A stretch of DNA of 55,861 nucleotides from Armatimonadetes bacterium 55-13 (GTDB lineage Bacteria > Armatimonadota > Fimbriimonadia > Fimbriimonadales > Fimbriimonadaceae). The notes below the pieces were generated by a model. It searched no databases. It was not told the DNA's origin and was given only the letters and a program-made list of their open reading frames with translations. Positions 1-55,861 of the stretch are shown here, piece by piece. Every line of letters begins with the position of its first letter. The stretch's first letter is position 1. The stretch is from positions 93,742-149,602 of the forward strand of contig MKRX01000015.1 of the NCBI GenBank assembly GCA_001898035.1. The letters run 5' to 3'. Position numbers and translations under genes: made by a program.

Positions 1-961
1 GGTTTTGGAATTCCAGATCAATCACCTGTTGAAGCGTCGCTCCTCTTTCCAGGTCAGCGAGTTCGATGACGACTTCGCCAGAAGAAGCGGCCTGAGGACC
101 TCGCATCGAGACCCAACGGCTGAGCTTTACTTCAAGCTTCAAATTTCGAGCGGTTACCGTCATGAGTTTCTCCAACTCAGTGCGGAACACCTCGGGGATG
201 AGGCTGGGCTGCGGAATATAGTAATAGTTGCCGCCTGCCTTCTTTGCCATGCTGGCCAGCAACTCTTCGTTGTAGTCGGGGCCGAAGCCGAGAAAGGTGC
301 AAGAGATGCCTCGTGCTTTGATATCGGCGGCGTGACCTACGAGCGAGTGAAAATCCTTGATTCCAGCGGTCGGATCGCCATCGGTCAGGACGACCAATCG
401 AGTCGCTCTGCCGGGATCGGCGATGGTCAGGACCTGCTGCATGCCGAGCAAGAGCCCATCGTAGAGGTTGGTTGTATTCCCGGCCATCAGGCGCTGAATT
501 CCTTCTTTGATCCTTGGCTTGTCGGTCACCCGTTGCGGGGGCATGAGGACATCGACCGTCTCTTCAAAGGTCACGATGCTCAGAATGTCATTAGGCCCCA
601 TCAGGTCGACGACGTGGGCGCAAGCTTGTTTAACATAGTCGAGAGGCGGACCTTCCATCGAACCGGAACGATCAATGACCAAGCACAGGTTGAGCGGTGT
701 TCGCGCGCCAACGCCAGCCATAGGAGAACCGCCGGCGATGAAATCTACGAGAAACTGTTCTCGAGCGGGGCCGTTCGCCATGGATGCTTCGCGACCGGGC
801 ACAATCTCGGCAACGAGAGCTTTTCCTCCGGGCATGGCAGCCATGGCGCTCGTCTTTAACGGGTCGAACGCGGACATCGCCTGGGTCCGCAGCGGGTCGT
901 TTAATCCGGGCGCGCCGGTCAGCATTGTCTTGTTGGGGTCGATTCGCTGCGTTTGATCCAT
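1..961 (-). CDS. VWA (von Willebrand factor A) domain protein, 3' end outside window
   Basis: The reading frame is open from an ATG at 961 to the window edge (320 codons, no stop), so the C-terminus is missing. After about 80 residues with no recognised domain comes a VWA fold. The MIDAS motif DRSGS follows the strand NLCLVI, the threonine sits in IVTFEE, and the later aspartate is in VVLTDGDPT, so metal-dependent ligand binding looks intact. No signal peptide or membrane helix is visible, so it is probably cytoplasmic. It lies 58 bp downstream of two FHA-domain genes on the same strand. VWA and FHA proteins often cluster with Ser/Thr kinases and PP2C phosphatases, and such genes may lie beyond the window edge. 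The ligand is unknown. The family call is firm; the role is not. Confidence 0.85.
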   Translation of the reverse strand, partial: MDQTQRIDPNKTMLTGAPGLNDPLRTQAMSAFDPLKTSAMAAMPGGKALVAEIVPGREASMANGPAREQFLVDFIAGGSPMAGVGARTPLNLCLVIDRSGSMEGPPLDYVKQACAHVVDLMGPNDILSIVTFEETVDVLMPPQRVTDKPRIKEGIQRLMAGNTTNLYDGLLLGMQQVLTIADPGRATRLVVLTDGDPTAGIKDFHSLVGHAADIKARGISCTFLGFGPDYNEELLASMAKKAGGNYYYIPQPSLIPEVFRTELEKLMTVTARNLKLEVKLSRWVSMRGPQAASSGEVVIELADLERGATLQQVIDLEFQN

Positions 962-1019
962 TGTTAATACCTATGATGATCGGCGAAATTTGCCCGAAGG
1001 CTTACTCCACCATCTCCCT

Positions 1020-2411
1020 TCATCCTTCTACGCGAAACGTTGTCGCACCTATCTTGACGAGGTCACCAGGGCGAAGCGTTTGCGATTGAATACGTTGGCC
1101 GTTCACAAAGGTTCCATTTGTGCTATTCAGGTCTGCCACCGTTGGTCCAGATGGGGCAAGGGAAAAGACGGCGTGACGTCGAGAGGCCATCGAGTCGAAC
1201 CCGACGGATATGCCGGTTGCCTCCCGCCCTACTTCCAATGGGCCTGAGATCATGAATCTTTGGCCCGTCATGGGACCATCCGTGGCAACTACCGAAAATC
1301 CAGCCATCGTAGGCGCGGATGCGACTGGAGACTGGGGGTACGCCTGAGTCGGTTGATGAACTGGTTGCGCCTGGGTTTGCGGATATGGCTGAGGCTGCAT
1401 CTGAGGATGCTGCGTCTGGGGCTGGGGATAACCCGGATATTGCGGCGCTCCTCCCATGGGATAAGGCTGACCGGGGTAAGCCTCTGGTCCTCTTGCGGGG
1501 GCCCGCTGGTTCTTGAGGAGGAATTCTAGGTTGAATCCTCCTACGGTTATCATCGCTCCGTGGAACAGCGGAGCCTGCTGCACGGGTTGTCCGTTTAGGA
1601 ACGTACCTCCGGGAGCGCCACCATCCACTAGAAGAAACTGGTTAGGGCCCTGACGTACGATGCAGGCGTGCATTGGGGCGACGTTGGGGTCACCGAAGAG
1701 CGGAATGTTAGCCCTTTCACTTCGTCCGATAAAATTCTGTCCGGCGTCGAGAACCCATTCTTTGCCTTCGTTTCTTCCCAGCCGCAACCGGACCCAGGCC
1801 GATCGGGCGAGGCGATCAACGATTCCGATGAAGAGTGCAATACAGCCTCCCATCGCGATGGCAAAAATGGCTCGCGAAGGTCCGCCGACTTCTCCTCGGG
1901 CCCCAGACTGAACATTATTCATGGCCAGGGTGAAGGGAGCGATGATGGTACCGAGGACATCAAATACGGCCGCGCCAATTGCAGCGCCGATGGTTCCGCC
2001 GATGAGACCCTGGACCAATCGGCGCATATTCAGAGTGCTGGCGCCAATTGCGATACCGAGAAACGTTCCGAGCGGGGTCAAGGCCAAGATGCGCCACGGC
2101 ATGGTTTGGCTTGGAAGATGAGAAAGGTTTGCGAACGTCCCCCCCAGGCCATAGCCAAGAGAAGCCCCGATCGCGCCAAATAACAGTCCTAGACCAGCTC
2201 CCCGGAGCGTGTGGATCTTGCCGCCTTGAATCAGTCCGTTTACTCCACCGATTGCAAGACCAATCATCGCCCCAAGCGCGAGCGTGAACATCCGCTCCCA
2301 GTTGCCCCAGGCGGTCTCGGTTATGACGCGGGGGGCCATCGGCTCGAAGATCATCCAGCAAGCCAATCCCGCCAGCGCCCCGACAAACACCTTCAGGAGC
2401 AGAGTTCCCAT
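1020..2411 (-). CDS. Membrane protein with glycine-zipper N-terminus and two FHA domains
   Basis: 463 residues. The first ~205 residues are glycine- and alanine-rich hydrophobic segments (about five or six, for example LALGAMIGLAIGGVNGLI) that resemble glycine-zipper membrane helices. Two FHA domains follow. The first spans about 215-300 (FIGRSERANI, then GGTFLNGQPV). A Pro/Gln/Tyr-rich linker of about 60 residues comes next. The second spans about 370-463 (EVGREATG, SRRHA, LNSTNGTFVNG). FHA domains bind phosphothreonine peptides. The second domain has the canonical GR, SxxH and NG residues; the first has M-H in place of R-H at the SxxH site (APMHA), so its binding may be altered. The start is an ATG with GAGG 8 nt upstream. 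It follows the other FHA gene by 3 nt, so the two are co-transcribed. The phosphorylated partner is not identified here. Confidence 0.82.
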   Translation of the reverse strand: MGTLLLKVFVGALAGLACWMIFEPMAPRVITETAWGNWERMFTLALGAMIGLAIGGVNGLIQGGKIHTLRGAGLGLLFGAIGASLGYGLGGTFANLSHLPSQTMPWRILALTPLGTFLGIAIGASTLNMRRLVQGLIGGTIGAAIGAAVFDVLGTIIAPFTLAMNNVQSGARGEVGGPSRAIFAIAMGGCIALFIGIVDRLARSAWVRLRLGRNEGKEWVLDAGQNFIGRSERANIPLFGDPNVAPMHACIVRQGPNQFLLVDGGAPGGTFLNGQPVQQAPLFHGAMITVGGFNLEFLLKNQRAPARGPEAYPGQPYPMGGAPQYPGYPQPQTQHPQMQPQPYPQTQAQPVHQPTQAYPQSPVASAPTMAGFSVVATDGPMTGQRFMISGPLEVGREATGISVGFDSMASRRHAVFSLAPSGPTVADLNSTNGTFVNGQRIQSQTLRPGDLVKIGATTFRVEG

Positions 2412-2414
2412 AAA

Positions 2415-3653
2415 TTAAGCCTCGTACCGGAATCTTGCCTGACCGAACTGAACCTGATCGCCAGGTCGTAAAGCCGTATCCGACGCAATCTTGACGCCGT
2501 TCACGAACGTTCCGTTCGAGCTTCCTTCATCTCGGAGCAAAACTTCGTTTCCGGTGCGTGTCAACGTTGCATGCCGTCGGGAGACAGTGGATTCCGATAT
2601 CAAGCTTAACCCATTCGTGGCTTCTCGCCCAACCGACGTCTCCCCTTCGGGAACGGCGAAAACGTCTCCGTTCTCCATTACAAGACTCGGTTGGGATACG
2701 GTCACCGCAGGAATTCCAGCGGCCATTGGCACCGAGGTCAATGCAGCGGGGACGTTCGGATCGGCATCGACAAGGATAATCTTTTCTGGAGGTGCGGGTG
2801 CGACGGGTATGGGCGCGGGGCCAGGATCTTGCTGTGCAGGGTCCTGCGGATCTGGAATTTGGACCCCAAGCTTTTTGAGTTGATCGCTCACCTTGACCTG
2901 ATTGTTCTTCATATATTGCATCACGAAGTAGATGGCGGCTCCGGCGACGCCAATCGCGATGAGATAGACGATGATCGAGCCAATGCCATTTCCTCCCTGA
3001 GCAATAGGCTTTTCTCCCGACTCAGGAGCGGCTTTAGTTTCGTGAGTCGCTTCCTTGGAGGGTGTCTTTTCCCCGACAGTTTCAACTTTGTCCGAGAGGG
3101 AAATAACGATCGCGGGATCCGATTGCGTTCGCTTTAATTCAAGGACAGAGCTTTGCTTAACTGGAGTCGCGTCCTGCCCGTCGACGTTGTATCGGACCGT
3201 GACTTCGATATTCCCTGGCTTGACCCCGAAGAAGATCGCCTCGCCTTTCTTGCCGGGATCGATCTGGCTCTCGCGCTCGCCACTACCATCCTTGAGTTTT
3301 ACAAAAGCGACGGCTACCGGTTCCCCTTCGTGTTCGACTCTGACCGTGACTTTGCCGATGAGGGTGAAGTCGGCGGAGGTTGGTTTCCAGATTCCTTTTA
3401 GTTCGCCGATGGCTTTGCTGGCGAGGTTGCCGGTGTCGTGGTCCCAGATGTACAACCGACTCTTTTGGTCGGTTGGCAGAGGAAGATCAAGGGTTGCCTC
3501 TTTCGACTTGAGGGTCGAAGCGGGAACAAGGGGAGCGTCCGCCACCCACACGTCTCGGTCGCCTGCGGCGCCGAAGTCGATGTGGACCTTTCCTTGCGCA
3601 CATACCAACGCAGGGAGCAGACTTAAGATGAACAGAAGGTATCGGTGTCGCAA
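2415..3653 (-). CDS. Exported, membrane-anchored protein with C-terminal FHA domain
   Basis: 412 residues. A signal peptide (MRHRYLLFILSLLPALVCAQG) is followed by an extracytoplasmic region of about 200 residues that appears beta-rich. Near 225-248 is one transmembrane helix (IIVYLIAIGVAGAAIYFVM). A proline-rich stretch leads to an FHA domain in the last ~95 residues (SVGREATN, VSRRHA, SSNGTFVNG) with all canonical phosphothreonine-binding residues. This suggests a periplasmic N-terminal domain and a cytoplasmic FHA reader, a possible transmembrane signalling arrangement. Its 5' end overlaps the 3' end of nnr by 31 bp and its stop lies 3 bp before the next FHA gene, so it is the middle of an operon. 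The periplasmic part matches no family I recognise. Confidence 0.78.
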   Translation of the reverse strand: MRHRYLLFILSLLPALVCAQGKVHIDFGAAGDRDVWVADAPLVPASTLKSKEATLDLPLPTDQKSRLYIWDHDTGNLASKAIGELKGIWKPTSADFTLIGKVTVRVEHEGEPVAVAFVKLKDGSGERESQIDPGKKGEAIFFGVKPGNIEVTVRYNVDGQDATPVKQSSVLELKRTQSDPAIVISLSDKVETVGEKTPSKEATHETKAAPESGEKPIAQGGNGIGSIIVYLIAIGVAGAAIYFVMQYMKNNQVKVSDQLKKLGVQIPDPQDPAQQDPGPAPIPVAPAPPEKIILVDADPNVPAALTSVPMAAGIPAVTVSQPSLVMENGDVFAVPEGETSVGREATNGLSLISESTVSRRHATLTRTGNEVLLRDEGSSNGTFVNGVKIASDTALRPGDQVQFGQARFRYEA

Positions 3654-5179
3654 CTTGAAACGATTTTAGCGCGAGCTTGCGGCAATGCGTTGGCAACTTC
3701 GCTAGCCATGTACCCAATTGGTCCGATCTTTTCCGCACAAATGTCCCCGGCGAGGCCGTGCCAATACATCGCGCACGATGCCGCGTAATAAGGGGGGAGG
3801 CCCTGACCAAGAAGAGTCGTCATCACTCCTCCCAACACGTCCCCCATGCCTCCGGAGGCCAGCCCGGGGTTACCAGTGCAGTTGACGGCCATCGGACGTT
3901 TCTCCTCACCCACAATGGAAAATGGACCTTTGAGGAGAACGCATCGTTTGAATTTCTGGATCGCGGTGCGGACGGTTTGGAAACGATCGCACTGAATCTC
4001 GGCGATACTTTCTTCAAGTAGGCGGCTCATTTCGCCCGGATGGGGGGTCAAAACACACTCGGCATTTGGCAGGGCGACGCCTTGAGCTACTGAATTGAGA
4101 GCGTCGGCGTCGATGACGCTGGGCTTTTGCCATCCTTTCCAGGTTTCGGCCAGGAATTCTAGGATGGGCGCCTCATGCGTGAGGCCGGGGCCGAAGAGGG
4201 CGGCGTGATATTTCGATTGCTTTTCCAGAAGGATTTCGGCGGCTTCCGGCGCGATCAGGCCATCTTTTTCGGGAAGGCGCAGTTGAAGACACTCGGGGAG
4301 TTGCGCGGCAACGGTTTGGCAGACGGAGGGTACCGAGGCTACGGTGACCAAGCCAGCGCCGGCTCGGATCGCGGCTCGAGCCGCCATGAGCGCTGCACCC
4401 GGCATGCCTTCACTTCCCGCCACCACAATTACATGTCCGTTTTCGCCCTTGTGGCTTGCACGGAGCCGTTCCGGCAACAGATCGGCAACCCACTGGCCAT
4501 CGATCAATCGTGCTTCGGTGGGCTCTTGGAGAAGTGGAGGGGGATATCCGATGTCGGCAACGGCCCAGTAACCGCTGTGTTCCAGACCGGTGCTTTGGAA
4601 GAGAAACGGTTTCGGCAATCCAAAAGTGATGGTCTTGAGAGCCCAGACACTCTCACCGAGCTCTTCGCCCGTGTCGCACCGAATGCCACTGGGAACATCT
4701 ACCGAGATAACCGGCACGCCGCTCCGGTTGATGACCTGGATCGCATCTTTGACGTGCCCTCGGACTTCGCTCTGAGCACCTGTCCCGAGAAGCGCGTCCA
4801 CAATGAGATCGCGACACCCGATGCATTCAATTCTTCGGGCGTATCTTGCATCGTCGGCAAAAATTGGCTTGACGCCGAGCGCCCGGCAACCGAGCATTTG
4901 CTCACGAGCATCGTGGGCAAGATTTTCTTCCTCAGAGGCGACGAGGCAATCCACGCCATACCCCGCTTCCTGAGCGAGGCGGGCGACCACGAATCCATCG
5001 CCACCATTATTTCCCTTGCCACAGAAGACGCTAATCCTGCCACCCTCGGGCAAAAGGTGCTTGACTGCCGCAAAGACCGCCAACCCTGCTCGCTCCATCA
5101 GAAGGCGACCGGGAACTCCATATTCTTCAGAAGAACGACGGTCGATCTCTCGACAATGGTCAGCGGTGGCAATCCACAA
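3623..5179 (-). CDS. nnr: Bifunctional NAD(P)HX epimerase / ADP-dependent NAD(P)HX dehydratase
   Basis: This enzyme repairs hydrated NADH and NADPH. The N-terminal YjeF_N domain (about 1-210) epimerises the R and S hydrates; KGNNGGDGFVVAR is the conserved Rossmann motif. The C-terminal ribokinase-like domain (about 225-515) dehydrates the S form using ADP; GNPGLASGGMGDVLGG is the nucleotide-binding signature. I chose a TTG at 5179, which gives the family-like N-terminus (M)WIATADHCREIDRRS. A GGAGG lies 13 nt upstream. An in-frame GTG at 5236 would add 19 residues and overlap the upstream gene by 17 bp, so it remains an alternative. The protein is about 518 residues, normal for the fused enzyme. 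It is a housekeeping cytoplasmic enzyme sitting between a SprT-like gene and the FHA pair. Confidence 0.93.
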   Translation of the reverse strand: MWIATADHCREIDRRSSEEYGVPGRLLMERAGLAVFAAVKHLLPEGGRISVFCGKGNNGGDGFVVARLAQEAGYGVDCLVASEEENLAHDAREQMLGCRALGVKPIFADDARYARRIECIGCRDLIVDALLGTGAQSEVRGHVKDAIQVINRSGVPVISVDVPSGIRCDTGEELGESVWALKTITFGLPKPFLFQSTGLEHSGYWAVADIGYPPPLLQEPTEARLIDGQWVADLLPERLRASHKGENGHVIVVAGSEGMPGAALMAARAAIRAGAGLVTVASVPSVCQTVAAQLPECLQLRLPEKDGLIAPEAAEILLEKQSKYHAALFGPGLTHEAPILEFLAETWKGWQKPSVIDADALNSVAQGVALPNAECVLTPHPGEMSRLLEESIAEIQCDRFQTVRTAIQKFKRCVLLKGPFSIVGEEKRPMAVNCTGNPGLASGGMGDVLGGVMTTLLGQGLPPYYAASCAMYWHGLAGDICAEKIGPIGYMASEVANALPQARAKIVSSCDTDTFCSS

Positions 5180-5219
5180 TGTGCTTAATACTCCTCCAGG
5201 TTTCCAGGTGTATTCCCAT

Positions 5220-5711
5220 CTACGGGTTGACGACACTTTTCGTTACTTTCTCTACTGAGACCAGCTTCAAGCTACCGCCACACGTTGAGTGTACATATTT
5301 ACGCGACTTGGGCAAACGCCTTGCTCGGGAAAATTGGGCTCCACAACGTAAACACTGGTAAATGACCTTCTGTCGCCTTACGTTTCGATCGACGTCATAG
5401 CAATGCGTTCGTTCAGGCGGTACACCCAAGTCTCGCATGGTTCGCTTCCATGCCTCGCCATGCCCCGCCGCCTTTGCGCCATGGCGTTCAACCGCCAATA
5501 AGTGGGCATACTCATGGATCAACGTCGAGCGAAGTCTTTCCTCATCGACGAGAAGGTTCCGGCTCAGACCGATGACGTTCGCGCGAAAGTAGGCAACACC
5601 TGCCGTAACGCGGAGATTTTTCCAGACGATCTTTGGCCTCGACCTCAGTGGATGAGAAAGCATGAGCGCGTCCAGCAGCGACTCGGCCAAGATTTCAAGG
5701 GGCGTGCTCAC
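5220..5711 (-). CDS. SprT-like zinc metallopeptidase-type protein
   Basis: 163 residues. The zincin motif HEYAH is at residues 66-70 within STLIHEYAHLLAVERHG. A C-terminal zinc ribbon is made by CLRCG and a final cysteine in STCGG. This is the SprT / Spartan-like architecture (SprT-like core plus zinc ribbon). In eukaryotes the family includes DNA-protein crosslink proteases; bacterial members are poorly characterised. The ribbon shows CxxC but only one clear cysteine later, so the fourth ligand is uncertain. There is no signal peptide, so it is cytoplasmic. It lies 15 bp downstream of the GGDEF gene and overlaps the longest possible nnr start, so it is probably in one transcript with nnr. 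The family assignment is good; the substrate is unknown. Confidence 0.82.
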   Translation of the reverse strand: MSTPLEILAESLLDALMLSHPLRSRPKIVWKNLRVTAGVAYFRANVIGLSRNLLVDEERLRSTLIHEYAHLLAVERHGAKAAGHGEAWKRTMRDLGVPPERTHCYDVDRNVRRQKVIYQCLRCGAQFSRARRLPKSRKYVHSTCGGSLKLVSVEKVTKSVVNP

Positions 5712-5726
5712 AGCATTAAAGACGAT

Positions 5727-6854
5727 CTAGGCACCCTTCTTTTTTCTCTTGTCACGATACATTCGCCGGTCAGCGGATTGGAGCACATTCGCAACTCCGT
5801 CGTCACTGTGAGCCCACCCAATGGAGGCTCCGACTTGAACCTCCGATTTTCCGACGGTGACCTGAAAACTGAGACGATCGGCTAGACGTTCTACGACTTC
5901 CAGGGCGATCTCACGCGGGGCCTTTTCTAGCAGGATCGCGAACTCGTCGCCCCCCAAACGAGACACTAGGTCCGACTCGCGCACCGCGACCCGGAGGCGG
6001 GCGGCGAACTCGATCAGGACATGATCGCCCACCACATGACCGTGCTGATCATTTACCTCCTTAAATCGGTCCAAGTCGATCATGACGAGAGCGAAGGGTT
6101 CGATGGGATCTTGGCCGGTGAGACGTTCTAGTTCGCCAACGAACTCTGCGCGATTCGCAAGACCCGTCAACGTGTCCGTCATGGCAAGGCGCGACATCTT
6201 TTGGACTTCCGCAACGAGGCGCGTTCTGAGAGCGTGCTCGGCGGTGATGTCGGTAATAACATCGATGTGTCCGCTTGACCGGCCCTTGGGACCGAATAGG
6301 GGTGCACTGGCCACGATGGCCCGTCTTCGGATTCCGGTCTTGGTCACAAATTCTGCTTCAAACCGACCGCTTCTTCCTTCATACAGAGGGATGAACTCAG
6401 TTATATGTCGACCCACCATATCGTCAATGGTCGTCTCAAGCCAATTCGCGAGGTACTCGTTGGCGAAGATAATGGCATCCTTCGCGTTTCGCCTCCAAAA
6501 TCCTTGGCGCATGTTCGCGATAACGAACTCGTACTCTCCCGCCGATTGGCGAATTCGAGGAGCGCTATGACGCGGTGGGCTCTCGATGCCGATAACGACG
6601 GCGGTCTTGCCCTCTTCGGTTGCATACGGCACTCCTCGCCAACGGGTGCGTTCCCGTTGGTCTAGTGAGAAGTAGGTTTCAAAGTCCGAACCAGCGAGGC
6701 ACTCTCTGAAGAGGTTGCTCAGACCGATGAGGCGGTCATCCTGAAGAACGTTTTTGATGTCCAGCGACTGACCGTAACGCTGCATGACGGTTCCATCCTC
6801 CGCGCACACGAGCACTGACTCGAAGAGCGTGGTGAGCAGCGGTAGATGTTGCAT
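5727..6854 (-). CDS. PAS-GGDEF diguanylate cyclase
   Basis: 375 residues. The first ~100 residues look like a degenerate sensory domain (perhaps a second PAS). A PAS domain spans about 105-215, ending in the usual DVITDITAEH connection to a short coiled coil. A GGDEF domain fills about 220-372. The active-site loop RLGGDEF is intact, and RESD lies exactly five residues upstream, a canonical RxxD inhibitory site. The enzyme should therefore make cyclic di-GMP from GTP and be product-inhibited. No transmembrane segment is seen, so it is a soluble sensor. No EAL or HD-GYP partner is in the window. It sits 33 bp downstream of metG and 15 bp upstream of the sprT-like gene, so it may be co-transcribed with both. 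Confidence 0.92.
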   Translation of the reverse strand: MQHLPLLTTLFESVLVCAEDGTVMQRYGQSLDIKNVLQDDRLIGLSNLFRECLAGSDFETYFSLDQRERTRWRGVPYATEEGKTAVVIGIESPPRHSAPRIRQSAGEYEFVIANMRQGFWRRNAKDAIIFANEYLANWLETTIDDMVGRHITEFIPLYEGRSGRFEAEFVTKTGIRRRAIVASAPLFGPKGRSSGHIDVITDITAEHALRTRLVAEVQKMSRLAMTDTLTGLANRAEFVGELERLTGQDPIEPFALVMIDLDRFKEVNDQHGHVVGDHVLIEFAARLRVAVRESDLVSRLGGDEFAILLEKAPREIALEVVERLADRLSFQVTVGKSEVQVGASIGWAHSDDGVANVLQSADRRMYRDKRKKKGA

Positions 6855-6887
6855 CGCCTTTTCCTACGATCTAAAATCTAAGGTGAA

Positions 6888-8834
6888 CTAACGGACCTTG
6901 GCGCCTTCGGGCGTCTCTCGATCTGGCTGAAGTAAGATGGCTCCTCCATCGGAATCGGTGGCGGCCAGCAACATGCCTTGGCTTTCGACGCCGCGCAGTT
7001 TAGCCGGTTTCAGGTTAAAGACCATTACCACTTGCCTTCCGATGAGATCCTCGGCAGAGTAATTTGCACGAATACCGGCCACGACTTGGCGCTTCTCGCC
7101 ATCGATATCCAATTGGAGTTTCAGAAGTTTATCGCTTCCCTCCACGGGTTCGGCCTCGATAACGCGAGCGACGCGGAGTTCGACTTTCATGAAGTCTTCG
7201 ATGGTGATGGTCGATTGGGTTTCGGTTTGCATGGGTTGAGATGGCGCGGGCGCCTTTTCTTTCTTTGGAGCCGCTTCCTTCGCCGATTTGGCAGACGAGC
7301 CCTTCTGGATTTCTAGACGCGGGAAAATGGGTTGTGGTTGACCTAAGGGAGTACCGCTAGGCAAGGAGGCATTAGTTCCAATCTCATCCCACTGAGTCAA
7401 TCCTGGCAGGTTAAATTGGGAAGCAATGGCATCGGAAGCAGTGGGAATAAAGATCCTCATCAGCCCTTCTGCCGAGCGAATGCAGAGCAGCATGGACCGC
7501 AGGACGCTCCCCAGAGCAGGATCAGAGTTCTTTGCCAGCGCCCAGGGGGCTCGGGTGTCAATGTACTTGTTTAGAAATCGAACTAAGCCCATGGCCGCTT
7601 CCGACGCCTTGGGGATTTGATATTCCGTCATGGCGGCGGCAAAAGCGTCTTTCGCCCTTTGAATTGCGTCGATCGCTTCTGCCTCCACTTCGTCGCTTGG
7701 GACAGCACCGCCTACGAACTTGTGAGCCATGCTGAGCGTTCGATTGAGGGCATTGCCGAGGTCATTGGCAAGATCGCTGTTGTACCGTTGATCAAAATCC
7801 TCGTAGGTAAACGTCGAGTCATTTTCCAACGACATTGTCGCGGTTAGATAATGGCGAAGGACATCGATGGCCAACTCCGGCGAAATTCCGGCCTTGGCGG
7901 AGAATTCCTCTGCCAATTCAAGGGGTCGAACGACATTGCCTTTGGACTTCGAGATCTTTTCGCCAGCCAGAAGCACCCACCCGTGAGCGGCAACGGTTTC
8001 AAATAAGGGAAGCCCAATTCCCAGGAGCATCGCGGGCCAGAGAGTGGCGTGGAAGCGCGTGAGGATGTCCTTTCCCACCCACTGGACTTTGGCTGGCCAT
8101 TTGTCCTCCCAGCCCTCGTCCGGCCATCCGGTGGCGGCGATGTAGTTGATCAACGCGTCGAACCAAACGTAGATCACGAGTTCTTCATGATCGGGCACTG
8201 GGATTCCCCAGCCTGGGTTCTTTCGCGTAATGCAGATGTCCCGCAGACCCTGCTTGATAAAGCTGATAACTTCGTTTCGACGATTAGGCGGCTGGATGAA
8301 GCTTGGGTTTTCCTCGATGTGCCTTAGCAGTCGATCACCGAAGGAACTGAGTTGGAAGAAGTAGTTGTCTTCACTAACCCAACGCACTTCATTGCCATCG
8401 GGACTTTTACCTTCAACCAAGTCTTCTTCTCGGTAGAAGGTTTCAGTGGAGACGTCGTACCATCCTTCGTATTTGCCGAGATAGACATGCCCATTTGCCT
8501 TTAGGCGACGGAACAATTCTTGTGAGGCTTTAACATGGCGAGGTTCAGTGGTGCGGATGAAGTCGTCGTACGAGATTTGCGTCGCATCGAAGATCGACTG
8601 GAAGCGGCTGGCGATCTCGCCGACGAACTCATGAGGGTCTCGGCCCTGGGCTTCGGCGGCCTCCTTAATCTTGAGGCCATTCTCATCCGTGCCGACTTGG
8701 AAGAAAACGTCTTGACCACGCATCCTAAAGTAACGAGCGGTGATATCGCCCGAGAGGTCGGTCAGGATGTTCCCGATATGTGGAACGCTATTCACATACG
8801 GGATCGCGGTACAGACGGTCGTCTTCTTAGACAT
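6888..8834 (-). CDS. metG: Methionyl-tRNA synthetase with C-terminal tRNA-binding domain
   Basis: Charges tRNA-Met with methionine in the cytoplasm. 648 residues. The class I signatures are PHIGN (residues 18-22) and KISKSKG (about residue 305). The connective peptide reads YREEDLVEGKSPDGNEV and has none of the zinc-binding cysteine pairs, so this is the zinc-free Bacillus/Thermus-like type. An alpha-helical anticodon-binding domain follows. A charged Ala/Lys/Pro linker around 510-540 leads to a C-terminal OB-fold tRNA-binding domain (about 545-648; MKVELRVARVIEAEPVEGSD) that normally drives dimerisation. The length fits the fused form. The start ATG has no obvious Shine-Dalgarno. It is the only aminoacyl-tRNA synthetase in the window. 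Confidence 0.97.
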   Translation of the reverse strand: MSKKTTVCTAIPYVNSVPHIGNILTDLSGDITARYFRMRGQDVFFQVGTDENGLKIKEAAEAQGRDPHEFVGEIASRFQSIFDATQISYDDFIRTTEPRHVKASQELFRRLKANGHVYLGKYEGWYDVSTETFYREEDLVEGKSPDGNEVRWVSEDNYFFQLSSFGDRLLRHIEENPSFIQPPNRRNEVISFIKQGLRDICITRKNPGWGIPVPDHEELVIYVWFDALINYIAATGWPDEGWEDKWPAKVQWVGKDILTRFHATLWPAMLLGIGLPLFETVAAHGWVLLAGEKISKSKGNVVRPLELAEEFSAKAGISPELAIDVLRHYLTATMSLENDSTFTYEDFDQRYNSDLANDLGNALNRTLSMAHKFVGGAVPSDEVEAEAIDAIQRAKDAFAAAMTEYQIPKASEAAMGLVRFLNKYIDTRAPWALAKNSDPALGSVLRSMLLCIRSAEGLMRIFIPTASDAIASQFNLPGLTQWDEIGTNASLPSGTPLGQPQPIFPRLEIQKGSSAKSAKEAAPKKEKAPAPSQPMQTETQSTITIEDFMKVELRVARVIEAEPVEGSDKLLKLQLDIDGEKRQVVAGIRANYSAEDLIGRQVVMVFNLKPAKLRGVESQGMLLAATDSDGGAILLQPDRETPEGAKVR

Positions 8835-8906
8835 GAATCGAAAAGTTTACCGGCGCAATCTGATGTAGTGAGGACTACGTCGGCCTTTTAGGACGGTCCG
8901 AGTTCG

Positions 8907-11363
8907 TCATTGCCAACCACATCCGATTGGGCTGCCCGGCATGGGACCAAGCGGATGAGGAACTCGTTTTGCTTCGCCAAGTGGACGATTCATGAACTTG
9001 TCGATCTCGGCCAGCATCCATTTTGCATGCTGAGCGGACGCAGATGAACCCGAGATTCTTGCTTCAACCTGAGTTTTGAGCAGTTGCAAAGCAGATAAGG
9101 CCCGCGCCTTGACCGATCTGGGAACATCCGCATCGATTAGGTCCAAGAGCCGGTCCAGCAAGCCTCCTTGAATGCCTCGGGCCATTTCCGCCCTTCGCTC
9201 TGATTTAGGGGTGTAGTTAAAAATTCGGTTGACGACTACCGTTAGAACTTCCTCCAAGTTTGGCAGGTCTGAGTCGCGGGAACTAAGTTCGACGATGCGG
9301 GTGCATCGGACCGGATTCAAGAGTTCGGAGAGAGCCAAGTCAGCGGCAGTGTTGGCTGCCCCCGCCGAATCAAAAACGTAAGTCGTATTCGACCTAAAGC
9401 TTTCTCTTGAATCTCCGTAGCCAGGTGAGGGTGGATTCAAGCGGTTGAGGAGATCATCGGGAAGGTCAAGTTCGTCTGGAGAGATGCAGTCCAATAACGC
9501 TCCCAGCGCGGCGCGTTGGGTGGATCCCGCTACCGGTTGGTTGGGTGGCGGCGGGACCATTCCTGTGGGCTCCTTCACTTGATGCTGATACAGATAGCCC
9601 CCGACCACCTTGCAAGCGGTGGCAAGATCATAGCGATGGAAGAAGTAGATTGGCCCGAGGGCATCTTGCAGCTCCGAACGCGGCGTGTAGTCCCGTAGAT
9701 TTCTTTCGCCAAAGGTGGCGAGAGCCGCTCGACGGATCGCCATCGTATTTCTGAGCCCGGCTACAGGGTCATTGCCGTTGTCCCACTTGCTAGATCGCCA
9801 ATCTGCGCCAGCAACCGCAGGGTCATCTTCGTCCGGGAGGTAGACCAATGCTCCGGCATGGATCGCTTCCGATGCCTTGGTTTGAAGCGTCTTGGTTTCA
9901 TCGGTCCCCGTCGGGAATTCGGAATAGCCGTACCAGATGGCGAACTTGTCCCATGCGCCTACGCCAACTCCATAGGCATCCGAGAAGTCGATGGAGCCGT
10001 CCGTTTTAAGGGAGAGCTTGGGACCAGGATAATCCATGACCGACGCCCGATTTCCGAAGGTGCTACCGGCAAAGTTGTGGCGGAGACCCAGGGTGTGCCC
10101 GACTTCGTGTGCCGCCAACTGGCGGATGCGGGCCAGACCAGGAATGGTCATATCGTTCTGCCCTCCGGTTAATGCTCCTCCGGCCCCGGCGAGGCCCTCG
10201 AAGATTTTGAGGTCTTGGCGGATACGGGAGGAGTCGAGCCGAACGGTCGCCTTGATGATTTCACCGGTTCGAGGATCGATGATAGAGCCTCCGAACGAGT
10301 AGCCGCGCGTGGATCGGTGAATCCACTGAATCATGTTGTAGCGAACATCGAGCGGGTTCGCGCTCTCGGGGAGCATTTCAACCCGGAACGCGTCTTTGAA
10401 ACCGGCAGCTTCAAACGCCTGAGCCCACCAGCGAGCGCCGTCTAGCAACGCAGAGCGAATGGGTTCGGGGGTACCTCGATCCAGGTAATAGACGATCGGT
10501 TTCTTGACCTGCGAGATAGCGGCATTAGGGTCGGTCTTTTCGAGACGGTGGCGGCAGAGGACACGCTTGATCAGGGGCTCATTCAGCTTTGCCCCAAAAT
10601 CGTAATAGTCCATCCCGAAGAAGCCAGAGCGAGGATCGAAAGCGCGCATTCGATAGCCGTCGGAGGGCAGTTTGACGAGGGAATGATGCTGGATCATGGT
10701 GACGACGTCAGCTTTTGGCGAAGTCTCGGCGACGGGGGAATGTCCATTTCCCTTGAACGTCAATTCGGCTTCCCATTCGAGGTTGTCTGGGAATGAGAAG
10801 CAACCCTCGGGTCGGAGGTAGCTGCGGTCTTTGTCGAGGGTGTAATCGCCCAAATCTCGACCGGTGTCGTGCGCGTCTCGGACGATGAACGAGGTCATAT
10901 CCACCACGGTTGAGCCATCGGAATCTCGGGCGGTTAGCGGTCCGGCCCAGATGACGCTGGTGGGGAATGACATTTCCGTCGCGAGCCGCTCGTCGGGATT
11001 GTCAGAGGTTGCCCGGAATCCGGTATTAACGGCTTCCACCACCAGTTTCTCACCTCGGATTTTAAAACGGACGATGAAGGATTGACCGCTTTCGGCACGG
11101 TCCAGACCGATTTGATTCGCGCCTGAGCCCGAGCCGAGGGAATCGACGTAGAGATACTCGCCGACAAGACCGCTGGGGTCTCTGGGAGGAGGTAGTTTGA
11201 TCAGCAAACGCCCCTTGGCGGGATCGAGGTAGTTCGCGACGAGGCCGTCTCGCTTCGAAAGACCGTCCACGGTCTTCAAGATGGACGGGAGTTGGCCGTC
11301 TTGGAATCCTGGAGCGAGGGAGAGAAGGAGGCAGACGGTGGGAGTAACCATCTCGGATTTCAT
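8907..11363 (-). CDS. Exported zinc-dependent metzincin protease (DUF5117/DUF5118 type)
   Basis: 818 residues. The N-terminus (MKSEMVTPTVCLLLSLAPGFQD) is a likely signal peptide, so the enzyme is exported. The catalytic motif HEVGHTLGLRHNFAG is a full metzincin HExxHxxGxxH, followed by the Met-turn SVMDYPG. The upstream region with RYNMIQWIHRSTRGYSFGG and IIDPRTGEI is typical of the large DUF5117-DUF4953 bacterial metalloproteases. The C-terminal ~250 residues are helical and without a recognised domain. The substrate is unknown; nutrient peptides or envelope proteins are possible. It precedes an S9 peptidase on the same strand (gap 35 bp), making a pair of protein-degrading enzymes. The family call is strong; the biological role is open. 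Confidence 0.88.
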   Translation of the reverse strand: MKSEMVTPTVCLLLSLAPGFQDGQLPSILKTVDGLSKRDGLVANYLDPAKGRLLIKLPPPRDPSGLVGEYLYVDSLGSGSGANQIGLDRAESGQSFIVRFKIRGEKLVVEAVNTGFRATSDNPDERLATEMSFPTSVIWAGPLTARDSDGSTVVDMTSFIVRDAHDTGRDLGDYTLDKDRSYLRPEGCFSFPDNLEWEAELTFKGNGHSPVAETSPKADVVTMIQHHSLVKLPSDGYRMRAFDPRSGFFGMDYYDFGAKLNEPLIKRVLCRHRLEKTDPNAAISQVKKPIVYYLDRGTPEPIRSALLDGARWWAQAFEAAGFKDAFRVEMLPESANPLDVRYNMIQWIHRSTRGYSFGGSIIDPRTGEIIKATVRLDSSRIRQDLKIFEGLAGAGGALTGGQNDMTIPGLARIRQLAAHEVGHTLGLRHNFAGSTFGNRASVMDYPGPKLSLKTDGSIDFSDAYGVGVGAWDKFAIWYGYSEFPTGTDETKTLQTKASEAIHAGALVYLPDEDDPAVAGADWRSSKWDNGNDPVAGLRNTMAIRRAALATFGERNLRDYTPRSELQDALGPIYFFHRYDLATACKVVGGYLYQHQVKEPTGMVPPPPNQPVAGSTQRAALGALLDCISPDELDLPDDLLNRLNPPSPGYGDSRESFRSNTTYVFDSAGAANTAADLALSELLNPVRCTRIVELSSRDSDLPNLEEVLTVVVNRIFNYTPKSERRAEMARGIQGGLLDRLLDLIDADVPRSVKARALSALQLLKTQVEARISGSSASAQHAKWMLAEIDKFMNRPLGEAKRVPHPLGPMPGSPIGCGWQ

Positions 11364-11398
11364 TCGCGATGGGCTCCCCCGAATCCTGCCAAATTTAC

Positions 11399-13432
11399 TT
11401 ACTTAAGATACTTTTCCCACCACTTCACGATCTCTCCCAGGCGGTGCAATCGCAAATCGGGAGGTCCGTTCCGGGACATGCCATGCGAGGTACTGACAGG
11501 ATATCGAACGAAACGCGAGTCGATGCCTTGCTGTTGGAGTGCCGTGAATACCTGTTCGCTTTGTTCGATATTGCACCGGAGGTCGCCCACGCTGTGGATG
11601 ATGAGGGTCGGCGTCTTGACGTTTTCGAAGTATGCGATGGGAGACTGACGCCAGAGCTGTTTGATGGAATCCAAATCTCCCCAGGCAACTCCCTTAAAGT
11701 AGCCGTCCTTGTTGAAGGGAAAATCGCTACTTCCTGCCATGGAGACCATGTTCGAAACACATCGATCAGTGATAGCGGCTTTATAGTCTTGACAGTGCCC
11801 GATGACCCAGTTGGTCATGTAACCACCATAGCTACCGCCCATGACTCCCATTTGTCCGGGGTGGATGTAAGGCTGGTGTTGCATCCAACGGGTAACCGTT
11901 TGGATGTCTTCCCAGTCCTTGTTCCCCCAATCCCCGCTAATCTGCCCGCAGTAACTCTCACCGTAACCTTTTGAACCGCGCGGATTTGTATAGACCACTA
12001 CATAGCCCTCGGCGGCAAGCAATTGGAATTCGTGAAAGAATGCCCATCCATACTGAGTGTGAGGACCGCCATGGATCTCTAACACAGCGGGATAGCGCTT
12101 TGGCTCTAGGTAATCGATGGGTTTCATGACCCAGCCATGAAGCTTGCTCTCCGAGCCATCCTTGTTGGGAGTGGAATCGAGCCAAAATTCCTCAGGTTCG
12201 CTGAGCTTGATTTCATCATGGAAAGGACCGTTAAAGTTGGTGAGAACCTTCGCCGCGATTCGGCCGGAGGCAAGTTCCGCTTCCAATACAGCAACTTCGG
12301 GGAGCTGAACCGCATTTCCCACCGTCGCACCAAATCTGGTTCCATCGTTAGAAAGGTTCCCGACAGTCACGCTTTGCTTACCCTCGGTCAGAAGGTCGAC
12401 ACCGCCCGAGAGAGAAACACGCGCGAGATGCGATTCGCCGTGCCAGCCCACTTGAGCATAGAGGCAAGAAGAATCGGGAGCCCAAATCAGTACGGCATCA
12501 TAGGATGCCTCCTTGGTATCGCTCAATGTAGCGACCGCTACATCGTAGTCTGTCATGTCGGTCAAACAACGGACTTCCCCGCCATTCGCGGACGTAAGGT
12601 AGACCTTCGTGTTTCGGGTCCCCCAAGGATCGGACTCATCGACGTCGCCGCAATAGGCGATCCATTTTCCGTCTGGCGACCACTTTACAGAGCCCTTTTC
12701 TCCTTTAGGCAAACCCTTCAGTTGCCATGCCTGCCCTTCCAAATTGAGGCGGTAGACCTGCACGTTTGGAGGATCGGCGAAGGGGCGTTTGCTGGCGGTG
12801 TGGGTCACAACCAACTCATCTGAATTCGGCGACCAGTCGAGTGAATAGTTTCCGTCGACCGCGGCGGAATAAAGCTCTCGATGCTCTCCGCTCGCAACGT
12901 CGCAAATATAGATTTTGAAACGCTGACCGGCAAAATATCCGTCTCCATCGAGTCGATACCAGACATCATCGATTTCTATGGGAGGATCGCTTAGACCTTT
13001 TTCTTCGCGCGCTTTCTTGGCGGCTTCTGTCGCCGTTGACATCGCCTCTCGGAACTGGAAAGCAATTTTGGTTCCGTCCGGCGACCACTGAAATCCAGAT
13101 ATCGATCCCTCCGGCAACTTAGTGAGACAACGGGCCTCGCCTCCGTCGGAGGGAAGGAGGAATATCTGAGGTTTCTTCCCTTCTCGACCGCTGACAAACG
13201 CAATCTGGCCACCTTCTGGAGACCAACGCCCATGTCCTGCCCCGGCCTCGCCGCGAGTCCATTGTTTAACGCTTCCATCGCGATCGACGGTGAACAGGTT
13301 GACGATATAGCGATTCTTGTCGTCGACAGTCTTGTGCGAGAACAGGACACGACTTCCGTCGGGACTGATTTGGGGGTCTCCCACAAAGACGATTCGCAGC
13401 AAATCCTCGGCAGTGATGGCTCGCTTCGGCAT
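11399..13432 (-). CDS. S9 family peptidase (acylaminoacyl-peptidase / DPP-like)
   Basis: 677 residues. The N-terminal ~400 residues form a beta-propeller of PD40/WD40-like blades (repeated QISPDGSRVLF, RWSPEGGQIAF, QWSPDGTKIAF). The C-terminal alpha/beta hydrolase domain (about 410-677) carries the serine nucleophile motif GGSYGGYMT. The likely histidine is in the final STSHGMSR and the aspartate in IIHSVGDLRC. The family removes dipeptides or acyl-amino acids from short oligopeptides. There is no signal peptide, so it is probably cytoplasmic, in contrast to the exported S9 enzyme at 26.3-29.1 kb. It lies upstream of the metzincin gene on the same strand and may share a transcript. Exact specificity cannot be read from sequence. 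Confidence 0.92.
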   Translation of the reverse strand: MPKRAITAEDLLRIVFVGDPQISPDGSRVLFSHKTVDDKNRYIVNLFTVDRDGSVKQWTRGEAGAGHGRWSPEGGQIAFVSGREGKKPQIFLLPSDGGEARCLTKLPEGSISGFQWSPDGTKIAFQFREAMSTATEAAKKAREEKGLSDPPIEIDDVWYRLDGDGYFAGQRFKIYICDVASGEHRELYSAAVDGNYSLDWSPNSDELVVTHTASKRPFADPPNVQVYRLNLEGQAWQLKGLPKGEKGSVKWSPDGKWIAYCGDVDESDPWGTRNTKVYLTSANGGEVRCLTDMTDYDVAVATLSDTKEASYDAVLIWAPDSSCLYAQVGWHGESHLARVSLSGGVDLLTEGKQSVTVGNLSNDGTRFGATVGNAVQLPEVAVLEAELASGRIAAKVLTNFNGPFHDEIKLSEPEEFWLDSTPNKDGSESKLHGWVMKPIDYLEPKRYPAVLEIHGGPHTQYGWAFFHEFQLLAAEGYVVVYTNPRGSKGYGESYCGQISGDWGNKDWEDIQTVTRWMQHQPYIHPGQMGVMGGSYGGYMTNWVIGHCQDYKAAITDRCVSNMVSMAGSSDFPFNKDGYFKGVAWGDLDSIKQLWRQSPIAYFENVKTPTLIIHSVGDLRCNIEQSEQVFTALQQQGIDSRFVRYPVSTSHGMSRNGPPDLRLHRLGEIVKWWEKYLK

Positions 13433-13459
13433 CTGCCGAGGTTACCGCTTTGGGAGAAA

Positions 13460-14113
13460 TCAGTAATAAGACTCGATCAATTTGGCGACGTCTTCCGCAC
13501 CCTGTTCTCGGGCGAGATCCGCAGCGTGTTTGCCATCGGAATTTTTCTGCAATCCGGGCTTGGCTCCGGCCTTGAGCAATCGATCCGTCATTGAAATGTC
13601 GGCGGAGCTTGCCGTGTAATGAAGCGGCGTCCAGCCTTCCTTGCTGGCAAGATTGGGATCGGCCCCATGGCTCAGGAGAAGCTCAACGATTTCATAGGCC
13701 TGAGCGGAAAGGGCGGAATGCAAGGGAGCAACGCCAAGAGGATTCGCTGAGGGCACGTTTGGGGATGCACCTAAGTCCAAAAGAACGTGAACCACTTCCG
13801 CTTGACCGAAGTATGAAGCAAATCCGAGAGCAGTGAATCCATCGATGCTGTGAACGTCCAAGTCGGACCCAGAGGCACGCGCTTTCAGCTGCCCTACGTC
13901 GCCCAGGACGGCTGCCTCATAGAGCGAGAGTTCACCTTTATGTTGGGCAATGAGCCGACCAATTTCGGGATGGCCATAGTAGTACGCCAAAAGGGTGGTG
14001 GGAACGCTTTCTATGGTTAGTTGTACCAATTCGGGATGCTCAACCAGCATCGATTCAACTACCGCCGCATCTCCCGCTTTGATCGCGGAAACCCACTTCT
14101 TTGTCGCGTCCAT
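13460..14113 (-). CDS. Ankyrin-repeat protein
   Basis: About 217 residues, made almost entirely of ankyrin repeats: four to five units, for example DGFTALGFASYFGQAEVVHVLL, LHSALSAQAYEIVELLLSHGADPN, and EGWTPLHYTASSADISMTDRLLKAGAKP. The final partial repeat is DGKHAADLAREQG. Ankyrin repeats mediate protein-protein contacts; no catalytic motif is present. I chose ATG 14113 because GAGG lies 8 nt upstream; an in-frame GTG at 14122 is the alternative. There is no signal peptide, so it is presumably cytoplasmic. Its partner cannot be deduced. It lies between the isochorismatase-like gene (24 bp upstream) and the S9 peptidase gene (27 bp downstream), all on the minus strand. Confidence 0.88.
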   Translation of the reverse strand: MDATKKWVSAIKAGDAAVVESMLVEHPELVQLTIESVPTTLLAYYYGHPEIGRLIAQHKGELSLYEAAVLGDVGQLKARASGSDLDVHSIDGFTALGFASYFGQAEVVHVLLDLGASPNVPSANPLGVAPLHSALSAQAYEIVELLLSHGADPNLASKEGWTPLHYTASSADISMTDRLLKAGAKPGLQKNSDGKHAADLAREQGAEDVAKLIESYY

Positions 14114-14137
14114 CTCGATCACCTCGCTACTCGGAAG

Positions 14138-14704
14138 TTACCGAGCCGCTTCCTTTACTATCTTTAATACATCACGAAATTTCGGATGCTCCGCAGTTCC
14201 CATCCATTCATAAACGATTGATTCAGAATGCGATGGCATACCTCCCGAGTCTCGGATACGCTCCATACCGAGTTTGTGCATCTCGTTCGATCGCGCGCTC
14301 ACTGCGTCCGGGCAGACAAACACGTTGAATCCGTTCGCCATGAGGTCCAGGGCGGTCAAGGTCACGCATATGTGGGTTTCAATCCCGACCAAGATAGCAG
14401 TCTTTCGTCCAATCAATTCCGTTGCTTTCCGAAACTCAGCGGAGCCCCAACAACTGAAGCTCATCTTTGGGATGAGATAGGCGCTGGGGGTGAACAATTC
14501 GACGAGTTCAGTAGCCATGTCTCCCATCCGTGTTGGGTACTGCTCGGTCGCGATGATGGGAACACCCAAGAGGTTGGCAGACTGAATTAGGAATCCACAC
14601 CGCCGTTCGACCCGCTCCGCCTCGTGGATGGCCGCCATAAACGTCGGCTGGACGTCGATCACGACGAGAAACGCGTCCTGAACAGGGCAAGACAGGGCAG
14701 GCAT
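14138..14704 (-). CDS. Isochorismatase-fold cysteine hydrolase (nicotinamidase/YcaC-like)
   Basis: About 188 residues from the ATG at 14704 (MPALSCPVQDAFLVVIDVQ). The expected catalytic triad is visible: aspartate in VVIDVQPTFM, lysine in IPKMSFSCWG, and cysteine in GIETHICVTLTALDL. The trailing VFVCPDAVSAR is also typical. The family hydrolyses amides or enol ethers; members of this YcaC-like subgroup usually have unknown substrates. Upstream in-frame codons would add 46 residues with no family similarity and run into the divergent promoter at 14771-14799, so the shorter start is preferred. It is cytoplasmic and is the first gene of the minus-strand run towards the ankyrin gene. Confidence 0.87.
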   Translation of the reverse strand: MPALSCPVQDAFLVVIDVQPTFMAAIHEAERVERRCGFLIQSANLLGVPIIATEQYPTRMGDMATELVELFTPSAYLIPKMSFSCWGSAEFRKATELIGRKTAILVGIETHICVTLTALDLMANGFNVFVCPDAVSARSNEMHKLGMERIRDSGGMPSHSESIVYEWMGTAEHPKFRDVLKIVKEAAR

Positions 14705-14770
14705 AAGATCATTATGCGCCCCCGAACAAAATGCCGAATTTGTTCCGTCTGGCATGAGGATGCCAGCAGT

Positions 14771-14799
14771 TTGACGGGAAGCTTCAAAACCAGTAGAAT
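14771..14799 (+). promoter_or_regulatory. Sigma70-type promoter for the exported beta-barrel-like protein
   Basis: TTGACG (14771-14776) and TAGAAT (14794-14799) are separated by exactly 17 nt. This matches a housekeeping promoter with one mismatch in each box. Transcription would start near 14806, giving a leader of about 60 nt before the ATG at 14867. The element lies between divergent genes and reads only towards the plus-strand gene. Confidence 0.65.
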
Positions 14800-14866
14800 A
14801 CAGCAGGCTCCAGGAGGTCGAGGCTTTGCCACGGCCACCCAACCGTAGGGAGGCTCAAAACAGACT

Positions 14867-15409
14867 ATGAACAAGACGTTTTTGTTAGCGGTGGTGGCCG
14901 CATTCGGGATTACGGGTATCGCATCGGCTCAGAACGCCGATACTCGAATCGACGCAACTCCTTCCGACCTCACATTCCGAGGCGGCATCGTTCTCCCGAT
15001 CGATGACAACCTTCGAGAGGCTTCGGACTTCTTCGGCGCGATTGGCGTTGACTACGAGTTCAAGACTCAGTTGATCAAGGGATCCACGACTTATATGTCG
15101 GCCGACTGGTACTTCAAGGGTTCCAATGGTTCCAACGGCAACGTATTCCCGATCGCCATCAACCAGCGGTTCTGGGGATCTAAGGGCAGCCCATTCTGGA
15201 GCGAGGGCCGAAGCTACTTCTTCATCGGCGGCGGCGTTGCCATCATCGATGTAGCGAGCAAGTCCAGCACGAAGTTTATGCTTCGCGGCGGAATCGGCAC
15301 CGAGATCGGCCCGAACATCATTGCAGAAGCTACGCTGACGCTTTCCGATAGAAGCTCCACCGACGTTCGAGCGAACGCGGTCGGTATCTTCCTCGGCTAT
15401 CGCTTCTAG
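14867..15409 (+). CDS. Exported beta-barrel-like (outer-membrane type) protein
   Basis: 180 residues. A clear signal peptide (MNKTFLLAVVAAFGITGIASAQ) precedes a beta-rich protein with alternating polar and aromatic strands. It ends in GIFLGYRF, a terminal phenylalanine as in many outer-membrane barrels recognised by BamA. This pattern suggests a small eight-stranded barrel, but no named family is recognised. It is a monocistronic unit: its own promoter is at 14771-14799 and a perfect 12-bp terminator hairpin follows at 15429-15465. That arrangement suggests steady, possibly high expression. An exported soluble beta protein is the alternative. Function unknown. Confidence 0.8.
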   Translation: MNKTFLLAVVAAFGITGIASAQNADTRIDATPSDLTFRGGIVLPIDDNLREASDFFGAIGVDYEFKTQLIKGSTTYMSADWYFKGSNGSNGNVFPIAINQRFWGSKGSPFWSEGRSYFFIGGGVAIIDVASKSSTKFMLRGGIGTEIGPNIIAEATLTLSDRSSTDVRANAVGIFLGYRF

Positions 15410-15428
15410 TCAAGCAAGGCGGATGTTC

Positions 15429-15465
15429 GAGGGGCAAGGAGGTTCTCCTTGCCCCTCTTTTTATT
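15429..15465 (+). terminator. Rho-independent terminator
   Basis: Perfect 12-bp stem (GAGGGGCAAGGA at 15429-15440 with its complement at 15446-15457), a 5-nt loop and a TTTTTATT tract. It ends the transcript of the barrel-like protein, 13 bp before the next plus-strand gene. Confidence 0.93.
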
Positions 15466-15477
15466 CTCCATCGAGTT

Positions 15478-16143
15478 ATGGTCAAACGAATCGACCACCT
15501 GATTTGCCAAGTTGCAGACATCCATGCGGCCCACGAGTATCTGAAGTCATTAGGATTTCCCGAGTCGTGGCCGATCGGCCCTTTTTGGCCCCATGCCCTG
15601 ACTTCGGGCATCGCCATCGGCGGAGTGAACTTGGAATTGATGCAGCCGGAGGAAGGTGCGCCCGAGCGAGCCACGATCGACATGATCGTATTCGAGCCTT
15701 ACGACACCGAGCGCAACTTTCACGAACTTCAAAGTGCGGGATTTGAGTGCCATATCTTCGACAAGATCGAGCCCGACCCTGAATTGCTGGCATTGCGCGG
15801 CTTCGATGCCGCGAAGGCAGAGTTGCCCCAGCGGATTTGTCGAAATATACTGTTCGACAAGGCGACGGCGATTCCGATGTTCTTTTGCGAATACGTCCCG
15901 TTTCTGCGACAACGCCTTGGCCCTCAGAATCCCGCCCTTGGGAGTCCTTATGGAGAGGTGGTCGCGCTTTCCTTGCAAACGCCAGATCCTGAGCTTGCTT
16001 GGCGGGAATGGGACTTGATGGGAGTTCCTGACGCCATTTCACTTTCGATTCAGAAGGGACCTTCTCGGCGCATCACCGAGATTCAGGTCGAAGCCGGACC
16101 TGTGCCTTGGTCCGGCTTCTCAAAGACCTTCGACTTCGTCTAG
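15478..16143 (+). CDS. VOC / glyoxalase-like domain protein
   Basis: 221 residues. The start MVKRIDHLICQVADIHAAHEYL followed by LGFPES and GIAIGGVNLELMQ is the beta-alpha-beta-beta-beta unit of the vicinal-oxygen-chelate superfamily; a second half-domain occupies about 110-215. The His in IDHLI and Glu in NLELM are at the usual metal-ligand places. The family includes glyoxalases, dioxygenases and resistance proteins, and nothing in the context fixes the reaction. It starts just after the terminator of the upstream gene and has no clear promoter of its own. Its stop overlaps the prcB stop tail-to-tail by 4 bp (16140-16143). Cytoplasmic; substrate unknown. Confidence 0.83.
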   Translation: MVKRIDHLICQVADIHAAHEYLKSLGFPESWPIGPFWPHALTSGIAIGGVNLELMQPEEGAPERATIDMIVFEPYDTERNFHELQSAGFECHIFDKIEPDPELLALRGFDAAKAELPQRICRNILFDKATAIPMFFCEYVPFLRQRLGPQNPALGSPYGEVVALSLQTPDPELAWREWDLMGVPDAISLSIQKGPSRRITEIQVEAGPVPWSGFSKTFDFV

Positions 16144-16886
16144 CGAGTCCTCAGGACGGCGTCAACGGTGGGCTTGAGCAATTCGAGAGACACTTCGCGG
16201 GTCCCGTTTCGATCCAAGATCCGCGTGACGGGCAGCGTCTTGGCGAATCCGCCAGTCGCGGAGTCTAGCTCTGCGGCAATGTCTAGCATTTCCAGTCCAT
16301 CTCGCAGGACTTCTTCCATTGGGCGCGATTCAAACGGGCCTTTCATTCGCGCGATGTATTCGAAGACACCTCGAATACGCTCCGAACCAGAACCGGCGCA
16401 CGCATAGCTGCCATTCTGGAATCGCGCTCCCGCGCCGTCGAAGAAGTACACGCCAAACTCGTCCTTCTTTGCATCGTAGACGGATACGATCGGGAGGAAT
16501 ACTCCGATACCCTGAGCAGCCATGGGGGCGTTTCCTGCAAGCGCTTTCGAAATCTCCGCGAGTTTGCCTTCTACAGACATCTCGTGAAGGACCGATCGTT
16601 TGTAATATTTGAACGAGTGTTTCAGGAATCGACAGACTTCGACGGAACGCGCAAACGCACCACTGATGGCGACAACCGTGGCATCATCCAGCGCGAAAAT
16701 CTTTTCCGCCTGGTCATACATGATCAGATTTCCGGCGGTCGCGCGCCGGTCCGCCAGGCTCAAGACTCCGCCATCGAACTTCAGAGAAAGAACTGTAGTC
16801 CCGTGAACTTCAGAGGGACTGGCTCCGGATGTCGTTATGGGCGACTTGACCAGTTCATCAAAAGATCGATACTTGGCTTCGATCAT
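16140..16886 (-). CDS. prcB: Proteasome beta subunit with propeptide
   Basis: The proteolytic subunit of a bacterial 20S proteasome. 248 residues. A 29-residue propeptide ends in EVHG, and processing there exposes Thr30 as the N-terminal nucleophile (TTVLSLKFDGG). Counting from that Thr as 1, Asp17 (LADRR) and Lys33 (AEKIFAL) are both present, so the active site is complete. In its operon it directly follows the ubiquitin-like modifier gene, with a 4-bp ATGA overlap. That strongly suggests it degrades proteins tagged with this modifier. No alpha-subunit gene (prcA) follows: the next gene downstream is on the opposite strand, and the stops overlap. The alpha ring must be encoded elsewhere or be dispensable. 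HslV is excluded by the propeptide and the context. Confidence 0.93.
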   Translation of the reverse strand: MIEAKYRSFDELVKSPITTSGASPSEVHGTTVLSLKFDGGVLSLADRRATAGNLIMYDQAEKIFALDDATVVAISGAFARSVEVCRFLKHSFKYYKRSVLHEMSVEGKLAEISKALAGNAPMAAQGIGVFLPIVSVYDAKKDEFGVYFFDGAGARFQNGSYACAGSGSERIRGVFEYIARMKGPFESRPMEEVLRDGLEMLDIAAELDSATGGFAKTLPVTRILDRNGTREVSLELLKPTVDAVLRTR

Positions 16887-17062
16887 TGGCCGGACCGCTG
16901 GCGATACTTTTTCGCCTGATCTGGGTCGACCTTTTTCATTCGCTTGAGCAGCTCATTCCCACCCCCCGGACGCTTGATATCTGGGGCTGAGGGTCCGCCG
17001 TCTTCTCCTAGCTTCTTAGTTCCGGGGTTAGCCGGTCTTGTCAATCGCTCACCGTCGCTCAT
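16883..17062 (-). CDS. UBact, Pup-like ubiquitin-like protein modifier (59 aa)
   Basis: 59 residues, mostly charged and disordered-looking, with a Pro/Gly-rich N-terminal half (RPANPGTKKLGEDGG) and a C-terminal tail KKYRQRSGQ. The terminal R-(S/T)-G-(E/Q) and the YRQR segment are the hallmark of UBact, the Pup-related modifier reported from Armatimonadetes, Nitrospirae and other phyla. The last residue is Gln, so a Dop-type enzyme would have to deamidate it to Glu before isopeptide ligation to target lysines. Its start overlaps the dop stop and its stop overlaps the prcB start, each by ATGA. AGAGGTG serves as Shine-Dalgarno 4 nt before the ATG. The tail and the synteny make the call firm despite the small size. 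Confidence 0.92.
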   Translation of the reverse strand: MSDGERLTRPANPGTKKLGEDGGPSAPDIKRPGGGNELLKRMKKVDPDQAKKYRQRSGQ

Positions 17063-18579
17063 GAATCACCTCTTAGCATTCGCACGAGAGTTTCTACGTC
17101 GTCAATATCCATCAAGTGTCTCTCATAGGCCAAATCCGGCTTCAGATCCACTTCTACCAATCGATCCGCCACTTGGAACGTCACTGATCGCCAACAGGCC
17201 GCACGTATTTCTTGGCGAAACTTCTGGATTACCATGCCTCGGACCCATGCCCGCGTCCCTTCTGGATGCCCCTCGGCTCTCTTCTCGATTTCTTCTTGAT
17301 TGAATGGCACGTCCACGTCGTGCATCTCCTCAAGCGCGTGATAGAGGCCCTCGGCAGGGTCTACGTTGTGATACTCCAAGTCGTAGGCTCGGGCCAGAGG
17401 GTCTTTCCAGCTTCCACCCTCGTCGACAAACGTTTGGATCACCCCTTCCTTTGCCGCCCAATCGACACGTCGACGGACTTCAGACCATGCCTGATCCGCA
17501 GTTCCTGTTGGGATCTCACTCCGCCGAGCGCGACCGACGAGATGCAGATTTCTCAAGATTTCCCGACAGTCGGCGATGAGATCCCGCATCTCTTCGTCGA
17601 GGCTGAGCAGATCCTCCGCCGCGGCAAAGTACGACTCTAGGATTTCATAGGCGTTTGTCCAATTTCGACCCGCCAGGGCCACTTTGAATTCCAAATTACG
17701 GTCCCGACTGATGACCTTGAATGCATCAACGGGATCGGCCAGGGTCCATTTTGGTGCATGACCGTCCAGAGCGAGGAGAAGCGCCAGCTTTACCAGGCCC
17801 ACTTTGCGGGCTGTACACTCCGGCATCATATTGGCGTCCCCCGAGATGACGTGAAGGCGTATCCATTGAGCGGGGTCGGCGTGAGCTTCGTCGCGTGTGT
17901 TAAACACCGGGCGGCGGTATAAGGTCTCTGCGTTCACGGGCTCCATGAAGAAGTCAGCCCGCTGACTTATCTGATAGTCGCACCAGGCACCCGACTCACT
18001 GCCAACTTTTCCGGCTCCGGTCAGGATCTGACGAGCCACCAAGATCGGCGTTATTGATTCGAAGAGGGTGTCAAAAGGAACAGATCGCGGCACCAGGTAG
18101 CTCTCGTGGGTTCCGTATGAAGCGCCGTGAAAGTCCGTGTTGTTCTTGTACATTTGCACGAGGAGCCCTGTCCTCTCCGACATAGCTCTGGCCGCATTGA
18201 GAACGACCGACTCCCCGTAACGGTCTTGAATCGCCAGTTCTCTCAATGACCAACACTCGGGAGTTGCGTACTCAGGATGGCCATGATCGTTGTAGAATCG
18301 AGCGCCGTTGGGCAAGATTCGATCCGAGCGAACGTCTTGAGTCTCTCCATGCGGACGTTCTCGGTCAAAAGCCGCATCGATTGGATCGACGGCCAGGCGT
18401 TCTAGTTGAAAGCCCCGCAGATCGGCTCTAGGGGATTCATGGCGGTAATCCCAAATAGCAAGGCACTCGCCCGGGTATCCCCGAACGAGCGCCATCGCAT
18501 CGTCAATTTGGTCCTCCGCGCCGTGGCCTTCGACGAGTAACCCGTACTCTGTCTCCACCCCGGCGAGGATTCGCCGCAT
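17059..18579 (-). CDS. dop: Dop/PafA-family enzyme, Dop-like (UBact deamidase/depupylase candidate)
   Basis: 506 residues of the glutamine-synthetase-like Dop/PafA fold. N-terminal GVETEYG carries the metal and ATP ligands. NGARFYNDHGHPEYATPEC holds the catalytic aspartate (YND). YKNNTDFHGASYGTHESYL and VFNTRDEAHAD follow. Three features favour Dop over the ligase PafA: the DHGHPEY spacing (PafA has DVGSHPEY), the ASYGTHE motif (PafA: NSYGCHE), and an insert after WDYRHESPRADLRGFQLERL that matches the Dop loop region. Dop deamidates the modifier's C-terminal Gln and removes it from substrates. It is the second gene of the operon, 2 bp after the lipoprotein gene, and overlaps the UBact gene. 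A dual-function or ligase role cannot be ruled out without a second paralogue in view. Confidence 0.85.
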   Translation of the reverse strand: MRRILAGVETEYGLLVEGHGAEDQIDDAMALVRGYPGECLAIWDYRHESPRADLRGFQLERLAVDPIDAAFDRERPHGETQDVRSDRILPNGARFYNDHGHPEYATPECWSLRELAIQDRYGESVVLNAARAMSERTGLLVQMYKNNTDFHGASYGTHESYLVPRSVPFDTLFESITPILVARQILTGAGKVGSESGAWCDYQISQRADFFMEPVNAETLYRRPVFNTRDEAHADPAQWIRLHVISGDANMMPECTARKVGLVKLALLLALDGHAPKWTLADPVDAFKVISRDRNLEFKVALAGRNWTNAYEILESYFAAAEDLLSLDEEMRDLIADCREILRNLHLVGRARRSEIPTGTADQAWSEVRRRVDWAAKEGVIQTFVDEGGSWKDPLARAYDLEYHNVDPAEGLYHALEEMHDVDVPFNQEEIEKRAEGHPEGTRAWVRGMVIQKFRQEIRAACWRSVTFQVADRLVEVDLKPDLAYERHLMDIDDVETLVRMLRGDS

Positions 18580-18581
18580 TT

Positions 18582-20000
18582 CTACTTTCTGAAGACCAGG
18601 AATCGGCCCGTACTCAGGAAGTCACCCGGAAGGGTGCCGCCGTAGATAGGATCGCTGCTGGACTGAAGCGTGAACGTACCGGAGCAAATCTTCTGAATCG
18701 CTTCGGCTCGCTGGGAGTCGGCAAGACTATCGATTGAAATGGTATTGCCGTTCTTGTCCTTAAATCCGCTTACCGTACCGGTGATTTCATTGTGCGCATC
18801 GCCGTCATCAACCTGTCCGATCGGATAAGCCTTCAGCGTGGCAGGGTCGCCCTGATCAGCGCCAAAGTCAATCTCTCCAAAGTACATGTTCGTGATGGTG
18901 CTGCCGCTTCGCTTGATGATGACAACATCCTGCTGGCTCAGTTCGCGAAGAACGTCCGTGCCGGATTTGCTGTCAAACACCATGCGCTCTTGGCTTCGCG
19001 GGAAGGTGATTACTTCGAACGAACTCAGGTTACCGATCGCGTCAGAGAGCTGATAGTAAGACCCTTGAAGAGCGGTGATTTGGTGCGCGGAGGTACCGGG
19101 GAAAGTTCCGTCGGACGGGTCAACGTCTCGAGGATCATCCTGAGTAAGCGTATAGGTGCCGAACGGAGGTCGAACTCCCGATGGTCCAGGCAAGTTCACG
19201 ATGCCGGTATAGGTTCCGGGAACGGCATTGATCGGGGTTAGAACCTCGAAATAGCCACCGGAGCTACTGGAGGACAAGGCGATGAAGTCACCACTGAAGA
19301 AGACTCGGCCTGCCTTGCCACCGTTGGTCATATCCGGGCGATCACTTGAGGACATTCCCGACAGATCGAACATCACGTAGTCGCTGAGGAAACCGTTGAG
19401 CGTGTCAACACCTTGAACCGGATTCGATGCCAAGTTCTTGGCTTCGAACAGATCTTGCTGGAAGATCGGATCGGGGTCAACGGCGGACAGGTCGAACATC
19501 GACTCGTCGAGGTAAACCTGAACAGCCGTTTGGCGAGCTGGGAGCGCGCGGATGCTAGCTGGCAGGTCAACGCTGACAAGCGGCTGATCGGTACCGGTTG
19601 AGAAAACATCTGGACTGGTCGTCCCGTTGTCTACTCGTAGTTCTTGAACTTCAAACGTGTACGACGTGAAGAAGCGAGAACTGGTCGTCTGAACATCCAA
19701 CGGCAAAATCTGATGGGTAAAGCCGTTCAGTTGAAGCGTTAATGCCGGCGGAAGAACTGTCTCAGACTGACCAAATTCATCCGTTAGAACTGCTCGCTTA
19801 ATCACCGCAGTCACGTCGCCGATATCTCGACCAGCGCCGGTGAGAAACGAAAAGTTAACCGTTCCTGGCACCAACTGCAACTTCACATAAGAACCGTCTC
19901 CGGTCGGAGGCGTGGTCGAGCCGCCACCTTTTCCACCGCCGCCACCACAACCAGCCGCGACAATCGACGCAGTGGCCAAAGCCAAAGCCCATTTTCTCAA
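18582..20000 (-). CDS. Exported lipoprotein of unknown function
   Basis: About 472 residues. I chose a TTG at 20000 because it gives a classic lipoprotein signal, MRKWALALATASIVAAGC, with GAGGTG 8 nt upstream. Longer starts at 20024 (ATG) and 20057 are possible, but 20057 lies at the promoter's start site. After the lipid-modified cysteine comes a glycine/serine/threonine linker, then an all-beta-looking region with no named domain. Segments such as AVIKRAVLTDEFGQSETVLPP resemble DUF4382-like surface lipoproteins, but this is weak. It has its own good promoter (20058-20086). The dop gene starts 2 bp after its stop, so the proteasome operon is probably transcribed from here. A functional link to the proteasome is not implied. 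Confidence 0.72.
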   Translation of the reverse strand: MRKWALALATASIVAAGCGGGGGKGGGSTTPPTGDGSYVKLQLVPGTVNFSFLTGAGRDIGDVTAVIKRAVLTDEFGQSETVLPPALTLQLNGFTHQILPLDVQTTSSRFFTSYTFEVQELRVDNGTTSPDVFSTGTDQPLVSVDLPASIRALPARQTAVQVYLDESMFDLSAVDPDPIFQQDLFEAKNLASNPVQGVDTLNGFLSDYVMFDLSGMSSSDRPDMTNGGKAGRVFFSGDFIALSSSSSGGYFEVLTPINAVPGTYTGIVNLPGPSGVRPPFGTYTLTQDDPRDVDPSDGTFPGTSAHQITALQGSYYQLSDAIGNLSSFEVITFPRSQERMVFDSKSGTDVLRELSQQDVVIIKRSGSTITNMYFGEIDFGADQGDPATLKAYPIGQVDDGDAHNEITGTVSGFKDKNGNTISIDSLADSQRAEAIQKICSGTFTLQSSSDPIYGGTLPGDFLSTGRFLVFRK

Positions 20001-20057
20001 AATCGATTCACCTCGTCCACGCATGCATGAAATCCCCAATGCGGGTAGCTGGGACAC

Positions 20058-20086
20058 AGTATAGCAATTTATCCCGTATTTGTCAG
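20058..20086 (-). promoter_or_regulatory. Sigma70-type promoter of the lipoprotein-dop-UBact-prcB unit
   Basis: On the minus strand CTGACA (20086-20081) and TATACT (20063-20058) are 17 nt apart, with one mismatch in each box. The start site would be near 20051, about 50 nt before the TTG at 20000. It is the only good promoter seen upstream of dop, UBact and prcB. Confidence 0.65.
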
Positions 20087-20138
20087 CGACGGGTTGAAGA
20101 ACCGATTTAGTTGTGCAAAGTTTTTTTGATTTTTAGAT

Positions 20139-21023
20139 CTAGGCGAGCATTTTGAAGGTCAGGCTTGTCCAGCGAGTGACCAGTTCGGCGAGAGCCATGG
20201 TCTCACTTTCCGAACAACCGAATGTCGCCAGTGAATTGGGATCGAATTCCGGTGGCACGATGGCGAATCCTCCGTCATAGCCCAACTGATGAGCAAACGC
20301 TTCAGAGAGAGCAACTGCCTTTACGGTCATGTTCGCATGGGTGGTGTCCGCATGGGCAGATGCGCCAAGGGCTACGATTTCCGGAAAGGCGTGGTCTGTC
20401 AAGACTGACCAACCAACTTCCATGTGCGTGCAGCCCAGGGCCTTCTTTTCCGCTTCATGAAGTTGAACGCTTCCTCCCCCCACTGAAGATGTGATGGCTT
20501 CGTATTCTCGCTCGGCCAAGGCCAAAGTTGGCACGCCAACATTGGCGAAAAGCCCCGCTGAGAATGCCATTGCGCTAGGCTGACCCGTTTTCCTCAGGAG
20601 AAATTCCGCTCCAATTCCTACGGCGACGGCCTGACTCAGCAAATGCTTCGCGTTCATGGAGACCCTGGTCGCGATTTCTTCGACAAAGCAAGACAGGCCG
20701 ACGATCTGAACGATTTTCCTGACCTCGCCATAGCCAATCACTCGAACCGCGTCTGCGACCGACCCCGGAATGCCGTGTTTGTTCTCCGTGCAATAGATTG
20801 CAATGGCAACAGGCAGTTTCTGCGCCAAGACTGGATCGGAATTCAGGACGCGTTCCAGCATCGCTCCCACCAGTTCTTGCTCCTGACTAACTGTTCCAAG
20901 GCGGGTTAGGATTGAGTCGAGCCGACTAAGTCGACTAACCGTCTTTGCAGCATTGATCGCCCGGGTGTTCGCGGCGCTCGAATAAATTCTCGAAGCAGAC
21001 ATTCCACGGGTAATCATCGGCAT
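20139..21023 (-). CDS. HDOD-domain protein
   Basis: 294 residues. The segment from about 35 to 230 fits the HDOD fold, a non-catalytic relative of the HD phosphohydrolases. LERVLNSDPVLAQKLPVAIA is followed by SVADAVRVIGYGEVRKIVQIVGLSCF, the characteristic I-x-x-G region, then HLLSQAVAVGIGAEFLL and FSAGLFANVGVPTLALA. HDOD proteins act in bacterial signalling and stress control, often with cyclic di-GMP or two-component proteins, but their mechanism is poorly known. No output domain is attached. It is divergent from yceD across 56 bp. The first ~30 residues are unstructured, and an internal start at Met8 is possible. Confidence 0.77.
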   Translation of the reverse strand: MPMITRGMSASRIYSSAANTRAINAAKTVSRLSRLDSILTRLGTVSQEQELVGAMLERVLNSDPVLAQKLPVAIAIYCTENKHGIPGSVADAVRVIGYGEVRKIVQIVGLSCFVEEIATRVSMNAKHLLSQAVAVGIGAEFLLRKTGQPSAMAFSAGLFANVGVPTLALAEREYEAITSSVGGGSVQLHEAEKKALGCTHMEVGWSVLTDHAFPEIVALGASAHADTTHANMTVKAVALSEAFAHQLGYDGGFAIVPPEFDPNSLATFGCSESETMALAELVTRWTSLTFKMLA

Positions 21024-21079
21024 CCTTTGCGCAGTTCTCAGCCAGTGTTTTCACAGGCGGGTACAATCCGCCGCACATC

Positions 21080-21616
21080 ATGCGTAGGGATGACTTGCTC
21101 GACCTGAATGATGTACTCCAGCATCCTGGCCGGAAGCTTGAAGTCGACATCTCAACGGAGTTAAACCAAGAGGAGGACCTTGACCTTGTCAAGCCCTTGG
21201 AGGGCTACCTAGAGGCGGTCAGCACCGGAAACATTTTGCTCCTTACTGGAAAGTTTTCCACGCGGGTTGTCTTGGAGTGCGCTCGTTGCAGCGAACCTGT
21301 AGAGTCGGACGTGACCTTCGACATCGACGAACAATTTCCCGTCGAAGGCGTTCCGAGTAGCTACGGGGCGCAAGACTATGCCCGAGTCGTCCCGGATGAG
21401 CCCTACGAACTATTTGAAGGAAACAACCTTATCGTCGAGGCTTTGTTGCGACAAGGTCTCTTAGTGGAACTACCACTCCAGCCGCTTTGTGAATATGGTT
21501 GGGATGGCGATTGTCCTATTGCCCGCAAGAAAGGCAAAATCATCACGGCGAAAGAAGGCCGCCCAGAATTCGGCCAGCTCGCAAACCTGATGAAACCGGA
21601 AGAGGACGATCGTTGA
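21080..21616 (+). CDS. yceD: YceD family protein (DUF177), 23S rRNA accumulation protein
   Basis: 178 residues with the DUF177 pattern: TGKFSTRVVLECARCSEPVESDV and a second cysteine pair in PLCEYGWDGDCP. In Escherichia coli YceD is needed for normal 23S rRNA accumulation and sits directly before rpmF. Here plsX follows at once, overlapping by 4 bp, and no L32 gene lies between, which is unusual. A TACAAT box at 21062-21067 would place the transcript start only about 6 nt before the ATG, so translation may be nearly leaderless; no matching -35 box is evident. Cytoplasmic. Co-transcription with plsX and fabH is likely. Confidence 0.85.
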   Translation: MRRDDLLDLNDVLQHPGRKLEVDISTELNQEEDLDLVKPLEGYLEAVSTGNILLLTGKFSTRVVLECARCSEPVESDVTFDIDEQFPVEGVPSSYGAQDYARVVPDEPYELFEGNNLIVEALLRQGLLVELPLQPLCEYGWDGDCPIARKKGKIITAKEGRPEFGQLANLMKPEEDDR

Positions 21617-22605
21617 ACATCGCTGTTGACGTGATGGGCGGGGACCATGCCCCCGCCGAAATTGTGCATGGCGTATTGCAGGCCGCTCCATTCATCAACA
21701 CCAACCTTCTGCTCGTTGGACAACCCGACGCAATCGAACGGCATCTCGGCTCTTTACGTCCGACGAACGTTGAGATCGTGCCCGCCCATGAAATCATCGA
21801 GATGCACGAAAAGCCTTTGGAAGCGCTTCGGAAGAAGAAGGATTCTTCAATGGTTGTGGCCGCAAATCTCGTGAAAGAAGGCAGGGCGGGGGCGATGGTA
21901 TCGGCGGGAAATACTGGAGCCGCTACGGCTGCTTCACTCCTTGCCTGGCGACAGATACAAGGCATCCACCGTCCCGCAATCGGCAGTTTGATTCCCAGTC
22001 GCGGCAATGGCTTTCTGCTTCTAGACGCGGGAGCCAGTCCTGACGTCGATCCCGAACACCTCGTTGAATTCGGCGTCATGGCTCGCGCGTACATGGAGAA
22101 GGTCGAGGGTAGAGAGAACCCAAGGGTTCACCTGCTGAACATCGGCGAGGAGGAAGGCAAGGGCAGCGCCTTTGCCAAGCAAGCGCAGAAGCTTCTCTCG
22201 GAACACTCTTGGTTTGCCGGCAATATCGAGGGAAAAGACATGTTCGAGGCGAATGTTGACATCGTTGTCTGCGATGCCTTCGTGGGGAACATCGTGCTTA
22301 AGACTTGCGAAGGAGTGGCGGAATTTATGGCGGAAATGATTCGAAGTGGAGTTCCCACCAATAAGCTGGCCCAACTCCCCTATCTTCCCATGCGAAAAGT
22401 CATGGCTCCGATCCGAAAGAAAATGGACTACGCAGAGGTTGGCGGCTCCCCGCTGCTGGGTTTGAATGGTGTTTGCATCATCGCTCACGGGCGCAGCAAC
22501 GCCAAAGCGATTAAAAATGCGATCCTCATGGCCCAACGCTCTATCGATGGTTGTCTCGTCGATACAATTCGCGCCACGGTTGCCGACGAACTTCCCCAAG
22601 GTTAA
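21613..22605 (+). CDS. plsX: Phosphate acyltransferase PlsX
   Basis: Converts acyl-ACP to acyl-phosphate for PlsY, the first committed step of membrane phospholipid synthesis in most bacteria. 330 residues from a TTG start at 21613 that overlaps the yceD stop; this gives the conserved N-terminus (M)NIAVDVMGGDHAP. Further family motifs are MVSAGNTGAATAAS, LLDAGASPDVDPEHLVEFG and DAFVGNIVLKTCEGVAEF, and the C-terminal GGSPLLGLNGVCIIAHGRS. Full length. It is a peripheral membrane enzyme. Synteny with fabH downstream is the standard lipid-synthesis arrangement. Confidence 0.97.
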   Translation: MNIAVDVMGGDHAPAEIVHGVLQAAPFINTNLLLVGQPDAIERHLGSLRPTNVEIVPAHEIIEMHEKPLEALRKKKDSSMVVAANLVKEGRAGAMVSAGNTGAATAASLLAWRQIQGIHRPAIGSLIPSRGNGFLLLDAGASPDVDPEHLVEFGVMARAYMEKVEGRENPRVHLLNIGEEEGKGSAFAKQAQKLLSEHSWFAGNIEGKDMFEANVDIVVCDAFVGNIVLKTCEGVAEFMAEMIRSGVPTNKLAQLPYLPMRKVMAPIRKKMDYAEVGGSPLLGLNGVCIIAHGRSNAKAIKNAILMAQRSIDGCLVDTIRATVADELPQG

Positions 22606-22697
22606 TCCCATTGAGTCAAACAAAACGTTACATGACCCGGCAGTCTTTAAGCCTGCCTCAAACTTCCGACGTGCCAAAATGGAGCGGTAGGACAAAT

Positions 22698-23681
22698 ATG
22701 GCGACAAAGGCCGTTATCAAAGGCATAGGGCACTGCGTGCCCTCAAAGATTCTCACCAACGACGACCTGGCGAAGATCGTCGACACGAACGATGAGTGGA
22801 TCACTCAGCGCACGGGTATCAAAGAGCGCCGTATTTGCAGTCTGGAGGAAACGACTTCTACGCTTGCATTTGGGGCAAGTCAAGAAGCGCTCACCGACTC
22901 TGGAATCTCTGCCGACGAGCTGGATCTGGTTATCTGCGCGACCGTCACGGGTGACATGCCGTTCCCTGCTACTTCTTGTCTGATCCAGGATAAGATCGGC
23001 GCAAAGAACGCTGGGGCCTTCGATCTGGGCGCGGCCTGTGCGGGGTTTGTTTACGCCGTCTCAGTGGGCTCAGCCATGATTGAGTCTGGTCAGGCGAAGA
23101 AGGTGCTGATCGTCGGCGTCGACACACTCTCCAAGTTTATTGACTGGACGGATCGATCGACTTGTGTCCTGTTTGGCGATGGCGCGGGCGCCGTTGTTTT
23201 GGGGGCCCAAGAAAGCGATCGGGGTGTCCTCAAGACGGTTCTTCTTTCGGATGGGTCGGGTTCTCGGCACATTTCCCTTGAGGTCGGTGGTTCGCTTTAC
23301 CCCACCTGCGACCCCCGCAGCAAAGATCGGAATCAGCACATCACGATGGCAGGCGCCGAGGTTTACCGTTTTGCGGTTAATGCAATGGGCGATGCCTGTT
23401 GCCGAGTATTGGAAGAGGCGGGGATGACTCCGGAAGAAGTCGATCTCTTCGTTCCCCATCAGGCGAATCTGCGAATTATCGACTCAGCGGCCAAACGTCT
23501 TGAACTGCCTCCGGAAAAGGTTTTTGTGAACGTTCACAAGTATGGGAATACCAGCGGAGGCTCCGTGCCTATCGCTTTGTACGAGGCAGTTAAGGAAGGA
23601 CGTCTCAAGCCGGGAATGACCGTTTTGACCGTAGGATTTGGCGCCGGCCTGGTTTGGGGCGCGAATATTATTCGCTGGTAG
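22698..23681 (+). CDS. fabH: Beta-ketoacyl-ACP synthase III
   Basis: Condenses acetyl-CoA (or a branched starter) with malonyl-ACP to start fatty-acid synthesis. 327 residues from the ATG at 22698 (MATKAVIKGIGHCVPS). The catalytic Cys114 lies in FDLGAACAGF; the His is in VPHQANLRI and the Asn in HKYGNTSGG, completing the Cys-His-Asn triad. An earlier in-frame start would add an unrelated tail that overlaps plsX. The 92-bp gap to plsX shows no terminator, so co-transcription is likely. Cytoplasmic homodimer by family knowledge. Confidence 0.97.
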   Translation: MATKAVIKGIGHCVPSKILTNDDLAKIVDTNDEWITQRTGIKERRICSLEETTSTLAFGASQEALTDSGISADELDLVICATVTGDMPFPATSCLIQDKIGAKNAGAFDLGAACAGFVYAVSVGSAMIESGQAKKVLIVGVDTLSKFIDWTDRSTCVLFGDGAGAVVLGAQESDRGVLKTVLLSDGSGSRHISLEVGGSLYPTCDPRSKDRNQHITMAGAEVYRFAVNAMGDACCRVLEEAGMTPEEVDLFVPHQANLRIIDSAAKRLELPPEKVFVNVHKYGNTSGGSVPIALYEAVKEGRLKPGMTVLTVGFGAGLVWGANIIRW

Positions 23682-23685
23682 ATCG

Positions 23686-24060
23686 ATGGAAACGGTCACT
23701 CTTTTCCGACCAGTCGGCCAGAAGGAGTTGGACCTCATAGAAGAGGCTGGGTTTACCGCCTTTCCGCCTCGGCTTCCGATCCAGCCCATCTTTTATCCAG
23801 TCGTTACCCGAGACTACGCGACTCGCATCGCCAAAGGTTGGAATACGAAGGACGAGGCGAGCGGATATGCGGGCTATGTCACTAGGTTTGAGGTCCGCAA
23901 GAATTACTTGGATCGCTATGAAGTGCAAGAAGCAGGCGGGCGCGAACTCCTTGAATACTGGATTCCTGCCGAGGACCTTGCCCAATTCAATGCAAACATC
24001 GTTGGGCTCATCGAAGTGATCGACCGCTTCGATTCCAACGACGCCCAGGGTCTACAATGA
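23686..24060 (+). CDS. Small conserved protein of the type labelled ADP-ribosylation/crystallin J1
   Basis: 124 residues from the ATG at 23686 (METVTLFRPVGQKELDLIEE). Conserved-looking segments are FPPRLPIQPIFYPV, YATRIAKGWN and ELLEYWIPAEDLAQFNANIVG. This pattern recurs in short bacterial proteins that databases tend to name ADP-ribosylation/crystallin J1. That name is historical: no ADP-ribosylglycohydrolase motif is visible, and biochemical function is unknown. It begins 4 bp after the fabH stop and ends 7 bp before the histidine kinase gene, so it lies in a continuous transcript. Cytoplasmic. Confidence 0.7.
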   Translation: METVTLFRPVGQKELDLIEEAGFTAFPPRLPIQPIFYPVVTRDYATRIAKGWNTKDEASGYAGYVTRFEVRKNYLDRYEVQEAGGRELLEYWIPAEDLAQFNANIVGLIEVIDRFDSNDAQGLQ

Positions 24061-24067
24061 TCCTTTA

Positions 24068-25594
24068 GTGGAAGAGCAACCCAATTTCTTGGCTAACACA
24101 ATGAGCCTTCAATACGCCATTGAGCAGATTGTCGGCGAGTTGGACTTGGAGCGCCTGCTTGAGCGTATCGTGGAGGGCGCCTGCAAGTTGTCCAATCGCG
24201 AATTCGCCCAGGTCGTGTTGTCGGATCCCGCTACTCACATCGCTTTTCCCGTGGCTCACTTCTCAACCTCAGGGCAGGCAGCTAGCATCAGAGACAGCGC
24301 GACCCGGAGCATCCCGCTCACCCGTAATGGGAAAACTCTGGGCGCCTTGATCTTAGGAGGAGACCAAAATCCGACCATAGAGATCGTTAACTTTGCCCAC
24401 TACGCCGCGCTTGCCATCGAGAATGCTCGCCTCGTCGAAGAAAACGTTCGTTCTACCGAACAAAGGGCTTTGCTTCTCCGAACCACAGAGAGGATCGGGA
24501 ATGCCATGTCGGTCGATGAGGTCATTACCGCTTATCTGGACCAAGTCGCTTCGAATGGTCGCTACTATTGTTCGATTTTGCTTTACGACTTCGATGAAAA
24601 GGGGAACAAAGTCGGAAATCTGGTTCGCGGTCAATGGGCGCCCGGCGGTCAAGTGGAGTTGTTTGAGATTCGTATTCCCGCTGACCAAGACGAACTCGAT
24701 CCGATGTTGGCGGCGGGTCAGACGGTTACCTACGCCGACGTCTTCACCGAGCCTAACATTCCTCCTTCCCTTCGCGCTGAGCAAGAACGTGACAACCGCC
24801 CTGCTCTCGCCTTGGTTCCACTCATCGGCGACGGTCGCCGAATCGGACTGGTCATCCTTAGCTACGACCGGCCCCACAATTGGACTCGCGAGGAATTGGC
24901 CCCTTTCCAGGCAACGGCGGTTCAACTGGCCTCCGCACTGCAATCTCGACGCGATCACGACGCTCTGATTGAGACCGATCGTCGACTGGCGGTATTGGAC
25001 GAGCGTCGGCGACTCGCTCGAGAGTTGCACGATTCGGTCACTCAGATTTTGTTCAGTCTCAATCTATTAGCCCAATCCCTAGAGCCGGACGCTCCTGCTC
25101 CTAGGGAGTTGGTCGAGAAAATCGTCGAGCTGAGCCGAAGGGGGCTTGGCGATATGCGCTCCCTCTTGGAAGAGTTGCGCCCTGTGAAAGGTCAATCAGG
25201 ACGTCCCACCTTGCCCCAACGCATCTCGGCTCACGCGGCTACTTTGATTGGATTGCCTCCCTTTGCGCTCAATTCTGAACCTTATCGGCCCGTTAGCGAA
25301 GAAATCGAGCAGGAACTCTTCCGTATTTGCCAAGAAGCCCTGAATAATGTCGCAAAGCACGCGCGCGCGAACAGCGCCAGCGTGACATTGCTTTCGGATG
25401 GCTCAAAAGTCAAACTGAAGATTCAAGATGATGGAGTTGGAATGCTTAAGAAAGGACATCAAGAGAAAAGACAAGGATTTGGTTTAACCGGCATGCATGA
25501 GCGTGCCGAGGAGATCAATGCCACTCTCGAAGTGGCATCGAGCCCGGAAACGGGCACAACCATCGAAGTTAGGTGGCCCAAAGATGACGACTAG
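24068..25594 (+). CDS. GAF-domain sensor histidine kinase (NarX/LiaS-type)
   Basis: 508 residues from a GTG start. No transmembrane helix is seen, so it is a soluble sensor. There are two GAF domains (about 20-140 and 150-295). The dimerisation/phosphoacceptor domain HisKA_3 follows: ERRRLARELHDSVTQ, with the phosphorylated histidine at 321. The ATPase domain shows the N box (CQEALNNVAKHARA) and G boxes (DDGVGM, GFGLTGMHERAEEI). This subfamily signals to NarL-type regulators, and one is encoded directly downstream with an 11-bp overlap. The GAF ligand (gas, redox state or small molecule) cannot be deduced; no conserved heme or Fe-S ligand pattern was recognised. Confidence 0.93.
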   Translation: MEEQPNFLANTMSLQYAIEQIVGELDLERLLERIVEGACKLSNREFAQVVLSDPATHIAFPVAHFSTSGQAASIRDSATRSIPLTRNGKTLGALILGGDQNPTIEIVNFAHYAALAIENARLVEENVRSTEQRALLLRTTERIGNAMSVDEVITAYLDQVASNGRYYCSILLYDFDEKGNKVGNLVRGQWAPGGQVELFEIRIPADQDELDPMLAAGQTVTYADVFTEPNIPPSLRAEQERDNRPALALVPLIGDGRRIGLVILSYDRPHNWTREELAPFQATAVQLASALQSRRDHDALIETDRRLAVLDERRRLARELHDSVTQILFSLNLLAQSLEPDAPAPRELVEKIVELSRRGLGDMRSLLEELRPVKGQSGRPTLPQRISAHAATLIGLPPFALNSEPYRPVSEEIEQELFRICQEALNNVAKHARANSASVTLLSDGSKVKLKIQDDGVGMLKKGHQEKRQGFGLTGMHERAEEINATLEVASSPETGTTIEVRWPKDDD

Positions 25595-26234
25595 CGATTC
25601 GTTTCGCCTCATCATCGTCGATGATCATGAAATCGTACGCGAAGGCTTACGAGCCCTTTTTATCGGTCAGAAGGACTTCGATGTGGTGGCCGAAGCGAGC
25701 AACGGTGAAGAGGCAGAAGCTCTTGTTCGAAAACACAAACCGGATGTAGCCCTGCTTGATCTTCGAATGCCAAAGGTGGGCGGTACCGAGGCGATCATGC
25801 GAATCAAAGCCGCGTCTCCCCACACCAACGTCTTGGTCTTGACCTCGTACTTGGAGGAAGGCGTCGTTCGGGAGGTGCTTCGCGCGGGTGCGCTTGGGTT
25901 TATGCTCAAGGACGTCTCGCGATCCGAATTATTGAGCGCCATTCGGGCAACGGCCGAAGGCAAATCGGTTCTCCACCCGGATGCCCAACAGCAATTGGTG
26001 ACGGAAGTGATCGCCAAAGAAGAGCCGAAACCGATCGACGATCTGACCGCTCGCGAGGTCGATATTCTGAAATTAATCGCCGCCGGTCGCAGCAACAAGG
26101 AGATCGCTAACGAACTCACGCTGACGGAGGGAACGGTGAAGGGATATGTGAGCAATATCCTGGCTAAGCTCGGCGTACAGGATCGCACGCAAGCGGCTTT
26201 GCTTGCCGTGCGCGAGGGTCTGGCAAGCGTTTAG
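25584..26234 (+). CDS. NarL/FixJ-family response regulator
   Basis: 216 residues from the ATG at 25584. The receiver domain (about 8-125) has the acidic pair DD at 13-14, the phosphoacceptor Asp59 (ALLDLRMP), Thr in VLVLTSY and Lys in GFMLKDVS. A LuxR-type helix-turn-helix fills the C-terminus (LTAREVDILKLIAAGRSNKEIA). It is the cognate partner of the overlapping GAF kinase gene. Regulated promoters are not evident; self-regulation is possible. The gene ends just before a strong bidirectional terminator. Confidence 0.96.
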   Translation: MTTSDSFRLIIVDDHEIVREGLRALFIGQKDFDVVAEASNGEEAEALVRKHKPDVALLDLRMPKVGGTEAIMRIKAASPHTNVLVLTSYLEEGVVREVLRAGALGFMLKDVSRSELLSAIRATAEGKSVLHPDAQQQLVTEVIAKEEPKPIDDLTAREVDILKLIAAGRSNKEIANELTLTEGTVKGYVSNILAKLGVQDRTQAALLAVREGLASV

Positions 26235-26240
26235 TAAAGA

Positions 26241-26272
26241 GCCCGATCTCGAGTCGAGATCGGGCCCTTTCT
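26241..26272. terminator. Bidirectional rho-independent terminator
   Basis: Perfect inverted repeat of 12 bp (GCCCGATCTCGA at 26241-26252, complement at 26254-26265) followed by CCTTTCTC on the plus strand. It lies between the convergent response-regulator gene and the S9 peptidase gene and probably ends both transcripts. Confidence 0.85.
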
Positions 26273-26279
26273 CCGTCAT

Positions 26280-29138
26280 TCAGCTTCCCTTCTTCTTATC
26301 CGGGATCTCGAACCCGTAGGTTTTTCCCTTCATCGTAGCGGGAACACCTTTGTCCATCCACACGGGCATCGGCTCACCCTTCAGGAAGTGGTCAAAGAAC
26401 TGCTGCATTCGTATCGTCCAGTCCTTTCGATTCTTTCTTTGGACCAAGTTGTGATCTTCTCCGTTGTAGACACACATCCAGGCCGGCTTCTCCAACCGCC
26501 GGAGGGCGGTGAAGTACTCAATGCTTTGCCACCAGGGCACCGCTCCGTCCTTATCGTTGTGCATGATCAGGAGCGGCGTCTCAACCTTATCGGCGAAGAA
26601 CACAGGCGAGTTTTCGATGTAGCGTAGTGTGCTGTTCCACGGAGTCCCGCCGATTCGACTCTGAGTCTTTTCATATTGGAACTGCCTCACCATTCCCGAG
26701 CCCCATCTGATGCCGCCATAGGCGCTAAACATGTCGCTCACCGGCGCTCCCGCGCAGGCGGCGGCGAACATGTTCGTTTCGGTGACCATGTAGGCCACTT
26801 GGTAGCCACCCCAGCTTTGGCCCTGAATGCCAACGCGCTTCGGATCAACATATCCCTTTCGAATGACTTCTTGGCAACCAGGAACGATGGCCGATATAGC
26901 GCTCTCTCCCGGATAACCGATCTTGTAGGGGATGTCTGGGATGAACACCACGTATCCGTTGCTGGCAAACACGGAAGGATTAATGATCGACGCGCTGGGT
27001 GCGGGCGTTCGGTATTGGTTCAAGGTGTCTGAGTTGCGCTCATAGAAATAGGCGATCATTGGATACTTCTTGGTGCGATCGAAGTTCTCAGGTTTGACGA
27101 TAATTCCCTTAAGCGGAATACCGTCGTTCGAGGTGAAATCGACTAGTTCCGCGGTCCCCCACCAATAGTCTTTCTGCTGAGGGTTGGTATTGGTGACCTT
27201 CACCCCACCCTGGAACTTCAGGTCATCGCAAGCCCAAACGTCGGGGTACTCCACAAAGTCCTGCTGCGTATAGATCACTCGTCCGCCGTTTTTTGCTTGG
27301 CCAACGAAGTTATATTGCTTGTTCCCAGATATTAGCGACTTCGGGGAGCTTTTCAGATCGTCAACGTATATCCCGCCCGCCTTGGTGTCTTCATTCAGCG
27401 AGCGAAGGTAGATCGGCTTAGCGAGGTCAACAAACTTCTCTTCTGGGTCGACAGAGAAGTACCTCAGGTGATTCTTGCTTCGACGGCCATAGCCATCCGT
27501 TACACAAATTGGGTCGGCCTTACCGGTAGGGTCAACAGCCCAAATGTCGTAGTCGTCATAGATCAGAACGAGTTTGTCGTCTTTAGTCCAGCCCGCTCCA
27601 CCGTAAGCACTTGGATAGTCTGGAACGTCGTTTAGCTCATCCCAAATGGGATACGGAATTTTGGCGGAGAGGCTCACGCGCTTGCCGCTGGCGATATCGA
27701 TGGCGTAGATTTCTCGTTTGACTTGATCGTAGCCCTGAAGATATCTGCCGGTCGGGGAGGCTTGAATGATGTCCTCAGTCTTTTCAGCAAACTTTTTGGC
27801 AGAGCCATTTCTAACGTCAATCAGATAGTAGTCGGCATTATTGACTCCCCAAGACTGAGCCTTCATGTACGGCTTGTCTACCCTGGCGATAGCCCAATCG
27901 CTCTCTCCTTTATTGAGGATGGTTACGGCTGGGCGGTCTTCCGTCTCTAACTGCGTGACCTTGCCAGAGTCCCAAAACGCGACCGCGTCGAATGTGCGGT
28001 TAGCCTCTGCAGATGCGCGAAGTAGCTGCTGAGGTTGGAGGGTTTCGTCTTGCCAGTTCCAGATATCGACGGAAACTTTCTCATCTTCAGGCGTGTCGTC
28101 CTTCTTCTCCTCCGGTTTTTCTGGGGAGGTAGCAAAAATGAGACGGTCTGCCTTGTCCGAGAAGCTCAGACCTCCCCGTTCGGAAACAAGCCAGTCTTTT
28201 TCTAACCCTGGCGTTCCCTTTTTGGCCAACTGGCGTAGCTTGCCACCTTTAGGATCGTAAGCGTAGAGGGACAAGACAGGTGTCTTGGAGGCGTAATCGT
28301 CCTTATCGGTGACGAAGGCGACCCTTTTGGTATCGTCGTCAATGGTCAGTTTGAGGTACTTCGCCATTCCCTCCACCACGGAGGCCTTCTTTCCTGACTT
28401 CAGATCGTAGTAGATGATTCCATCGCCTTTTCCATCCTTCGTCGAAACAGCGTAAACCAATACCGTGCCGTCTTTCGAGAATCGGAAGGAGGCCACATTT
28501 TCTAGCTTCTCTTCCTTTCCACTAGAAAAGTTTCGCAGGACATAGGTGTCTCCGGGCTTATGGTCGGACTTCTTCTTGGGTTCGTCCTTTTTGTCTTCTT
28601 GCTTCTTCTCTTCAGATTTCTTCTCTTCAGATTTCTTCTCGTCAGCCTTCTTATCGTCGGACTTGGCGGCCGGTTTGGGTGGTTCAGGCTTGTAGATGAA
28701 CCAGCCCATGTCTTCTCCCGGCACCTGGAAGCTTGAGACTTCCTTAATTTCGGTCTTTTCGCCACTCGCCAGATCGACGATCATCAACGAATTCTTTGGC
28801 ATGTCCTCCGGCTTCTTCTTCTCTCTTTTTGCCTTCTTGAGATCCTCATCCTTCGGAACGATCAAACCGACCGCATACTTTGAATCGTTCGAGAAAGTGA
28901 GAGAGGCACGTTCGACAACGATGTCATTGCCCGATGGGAGCGCCTTGAGATGGCCCACCGCGTCGCCCTCTTGGGGAGCGATACGATACGAGAGCCAAGC
29001 GCCGTCGTTGGATAGCTTTGCTCCTTGGAGAGATTTCCAAGAGTCGTATACGGACGAATCCAGCACCTTCTTCTGACCGAACGCCGAGCCAGCAAGGACG
29101 AGGATGACCGCACTAATCGCGAATGATTGCAGTTTCAT
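26280..29138 (-). CDS. Exported S9 family prolyl oligopeptidase-like peptidase
   Basis: 952 residues. A signal peptide (MKLQSFAISAVILVLAGSAFG) exports it. A long beta-propeller region follows. It is interrupted at about 155-195 by a Lys/Glu-rich low-complexity insert (repeats of KKSEE) that is not part of the normal fold. The C-terminal hydrolase domain (about 690-940) carries the nucleophile motif GQSWGGYQV, aspartate in LIMHNDKDGAVPW and histidine in YNGEDHNL. The family cleaves oligopeptides; an exported enzyme would digest peptides in the periplasm or outside. It is transcribed alone, away from the tRNA genes. Distinct from the shorter cytoplasmic paralogue at 11.4-13.4 kb. Confidence 0.9.
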   Translation of the reverse strand: MKLQSFAISAVILVLAGSAFGQKKVLDSSVYDSWKSLQGAKLSNDGAWLSYRIAPQEGDAVGHLKALPSGNDIVVERASLTFSNDSKYAVGLIVPKDEDLKKAKREKKKPEDMPKNSLMIVDLASGEKTEIKEVSSFQVPGEDMGWFIYKPEPPKPAAKSDDKKADEKKSEEKKSEEKKQEDKKDEPKKKSDHKPGDTYVLRNFSSGKEEKLENVASFRFSKDGTVLVYAVSTKDGKGDGIIYYDLKSGKKASVVEGMAKYLKLTIDDDTKRVAFVTDKDDYASKTPVLSLYAYDPKGGKLRQLAKKGTPGLEKDWLVSERGGLSFSDKADRLIFATSPEKPEEKKDDTPEDEKVSVDIWNWQDETLQPQQLLRASAEANRTFDAVAFWDSGKVTQLETEDRPAVTILNKGESDWAIARVDKPYMKAQSWGVNNADYYLIDVRNGSAKKFAEKTEDIIQASPTGRYLQGYDQVKREIYAIDIASGKRVSLSAKIPYPIWDELNDVPDYPSAYGGAGWTKDDKLVLIYDDYDIWAVDPTGKADPICVTDGYGRRSKNHLRYFSVDPEEKFVDLAKPIYLRSLNEDTKAGGIYVDDLKSSPKSLISGNKQYNFVGQAKNGGRVIYTQQDFVEYPDVWACDDLKFQGGVKVTNTNPQQKDYWWGTAELVDFTSNDGIPLKGIIVKPENFDRTKKYPMIAYFYERNSDTLNQYRTPAPSASIINPSVFASNGYVVFIPDIPYKIGYPGESAISAIVPGCQEVIRKGYVDPKRVGIQGQSWGGYQVAYMVTETNMFAAACAGAPVSDMFSAYGGIRWGSGMVRQFQYEKTQSRIGGTPWNSTLRYIENSPVFFADKVETPLLIMHNDKDGAVPWWQSIEYFTALRRLEKPAWMCVYNGEDHNLVQRKNRKDWTIRMQQFFDHFLKGEPMPVWMDKGVPATMKGKTYGFEIPDKKKGS
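28603..28647. repeat. 15-bp tandem repeat inside the S9 peptidase gene
   Basis: Two identical 15-bp units (TTCTTCTCTTCAGAT, 28603-28617 and 28618-28632) and a degenerate third unit to 28647 encode the KKSEE repeats of the charged insert. Being a multiple of three, gain or loss of units would keep the frame. Confidence 0.85.
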
Positions 29139-29182
29139 GGTCTAGCGCGGGGTTTACCCCAAACCATGAAGCGAGGAGGAAG

Positions 29183-29257
29183 TGGAGCCTTCGACGAGAA
29201 TTGAACTCGTGACCTTCCCCTTACCAAGGGGATGCTCTGCCGCTGAGCTACGAAGGC
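29183..29257 (-). tRNA. tRNA-Thr (anticodon GGT)
   Basis: 72-nt body at 29186-29257 plus encoded CCA (29185-29183). The acceptor stem GCCTTCG pairs with CGAAGGC. The D arm is GCTC/GAGC. The anticodon stem TCCCC/GGGGA encloses TTGGTAA (anticodon GGT). The T arm is ACGAG-TTCAATT-CTCGT. All stems are perfect. It lies 72 nt downstream of tRNA-Tyr on the same strand. Confidence 0.97.
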
Positions 29258-29329
29258 CTATCGCTCAACTATGATGAACGATTTCCCACCCTCATCGGGC
29301 CGAAAATCACACCTCACAGTGAGTTGCGA

Positions 29330-29414
29330 TGGTGGGGAGTGCAGGATTCGAACCTGCGAAGGCATCGCCGACAGATTTACAGTCTGTTCCCATTGGCCAC
29401 TCGGGCAACTCCCC
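29330..29414 (-). tRNA. tRNA-Tyr (anticodon GTA)
   Basis: 85 nt including encoded CCA. The acceptor stem GGGGAGT pairs with ACTCCCC. The anticodon loop CTGTAAA holds GTA. A long variable arm (class II) fits bacterial tRNA-Tyr, and the T arm is GCAGG-TTCGAAT-CCTGC. It is probably co-transcribed with the tRNA-Thr downstream. The usual Gly-Thr-tuf continuation of this tRNA cluster is absent. Confidence 0.97.
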
Positions 29415-29438
29415 AGACGGAGGCAGAGAATACCCGAT

Positions 29439-30095
29439 CTAGATTTCGAGTTTCACCACTACATCGGCGCCCCGGCACGAAATAATCAGGTCGCCATTTT
29501 TGGGAATCGAATTTCCCAGTATTCCTTTCTGGTACTTACTCAATTCGGACAGCTTCAGATACCCCCGCTTTGAGGCAATTCTTCTTTGAGGCTCGCTGAG
29601 CGGGACCTGCCGGGGCTTACGTCCCTCTAAAGGCGCGATTGCCTTCATGATCGTTTGTCCCTGCGCTTTTTGGGGCTCTAACCTACTTGGTCCTTGGATG
29701 ACCTCGCCGTTAGTGGTCATAACTACGCCGTTGCTGATGATGACCTGCGGGCCCACCAAGGTGTAAATTTCCCCGATCTGACTCCATGTTGCACCCAGGG
29801 AGTAAGCCACGGAAACCATGACATCGCGGAGGGGTTTGTCCTGAATATTCACGACTACCGTGGAAGAGGGCACCCCAGGACGGGCGGAGTAGACGAAGCT
29901 TACTTTCTGCTCCTTCAGCCACTCAGTGAATTCCGAAAGTGTAAAGCTGCGATTCAGACTTACCCGCTTTTGAAGGGTCGCATCATTGGCTCCGATGGAA
30001 ATGGACACATTCCCGCCTCCGGCGAAACCGCCCTGAGAATAGGCGCAAGCCATGATGGAGAGCGTAGCAACAAAGGATAAAAGACGAGTCGTCAT
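29439..30095 (-). CDS. Exported protein with STN-like (secretin/TonB short N-terminal) domain
   Basis: About 218 residues from the ATG at 30095, which has AGGAG 8 nt upstream; an in-frame GTG at 30104 is less likely. A signal peptide (MTTRLLSFVATLSIMACAYSQ) is followed at about 45-110 by FTLSEFTEWLKEQKVSFVYS, VVVNIQDKPLRDVMVSVAYSLG and IYTLVGPQ. That is the beta-alpha-beta pattern of STN domains found in secretins and TonB receptors. Here it is not attached to a channel. The C-terminal half (about 120-218) is charged and without a known domain. Periplasmic. It lies 23 bp downstream of the TPR-like gene in the gatB strand run. Role unknown. Confidence 0.65.
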   Translation of the reverse strand: MTTRLLSFVATLSIMACAYSQGGFAGGGNVSISIGANDATLQKRVSLNRSFTLSEFTEWLKEQKVSFVYSARPGVPSSTVVVNIQDKPLRDVMVSVAYSLGATWSQIGEIYTLVGPQVIISNGVVMTTNGEVIQGPSRLEPQKAQGQTIMKAIAPLEGRKPRQVPLSEPQRRIASKRGYLKLSELSKYQKGILGNSIPKNGDLIISCRGADVVVKLEI

Positions 30096-30126
30096 CGCGG
30101 TCACTCCTGATTACCAGGGTAACACA

Positions 30127-30720
30127 CTATGCTCCAGACTTGCCTACCGTTTCCCCCCGAATCTTTTTCTCCACTCGACTTAGATTGTTTTTTGCCGGGG
30201 CGTCGTCAGGGGCAATCATGAGATAAGCCTTCCAGATTCGTTGGCAGTCAGCGAGTTGGTTCATCCGTTCGTAGGCGTGAGCCAAGGTGCGGTAGTTGTT
30301 AGGGTGCGGCTTGTGGGCCATCTTAAGCGTCGGCTCTAGGATGGGGGGGATCTTGTTGTAAGCCTTCTTCATATAATAGAAGTTGGCCTCTGGCCATGCC
30401 GCATCGGGATCGTCTGCGTTTTCCGTTCGGAATTTGATGTAGACGGCGAGAGCTTCATCCCATCGCTCGATATTCTCAAGCATCCAGCCCAGGTTCGTGG
30501 CGATCTCGTAATCGCTAGGATACAGGGCGTACATCACACGGCACAGGTTAATAACTCGGGGAAAATCGCCATCGATAAACCATACGTCGGTCTGTCGATT
30601 TATCCGGTCAATCGCACGATCCCAAATCGCCTCGGCTCGCTTCGCGGTAGCGTCTTGGGGAGCTGCAAACGCTCCGATTGCCATCCCCGTTATCGCTGCG
30701 ACTCCCCAGATACGCTTCAT
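30127..30720 (-). CDS. Exported TPR-like helical repeat protein
   Basis: 197 residues. A signal peptide (MKRIWGVAAITGMAIGAFAAPQ) precedes helical pairs that read like degenerate tetratricopeptide repeats: VMYALYPSDYEIATNLGWMLEN, WDEALAVYIKFRTEN, PNNYRTLAHAYERMNQ and CQRIWKAYLMIAPDDAPAKNNL. TPRs are protein-binding scaffolds. No enzyme motif. The ATG directly abuts the gatB stop (30721), so expression is coupled to gatB. Probably periplasmic; function unknown. Confidence 0.72.
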   Translation of the reverse strand: MKRIWGVAAITGMAIGAFAAPQDATAKRAEAIWDRAIDRINRQTDVWFIDGDFPRVINLCRVMYALYPSDYEIATNLGWMLENIERWDEALAVYIKFRTENADDPDAAWPEANFYYMKKAYNKIPPILEPTLKMAHKPHPNNYRTLAHAYERMNQLADCQRIWKAYLMIAPDDAPAKNNLSRVEKKIRGETVGKSGA

Positions 30721-32166
30721 TTACTTCTCCAGTTCTTCTGATACGATCTTCTGCACCATCTCAGGGTTTGCCCGTCCGCCACTTGATCGCATCACCTGTC
30801 CTACCAAAAATCCTTTGACGTTCATTTGCCCGGATTTATACTTGGTAACAGCTTCAGGATTGGCATTTAAGACGTCCAAAATTAGGTTTCGTATCACCGA
30901 ATCGTCGGAAATTTGCGTTGCGCCGGATTCCTTTACGATCTCCGATGGCATTCTTCCGTCTTTAAACGCTTTCGCGAACACATCCTTCGCCGTCTTTCCA
31001 GAAATTGTATTATCCGCGATAAGTTTCGTTAGCTCCACAATGTGTGCGGCCGTGATCTTGCTTTCACGGGGCATTAGTCCCTGATCGTTCAACAGCTTAG
31101 CGAAGTCCCCGGTGAGCCAGTTACAAACGGCCTTTGGATCGCCACCCAATTCCATAGCCGCCTCAAAGAACTCAACTCGATTCAAGTCGGCGGCGATCAC
31201 GCCAGCATCGTAGGTGCTGAGTCCCAAGTCATTTTCGTAGCGCCGCAGCTTGGCCAAGGGAAGTTCTGGCAGCGTTGCCCTCAGGCTCTCGATATATTCA
31301 TCGTCGAAGCACATAGGGACCAAGTCTGGATCCGGGAAGTAACGGTAGTCGTTTTCCGCCTCCTTGATTCGCATCAGGTAGCTGGCTTCCTTCTGCTCGT
31401 TCCAACCTCGGGTTTCTTGCGCGACGGTCCCGCCGCCCTCAATGACCGCAATCTGTCGGCGGACTTCGAATTGGACGCCCATTTGAACGCTACGGAAGGA
31501 ATTGAGGTTTTTGAGTTCGGTCTTTGTGCCGTACTTGTCCGTCCCCTCGATTCGAACCGAGATATTGGGTTCGCATCGCAAAGAGCCCTCTTCCATCTTT
31601 CCATCGCAGACACCTAGGTAGAGCAGCGTCTGGCGTAGCTGGGTTAAATAGTCCTTGGCTTCATCAGGGGTAGTAATGTCCGGTGGAAATTCGGTGACGA
31701 TCTCCATGAGAGGCACGCCAGCTCGGTTGTAGTCAACGCCACTGCCTCCACTGGGTAAGTGCATCAGTTTGCCGGTGTCTTCTTCTAGGTGAACTCGGCG
31801 AATTTTGACGCGCTTAGTCTCTCCATCGGGCCCTGGAATCTCTAGATAGCCATCGTAACCGAGCGGATTGGTGTCGCCATACTGGCTAACCTGGTAACCC
31901 TTGGGAAGGTCGGGATAGAAGTAGTTCTTTCGGTGGAAGATGCTGTGCATCGCAATCGTACAATTCAGCGCCAATGCCGTTTTGAGAACAAGTTCGATTG
32001 CTTTGCGATTGGGTACAGGCAGGGTACCGGGTAGTCCCATGCAGATGGGGCAGACCCGCGTGTTCGGTTCGCCACCAAACGATACCGGGCAGCGACAAAA
32101 CATCTTCGACTGGGTGTTGAGTTCGGCATGGACTTCCATGCCGACGCTTGCGACGAAGTTGGACAT
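30721..32166 (-). CDS. gatB: Asp-tRNA(Asn)/Glu-tRNA(Gln) amidotransferase subunit B
   Basis: The kinase-amidotransferase subunit of GatCAB, which converts misacylated Glu-tRNA(Gln) or Asp-tRNA(Asn) to the amide form. 481 residues, full length. Motifs: [10 protein letters not shown] at the start, zinc ligands in [10 protein letters not shown] and [19 protein letters not shown], and [14 protein letters not shown]-terminal YqeY-like helical tail follows ([16 protein letters not shown]). The presence of gatB implies this organism lacks a full set of Gln/Asn-tRNA synthetases. gatA and gatC are not in the window. Cytoplasmic. Confidence 0.98.
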
Positions 32167-32202
32167 TGGTCGCGTGAGTTTACCGACACAAAGCCACTAT
32201 CA

Positions 32203-32568
32203 TTAGTGCCGAGAGGCATCGGATATGAATGCTCCGACGATGAGTACGACAAAGAAAAGACAAAGCAGCGCGTCGAATATCCCAAGGTAGAGGCCGACCA
32301 ACGAGTGGGTCCGCCCCCCAATCACTGGATTCTCGGCATGCGCCTTCAGTCCTTTTCGAGCATAGACGATCGCGATCGGCGCGCAAACGAGGGCGAGACA
32401 GGGAAGCAACCCGGCAATTGAACAGTAGTAGCTGATGAGCGACGCTGAGTTTCCCAGTGGGATCATTCCGCCTAGGGGCGCCGAGGAAGGTGTTTGGCCC
32501 TGCGGTGGAGGTACTTGTGAGTAGTCCGGTTGCACAACGGGAGGCACGTTTGGCTCTTGCTCATCCAT
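32203..32568 (-). CDS. DUF4190-like membrane protein
   Basis: 121 residues. A proline/glutamine-rich cytoplasmic start (PPVVQPDYSQVPPPQGQT) leads to two hydrophobic segments, about 45-70 (LISYYCSIAGLLPCLALVCAPIAIVY) and 85-115 (LVGLYLGIFDALLCLFFVVLIVGAFI). They are separated by a short loop with GLKAHAENP. This two-helix arrangement is typical of DUF4190 proteins, whose function is unknown. The start ATG overlaps the acpS stop (TAATG), so translation is coupled. It lies 36 bp upstream of gatB. Confidence 0.75.
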   Translation of the reverse strand: MDEQEPNVPPVVQPDYSQVPPPQGQTPSSAPLGGMIPLGNSASLISYYCSIAGLLPCLALVCAPIAIVYARKGLKAHAENPVIGGRTHSLVGLYLGIFDALLCLFFVVLIVGAFISDASRH

Positions 32569-32906
32569 TACAATCCCTCCAATACTGCGACGGCCGCAGC
32601 ATGTCCTCTCTCGTGAGTGATAGAGATATGGATTTTTCTTGAGGTGACGTCGAAGTCAGAGTGGTGGATTGTGACGATGGGCTCTCCCGACGGCCCGGGC
32701 AGCACCTCAACATCCTGCCAACTGAGATGAAGTCCTACTGCCTTTGCGATAGCTTCTTTTGCCGCCCAGCGCCCGGCGACTCTCATGGGGGACGTGATCA
32801 CCTCTCGCTCCCGGGCAGTTAGAATCCGCTCTAGGAACGCCGGGTTCTTCATCGCCGCTGCGATTCGAGAAACCTCCACCAAATCCAGCCCAACGCTCAA
32901 AATCAC
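32568..32906 (-). CDS. acpS: Holo-[acyl-carrier-protein] synthase
   Basis: Transfers 4'-phosphopantetheine from CoA to apo-ACP. 112 residues from a GTG start, typical AcpS size. The magnesium-binding Asp8 is in GLDLVEVSRI and the catalytic WAAKEAIAKA is intact. The C-terminal IHISITHERGHAAAVAVL completes the fold. It supports the plsX-fabH lipid genes metabolically but is not adjacent to them. Overlaps the DUF4190-like gene start by 1 bp. Cytoplasmic trimer by family knowledge. Confidence 0.95.
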   Translation of the reverse strand: MILSVGLDLVEVSRIAAAMKNPAFLERILTAREREVITSPMRVAGRWAAKEAIAKAVGLHLSWQDVEVLPGPSGEPIVTIHHSDFDVTSRKIHISITHERGHAAAVAVLEGL

Positions 32907-32925
32907 GGCATCACTCTACACGACT

Positions 32926-33597
32926 TCACGACAGCATGTTGACGGCGCGAGCTGCTAGCAGCACGATGATGGTCAGCGAGATCGTCGCCTGAATCATCAT
33001 GAGAACCTTTGCCATGCGGGTAAGAGCCCCGGTATCGGCAGGCGAAAGTGCGGTGCTGGTATTGAAGGCAAGGAAGAGATAGTCCACGAAGCCCGGCGCC
33101 CAGTCTTCCATTCCCGTCTGCTTACGGAGGGTCTCGTCCATTGTCATCTGCGGAAAGAGAAATTCACCTTTCACATGGGCCCCGGCGATCTCGCGTTGAT
33201 GCGGTCCTCCGGCATCGACCCGCCAATACCAGAGGGCAAAGACCAAGATATTGGTGGGGAATAGCACCCCCGCGGCCTGCAGAAAGTCGAGCGCAGTCTG
33301 GTTCTTTGCTGTGATATTCGCGACCATTAGCACCACTGCTCCCATCAAAAAGAGAGTGTGGAGTCCGGAGATTAGGAAACCGATACCGGCGGCGGTCCGA
33401 TGGTCTCCTCGCATATGCGTCAGGAGGAGGGGAGCGACCAGCAGAAGCGTGATCCCCAAGGGAATCCACTCCGCAACAACACGCAAGTGCTTGGGCAAGG
33501 CAAAGTAGAGTAGCGGGACCACGACGAGAGCGATTAGGGCGGGCCAACGAGGTTCTCTCAATGTATCCCGCTCAACGGCAAACGGCTGATCATCCAT
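32926..33597 (-). CDS. Integral membrane protein with a two-TM channel-like C-terminus
   Basis: 223 residues with about six hydrophobic segments: 18-35, 43-60, 70-92, 105-122, about 165-182 and 195-220. The ending YLFLAFNTSTALSPADTG followed by MAKVLMMIQATISLTIIVLLAARAVN resembles a pore-loop plus inner helix, as in two-TM ion channels, but without a TVGYG-like filter. Such proteins are often annotated only as hypothetical or DUF1345-like. It begins 5 bp after the Fe-S oxidoreductase stop (33603), so it may be co-transcribed. Inner membrane; transported species unknown. Confidence 0.6.
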   Translation of the reverse strand: MDDQPFAVERDTLREPRWPALIALVVVPLLYFALPKHLRVVAEWIPLGITLLLVAPLLLTHMRGDHRTAAGIGFLISGLHTLFLMGAVVLMVANITAKNQTALDFLQAAGVLFPTNILVFALWYWRVDAGGPHQREIAGAHVKGEFLFPQMTMDETLRKQTGMEDWAPGFVDYLFLAFNTSTALSPADTGALTRMAKVLMMIQATISLTIIVLLAARAVNMLS

Positions 33598-33602
33598 GGC
33601 GA

Positions 33603-35615
33603 TTACTTTTCTCGGTTCGCTTCCTGAAGCATTTCGGCCAAGTCCACGAGTCGAATTTCTTCGTCCGTAACCTGTTTAATCGAAGCGTCCAGCATGATGC
33701 GGCAGAATGGGCATCCCAGGGCAATCGTTTTGGCACCAGTTTGTACCAGTTCTTGGGCTCGCCGACTCGCCGGTCGCTGCTCAGGTGACTCGTCCATCCA
33801 CATGCGTCCTCCACCGGCTCCACAGCAAAGCGTTTTACGTCCAAAGTGCTTGGGCTCGGCCAAATTGCCATCGGTGGAGTCCGGAACATAGAGCATGCCG
33901 TTCAAATTCGTTTGCTCACCCAGAAGAGCCCTCGGAGCATCGCTCTCGTTGTTGACACGGCCCAGATAGCAAGGATCGTGATAAGCGACTTCTCCTCTTG
34001 GCGGTTTTGCCGACAGGAGTTGGCCCTTCGATACCAATTTCTGAAGCAGCTGTGTGTGGTGATAGACCTCGTACTGCCCCTCGAACTGACTGTACTCGTT
34101 CTTGAACGTGTTCATACAGTGAGGACAGGCGGTGACAATCTTCTTGACCTTGTATCGCTCAAAGGTCGCGACGTTACCCATCGCCTTCTCTTGATAGAGA
34201 AACTCTTCTCCGACTCGGCGGGCCGGGTCGCCCGTACAAGCCTCTTCTTGTCCAAGGCAAGCGAATTTGACACCGGCTTTCTTGAGGAGATCGGCTACGG
34301 CCTTGGTCGTCTTAACTGCGCCGGGGTCGGTGGCTCCGGCACAGCCGACCCAGAAGAGGTAATCGAACTCCACGCCATCCCGACAGAGAGGGATATCCAA
34401 TCCCTTCATCCAGTCTTCGCGATTCGAGGCGGGTTGGCCCCAGGCATGACTGGTGGAGGCGACTTGACGCAGCATGGTGGCGGCGGTCCCGCTCAGTTGG
34501 CCCTCGGCAACGAGGTTTCGGCGCGAATCGACGATGAGATCGACGTGACGAATGAGAACCGGGCAGGCTTCGACGCAGGCGTTGCAGGTTGTGCATGCCC
34601 AGAGCGCTTCAGGATTGACGGCTTCGGCGATTTCACGGCCATCCACCATGGCGCCGCGGATACTTTGAACTACCTGCTTTGGATTAAGGATCTTGCCTAC
34701 GTTGTAGGCGGGGCACACTTCGGTGCAGCGACCACACTCCATGCAGGCATCCAGCGACATGAGGTGCCACCGGCTGTAGTCCTTGGCCAGTTTGACGCCG
34801 ATCTGTTCGGTCTGCTCGACTTCTTCCATCGAGATGGGCTTGAGCTCGCCCATTGGTTGGTCTGTTTTTCCAGCGGTGGTGAGGATCGCCATGGCGATGT
34901 GGCGAATCCTCATCCGAGGGAGGACGGCAAAGAAGACGAAGATCCAGACCATGTGGAACCACCACACGAACTGATAGAGACCCACCGAAATCGGTCCTTG
35001 GAGTTGGGCGAAGGCGTAGCCGACCACGGAGGCCTTGTCCCAGGATTGGGGGTTAACGCTAATTCGGGCGGCTTCTAGCCAATAGCCCGTGAATCCGACG
35101 AGGAGCAACAATCCGAGCGTCGCGTAGTCCTTCCATTCGGTCGTAAGGATTGCCCGAGCCCCGCCTTTGGTGGCCTTGTCCATTTGCCAGCGTCGTAACA
35201 ATGCCCATAGGACGCCGAAGACGAAGAACAGCCCCAGGATGTCAAAGATGGCCTCGTAGGCGAGGTAGTAACCACCTTTATGCCAATTAGGCAGTCCAAG
35301 CAATGGGGCGTAGGTCGCCATGGCCAAGAGGCTCGTGGCCAGAAAGAGGGAGAGGAACCCGTAGAAGATGAGCAAGTGCATGGGGGCGCCGGATTTGCGG
35401 CGGCTGGTTCGCACTTTGCGCTGGAGAAGGACGTATTGCCAGACGTTTGAGACCCAAATCTTGAACGACTGAGGCCAAGTCACGGGCTTTCCTTGCTTCC
35501 AGGCCCTGGCTCGCTGAACGATCTGGAGCACCATAATGCCCAGCGACAGAAACATCAGGACATAGAAGAGATACTTGCCGTTGCCAATATGGAGAAATTC
35601 TTCGCGGGTCTGCAT
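33603..35615 (-). CDS. Membrane Fe-S oxidoreductase, ETF:menaquinone oxidoreductase type
   Basis: 670 residues in three parts. An N-terminal membrane domain (about 1-240, roughly five helices with His residues) resembles the NarI/heme b subunit. Two 4Fe-4S sites follow: CMECGRCTEVCPAYN and CTTCNACVEACPV. Two CCG domains follow, as in HdrB/HdrD and GlpC: CPHCMNTF with YHDPCYLGR, then LCCGAGGGRMW with LGCPFCRIM. This NarI-HdrD fusion matches EMO, the enzyme that passes electrons from electron-transfer flavoprotein to menaquinone during fatty-acid or amino-acid oxidation. No etfAB genes are nearby, so the partner is inferred. A heterodisulfide-reductase-like role with another donor is the alternative. 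It sits in the inner membrane with cofactors facing the cytoplasm. Confidence 0.85.
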   Translation of the reverse strand: MQTREEFLHIGNGKYLFYVLMFLSLGIMVLQIVQRARAWKQGKPVTWPQSFKIWVSNVWQYVLLQRKVRTSRRKSGAPMHLLIFYGFLSLFLATSLLAMATYAPLLGLPNWHKGGYYLAYEAIFDILGLFFVFGVLWALLRRWQMDKATKGGARAILTTEWKDYATLGLLLLVGFTGYWLEAARISVNPQSWDKASVVGYAFAQLQGPISVGLYQFVWWFHMVWIFVFFAVLPRMRIRHIAMAILTTAGKTDQPMGELKPISMEEVEQTEQIGVKLAKDYSRWHLMSLDACMECGRCTEVCPAYNVGKILNPKQVVQSIRGAMVDGREIAEAVNPEALWACTTCNACVEACPVLIRHVDLIVDSRRNLVAEGQLSGTAATMLRQVASTSHAWGQPASNREDWMKGLDIPLCRDGVEFDYLFWVGCAGATDPGAVKTTKAVADLLKKAGVKFACLGQEEACTGDPARRVGEEFLYQEKAMGNVATFERYKVKKIVTACPHCMNTFKNEYSQFEGQYEVYHHTQLLQKLVSKGQLLSAKPPRGEVAYHDPCYLGRVNNESDAPRALLGEQTNLNGMLYVPDSTDGNLAEPKHFGRKTLCCGAGGGRMWMDESPEQRPASRRAQELVQTGAKTIALGCPFCRIMLDASIKQVTDEEIRLVDLAEMLQEANREK

Positions 35616-35734
35616 CCTTGCTTCCTCTTCGTTGAGGACACCTTAACCCGAATCGTACCTAGACGCGCTCGATTCGCCAAATTATGTTGAAGAACTTTTG
35701 TGGGTAAATCTAGTGTCGGAGCCCCATGTGGCAT

Positions 35735-36475
35735 TTAAGATGGCGAGGCACTCGGTCGCGAGGACGCCACTTTCCATTTTGAAATGTACTCGCCGACCCA
35801 TCCGACAGGCGCCGTCCATATTTCCTTTCGACGACCCAAGTGAGCGAGTAAGAAACGCAGATCGTCTTCTGCGGCCATGTATTCCGGGCCAAAGAATCCA
35901 TCGAAGACCGCGATATTCCACTGCCCTTCTTCAGGCAGAAATGACTCCACGGGACCTTGGAGATTCTTCCAGGCCATGCTGCCTAAGGAGAAAAGATCGC
36001 TTTCGGGTCCCAAGTTCGCGCGAGGCTCGGGTGTTCGGATGGTGGTGTACAACTTGGAGAGAACTGGACGGTAGTCTCCCTCCGAGCACTCCGTGGCAAG
36101 ACCAGGGAGTGCGAAGGAAGAGACAGGGACTTCGCATATCTCCGCAATCCCTTTCTCTGTCATGCGGAGATCTTCCTTTAGCATCTCAAGCGTCCAAGCA
36201 GGAAGTTCTCCAGTGACCGTTGCTCCCAAGAGGCTGTGGCTCCCAATTTCATGCCCAGCTTCCGCAAGTTTCTTCCATACGATCGGATTTTCGAGCAAGG
36301 CTGGCACGGTGACATAGAAGGTCGCCTTCACCTCGTGCTCGGCAAGGATTGGAAGGACCAGTTCGATATGCTCGGGAAGGCCGCCATCAAACGCAAGGGA
36401 CAGCGCCGAAACCGCGCCCTCTGGCCAGACAAATGCTCCGGCTTCCCTCATTTGAGGCCTATTATATGCGCTCAT
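35735..36475 (-). CDS. Polysaccharide deacetylase-family (NodB) protein with degenerate active site
   Basis: 246 residues with a NodB-type barrel: LSLAFDGGLPEHIELVLPIL at the N-terminus, then EVKATFYVTVPAL, AGHEIGSHSLLGA, and SFALPGL. The family removes acetyl groups from chitin-like or peptidoglycan sugars using a metal held by Asp-His-His. Here the usual TFDDG reads AFDGG, so the metal-binding second Asp is Gly. The usual SHTxxH reads SHSLLGA, so the second His is missing. Catalysis by the standard mechanism looks unlikely; the protein may bind sugar only or use other residues. No signal peptide, so it is probably cytoplasmic. The gap before the upstream queD gene is 34 bp. Confidence 0.78.
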   Translation of the reverse strand: MSAYNRPQMREAGAFVWPEGAVSALSLAFDGGLPEHIELVLPILAEHEVKATFYVTVPALLENPIVWKKLAEAGHEIGSHSLLGATVTGELPAWTLEMLKEDLRMTEKGIAEICEVPVSSFALPGLATECSEGDYRPVLSKLYTTIRTPEPRANLGPESDLFSLGSMAWKNLQGPVESFLPEEGQWNIAVFDGFFGPEYMAAEDDLRFLLAHLGRRKEIWTAPVGWVGEYISKWKVASSRPSASPS

Positions 36476-36509
36476 CTTGGTTCGCGATAGGCGAGTCCAT
36501 TGCGGTTAT

Positions 36510-36989
36510 CTAGTCAAGACTCGAGTATTCCGCCCAACTGGCAGGAGTTTCCCAAACCCGAACTCGCTCCAGAAGCACTCGCCCGGCAGGAATTCGGTAA
36601 GTCACTCCCGACTCGTTTGTCGTTGTGAATCCAGATTGAAGTATCCCGTCGGCAAAGTCGAATATTTCTTTGGCAATCGCCTCCGTCGTAGGCTCTAATT
36701 CCTCAAAAACGACCAAGGCTTCCCGGGGATACTGCTGGCGTAACTGGGGAAGAAATGGATCTCGCGAATTTACGGCAAGCGCATGATCGTAGCGGTCGAT
36801 ATGAGATTCCAATGCCAGCTTGAGCGCCTTGAAATCAACCAACATGCCATTCTCATCAAGAGAATCGCCCGCGACAACTACTTCCACCGTTCGGGTGTGC
36901 CCATGTGGAAACCGACACCCTTCAGGGTGCCGGCTCAACATGTGTCCACTTTCCACCGTGAAGGTCCTACAGACCCGGTACTTCGCCAC
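36510..36989 (-). CDS. queD: 6-carboxytetrahydropterin synthase QueD / 6-pyruvoyl-tetrahydropterin synthase family
   Basis: 159 residues. The zinc-binding histidines are in ESGHMLSRH and FPHGHTRTVEV; the catalytic cysteine is in EGCRFPHGH. MLVDFKALK and the acidic ELEPTTEAIA complete the family pattern. The enzyme makes 6-carboxy-tetrahydropterin in the route to preQ0 and queuosine. queE, the next enzyme of that route, lies 1 kb upstream on the same strand, supporting QueD over a folate-type PTPS. The protein is longer than E. coli QueD (about 120 residues) because of an insert near 85-110 and a longer C-terminus. Cytoplasmic. Confidence 0.88.
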   Translation of the reverse strand: MAKYRVCRTFTVESGHMLSRHPEGCRFPHGHTRTVEVVVAGDSLDENGMLVDFKALKLALESHIDRYDHALAVNSRDPFLPQLRQQYPREALVVFEELEPTTEAIAKEIFDFADGILQSGFTTTNESGVTYRIPAGRVLLERVRVWETPASWAEYSSLD

Positions 36990-37012
36990 GGCTAGAGTTT
37001 ACTTGGAAGCGC

Positions 37013-37483
37013 TTAGCTCTTCTTGCTAAAGACCAGATTGCCCTTTCCGCTTGGGTCTGATGCCGTCATAGATTTACCATCCCCCGCAAGGGTCAGCGTC
37101 ATCGGCTTGTCCATATCTTCGTTTTTGGAAAGAGTTCCGGCATTCGGGTTCTTCTTCTCTTGTTCTTTCTTGAACTCTTCTGGAGTTAAACCCATGATGG
37201 TCTTCGGAGTGAGTGTAACGGTATTGCCGCTCATCGACCAATTGCCTTCCATTGAGATGATCATTACGACCATTTTGTAGGTGTGGTCCTCCTTCATCTC
37301 AAGGTCCATGTTCAGCATGCTGGCGAAGGCTTCGGCAAACTTGGCGGCGGGATCGTCCTTTTGGTTCTCGGGCATCTTGATTTCGCCCTTCCACTTTCCG
37401 ATTACCGCGGCTTCGCCGCCTCCCTTACAGCCAGAAACAAGCAACGCGGCTAAAAGCAATAAACCAGCGGCAAAAGTTTTCAT
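37013..37483 (-). CDS. Small lipoprotein, lipocalin-like
   Basis: 156 residues. Lipoprotein signal MKTFAAGLLLLAALLVSGCKGG with the lipobox at VSGC. The mature protein begins IGKWKGEIKMPENQ and continues as short beta strands (TYKMVVMIISMEGNWSMSGNTV, KPMTLTLAGDGKSMTASD). This suggests a small barrel of the kind that reads G-x-W near the start. Lys and Met are abundant. It resembles its upstream neighbour at 37521-38000 in size, lipobox and G-x-W-x-G start, so the two may be paralogues. No function can be assigned; envelope location. Confidence 0.68.
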   Translation of the reverse strand: MKTFAAGLLLLAALLVSGCKGGGEAAVIGKWKGEIKMPENQKDDPAAKFAEAFASMLNMDLEMKEDHTYKMVVMIISMEGNWSMSGNTVTLTPKTIMGLTPEEFKKEQEKKNPNAGTLSKNEDMDKPMTLTLAGDGKSMTASDPSGKGNLVFSKKS

Positions 37484-37520
37484 CGTTTGATTATATGAGG
37501 GAATATCCCCTTGAGAACGA

Positions 37521-38000
37521 CTACCGTAAGCCTTCTAGGGCCTTCTCCGTGTTTTTGGTCGCTTCCCCTTTCACGAACTCATGTCTGCCACTGAGATTTC
37601 CGAGCGTAATCGTAAGCCCCGAGAGTTTCGTCTTGCTCTCGTCCAGATCGAGAGTAATAGGCTGACCGTAGGCAGTCCGGACTTCATCGGGAGAGATAAT
37701 TTTTAGACCAAGGGCCTTCTGGTCGTCTTCCGAAGGGTTTTGAAAATCAATGTTGTTGACCGAGAGGATGACGCGCTTGGCGTCGACTTTCCACGTTCCT
37801 TCCAAGTCCATCGCTTGATCCTTGGAAGAAAGGCGCATTTTGAATTTATCGCCGGTCCGATAGAGCTGAAGATAGCCTTTGAACGCTTGTCCTCTCTCCG
37901 TAAAGAAGCCTCCGGTCCAATTCCCCATGACGGGCACCCTATCCTTGTCCGTGCAACCCACGAGGGCAAGCAACAGGAAGAAAGGGATCAAAAAGCGCAT
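37521..38000 (-). CDS. Small lipoprotein, lipocalin-like (paralogue of the next gene)
   Basis: 159 residues. Lipoprotein signal MRFLIPFFLLLALVGCTDKD with the lipobox at LVGC. The mature part starts MGNWTGGFFTERGQAFKG and continues in beta strands (GYLQLYRTGDKFKMRLSS, LEGTWKVDAKRVILSV), ending LSGLTITLGNLSGRHEF. Same layout as the lipoprotein gene 37 bp downstream, which suggests an old tandem duplication. It lies 17 bp downstream of queE, so co-transcription is likely, but a role in queuosine synthesis is not implied. Function unknown. Confidence 0.68.
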   Translation of the reverse strand: MRFLIPFFLLLALVGCTDKDRVPVMGNWTGGFFTERGQAFKGYLQLYRTGDKFKMRLSSKDQAMDLEGTWKVDAKRVILSVNNIDFQNPSEDDQKALGLKIISPDEVRTAYGQPITLDLDESKTKLSGLTITLGNLSGRHEFVKGEATKNTEKALEGLR

Positions 38001-38017
38001 GATCGTTAGGATACCGG

Positions 38018-38719
38018 TCAGGTCCCGCGGGTATCGCCAAAGAGCTCAACATGGAGCCGGGGCGTAAGTCGCCATCCCCTTGTCATACAGGGCCCGACAA
38101 GCATCTTTTGCCGTTTTCGAAGCGACTCAACATCTCGCCCTTCGGGCATCAGAAGCACGCGATCCGGTCGGAGAGCGGGGAGTTGAGTCAACAGAGCTTC
38201 GATCTCCTCAAAATCGTTCCCTGCCTCTGGGTTCACGACAAATTTGAGTTGACAATTGTAGGTAGCAAGTAACCGCTTTAGGGGCTCTCGGTCCAAGCGA
38301 GTTTTCTCGTGTCGTTCCATCCAGCCCGACTCTTGGGACGGCTTTGAGTTTGCAAGCTTTGGGCTAATAGACATTAGATCCGAAGGGAGTTCTCGAAATA
38401 TGGTTCCGGCCGTCTCAAAGGTTAAGATATGGTGACGGCTCTTTAGCGTCTCGGCCAGCTCGATGACGGGATCGAAGAGCAAAGGTTCGCCCCCGGTGAT
38501 CACAACGTGCTCAACCCCGGCTTCAGAGACCTTCGACACAATCTCAGGAATTGTCATCATGGGGCCTTCTGGAGACCAACTGGCATAGGGAGTATCACAC
38601 CAGACGCACCGAAGATTGCATCCACTCAGTCTTATGAAAGTAGACGGAGTGCCTAACCAGATTCCTTCGCCCTGAATGCTACTGAAGACTTCGGAGATTC
38701 TGAGCTTGGATTCCTTCAT
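38018..38719 (-). CDS. queE: 7-carboxy-7-deazaguanine synthase
   Basis: Radical-SAM enzyme that rearranges 6-carboxytetrahydropterin to 7-carboxy-7-deazaguanine, the ring-contraction step to queuosine. 233 residues. The substrate motif FSSIQGEGIWLGTPS precedes the cluster motif CNLRCVWCDTPYASW (CxxxCxxC). VVITGGEPLLFD binds SAM and SISPKLANSKP is family-typical. It is the first gene of the queE-lipoproteins-queD set and is divergent from mscL across about 115 bp. queC and queF are not in the window. Cytoplasmic. Confidence 0.95.
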   Translation of the reverse strand: MKESKLRISEVFSSIQGEGIWLGTPSTFIRLSGCNLRCVWCDTPYASWSPEGPMMTIPEIVSKVSEAGVEHVVITGGEPLLFDPVIELAETLKSRHHILTFETAGTIFRELPSDLMSISPKLANSKPSQESGWMERHEKTRLDREPLKRLLATYNCQLKFVVNPEAGNDFEEIEALLTQLPALRPDRVLLMPEGRDVESLRKRQKMLVGPCMTRGWRLTPRLHVELFGDTRGT

Positions 38720-38834
38720 TGTTGGGAACTTGAACGGTAAGCGGTCCGTCCGAGGGTTGGCATCGAATTTGCAGTCGATTTAGTCAACAAACCTTATACT
38801 TAACGGAAGGGTACCGGATGCCCTGAGGATGAAT

Positions 38835-39272
38835 ATGCTGAAAGAGTTTAGAGAGTTTGCGATGAAGGGCAATATGCTCGATCTCGCGATAGGTGTGGTT
38901 ATTGGCGCAGCCTTCGGGGCCATCGTCAATTCTCTGGTCGCCGATATCTTCACCCCGCTCCTTGGCTTGGCCACGGGAGGAATTGATTTCAAAGAGGCGA
39001 AATACGTTCTAAAAGCGGCCGTGGGCGAGGCCCCTGAAGTTGCCATCCGGTACGGCGTGTTTATCAACACGATCATCAACTTCATCATTGTCGCCTTCTG
39101 TATGTTCATGGTCGTGAAGACGATGAATCGACTTCGACGCCAGAAAGAGGAAGCTCCAACGCCTCCGGATCCCACGGTCGAAGAAAAGCTCCTTACGGAG
39201 ATTCGAGACATTTTGAAATCGGGCGGAAAGGCGATTGTCACCGCTCCGGCAACCGAGCCAGAGAAAGTTTAA
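38835..39272 (+). CDS. mscL: Large-conductance mechanosensitive channel
   Basis: 145 residues from the ATG at 38835; GAGG lies 6 nt upstream, and the alternative ATG at 38829 adds only two residues. The start [24 protein letters not shown] is the MscL amphipathic helix plus TM1. TM2 is [22 protein letters not shown], followed by the charged C-terminal bundle. The channel opens under membrane tension to release solutes on osmotic downshock. A TATACT box lies at 38795-38800 without a clear -35 element. The gene ends before a strong terminator shared with argDF. Confidence 0.97.
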
Positions 39273-39292
39273 GGCTTCCCTCCAAGAGCAAC

Positions 39293-39331
39293 GGGGCGGC
39301 TTCTTTCGAGAATGCCGCCCCTTTGTTTGTT
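39293..39331. terminator. Bidirectional terminator with UUCG-capped hairpin
   Basis: GGGGCGGC (39293-39300) pairs with GCCGCCCC (39314-39321). The inner TTCT/AGAA pairing closes a TTCG tetraloop with one bulged T. A TTTGTTTGTTT tract follows on the plus strand. It lies between convergent mscL and argDF. Confidence 0.9.
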
Positions 39332-41448
39332 TAGAGACCGAGGATTTGCTGGAGCAGCGCCTTTTGAGCGTGCAGGCGGTTTTCGGCTTGATCGACGACT
39401 CGGCTCTGCTTGCCGTCGATCACCTCGTCGGTGACCTCGTAACCGCGTCGAGCGGGAAGGCAGTGAAGGAAGATTGCATCCTTCTCGGCGATGCTCATCA
39501 TCTCCGGATTCACCTGGTAGTCCTGGAAGACCTTCAGCCGATGCTCCTGCTCATGCTCGTCGCCCATGGAGATCCAGACGTCGGTGTAGACGACATGGGC
39601 GCCGGAGAGGCCCTCTTCCAAGTCGGAAGTCTGAGAGAGTCCCGGCATATCTTCGAGTCGGAAGTTCTCCGGTCCACAGATGGTCATGGGGTAACCAAGA
39701 CGTGTGGCGACCATGGCGAGAGATCGAGCCACATTATTACCGTCACCAACATAGGTGATCTTGACCTTGTCATGGCCGAAGTTCTCTTGGATGGTGAGCA
39801 TATCGGCCAGTGCCTGGCAGGGATGCTCCATTTCCGTCAGGGCGTTCACGACGGGTACTTCTGCCACGTCGGCGAGAAGTTGAAGGTCTCGCTGCCAGTA
39901 GAGGCGGGCGACGATTGCCGAGCACCAGCGGGCGAGGTTCGAGGCGATGTCCTTCGCGGCCTCTCGGGTGTTGAGTCCGATGTCGGCCTTGCTGAGATAG
40001 ACCGGGTGTCCTCCTAGTTCTCGGATGGCGGTTTCGAAGGAGACACGGGTTCGGAGAGAAGGCTTTTCGAAAACCATGGCTACGGTTCGGTTTTCGACTG
40101 GGGTGATTACAGACGGGGCCATCTTTCGTCGCTGCTTCAAGTAGCTCGCCAAGTTCAAAACCTCGGTGAGCTGATTGTCCGCCAAGTCGTTGACGGACAA
40201 AACGTCGTGGTATGCCGGCTTGGCTGGCGCGGTAGGCGAAGCAGTTCGCGTCAGCTTGGGAGCTTCTACGCCCAAGATTTCAGCGAGGATGCCAAGCGCT
40301 TTGTCCACCTGATCGTAGGTGAGGATAAGCGGTGGAACGAATCGGAGGCTGTGATCATCGGTAGCGTTGATGATGAGCTTCTTCTCGAAAGCCTTCATCT
40401 GGACGTCTCGAGCGATGGGCTCCTCAAGAATCGCGCCGATCATGAGGCCGTAACCTCGGACTTCCTTGACCTGAGCGCCGAGCGCCTTCAGGCCTTCCTT
40501 GAAGTACGCACCCACGTCCTTGGCGTTCTGTCGAAGATCGTAGTGCTCTACAGCGTCCAAGACGGCAAGCGCAGCGGCGGCAGAAAGGGGGTTGCCGCCG
40601 AAAGTTGCTCCGTGGTCGCCCAGTTCGAGAACCTCGGCCGCCTTACCGCGCGCTAAGCAGACTCCAATAGGAACGCCACTGCCCAGACCTTTGGCCAAGC
40701 ACATGACGTCTGGTTGAACACCATGAATTTGGAAGCAGAACCACTCACCGGTTCGGCCAATGCCCGTCTGGACTTCATCCAAGATCAGCAGGGCGCCGTA
40801 CTCGTCGCAAAGTTCTCGGGCGAGCTTGAGATATTCGGTGGTGACGGGCATGACGCCTCCCTCACCTTGAATCGGCTCCATGACGATAGCCGCCGTCTTG
40901 TGGCTCACCGCTTCTCGCAGCTCTTCCAGATTGTTGACTTCTACATGCTTAAAGCCGGGGATCAGCGGCTCGAAGGGGCGCTGGTATTTGCGCTGTCCCG
41001 TCGCCGAGATCGCGCCAAGGGTTCGACCGTGGAACGACTTGAGAAGCGTGATGATTTCGTAGTCCCCTTCCGGACGCTTTTGCAAACCATGCTTCTTAGC
41101 GATCTTAAGTGCAGTCTCATTTGCACCAGCGCCGCAAACGGCATAAAAGACCTTGTCCATCCCGCTGAGTTCGCAAAGGCGCTTGGCCAACTGGGCCTGG
41201 GGAGCGCTAAGCAGCAGGTTGGAGACGTGAATTAGCTGCTGAGCCTGGCGGGTGATCGCGCTGACTACGGCAGGGTGGCAGTGACCCAGGGAGCAAACGG
41301 CGATACCCGCCAATAGGTCTAAGTATTCATTGCCTCGGTTATCCCAGAGCGAGCAGCCAGCTCCCTGTACAAACAGGGCCGGAAGCCGCTTATAGGTCTG
41401 CATGACGTGTTGTTCGTCGGTTGATTTAATGGTGTCGTACTTAAGCAT
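39331..41448 (-). CDS. Fused acetylornithine aminotransferase - ornithine carbamoyltransferase
   Basis: One uninterrupted 705-residue frame joins two arginine-biosynthesis enzymes. Residues about 1-395 are ArgD, a PLP aminotransferase: GIAVCSLGHCHPAV, LDEVQTGIGRTGEWF, and the Schiff-base Lys in CLAKGLGSGVPIG. A short Pro/Ala/Thr linker (TRTASPTAPAKP) follows. Residues about 405-705 are ArgF: carbamoyl-phosphate loop KPSLRTRVSFE, MEHPCQALAD, and the ornithine-binding FLHCLPARRGYEV. All key residues are intact, so the fusion should make ornithine from acetylglutamate semialdehyde (with a deacetylase in between) and then citrulline. Each half has normal family length. Upstream lie a candidate arginine-rich leader peptide and a hairpin. 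Cytoplasmic. Confidence 0.93.
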   Translation of the reverse strand: MLKYDTIKSTDEQHVMQTYKRLPALFVQGAGCSLWDNRGNEYLDLLAGIAVCSLGHCHPAVVSAITRQAQQLIHVSNLLLSAPQAQLAKRLCELSGMDKVFYAVCGAGANETALKIAKKHGLQKRPEGDYEIITLLKSFHGRTLGAISATGQRKYQRPFEPLIPGFKHVEVNNLEELREAVSHKTAAIVMEPIQGEGGVMPVTTEYLKLARELCDEYGALLILDEVQTGIGRTGEWFCFQIHGVQPDVMCLAKGLGSGVPIGVCLARGKAAEVLELGDHGATFGGNPLSAAAALAVLDAVEHYDLRQNAKDVGAYFKEGLKALGAQVKEVRGYGLMIGAILEEPIARDVQMKAFEKKLIINATDDHSLRFVPPLILTYDQVDKALGILAEILGVEAPKLTRTASPTAPAKPAYHDVLSVNDLADNQLTEVLNLASYLKQRRKMAPSVITPVENRTVAMVFEKPSLRTRVSFETAIRELGGHPVYLSKADIGLNTREAAKDIASNLARWCSAIVARLYWQRDLQLLADVAEVPVVNALTEMEHPCQALADMLTIQENFGHDKVKITYVGDGNNVARSLAMVATRLGYPMTICGPENFRLEDMPGLSQTSDLEEGLSGAHVVYTDVWISMGDEHEQEHRLKVFQDYQVNPEMMSIAEKDAIFLHCLPARRGYEVTDEVIDGKQSRVVDQAENRLHAQKALLQQILGL

Positions 41449-41500
41449 GAGTTTCTGGAAGGGGATGGGCGCGGCGTTGCGTGCGTGAGTTCGAAACTGA

Positions 41501-41545
41501 GGGGCGCCGGCTCGATTGCTTCATCGCTCAGGTTGCCGGAACCCC
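41501..41545 (-). promoter_or_regulatory. Leader hairpin between the Arg-rich leader peptide and argDF
   Basis: On the minus strand GGGG (41545-41542) pairs with CCCC (41504-41501), and CCGGC (41539-41535) pairs with GCCGG (41511-41507), with a 2x2 internal loop. The hairpin starts at the leader peptide stop codon. Its loop contains AGCGATGA, complementary over 8 nt to TCATCGCT within codons 6-8 of the leader peptide, so an alternative fold is possible. No long U tract follows, so it may act on translation or through Rho rather than as a classic attenuator. No protein factor site is recognised. Confidence 0.45.
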
Positions 41546-41625
41546 TAAATACGGGGGCGGGCAGCGCGACGGGCGGCACGGAGGGCCTGGTCGTTCGTCG
41601 CAGCGATGAGCGCGGGTCTCACCAT
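41545..41625 (-). CDS. Candidate arginine-rich leader peptide (26 aa) upstream of argDF
   Basis: A 26-codon frame (ATG 41625, TAG 41545) lies 96 bp upstream of the arginine-biosynthesis fusion gene on the same strand. Six codons are arginine (AGA, CGT, CGT, CGC, CGC, CGT); five of them fall in the last eleven residues, LRAARRAARPRI. A hairpin begins at the stop codon. Arg-rich leader peptides are a known way to sense arginyl-tRNA and attenuate arg genes, so regulation of argDF by arginine is inferred. Weak points: no good Shine-Dalgarno precedes the ATG, the region is GC-rich (which favours CGN codons by chance), and no firm promoter is visible; TTGACC at 41682-41677 is a possible -35. Confidence 0.45.
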   Translation of the reverse strand: MVRPALIAATNDQALRAARRAARPRI

Positions 41626-41687
41626 AGAATTGGTAGGTTACCCGCAAGTGAAAATTCCCGCTAGACCTAGTCCGCCGGTCAAATTGC

Positions 41688-41716
41688 TTGCATCAGGCCC
41701 CACCCTGCAATATAAT
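41688..41716 (+). promoter_or_regulatory. Near-consensus sigma70 promoter for the 45-aa lipoprotein
   Basis: TTGCAT (41688-41693), a 17-nt spacer, and a perfect TATAAT (41711-41716). The expected start near 41723 gives a leader of about 112 nt. It is the best promoter match in the window and suggests strong expression. Confidence 0.8.
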
Positions 41717-41751
41717 CAAGGCGCAAACAGGGTTAGTAGCCCGTCTCTAAT

Positions 41752-41811
41752 AGTGGTATAAAGTTAGCCGCAAGCGGCTTACCCACTTGCCGAGGCTCTC
41801 TAAACAAGAGC
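41752..41811 (+). promoter_or_regulatory. Structured 5' leader of the 45-aa lipoprotein gene
   Basis: Two hairpins lie between promoter and start codon. First: AGTGG (41752-41756) with CCACT (41783-41787), enclosing AGCCG/CGGCT with a CAAG loop. Second: GCTCT (41795-41799) with AGAGC (41807-41811). The AGGAGG ribosome site at 41822-41827 stays free. They may stabilise the mRNA; no known riboswitch class is recognised. Confidence 0.45.
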
Positions 41812-41834
41812 TTGCGAACTTAGGAGGTCTACGA

Positions 41835-41972
41835 ATGAAGAAGATTTTTGCAATCCTGATGGTTGTTACGGTTCTCGGTGCTTTCCTTGCTGGCTGCTCT
41901 GGCGGCGGCGACAGCGCTGGTACTGACGGTACTGCAGCTCCTGCCAAGGATGCTGGCGCAGAGTCCAAGTAA
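41835..41972 (+). CDS. Very small (45 aa) lipoprotein
   Basis: 45 residues: signal MKKIFAILMVVTVLGAFLAGC with a clean LAGC lipobox, then about 25 mature residues rich in Gly, Ala, Asp and Ser (SGGGDSAGTDGTAAP) and ending in ESK. The ATG has a perfect AGGAGG 7 nt upstream. A near-consensus promoter, a structured leader and a strong terminator (42001-42036) make it a compact single-gene unit, as seen for abundant small envelope lipoproteins. The mature peptide has no fold signature; it could be a surface spacer or a signalling peptide. Function unknown. Confidence 0.8.
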   Translation: MKKIFAILMVVTVLGAFLAGCSGGGDSAGTDGTAAPAKDAGAESK

Positions 41973-42000
41973 CTCGTAACGGCCACAGCCGTTCAAGTTC

Positions 42001-42036
42001 GGGCTCCTCGGTTTACCGAGGGGCCCTCTATTTTTT
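42001..42036 (+). terminator. Rho-independent terminator of the 45-aa lipoprotein
   Basis: GGGCTCCTCGG (42001-42011), TTTA loop, CCGAGGGGCCC (42016-42026; one G-U pair), then TCTATTTTTT. The tail overlaps the stop codon of the convergent lipoprotein gene. Confidence 0.92.
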
Positions 42037-42576
42037 GGAGTTGACCAGTTCGGAAGCCCGATCTAGTGCGGAACGTAAAACGTTAGACGCCTGCTCGTAG
42101 GTCCCTTGAGCGACGACGAGTTTGTCTTGTAATGAGCGATAGGTGGCATCCATCTCGGCTAATCGTTTACTCGCTTCTTCATAGTTCTGCTGAACAAGTC
42201 TTCCCGATTCGATGGCTTTTTGAACCGCTAACTTGGACTGTTCTTGCAAGTCCTGCAAAGTCATTGCGGCATCTACCTTTTCGATTTGCCCCTTCGCCAC
42301 ATCCATCTGAGCGACCTCGAAAGGATTTTTCAAATCCATTTTGGATAGACGATCTTGAGCCGATTCAGCCTGCCTTCGAACCGCTTCCAGCGTGGACTTA
42401 CTGGCATCCGCCGTGATTTTAGCGGCCTCTTTCGACATCGAGCTCCAAGCGGTTGACACAGCCTCGCGGGCGGACGTCCAGGCTACAGCGGCATTAAGCT
42501 CCACGTCGGTTCGATCGCGATCATTACAACCGACCGCGAACACCAGCGTTGCCGACAAGAGGATCCAGGGCTTCAT
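42028..42576 (-). CDS. Alpha-helical / coiled-coil lipoprotein
   Basis: About 182 residues from the ATG at 42576 (GTG 42579 also possible). Lipoprotein signal MKPWILLSATLVFAVGC with the lipobox at AVGC. The mature part is almost entirely helical with heptad-like spacing, rich in Ala, Glu, Gln and Lys (EAAKITADASKSTLEAVRRQ, RLAEMDATYRSLQDKL), and probably a periplasmic coiled coil. No family is recognised. It is transcribed towards the terminator of the 45-aa lipoprotein and starts 25 bp downstream of the pyrophosphorylase stop, so the two may be co-transcribed. Confidence 0.75.
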   Translation of the reverse strand: MKPWILLSATLVFAVGCNDRDRTDVELNAAVAWTSAREAVSTAWSSMSKEAAKITADASKSTLEAVRRQAESAQDRLSKMDLKNPFEVAQMDVAKGQIEKVDAAMTLQDLQEQSKLAVQKAIESGRLVQQNYEEASKRLAEMDATYRSLQDKLVVAQGTYEQASNVLRSALDRASELVNSKK

Positions 42577-42601
42577 CACTCACACCATACGCGAAGGTCG
42601 C

Positions 42602-43534
42602 CTACTGCGTTGAGTCGTTCCACCTAATTTGATCCTCAATGGATTCTGAGGACTCCACTCGTCCGGCCAATATCGAATGACGGACATGGCCCCGAACTGA
42701 GACATGGGCTCCCGGGAGAACCACCGAGTCTTCGATTGAGTCGCAAGAAACATGGGCTCCATCGCCAATCACCACGGAGTGACCAACGGCGGCGGTAACG
42801 TGGGCATTATCCGCGACGATGCTCTTACCGTCGATGAGATGTCCACTTGTGTCAAGGAAGGAGTTCAAGGTTCCAGTGTCAAACCACTCACCTTTATAGA
42901 CACCAGCTACGACTTGTTCGCCCTGGTCGATCATCATCTGAATTGCGTCGGTGATTTCGTACTCGCCCCGAGCGCTGGGTTGCAGGGTTGGAAGTACCGA
43001 CCAGATCTGAGGACCGAAAATGTACATTCCGGCCATGGCATAGTTAGACTCTGGCTCCTTCGGCTTTTCGACCAATTTCACAATTCGTTCGCCCTCTAAG
43101 TTCGCCACTCCGAACCGGCTCGGATCCTCGACCCATTTCACCAGGTTGAGGTTGGCGCAGCCGCTAGACTTAAACTTCTCCGCAAAGGGAGCAAGGCTCT
43201 CCGAATAAATGGCGTCGCCCAGGTACAAACAGAATGAATCTTCGCCAACGAAGTCCTTGGCAAATCCAACGGCATGCGCAAGACCGTGGGGATCGGTTTG
43301 GCGCACATAAGAGATGGCGACTCCCAGAGCGCTCCCGTCGTTCAATGCTTCCCGCATCTGCGGCTCATTCTCGCCAACGACGACACACACCTCAGAAATT
43401 CCCATTTCTTTCAAGCGATCAATCGCGTAGTGAAGGGTCGGTCGATTCGCCAAAGGAAGTAAGGGTTTGGCAATGTGGTGAGTAATGGGATAGAGCCTTG
43501 AACCCTTCCCCGCCGCAAGAATCACGCCTTTCAT
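42602..43534 (-). CDS. Nucleotidyltransferase, glucose-1-phosphate thymidylyltransferase-like (long form)
   Basis: 310 residues from the ATG at 43534 (MKGVILAAGKGSRLYPIT). The nucleotide loop LAAGKGSRL, KPLLPLANRPTLHY, LYLGDAIY (metal Asp) and LVEKPKEP define an NDP-sugar pyrophosphorylase. The C-terminal ~70 residues are left-handed beta-helix hexads (VADNAHVTAAVGHSVVIG, VVLPGAHVSV), as in the long RmlA/RfbA-like group that makes dTDP-glucose or a related NDP-sugar. No other sugar-nucleotide gene is adjacent, so the exact sugar is uncertain. It is divergent from the lipoprotein gene at 43588. Cytoplasmic. Confidence 0.87.
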   Translation of the reverse strand: MKGVILAAGKGSRLYPITHHIAKPLLPLANRPTLHYAIDRLKEMGISEVCVVVGENEPQMREALNDGSALGVAISYVRQTDPHGLAHAVGFAKDFVGEDSFCLYLGDAIYSESLAPFAEKFKSSGCANLNLVKWVEDPSRFGVANLEGERIVKLVEKPKEPESNYAMAGMYIFGPQIWSVLPTLQPSARGEYEITDAIQMMIDQGEQVVAGVYKGEWFDTGTLNSFLDTSGHLIDGKSIVADNAHVTAAVGHSVVIGDGAHVSCDSIEDSVVLPGAHVSVRGHVRHSILAGRVESSESIEDQIRWNDSTQ

Positions 43535-43587
43535 TGCCGCAAAGCATAGCATGGGAATGGGCTTCTTTACGGTAAATTGACGTTGCG

Positions 43588-44826
43588 ATGCACGGATGCG
43601 GTCGCCTGAAATGGGTTCATTGGGTCGGCTTGGGCCTTCTTCTAGCCGGTTGCTCGGCGTCGCCTCCCCCTTCCTATCCGGCATGGGCTCCGGCAGAAAA
43701 GCCGTTTGCTCCGGCCGAGTCCTCATCCAACGCCTTCGACGGCTATACCATCGCCGCAAGAATGGCGGAAGACGCGACCGAGAAATATAACAATCGCGTT
43801 TATTTCACTCCGGGCCAGCGGCTGCAAGTTGTAAAGGCCTGCGGACCTGCCTTGGCTCTTGTCCGCCGCTCCTCCGCCAAACATTGCGACTTCCGATTCG
43901 TATCGCAGCCTCCATTTGCGCTGTCTCCGAATCACATTGGCTGGCGAATGATTCGCAATTCTCTCGCCTGGCAGATCGATTCAAACGTCGCCGCGAAGAA
44001 CTTCGACGTTGCCGTGAGTCTTACGATTCTTGCCTCGAAGGTTGGGTTCGATCTTAGCGGCGGTGCGGCCAAAGATGCGGATTTAGGACTTCAGATGGTA
44101 GACGATGCCCGACGAGCGATCACCCCGGTGTTGCCCGATCTCTCGCCCAATCAGCTGAGCGCCCTCACTTCTGGATTGAAGGCGGCGCTAGAGCGTAAAC
44201 CGGACTTCACTCAAGTTGTCGAAAATGAACGGTTGAACATGCTTCAAGCCGTTCAGATGGTTCAGGATTGCTACCAGAAAGACGACTTTACCGTCATTCG
44301 CACCGCACTAGGTAACGAGGTCCGAGACGCCATCGACTTCCTCAAGCAAATAAAAAGGGACGATGCCAAAAAACGACCTGCCTACTTTGAAGGCTTTGTG
44401 GAAGAAGCCAACGCCATCTGCGAATCGATGCGGAAAAAAGCTTCGCTGCCGATGGTGAAGAGAACAGAAGATCTTGATCCTGTTTTGGCGGAATCCCGTC
44501 CCTGGCGGCGGTTCTCCAAACAGTTCTTTGAAGCACTTGGTCCCGCACTTGAAAAAGAGGACGCTTGCATTGCCCGCACCCGCTTACTCATCCTCACCAG
44601 CGAAATTTATCGCCAAATTAAGGTTGCAAAGCAAGCTCCCAAGAACCTCGGAGGCTTTAGCCGAGATCTCACGTTGGATCCCTATACTGGGCAACCCTTC
44701 AAATACCGGAGCAACGGAACCGAGTTCTATCTGTACAGCGCTGGAGCGAATTTTCAAGATGACCAAGGGGCGACGGATTCAACATTCTCGTCGCCCGACT
44801 TGACGTTGGAAACGGGACGGCGCTAG
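43588..44826 (+). CDS. Exported lipoprotein of unknown function
   Basis: 412 residues. N-terminus MHGCGRLKWVHWVGLGLLLAGC with the lipobox at LAGC; the start could also lie a few codons later, since no Shine-Dalgarno marks the ATG. After a proline-rich linker (PPPSYPAWAPAEKPFAPAE) the mature protein is mostly helical. A C-terminal segment LDPYTGQPFKYRSNGTEFYLYSAGANFQDDQG recalls the ends of exported pseudopilin-like or DUF-type proteins in which the GxDFxLYSxGxNxxDDGG motif occurs. No enzyme motif. Its 3' end overlaps the convergent MBL-rhodanese gene by 4 bp. Confidence 0.72.
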   Translation: MHGCGRLKWVHWVGLGLLLAGCSASPPPSYPAWAPAEKPFAPAESSSNAFDGYTIAARMAEDATEKYNNRVYFTPGQRLQVVKACGPALALVRRSSAKHCDFRFVSQPPFALSPNHIGWRMIRNSLAWQIDSNVAAKNFDVAVSLTILASKVGFDLSGGAAKDADLGLQMVDDARRAITPVLPDLSPNQLSALTSGLKAALERKPDFTQVVENERLNMLQAVQMVQDCYQKDDFTVIRTALGNEVRDAIDFLKQIKRDDAKKRPAYFEGFVEEANAICESMRKKASLPMVKRTEDLDPVLAESRPWRRFSKQFFEALGPALEKEDACIARTRLLILTSEIYRQIKVAKQAPKNLGGFSRDLTLDPYTGQPFKYRSNGTEFYLYSAGANFQDDQGATDSTFSSPDLTLETGRR

Positions 44827-46244
44827 ACCGGATTCCCCGCGACTTCCTTCTTTGACGATTCCTTCGCCGCTTTTACCGATTCAAACGAGGCACGCACCGG
44901 GACCGCCGGAATCCCCTTGCTCTGGAGGTACGAAGCGGCGACAACCGCCCTTCCGCCGGAAGCGCAATGAACGGCGAGGGTGCAGCCCTCAGGCAAATCC
45001 TGAGCCGCCGCCAAATAAGCGAGGGGCACATGATGGGAGCCCTCAAGATAGGCTTCGCCTCGCTCGGCGCTCGTGCGGACATCCAATATTTCTACATCGC
45101 CCTGAGCGGCCAGTTCATCAGCGCTAAGGAATCCCGGATTCTTAAAGCGCCCAACTCTACGAGCCTCGGCGAGGGCGGCCCCTGCTTCCAGCCATCCCGT
45201 CACATGTTCCAGACCGATCATGATGAGCGTCTTGGTAGCTTCGGCTGCTTGCTCTGAGTTCTCCGCGATTAACACGATCTCGTCATCCGCTTGGAAGAGC
45301 GATCCTGCCCACTTTGAAAACGACTTATCTATCGGTATCGCTATCGCCTTAGTGATAGAACCTGCCAGGTATTGCTCTGCAGGACGGACGTCCAAAAGTT
45401 TGGCGGATGGATTTATTCCAAGAAGTCCAGAAGCCGGGAGTCGAACTGGAGTCAACTTGTCCAGAGTAGGGTTTGGCCCGATTTTGTTAATCGACTTCAT
45501 CCGCGCGAAGTACTTGGGCGGCTCTGGCTGTCCTGCAAGGATGTCGTCAACAAAGTCGTCTTTGCTTGTCATCCGAAGCGAAGGGTTCACGAGTTTTTCG
45601 TAGCCCAATGTCGTAACCGGTACTCCACCCAAACGCTTTCCACAAGCGGAACCCGCGCCGTGCCCCGGCCAAATCATCAAGCGGTCAGGCTGGCTTTTGA
45701 ACTTTTCGACCGAAGCGTAAAGAACTTCGGCGCCTTTACGCATCGTGTCTCGAAATCCTGCGGCAACTTCAAGGAGGTCAGGACGCCCCACGTCTCCAGC
45801 GAAAATGAAATCGCCGGTGAGCACGGCGTTTGGCTCGCTGGTAGCCGCACCATCAATCACCAGGAATGAGAGGTGCTCGGGCGTGTGTCCCGGGGTGTGT
45901 ACGGCTTGAAGACGGACATTGCCAATCTGAATCGAGTCGCCGTCGCCGATCAGCGTCGCCTGCGCTTCTAGAGCATAGGCGTACTGCCAATCGGGACCGC
46001 CTTCTTTTGATAAATAGAGCTTTGCCCCGGTTAGATTCGCCAGTTCACGGCTCCCGGACACGTAGTCCGCGTGAATATGAGTTTCCGTTACCGCGACGAT
46101 ACGTAGTCCCTCTCTCTCGGCGGCGTGAATGTATTGGGCCACATCTCGATTGGGGTCAACTACAATGGCCTCTCCATTCGCCGAACACCCGATCAGAAAG
46201 CTGGCCTGTGCGATATTCTCGTTGTAGAAACGTTGGAAAAACAT
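44823..46244 (-). CDS. MBL-fold persulfide dioxygenase fused to two rhodanese domains (CstB-like)
   Basis: 473 residues from the ATG at 46244 (AAGGAG 7 nt upstream). Residues about 1-240 are a metallo-beta-lactamase domain of the persulfide dioxygenase group: THIHADYVSGSRELA, HTPGHTPEHLS, VLTGDFIFAGDVGRPDL and WPGHGAGSACGK. The second metal His of HxHxDH is Tyr, as in other members of this subgroup. A rhodanese-like domain (about 275-360) lacks the catalytic Cys. A second rhodanese (about 375-465) has it (LAVHCASGGRAVVA). This is the layout of staphylococcal CstB, which oxidises persulfide and makes thiosulfate. It is 1 bp after another rhodanese gene. Cytoplasmic; role in sulfide detoxification inferred. 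Confidence 0.88.
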   Translation of the reverse strand: MFFQRFYNENIAQASFLIGCSANGEAIVVDPNRDVAQYIHAAEREGLRIVAVTETHIHADYVSGSRELANLTGAKLYLSKEGGPDWQYAYALEAQATLIGDGDSIQIGNVRLQAVHTPGHTPEHLSFLVIDGAATSEPNAVLTGDFIFAGDVGRPDLLEVAAGFRDTMRKGAEVLYASVEKFKSQPDRLMIWPGHGAGSACGKRLGGVPVTTLGYEKLVNPSLRMTSKDDFVDDILAGQPEPPKYFARMKSINKIGPNPTLDKLTPVRLPASGLLGINPSAKLLDVRPAEQYLAGSITKAIAIPIDKSFSKWAGSLFQADDEIVLIAENSEQAAEATKTLIMIGLEHVTGWLEAGAALAEARRVGRFKNPGFLSADELAAQGDVEILDVRTSAERGEAYLEGSHHVPLAYLAAAQDLPEGCTLAVHCASGGRAVVAASYLQSKGIPAVPVRASFESVKAAKESSKKEVAGNPV

Positions 46245-46245
46245 A

Positions 46246-46836
46246 TCATGCTCCTTGTGCTTGAGAACACGAGGGGGTGCTCCCGTTGGCTTTGGCCCGG
46301 TTCCAAGGCAATTTGGCGAGGACGGTCGCCATCGGGCAGAAGTTGGTGAGTCCGGCAAAAGTTAGCCCCGCGCCCATAAAGCCGCTGAGCCAAATCCAAG
46401 ATGGATTAACAAAAATAGACAGAAGAACTCCGGTGAGGACTAGCAATCCCGCGCCGAACCGCACTTGTCGCTCGAGCGACCACGTAGCCGAAGTGGTCTG
46501 AACCACTGGGTTGCCATTTTGGACCCAGGCGTTAGTCCCTCCATCCAGCACTGTAACGTTTTTGAAGTGGTGGCTTGCCTGCTCGCAGACAATTCCGGCA
46601 CGGTTTCCGCTTTGGCAAACCAAGATCGTGGGGGCGCTCAAGTCGAGATCGCCAAGACGGGACTCGAAAGTCTCCATGGGGATGTTTATCGCTCCAGGAA
46701 GGTGGCCCGCAGCAAACTCCCCGACGGATCGAACATCCACGACTTGAGGACGCTCTCCCGTTTCACGCATCTGATTGAGCGTTTCCGAGGTGATTTTCTG
46801 ATTCCCAACCGTATTGTTCATGGCTATCAGAGGCAT
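46246..46836 (-). CDS. Rhodanese-DUF2892 membrane sulfurtransferase (YgaP-like)
   Basis: 196 residues. The N-terminal rhodanese domain (about 15-110) holds VVDVRSVGEFAAGHLPGAIN and the catalytic cysteine in LVCQSGNRAG. The C-terminal DUF2892 region (about 125-180) forms two membrane helices (GAGLLVLTGVLLSIFV and WIWLSGFMGAGLTFAGL). The same architecture as E. coli YgaP, a membrane-bound sulfur carrier. Start could be Met6. It is co-transcribed with the CstB-like gene, so persulfide may pass between the two. A TauE transporter and a regulator of the same locus lie further along. Confidence 0.9.
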   Translation of the reverse strand: MPLIAMNNTVGNQKITSETLNQMRETGERPQVVDVRSVGEFAAGHLPGAINIPMETFESRLGDLDLSAPTILVCQSGNRAGIVCEQASHHFKNVTVLDGGTNAWVQNGNPVVQTTSATWSLERQVRFGAGLLVLTGVLLSIFVNPSWIWLSGFMGAGLTFAGLTNFCPMATVLAKLPWNRAKANGSTPSCSQAQGA

Positions 46837-46987
46837 CGGATTTCAAAAAGGATTCGGAACGCATGTAATTTTCCGAAATTTGATCGATGGGCGGAGACAG
46901 CTTTAACATCTGTCCTTTTATCCCAGTGACAGCCATCCTGGTAAATGTTCAAATTCATAAATTATGGACATTTGTGCCATCAATCAC

Positions 46988-47788
46988 ATGAAAGACTTGA
47001 TCATTCGAAAGGGCTTCGTCATTGCTGTCGCCCTGGCCAGTTCTGCCACTGTCTTTGCGGGTAACTCACCCTTTGGCGCCAAGACCAATACTTTCGCCAG
47101 TATCGGCGGCTATGGCTACGTTGAACGTTCCGATGGAGGCGACTTTAGCAAGAAGGCTTCCTCCGCCCTTATTGAATCAGGCTCCTTTGGCTCGTGTGCC
47201 AATTCGGCATACGGAAACCTGGCGACCGGAACCCTCGGCGCCTTCGCGGCCTCAGAACGTTCTCGACCCTTTAACTGGATGTCTAACGAAGCTCAAGCGA
47301 CCATTTGGGATATCGTTATTCTCAAAGCCAACGGAAACAATTTGTCGAACATCCCCCTCCAGTTTGAACTCGATGGAAGCGCGGAGGGCAACGGACGGGT
47401 CGATTTCTCGGTGTCGTTCTACGACATTGACAACAGCGTTTATCTGGTTAATCGCAGCGAATTTGGCGTAAAAGACAAATTGAAATACGACTCTACTATC
47501 GATGCCGATCTGGCGCCTCTCGTAGAACGGCATTTCCGAGTCAACATGTCTATTCGAGCGAAAGCAGATATCTATCAAAACGATGTCGCAAACTCGTCGA
47601 CGGCCGACTACTTGAACACCCTCCATTTTCGCTGGGATCTGCCCAAGGGAGTAGAGTTCAGTTCGAGTTCCGGCGTATTCAACCCAGAAGCGATCACTCC
47701 TACACCCGTTCCTGAGCCCATCTCCCTCGCAACGCTTGGAGTCGGCTTCTTAACCTTCCGGCTCTGTCGTCGTCGAAAGAGCCGTTAA
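46988..47788 (+). CDS. Exported PEP-CTERM-sorted protein
   Basis: 266 residues from the ATG at 46988, which gives a good signal peptide (MKDLIIRKGFVIAVALASSATVFAG in two parts: charged start, then the hydrophobic core). An ATG at 46964 would put MDICAINH in front and is less likely. The C-terminus has the sorting tail: VPEP, a hydrophobic helix (ISLATLGVGFLTF) and basic CRRRKSR. It is therefore cleaved and processed by an exosortase not present in this window. The body is beta-rich, with no named domain. It lies divergent from the rhodanese operon; membership in the sulfur locus is not implied. Function unknown; exported, possibly surface. Confidence 0.85.
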   Translation: MKDLIIRKGFVIAVALASSATVFAGNSPFGAKTNTFASIGGYGYVERSDGGDFSKKASSALIESGSFGSCANSAYGNLATGTLGAFAASERSRPFNWMSNEAQATIWDIVILKANGNNLSNIPLQFELDGSAEGNGRVDFSVSFYDIDNSVYLVNRSEFGVKDKLKYDSTIDADLAPLVERHFRVNMSIRAKADIYQNDVANSSTADYLNTLHFRWDLPKGVEFSSSSGVFNPEAITPTPVPEPISLATLGVGFLTFRLCRRRKSR

Positions 47789-47789
47789 G

Positions 47790-48728
47790 TCACTCGACAA
47801 AGGGCCTCATTTCCTCCGGGTGTTCGCGGAGGTAGTTCAGCAGATGCCGTCTTCTCTCCGGGCCGCGCACCGTGCTGACCTGCATCCGCCCACCCCAAAC
47901 CAGATCCGCTCCATTTTGGTCCACCAGGTCGTAGATCGATTCCCAGCGCCGCTTGATCGCCGAATGGGAAAGGCTGAGTTCGTTTGCGATCTCCTCATCC
48001 ACCATGCCCAAAAGGGCAAGCGACAGGACCTCTCTATGAACCCGACGCAAACCAAGTCGGATGGGATACTCTAGAAACAAGGGGGCAATCCGTGCCCCAG
48101 GATTCTGGGCAGATTCCTCGCGTGTGACGCCGAGAAGCCAAGGAGCCTCTGGCGTCGCGGCGGGTGAGTTATGGTTGGCCCTGACGAAGAGCCCTGAGCC
48201 CAAATGATGCGCGACCGCTTCCCCGGAAAACGCTTCAATCAAACATTGCTTCACTCGATAACCTCGATGATGCTCAAAAAAGGAACGGGCCAAGACTTCA
48301 TACACGCTGGCCATTCCCATCGCTCCAGTTGGAGCATCCAAGTATTGCGCGTGAAGCAAAAGTAGATTGAGGTCCCCTCGCGCCTGTCCCTCTCGAATGT
48401 CCTTTAGCCCAAGAACTCCATTGTTCGCTGAAAGCGCGTCACGAGTCACTTGGGCAGCCACAAAAGGCGCCTCTTTAAGTCGTTCCAGGAACTCGTCATT
48501 AACAAAAACCGAGGCGCCGTGGGCAACCAGCCGAGGGGGTCGACGAGGAGTAATTCGCTCCACTACAGCGAAGGGGATCGCTTCCTTTTGGTCAAGGTTC
48601 TTCCAAGCCTCCGGTAGTTGCTGGAATAAGTCCCGATGAGGACCGAATTCAAACGCGAGACGCTCAATCACGGTCATCACGGTCTGCCAAGAAGTCAGGC
48701 GAAAACGCAAGGTCTGAAACATAGACAT
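47790..48728 (-). CDS. LuxR-type HTH regulator with large N-terminal domain
   Basis: About 312 residues from the ATG at 48728 (48722 ATG and 48737 TTG are alternatives). The C-terminus (about 225-285) is a LuxR/GerE-like helix-turn-helix: HREVLSLALLGMVDEEIANELSLSHSAIKRRWESIYD. The N-terminal ~215 residues form no recognised sensor domain; no receiver, GAF or PAS motif was seen. It lies between the TauE gene (69 bp upstream) and the rhodanese genes, so control of the sulfur locus is an inference from position. It ends 1 bp beyond the convergent PEP-CTERM stop with no terminator visible. Confidence 0.68.
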   Translation of the reverse strand: MSMFQTLRFRLTSWQTVMTVIERLAFEFGPHRDLFQQLPEAWKNLDQKEAIPFAVVERITPRRPPRLVAHGASVFVNDEFLERLKEAPFVAAQVTRDALSANNGVLGLKDIREGQARGDLNLLLLHAQYLDAPTGAMGMASVYEVLARSFFEHHRGYRVKQCLIEAFSGEAVAHHLGSGLFVRANHNSPAATPEAPWLLGVTREESAQNPGARIAPLFLEYPIRLGLRRVHREVLSLALLGMVDEEIANELSLSHSAIKRRWESIYDLVDQNGADLVWGGRMQVSTVRGPERRRHLLNYLREHPEEMRPFVE

Positions 48729-48797
48729 AGCAAGCAACTCTCAGTGGACGAGAATTACACAAAAATTACGAAGCGTGCAATAAAATCAACAATTAGG

Positions 48798-49577
48798 TTA
48801 GAAATGCCCAGCTTCCTTGAACAAGACAAAGATTGCCACGGCTACGACGAACCATCCGAAGAGCATTTTGAGGTGGGATTGACTGAATCGTTCTCTGAGC
48901 CTGGCCCCTACCAATAGGCCCCCGACCGCAATGAACGAAATCATTCCTACAAGCTTCCAATCTGGCGCGCCTCTTACCAACAGATCGGCAAAAAAAGCGA
49001 CGGCGGAATTCATGGAGATGATAGCGAGAGACGTTCCCACTGACTTGCGCATGTCCAAACCCATGACCATTGAAAGCGCAGGCACGATCAGGAATCCTCC
49101 GCCCGCGCCTAGTACCCCTGTGACCAGGCCAGCGACGAATCCGGCGGCAATCCATTGGATAGCCGGTCCCTCAGTTTGTCTTCGATCACCTTTGGATCGG
49201 ATCATGGAATATGCGGCGGCCAACATCAAGGCTGCGAAGACGATTAGAATCGCCGCATCCTTGTTAACCGGCCCAAGTCTTTCTGGAAGGGCGGGAATCA
49301 AAAACCTACGAACAAGAAAGGACGTCATGACCGAAGGAATTCCGAACAATATCGCGGCCCGAGCGACGACCTCACCTCTTTGCCCGGCCAGAATCGCTCC
49401 GACCAATGCCACCGATCCGACGATCACCAAAGAAGCGCCAGTCGCCTGAGAGGCGGGAAGTTGGAACAAGTAGACGAGAATAGGCACCGTCAAAATCGAT
49501 CCGCCGGCGCCAATGAGGCCGAGAGAGATTCCCATCAGCACAGTTAAGAGGAGACCGACGACTTCCTGGGGCTGCAT
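48798..49577 (-). CDS. TauE/SafE family sulfite exporter-like permease
   Basis: 259 residues from the ATG at 49577, placed just before TM1; a TTG at 49637 would add 20 polar residues and cannot be excluded. About eight helices occur in two inverted halves: VGLLLTVLMGISLGLIGAGGSIL and GFVAGLVTGVLGAGGGFLIVPALS carry the duplicated G-x-G-G-G motif of the family. These permeases export sulfite or sulfonate-derived anions. Its position beside persulfide dioxygenase and rhodanese genes fits sulfite or thiosulfate export, as in cst operons. Inner membrane. Confidence 0.88.
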   Translation of the reverse strand: MQPQEVVGLLLTVLMGISLGLIGAGGSILTVPILVYLFQLPASQATGASLVIVGSVALVGAILAGQRGEVVARAAILFGIPSVMTSFLVRRFLIPALPERLGPVNKDAAILIVFAALMLAAAYSMIRSKGDRRQTEGPAIQWIAAGFVAGLVTGVLGAGGGFLIVPALSMVMGLDMRKSVGTSLAIISMNSAVAFFADLLVRGAPDWKLVGMISFIAVGGLLVGARLRERFSQSHLKMLFGWFVVAVAIFVLFKEAGHF

Positions 49578-49715
49578 ATCAACCAGAGCAGGCTTTCGAT
49601 AAAAAGGATTCTCCTTTATAAAGTCCCATAGAACCAAATGACTTGTTGACCCAACCTCATCTAACTTTCAAATTAAAAGACGGAAACGAATCGTAGGGAG
49701 TCGGATTCGGAACCT

Positions 49716-50139
49716 ATGGGCTCACTGGCCCTACTCGCGTCTACCATTTTCTGCCTGGGCATTTGGATCGCCTTAGGGATCCAACGGGAGTCATCCCAAG
49801 CCTCAATCAAATCAAATTCCATCCCTGTCTACGCCAGCCCGAACAGCGTGCCTTCGATTCCTCTAGTCGGATCATCCCCGAGTCTTGCGAGCCCTCTGGG
49901 AAGGGTAAGTGACGTGCTAGAGAACCCAAGAGTTCTTCTATCGCCGCCCGCCTAAGCAAGACGATTCTCCGCTGGAATCGTCAGCCAGCCACCCTCGCGC
50001 TTCCATTGACTTCGAACTCTCTGAGAAAGATGTGACGGCAATCTCGGGTCCAGCCGAGCCAAGCGGACGAGTTGCGAATGAGGATCCGTCCACCTATGAT
50101 GAGTTCAGAAGAGAACATAGATCATCTTGGTTCGCCTGA
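49716..50139 (+). pseudogene. Small single-TM protein gene, apparently frameshifted
   Basis: This stretch has no other gene. One frame runs 49716-49955 (79 residues) with a membrane segment LALLASTIFCLGIWIALGI and a Ser/Pro-rich tail. A second frame, shifted by one base, is open from 49921 to a stop at 50137-50139. It reads like real protein (SASHPRASIDFELSEKDV, EDPSTYDEFRREHRSSWFA) but has no start codon near its beginning. Joining them between 49921 and 49953 would give about 140 residues with an N-terminal anchor. A real frameshift mutation, a sequencing indel or two unrelated chance frames are the options. Upstream of 49716 (49638-49715) nothing clear is seen. Confidence 0.4.
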
Positions 50140-50206
50140 ATGGGCGTGGCGAATCGAATCCGGTGCGCTTTCATTTGGCGAACTGCGAAGAAGAGTAGAC
50201 GTAAGA

Positions 50207-50240
50207 AAGAGCCGCCCCCCCCCTTGGGGAAGCGGCTCTT
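50207..50240. terminator. Terminator hairpin containing a C9 tract
   Basis: AAGAGCCGC (50207-50215) pairs with GCGGCTCTT (50232-50240). On the minus strand TTTCTTAC follows, so it should end the cheW transcript. The arm runs into nine consecutive C (50215-50223), and inner CCCC/GGGG pairing is possible. It may also act on the plus strand. Confidence 0.75.
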
Positions 50241-50261
50241 CTTATCGTCTAATGAAAGCTC

Positions 50262-50708
50262 TTAGGCCGCCGCGGCGATCTTCCCTTTCAGGTTCTTGGG
50301 AACCACATGAGAAGGATTGAGGAGCACCGTCAAGACATCTCCATCCTTGCCGATTCCGGCGAGCATCTCATCGTTTCGATCCTCAAGGATGCTGGTCTTC
50401 TCGTCCACCTGCTCTTCATCAAACGTTTGAATGCCATCGACGTAATCCACGCGAAGCGCACATCGTCCGGCGTCGGTCAAGATCACGACAAAATTTCTTG
50501 AGTCGTCAACCTCAGGCATTTCAAATCGAATCCGGGCGTCGATCGTGGGAATCGTCGTTCCTCGCAGTTCAAAAACGCCAAGAAGCATCTTGGGTGTCTT
50601 CGGGATCTTCGTCACCGCTTGCGCGGGCAGGATCCGCTCGACACTCTCAATCGGTAAACCATATCGCTCGCTGCCGAGCTTAAAAATCACATACTTGTTA
50701 TCCGCCAC
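50262..50708 (-). CDS. cheW: CheW-domain protein
   Basis: 148 residues from a GTG start with a strong AGGAGGG 9 nt upstream. It is a single CheW domain: KYVIFKLGSERYGLPIESVERIL, LLGVFELRGTTIPTIDARIRF, VVILTDAGRCALRVDYVDGI. CheW couples chemoreceptors to the kinase CheA. No cheA, receptor or other che gene is in the window, so it may serve a distant chemotaxis-like array. An Ala-rich tail (KIAAAA) ends the protein. It is followed by its own terminator. Cytoplasmic. Confidence 0.92.
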   Translation of the reverse strand: MADNKYVIFKLGSERYGLPIESVERILPAQAVTKIPKTPKMLLGVFELRGTTIPTIDARIRFEMPEVDDSRNFVVILTDAGRCALRVDYVDGIQTFDEEQVDEKTSILEDRNDEMLAGIGKDGDVLTVLLNPSHVVPKNLKGKIAAAA

Positions 50709-50854
50709 TAGTCAATCCCTCCTAACGGGCGCGAACATGGGTCGCACCCATTTGTTTCCGTAACGAAACGGGGTCTAGACCCAGTAACTCTAACGGATGC
50801 AATTCCAACCCGGTAAATCTGCGTATAGCCGACCATAATGAAATTAGGTCCACC

Positions 50855-51925
50855 ATGATCCTCTACACTCTTATCGCTCTCACTCAGTCGGATTCCGCGT
50901 CCGTCGTTCGCCGCTTTGAGCAATTTATGGCGAATGCCAAGACTCTCTCGGTATCCGTCTCCGTCAGCCTTGGCGGGACGCCGGTGGGTAATGCAAAGCT
51001 GCAGATGGAAAAGCCTGACAAGCTCAGCGTCAGTGTCGTTGGAGTAGGCGTTTCGTCTAGCTTCGCGGCCAACGAGAAGGGCGGATTGGAGCTTGAAAAG
51101 ACTTCTCAGAGCTACGACACTTATCCGGCGATGAGTAAGTTCTATGCGCCTCCCTCTAGGATGTCGTCGGTCATTCATGAGTCGGTGCCTCGATTCCTGC
51201 TGGATGGAAACTTTAAGAATTTCTTTCCGGGCGGCGCGAACATCAGTGTTAAGTCAAAGCAACCAGTAGGTGGCGCCGTTGCCGACTTGCTGGAGAGCTC
51301 GGGACAAATGCAAGGCGCGAAATATTCGATGAAAGTGTGGGTCGATACCAGTGGCAAGGTTCTCAAAAGCTACAGCCGGGTCGAATCGATGGAAGGTGTC
51401 CGACAGACGGAGTACGCACTGACCAACTACGTGGTCAACAAACCGATCCCAGCACAGACATTTACAACCAAGATTCCACTTGGATATAGCCCCTATGCGC
51501 TTGAGGCGGCAAACACAGCAATTGAATCTGGACAGTCGTTTCCCTTAGGCAACTATGCTTCGGCCAGCGGGGGAAGCAAGTCTCTTAGGACGCTTCTGAA
51601 TGGAAAGAACGGTTTGGTGCTCTTTGTGGATCCCGAATTTCACTCCAATCCTGCGGTGCTGAAATCCGTGCAGGCATTGATCGGCAAGGTCCCTAACTCA
51701 AGACTCGTCGTCATCAGCACCGCGAAAGATGCCGCAGCCGCTCGAAACCTTGGTGGCGCGGATGCCCTTTACGATCCGAAGGGATCCGAGCTCGCGAAGA
51801 TCAACCTCGCGGGCGCCCCGATGCTTTATTTGTTGGATAAGCATGGAAAGGTGGTCCTAGCTTTTCTGGGGTTTGACGGCAAGTGGGAAGGCATGGACGA
51901 AGCCATCGCCAAACTAAGTTCCTAG
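50855..51925 (+). CDS. Exported protein: LolA/DUF2092-like domain plus cysteine-free thioredoxin-like domain
   Basis: 356 residues. The N-terminus MILYTLIALTQSDSAS is a short, marginal signal peptide. The first ~200 residues (VRRFEQFMANAKTLSVSVSVSL, AKLQMEKPDKLSVSV, KYSMKVWVDTSGKVLKSYSRVES) follow the half-barrel pattern of LolA-like and DUF2092 proteins, which bind lipid or lipoprotein. The C-terminal ~140 residues look like a redoxin (GLVLFVDPEFHSNPAVLKSV, PMLYLLDKHGKVV), but the CxxC position holds DPEFHS, so disulfide chemistry is not expected. The ATG has TAGGT 5 nt upstream. The ribH gene follows by 15 bp. Envelope location and function are inferences. Confidence 0.65.
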   Translation: MILYTLIALTQSDSASVVRRFEQFMANAKTLSVSVSVSLGGTPVGNAKLQMEKPDKLSVSVVGVGVSSSFAANEKGGLELEKTSQSYDTYPAMSKFYAPPSRMSSVIHESVPRFLLDGNFKNFFPGGANISVKSKQPVGGAVADLLESSGQMQGAKYSMKVWVDTSGKVLKSYSRVESMEGVRQTEYALTNYVVNKPIPAQTFTTKIPLGYSPYALEAANTAIESGQSFPLGNYASASGGSKSLRTLLNGKNGLVLFVDPEFHSNPAVLKSVQALIGKVPNSRLVVISTAKDAAAARNLGGADALYDPKGSELAKINLAGAPMLYLLDKHGKVVLAFLGFDGKWEGMDEAIAKLSS

Positions 51926-51940
51926 GCCATACTCTTATCC

Positions 51941-52402
51941 GTGAAGGTTGTACAGGGCAAGATTAGCGGCGAAGGGAAGCGATTCGCCATCGTCGTCAGT
52001 CGCTGGAATGAGCTGGTCACCAAGGAACTCTTGGACGGGGCGCTTTCTGAATTGGAGAAGTGCGGCGTGACGGAGCTAGAGGTGTTTCACGTGCCTGGGA
52101 CCTGGGAGATTCCTCCGGTCGTTTCCGCGCTTTCACGACGGGAGAAAGGGCGCCCGGATGCCATTATTGCGCTTGGATGCATCCTTCAAGGGCAAACTCC
52201 CCACGCGGCTCTGTTGGCTGGCGATGTGGCGGGAGCCCTGATGAACGTTCAAGCAACGGCGGGCATCCCGGTTGCTTGGGGAATTCTCACTCCAGACACT
52301 CAAGATCAGGCCCTTGACCGAGCAGGGCTCAAGTTTGGTAACAAGGGTCGCGAAGCCGCCTTGGCCGCACTTGAAACGGCAAGCGTTCTGGAGCAAGTCT
52401 GA
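51941..52402 (+). CDS. ribH: 6,7-dimethyl-8-ribityllumazine synthase
   Basis: Penultimate enzyme of riboflavin synthesis; joins the ribityl-pyrimidine with dihydroxybutanone phosphate. 153 residues from a GTG start, typical size. Motifs: VVSRWNELVTKELLDGAL, FHVPGTWEIPPVVSAL, the phosphate-binding LGCILQGQTPHAAL with the catalytic His, GIPVAWGILTPDT and the C-terminal NKGREAALAALE. The ligands are canonical apart from small substitutions. The rest of the rib pathway is not in the window. Forms cytoplasmic pentamers or capsids by family knowledge. Confidence 0.95.
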   Translation: MKVVQGKISGEGKRFAIVVSRWNELVTKELLDGALSELEKCGVTELEVFHVPGTWEIPPVVSALSRREKGRPDAIIALGCILQGQTPHAALLAGDVAGALMNVQATAGIPVAWGILTPDTQDQALDRAGLKFGNKGREAALAALETASVLEQV

Positions 52403-52434
52403 CCCACGACCTGCTGACCGGAGCGGGACTCTTT

Positions 52435-53169
52435 TTGATCGGTGGCGTCGCCGCCGGAATCAATGCGGTGGCTGGCGGAGGTTCTCTGATCTCGTTTCCG
52501 TTCCTCACCGAAGCGATCAAGATTCCAAGCATCCAAGCGAATGCGACCAATTCAGCCGCTCTTTGGCCGGGGTCCCTTGCCGGGGCGTTTGGGTTTAAGG
52601 ATCTTCTTCATAAAACTCGGCATTATCTCAAGCTTCTAGCCTTGCCGACCCTGGTGGGTTCTTCGTTTGGCGCTTGGCTCCTGACCGTTTCCACGCGAAA
52701 GACCTTTGATTCGATTATTCCTTTCCTCATCCTCCTTGCTTCCCTGATGCTTACGCTCCAGCCCAAGATCAAGGCGCTGGCAAAACGACACGATCGCTCC
52801 ATGCCTCTCTGGGTTGGCGTTCTTACCCAATTATTGGTAGCGACCTACGGCGGTTACTTTGGGGCAGGGATGGGATTGATGATGCTGGGTTCATTCGCCC
52901 TCTACATGGAAGGCAACATTCATGAGCTCAATGCGGTGAAGAATTGGTTGGGGCTGATCGTCAACTTTGCCGCGTCCGCCCTCCTTGCCTTGAAGGGCAT
53001 GGTTCAGTGGGATGCCTTCATCTTTCTCGCGCTGGGCGCTATCACGGGCGGGTTCTTCTCGGCAAAGTACTCGCAGAGGGTCGATTCGGAGAAGCTCCGG
53101 TGGGTGATAGCTTTGTACGGATTTGGCATGACCGGCTATTTCTTTTGGCGCGCCTTCTTCCGATCCTAG
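52435..53169 (+). CDS. TauE/SafE family permease
   Basis: 244 residues from a TTG at 52435. The family N-terminus may extend 12 residues further to a CTG at 52399 that overlaps the ribH stop and has GGAG 5 nt upstream (THDLLTGAGLFLIGG reads like the start of TM1). Motifs: VAAGINAVAGGGSLISFPFL in the first half and YGGYFGAGMGLMMLGSF in the second. About eight helices. The family exports sulfite, sulfoacetate or related anions. Unlike the other TauE at 48.8 kb, it stands next to ribH with no sulfur genes, so its substrate is open. Inner membrane. Confidence 0.86.
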   Translation: MIGGVAAGINAVAGGGSLISFPFLTEAIKIPSIQANATNSAALWPGSLAGAFGFKDLLHKTRHYLKLLALPTLVGSSFGAWLLTVSTRKTFDSIIPFLILLASLMLTLQPKIKALAKRHDRSMPLWVGVLTQLLVATYGGYFGAGMGLMMLGSFALYMEGNIHELNAVKNWLGLIVNFAASALLALKGMVQWDAFIFLALGAITGGFFSAKYSQRVDSEKLRWVIALYGFGMTGYFFWRAFFRS

Positions 53170-53203
53170 CTTCTTAGGCTAGAGCGACGATCATACTAGT
53201 CAC

Positions 53204-55438
53204 ATGCCCGTTCAGTGGAACGCCAAGTGGATTTCTCACGTTTATGACCCTCGCGAGGACCTTGGGGTCTTTCTTTTCCGCTCCAAGCTCAAACTCAGTG
53301 AAATCCCGGAAACGCTTTACGTCAAGGTCTCGGCCGATAACCGATACAAGCTTTACGTCAATGGGGAGTTGGTTTCGTTTGGTCCACAACGAGGAGACAC
53401 TCTTCATTGGTTCTATGAGACCATCGATCTCTCGCCCAAGCTCAAAACCGGAGACAACGAAATTGTCGCTGTGGTTTGGAATTTCGGCTGGCTTGCCCCA
53501 ATGGCGCAGATTTCCGTTCGGACGGCATTTGTATTTGATGTGGTTGGACAGGAATTCCCCGACTTGAATACACCGGGAAATTGGAAAGTAGCCAAGCTAG
53601 AAGGGTGGACCTTCGAGATGATGCACTCGGGCATTGAGCAGTTCTACACGGACATCGGCCCAGGAGAGATTATTGACGGGAGCAAGCATCCTGACGCCTT
53701 AGGGCTGGCATCCGAAAGCCTCGGTTGGAGAGATCCGCATGTGGTCTACACGGCTGTGGAGCGAGGCGCCGGATATAGCACGCCCTGGAATCTCGTTCCC
53801 CGATCGATCCCTCCCATGAGGTACGCCATGCGTCCCCGCCCGCCCCTTTTACGACATGGATTCGTAGGCGATACGATTACAGGCCAAGATGGCGATAGGC
53901 TCTCCGAGGGTTTCGTCCTTCAGGCTGGGCAGTCGATTCTTCTCGATTTTGAAGAATTGCTATGTGCCTACCCCCGCTTCCAACTTTCAGGACAAGCCGG
54001 GTCTACGGTGACCTTAACCTACGCCGAAGGCACTTGGCCCGCCGAAGACGAGTCGCCCTGGACTTCAAAGGCTCGCAGAGACCGAGACGTCGTTCGCGGA
54101 CGAATGGTGCGCGGCTATCAAGACAAGCTAATCCTAGGAGAGGGGGTGCACACCTTTGAAACCCTTTGGTGGCGCACTTTCCGTTACGTTCACGTTCATT
54201 CGGACGGTCCCTTGACGATCCATGGATTGACTGCGGTCGAAACGGGTTATCCCATTGAAGCAGAGTCTTCTTTCGAGTGCGATCGTCCTGAGGTCGACAA
54301 GATCTGGGAGGTTGCCTTGCGCACGGTCGAACGATGCGCCGGTGAGACGTACTTCGATTGTCCTTACTATGAGCAACTTCAATACGTAGGAGACACTCGA
54401 ATCCAAGCACTGATTGGCTACTACTTGGGCAAAGACCGCGACCTGCAGCGCAATGCGATTGAAACCCTTGGCTGGTCTCGGATGTCGAATGGACTCACTC
54501 GAAGTCGGTATCCCGATCGGCAGCCCCAAATCATCCCTCCGTTTAGTCTCTGGTGGGTGCTCATGAGGCAAGATCAGCGGCTCTATGACCGCATCTGGCA
54601 AACCGATCCAGAGGATGACGATCCTATCGACTCGGAAGGGCTGGATGTCGCCAATGCCTTCAATCGCCTGAGTTCAGAAGCCATTGATCGGACTTTCTGG
54701 AACTTTGTGGATTGGGTTCCAGGGTGGGAAGGAGGGACGCCACCAGGCTCAGCGAGGGCAACAGTCAATATGCTAACGCTCTATTTGGCCCACCTCGCCA
54801 CAGAGATTTCGCTGGACAGCATCGACCGGGCCGATCCTCGAAGGGTACAGGCGTTAGCTCACTATATCTTGCCGCAATTCGAGAAAACGGGCGGGCTGGT
54901 ACGGCACCGAAACGACCCCGATTGGATCGCCTCTGAGCATGCAGAAGCTCTTTACCGTTGCGTGCAACAGCGCTTAGGGCTGCCGCTTGATCCTTGGCCG
55001 TACGACCAGTTGGAGAAAGCGGGAGCGGCTCGGTGCACCTATTACTTCAGCTACTACAAACACCTCACCATGCAGCCTGACGATTATATAAGCGAGCTTG
55101 GCCCATGGCGTGAGATGATTGAGGAGAATCTGACAACCTTCGCCGAGAATCCGCCACCTGTTCGAAGCGATTGTCACGCCTGGTCTTCACACCCCATTCT
55201 TGGCTTGTTTCAAGTTGTTGCCGGAGTTACCAGTGCAGGCGAAGGATGGAAGCGAGCGCAAATTGCGCCTCATCCGGGCTCTCTTCGCCGTTTTGATGCT
55301 AAGATCGCGCACCCAGATGGTCTGATGCGGGTTCAATTCGAGGCTGGCAAATTGTCCATTGAAACCCCGGTCGAGTCTCAGCTTGTTTGGCAAGGCAAAT
55401 CAGCGGTTCTGCAACCTGGCGCCCATTCAATCGGCTAG
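53204..55438 (+). CDS. Alpha-L-rhamnosidase-like glycoside hydrolase (GH78-like)
   Basis: 744 residues, no signal peptide, so cytoplasmic. The N-terminus (about 1-130) is a jelly-roll carbohydrate-binding module with KVSADNRYKLYVNGELVSFGP. A second beta region (about 220-350) follows. Then comes an (alpha/alpha)6 barrel (about 355-650) containing TYFDCPYYEQLQYVGDTR, the signature of GH78 and related families. The acidic residues in this motif and in NFVDWVPGWEGG are candidates for catalysis. A C-terminal beta domain ends the protein. It would cleave terminal rhamnose from plant or bacterial oligosaccharides taken up whole. It starts 35 bp after TauE and is followed by a channel gene. A related GH family with the same fold is possible. 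Confidence 0.82.
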   Translation: MPVQWNAKWISHVYDPREDLGVFLFRSKLKLSEIPETLYVKVSADNRYKLYVNGELVSFGPQRGDTLHWFYETIDLSPKLKTGDNEIVAVVWNFGWLAPMAQISVRTAFVFDVVGQEFPDLNTPGNWKVAKLEGWTFEMMHSGIEQFYTDIGPGEIIDGSKHPDALGLASESLGWRDPHVVYTAVERGAGYSTPWNLVPRSIPPMRYAMRPRPPLLRHGFVGDTITGQDGDRLSEGFVLQAGQSILLDFEELLCAYPRFQLSGQAGSTVTLTYAEGTWPAEDESPWTSKARRDRDVVRGRMVRGYQDKLILGEGVHTFETLWWRTFRYVHVHSDGPLTIHGLTAVETGYPIEAESSFECDRPEVDKIWEVALRTVERCAGETYFDCPYYEQLQYVGDTRIQALIGYYLGKDRDLQRNAIETLGWSRMSNGLTRSRYPDRQPQIIPPFSLWWVLMRQDQRLYDRIWQTDPEDDDPIDSEGLDVANAFNRLSSEAIDRTFWNFVDWVPGWEGGTPPGSARATVNMLTLYLAHLATEISLDSIDRADPRRVQALAHYILPQFEKTGGLVRHRNDPDWIASEHAEALYRCVQQRLGLPLDPWPYDQLEKAGAARCTYYFSYYKHLTMQPDDYISELGPWREMIEENLTTFAENPPPVRSDCHAWSSHPILGLFQVVAGVTSAGEGWKRAQIAPHPGSLRRFDAKIAHPDGLMRVQFEAGKLSIETPVESQLVWQGKSAVLQPGAHSIG

Positions 55439-55444
55439 TTCAGC

Positions 55445-55861
55445 ATGACTTACCTTGAGATCGTTCTGGGCCTAGCCGTGGTGTTGGCAATCCTCTGGGA
55501 TGCCTTCACCACGATTGTAATGCCCAAAGCGGTAGAAAGGCGATTCAACGTTGCCGCTATCTACTACAACGCCATTTGGAATGTGTGGCAATTCTTGGCG
55601 AAACGACTAGGCGATCGCCCTTTGCGCCTGACCATCCTGGGGGCATTTGCACCTATCTCGCTTCTCTTTTTGTTTGTCCTTTGGGCCTTCTGCTTAGTCG
55701 TTGGATTTGCATTCGTCAACTGCGGTTCATCGACCTTAGGAGACGGCGTTGGGTTGGGCGAGCATCTCTATTACAGCGGAGTCACCTTTTTCACCTTGGG
55801 CTTTGGCGATCTCACGCCGAAAGGCACTTGGGGTCATATTCTTTCCGTGATCGAGGCGGGC
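55445..55861 (+). CDS. Two-TM potassium-channel-like protein, 3' end outside window
   Basis: 139 codons from the ATG at 55445 to the window edge, open throughout. The first hydrophobic segment (MTYLEIVLGLAVVLAILWDAF) is followed by a basic loop, then a second helix (LGAFAPISLLFLFVLWAF). After it comes a pore loop, YYSGVTFFTLGFGDLTP. The selectivity filter TLGFGD is a variant of TVGYGD, so a monovalent cation channel is likely. The inner pore helix and any regulatory C-terminus lie beyond the window. It starts 6 bp after the GH78-like stop. Inner membrane. Confidence 0.82.
   Translation, partial: MTYLEIVLGLAVVLAILWDAFTTIVMPKAVERRFNVAAIYYNAIWNVWQFLAKRLGDRPLRLTILGAFAPISLLFLFVLWAFCLVVGFAFVNCGSSTLGDGVGLGEHLYYSGVTFFTLGFGDLTPKGTWGHILSVIEAG

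Follow-up and report, generated by a model that had tools for sequence, protein, structure and literature searches.

How can a proteasome beta subunit encoded together with a ubiquitin-like tag serve its bacterium when no alpha subunit, ATPase or ligase is encoded beside it? The question is raised by a locus in assembly GCA_001898035.1, lying in the window analysed here, i.e., a whole stretch of 55,861 nt of contig MKRX01000015.1. An earlier note made from the letters of this DNA had recognized three adjacent genes, dop, UBact and prcB, and had proposed either that the genes of the operon are spread over the genome or that the beta subunit works with a distant or divergent alpha ring. We find that the triplet is very probably part of a complete UBact–proteasome system dispersed over four loci (Table 1), that is, judging from its sequences, a known set of genes arranged in a new way in the genome.

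The UBact conjugation system (PF20513 / NF033388) occurs in Armatimonadota, Nitrospira and Verrucomicrobia, among other groups. No open paper dedicated to UBact in Armatimonadetes or Fimbriimonas was found, and the open papers yielded no biochemical evidence for UBact conjugation in Armatimonadota. The scheme established for pupylation (PMC3511204) is used here as the mechanistic template. By homology to pupylation, Dop would deamidate the Gln that ends UBact, turning it into Glu, and PafA would ligate that Glu via its side chain (the gamma-carboxylate) to lysines of substrates. A coiled-coil/OB AAA ATPase of the Mpa/ARC type would then capture the tagged substrates and thread them into a 20S core in which PrcB forms the beta rings and PrcA the alpha rings, while Dop would additionally strip the tag. 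By this analogy the Fimbriimonadaceae system may be expected to conjugate, assemble and degrade.

The triplet and the gene that precedes it

The three frames were correctly identified at the outset, and the strong profile scores of UBact, Dop and PrcB make a chance assignment to these families untenable. Both junctions between them read ATGA, as claimed (TCAT on the plus strand at 17059-17062 and 16883-16886), and the prcB stop does meet an opposite-strand gene, overlapping by 4 bases the 3′ end of a convergent plus-strand gene (15478-16143).

Table 1. Features of the UBact–proteasome system in the window and elsewhere in the genome (positions refer to the window or, where a contig and locus are named, to that locus).
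Feature	Location	Strand	Remarks
prcB, proteasome beta subunit	16140-16886	(-)	248 aa; PF00227 E 1.7e-21
UBact modifier	16883-17062	(-)	59 aa, ends RQRSGQ; PF20513 E 5.7e-23
dop, deamidase/deconjugase of the tag	17059-18579	(-)	506 aa; PF03136 E 4.6e-129
Predicted lipoprotein gene	18582-20000	(-)	TTG start, lipobox VAAGC, ~472 aa; inferred first operon gene
Promoter-like site, suggestive only	20058-20086	(-)	CTGACA-17-TATACT, TG before -10; 5′ of lipoprotein gene
prcA, 20S alpha subunit	C3, L002 1417-2097	(+)	226 aa; NCBIfam best match 20S alpha
pafA, ligase	C2, L004 1408-2892	(-)	494 aa; NCBIfam best match PafA
Mpa/ARC-type ATPase	C6, L005 1450-3162	(-)	NCBIfam best match pup_AAA (proteasome ATPase)

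Translation of the UBact frame gives the length and the C-terminus that had been reported, i.e., a short protein with the ending R-x-R-S-G-[EQ], and profile searches score it at 88.5 bits against NF033388 (cut-off 35) and 80.9 bits against PF20513 (cut-off 27.8). Compared with a second genome of the same genus (G260), third codon positions account for 34 of the 47 differences (pS 0.79, pN 0.10); this is the mark of purifying selection, and the frame is thus a real gene. It adjoins both dop and prcB, an order kept in 20/20 family loci. A search of solved structures gave no useful match for UBact. Among the sampled family loci 18 modifiers end in Q and five in E (some loci are counted twice), and the Gln form is expected to need deamidation. 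One detail of the earlier note has to be amended: it had advised looking for GE remnants on lysines, and trypsin cutting at RQR|SGQ should instead leave SGE, a calculated +273.096 Da after deamidation.

Dop scores 371 bits against the NCBIfam Dop model and 261 bits against that of PafA, and carries the active-site motif NGARxYxDHxHPEY; like PrcB, PrcA, PafA and the ATPase, it stays below the NCBIfam equivalog cut-off. It aligns over almost its full length with Acidothermus Dop (4b0r/5lrt), including a stretch ahead of the NGAR motif that corresponds to the Dop loop. The closest named dop is from Fimbriimonadaceae bacterium SJ693 (66%), and by its named relatives the genome belongs in the Fimbriimonadaceae or next to them. 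PrcB has a 29-residue propeptide followed by Thr30, which becomes Thr1, and with Asp17 and Lys33 (mature numbering) its Thr/Asp/Lys active site is intact, as had been stated. Its nearest relatives in the PDB are the PrcB proteins of Rhodococcus and M. tuberculosis, and in the alignment with the latter its GSGS and DSATGG stretches fall on their counterparts.

The operon itself reaches further than the triplet. The view of it as a three-gene operon stands for the triplet and falls short in extent, having overlooked a conserved lipoprotein gene at the head that ends 2 bases before dop and whose TTG start is preceded by AGGTGA. In 20/20 family loci dop is immediately preceded by a same-strand gene (gap of -5 to +125 bp, ≤20 bp in most), and the matches to a profile built on the lipoprotein are homologues at this very position. 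Of the family genomes sampled, all 31 that retain the system match this profile, whereas the two that have lost it (G177 and G181) do not, nor do 28 genomes from elsewhere in the order. Pfam gives no match for the protein and NCBIfam none of use; its structural model (pLDDT 78) yielded no confident fold match, with nothing in the PDB at E ≤ 0.001. A promoter consensus scan of this strand, which stays close to chance (four sites found, 2.0 expected), places its best site just 5′ of the lipoprotein gene, which we infer to be the first gene of the operon. A bolder reading, which we regard as unlikely, is that Fimbriimonadaceae have rewired the system: a lipoprotein-led operon would supply tag, detagging enzyme and catalytic subunit, the gate (PrcA), unfoldase and ligase would be controlled separately, and the lipoprotein would be a working partner tying proteasomal turnover to the cell envelope.

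The remaining components and the identity of PrcA

The absence of an alpha subunit, an ATPase and a ligase from beside the triplet is real at the locus. The earlier note had called for a search of the full genome, and each of the three was found once, on three other contigs, confirming that the system is split. The assembly is 99% complete (4.53 Mb, 27 contigs, the window being on contig 15). It encodes exactly two PF00227 proteins, PrcB in the window and PrcA, and exactly two PF03136 proteins, Dop in the window and PafA; the latter matches both Dop and PafA entries in the PDB, as these two families are close. The genome also holds one clear Mpa/ARC-type ATPase, which scores 451 bits against TIGR03689 over positions 24-509 of 512 (cut-off 504.75 bits), far above its scores for other AAA families, and whose best PDB relative is Mpa. 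Both enzymes of the Dop/PafA pair, both kinds of 20S subunit and the proteasome ATPase are thus encoded, at four loci rather than one; clustering at one locus is usual and organisational, and is not needed for function. "Without prcA" accordingly describes the locus and not the genome.

Some Actinobacteria pupylate without proteasome genes (PMC3511204), and the locus itself lacks prcA, mpa and pafA, so that the triplet could be viewed as the remnant of a decaying or incomplete system which tags without 20S degradation. We hold this to be very unlikely: all parts are present in this genome and across the family, the active-site motifs are intact, and UBact is under purifying selection.

Is the protein encoded on contig C3 really an alpha subunit? 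By sequence it is divergent, scoring 68 bits where the NCBIfam cut-off is 139, and its relatives in the PDB by sequence search are PrcA. Alpha subunits possess an N-terminal helix, H0, that is absent from beta subunits. An AlphaFold2 model computed from a 36-sequence alignment (pLDDT 94.5) has a helix at residues 4-22, corresponding to this alpha-specific H0, and the predicted fold is thus clearly that of a real alpha subunit. The best 50 Foldseek matches listed for the model are all actinobacterial proteasome chains (TM ~0.8, 20-23% identity), with M. tuberculosis PrcA the best. All 36 sequences agree at 23 columns. One of these is K48, the counterpart in the alignment of a Lys of M. tuberculosis PrcA that we take to be the activator-docking Lys. 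Relative to the linked PrcA of the phylum, Fimbriimonadaceae PrcA ends earlier at the C-terminus and has a one-residue deletion near column 99. The proposal that the beta subunit works with a distant or divergent alpha was therefore apt on both counts: the gene is unlinked, and its product scores low by sequence and is alpha by fold.

Could PrcB nonetheless act as a beta-only protease like HslV or Anbu, with the distant prcA serving something else? The separation of prcA from prcB is unusual for bacteria and the PrcA of the family has a shortened C-terminus; however, PrcB is closest in sequence to actinobacterial PrcB and has a propeptide, PrcA still has both its N-terminal helix and an invariant Lys, and the two are kept together and were lost together in G177 and G181. 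Some family members have a separate HslV-like gene, and the sampled Armatimonadota that lack UBact usually have a short PF00227 gene. All this leaves the beta-only reading extremely unlikely.

A PrcA that is both divergent and unlinked might also suggest that the native gene was lost and a foreign one acquired. The PrcA tree speaks against this: all 21 family sequences form one clade (SH-aLRT 99) that is sister (96) to the linked PrcA of another family of the same order (f4). PrcA has thus descended vertically, and its place beside linked f4 PrcA supports, as far as sequences can, the relocation of a native gene rather than its replacement, to which we assign a negligible probability.

Dispersal across the Fimbriimonadaceae

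The "partial cluster" is an apt description of the locus and a misleading one if taken as an oddity of a single genome, the arrangement being a fixed trait of the Fimbriimonadaceae. Of the 61 family genomes searched, 59 have PF03136, 58 have PF00227, 56 have the Mpa-type ATPase and 55, by an alignment-based search, have PrcA. That prcA might be missing from family genomes with one PF00227 gene was considered, and rejected when the alignment-based search recovered prcA in nearly all of them. Every component is absent from G177 and G181, two members of one genus (1.5 Mb, 97% complete), while the other absences are mostly from incomplete assemblies. In 20/20 family loci the cluster consists of dop-UBact-prcB only.

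An artefact of assembly or binning might be suspected, given that this genome is in 27 contigs and that prcA lies ~6 kb from a contig end. However, prcB lies ~110 kb inside its contig, and in six single-contig relatives (G085, G092, G111, G194, G234, G238) dop, prcA, mpa and pafA are found at separate places, tens of kb or more apart except for prcA and mpa of G234 (~7 kb). The surroundings agree: the triplet shares its neighbors across the family (opposite-strand genes that resemble yceD, plsX and fabH, named by reading their translations), and so does mpa. The dispersal is therefore no artefact of assembly, an explanation whose probability is vanishingly small. In several family genomes prcA also sits after the same M28-like peptidase gene, and the retention of these various neighbors indicates that the relocations are old.

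Outside the family, clusters mostly hold four to six genes, as opposed to the triplet. In the sister families f2, f3 and f4 of the same order the cluster runs dop-UBact-prcB-prcA, in some cases with pafA as well, and mpa is absent from the regions read (a single f4 locus being too short to judge); other Armatimonadota families mostly have mpa-dop-UBact-prcB-prcA-pafA, with a few partial clusters, and this order is also the common one in Nitrospira, Nitrospinota, Poribacteria and other groups. Parsimony applied to these contents suggests a stepwise break-up of an ancestral six-gene cluster. The ATPase gene would have been the first to leave it, at or near the level of the order, pafA and prcA would have been out by the time of the Fimbriimonadaceae ancestor, and the remnant dop-UBact-prcB would have acquired the lipoprotein gene in front.

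Relation to known systems and significance

The Fimbriimonadaceae system resembles UBact systems elsewhere in its modifier family (with the RQRSG[QE] C-terminus in Armatimonadota), its Dop/PafA pair, its PrcB and PrcA, and its Mpa-type ATPase with an aliphatic tail. It differs from them in the lipoprotein gene ahead of dop and in that prcA, pafA and mpa are unlinked, whereas elsewhere one cluster is usual. The genes for the two kinds of archaeal 20S subunit, alpha and beta, are likewise commonly found apart; archaeal systems have no Dop, PafA or UBact, and their ATPase is PAN. With the actinobacterial Pup–proteasome system (PPS) there are homologous enzymes, proteasome and ATPase in common, as well as a Gln-ended tag expected to require Dop. 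The gene order of the PPS is described as rigidly conserved (PMC3511204), and surveys describe Pup-type genes as genomic neighbors in a nearly fixed order (PMC3511204, PMC2588565).

The two kinds of system also differ at the C-termini of tag and ATPase. Pup ends in GG[QE] and UBact in RSG[QE], and PPS ATPases usually end in G[QH]Y[LF] whereas those of UBact systems end in [IV][IV]. In our sample, 27/27 UBact loci with a readable ATPase have two aliphatic residues, [IV][IV], at this end, whereas 17/19 ATPases from proteasome loci without a UBact match, which we took as Pup type, end in G[QH]Y[LF]. The present system departs from the actinobacterial type in both respects, with a tag ending in RQRSGQ rather than GG[EQ] and an ATPase ending in KSVI (similarly in the rest of the family) rather than GQYL. 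In M. tuberculosis Mpa the GQYL tail is required to open the 20S gate (PMC8142254). From the sequence pattern, UBact-system ATPases probably dock via a tail other than GQYL; that the present ATPase docks to the 20S core is assumed. We found no statement of a distinct UBact ATPase tail in the open literature, although it may be known elsewhere. Likewise, no prior description was found of the lipoprotein or of a dispersal that sets the alpha and beta genes apart throughout the family.

A locus that lacks prcA should thus not be taken as a genome that lacks it. The dispersal is a natural test of which adjacencies matter, and dop-UBact-prcB is intact in every family locus examined. The family also offers a setting for the study of UBact, biochemically little studied, in genomes with mostly one copy per component, and the operon lipoprotein and the distinct ATPase tail provide testable leads. 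Overall, the Fimbriimonadaceae have the two 20S subunit genes apart from each other and from those of ligase and unfoldase, but retain or lose all of them as a set; this suggests that the system can do without expression from a single operon.

A family-specific predicted lipoprotein gene and its loss with the system

A predicted lipoprotein gene lies immediately 5' of dop in all Fimbriimonadaceae loci examined and is specific to this family. Structure modeling yields a beta-rich protein, and no known fold was found with this model. In two Fimbriimonadaceae genomes of 1.5 Mb (G177 and G181), UBact, Dop, PafA, Mpa, PrcA, PrcB and the lipoprotein are all missing together. Most of the sampled Armatimonadota without UBact (e.g., genomes G020, G034 and G014) have no Pup-ligase gene but carry one short PF00227 (proteasome-fold) gene that is probably HslV. 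Pup-ligase-family (PF03136) genes do occur in loci L236 and L237, at G005:C39:22669-25780, where two stand side by side, and at G006:C623; UBact was undetected in both genomes.

Locations of the lipoprotein gene and of a second modifier-like gene
Feature	Location	Strand	Context
Predicted lipoprotein gene	window 18582-20000	-	adjoins dop on its upstream side
Second UBact-like gene, divergent	L071 9906-10103	-	genome G013; immediately after UBact

Gene arrangement and modifier candidates

Within Fimbriimonadaceae, prcA and mpa lie ~7-13 kb apart in three genomes (G234, G143 and G267), perhaps as a remnant of old linkage or by chance. In L043 (genome G040) and G257:C72, dop is apparently split between two frames, possibly through a frameshift or sequencing error. 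The second UBact-like protein of G013, which has a proline-rich N-terminus and ends in YEQRSGQ, may form a tandem modifier pair with UBact. In two records titled Chloroflexi (L198 and L221), a small ORF ending in PTPQPGGE/PTPQPGGQ directly follows Dop, with PafA present and proteasome genes absent nearby; this ORF could encode a distinct modifier. Among Nitrospinota loci (L165, L168 and L199), prcA precedes UBact in an apparently rearranged cluster, and L165 has an apparent second prcB. Five Verrucomicrobia-type records (L170, L173, L177, L180 and L197) carry Mpa and Dop as a pair, and neither UBact nor a proteasome gene was recognised in the ~5 kb downstream of it.

C-terminal tails of the ATPases

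Across locus L005, from Armatimonadetes bacterium 55-13 itself, and loci L160-L233, the ATPases of UBact systems have a pair of aliphatic residues, [IV][IV], at the C-terminus, whereas those of Pup-type loci mostly end in G[QH]Y[LF]. This sequence difference suggests that UBact-system ATPases have a 20S-docking tail distinct from the Pup type.
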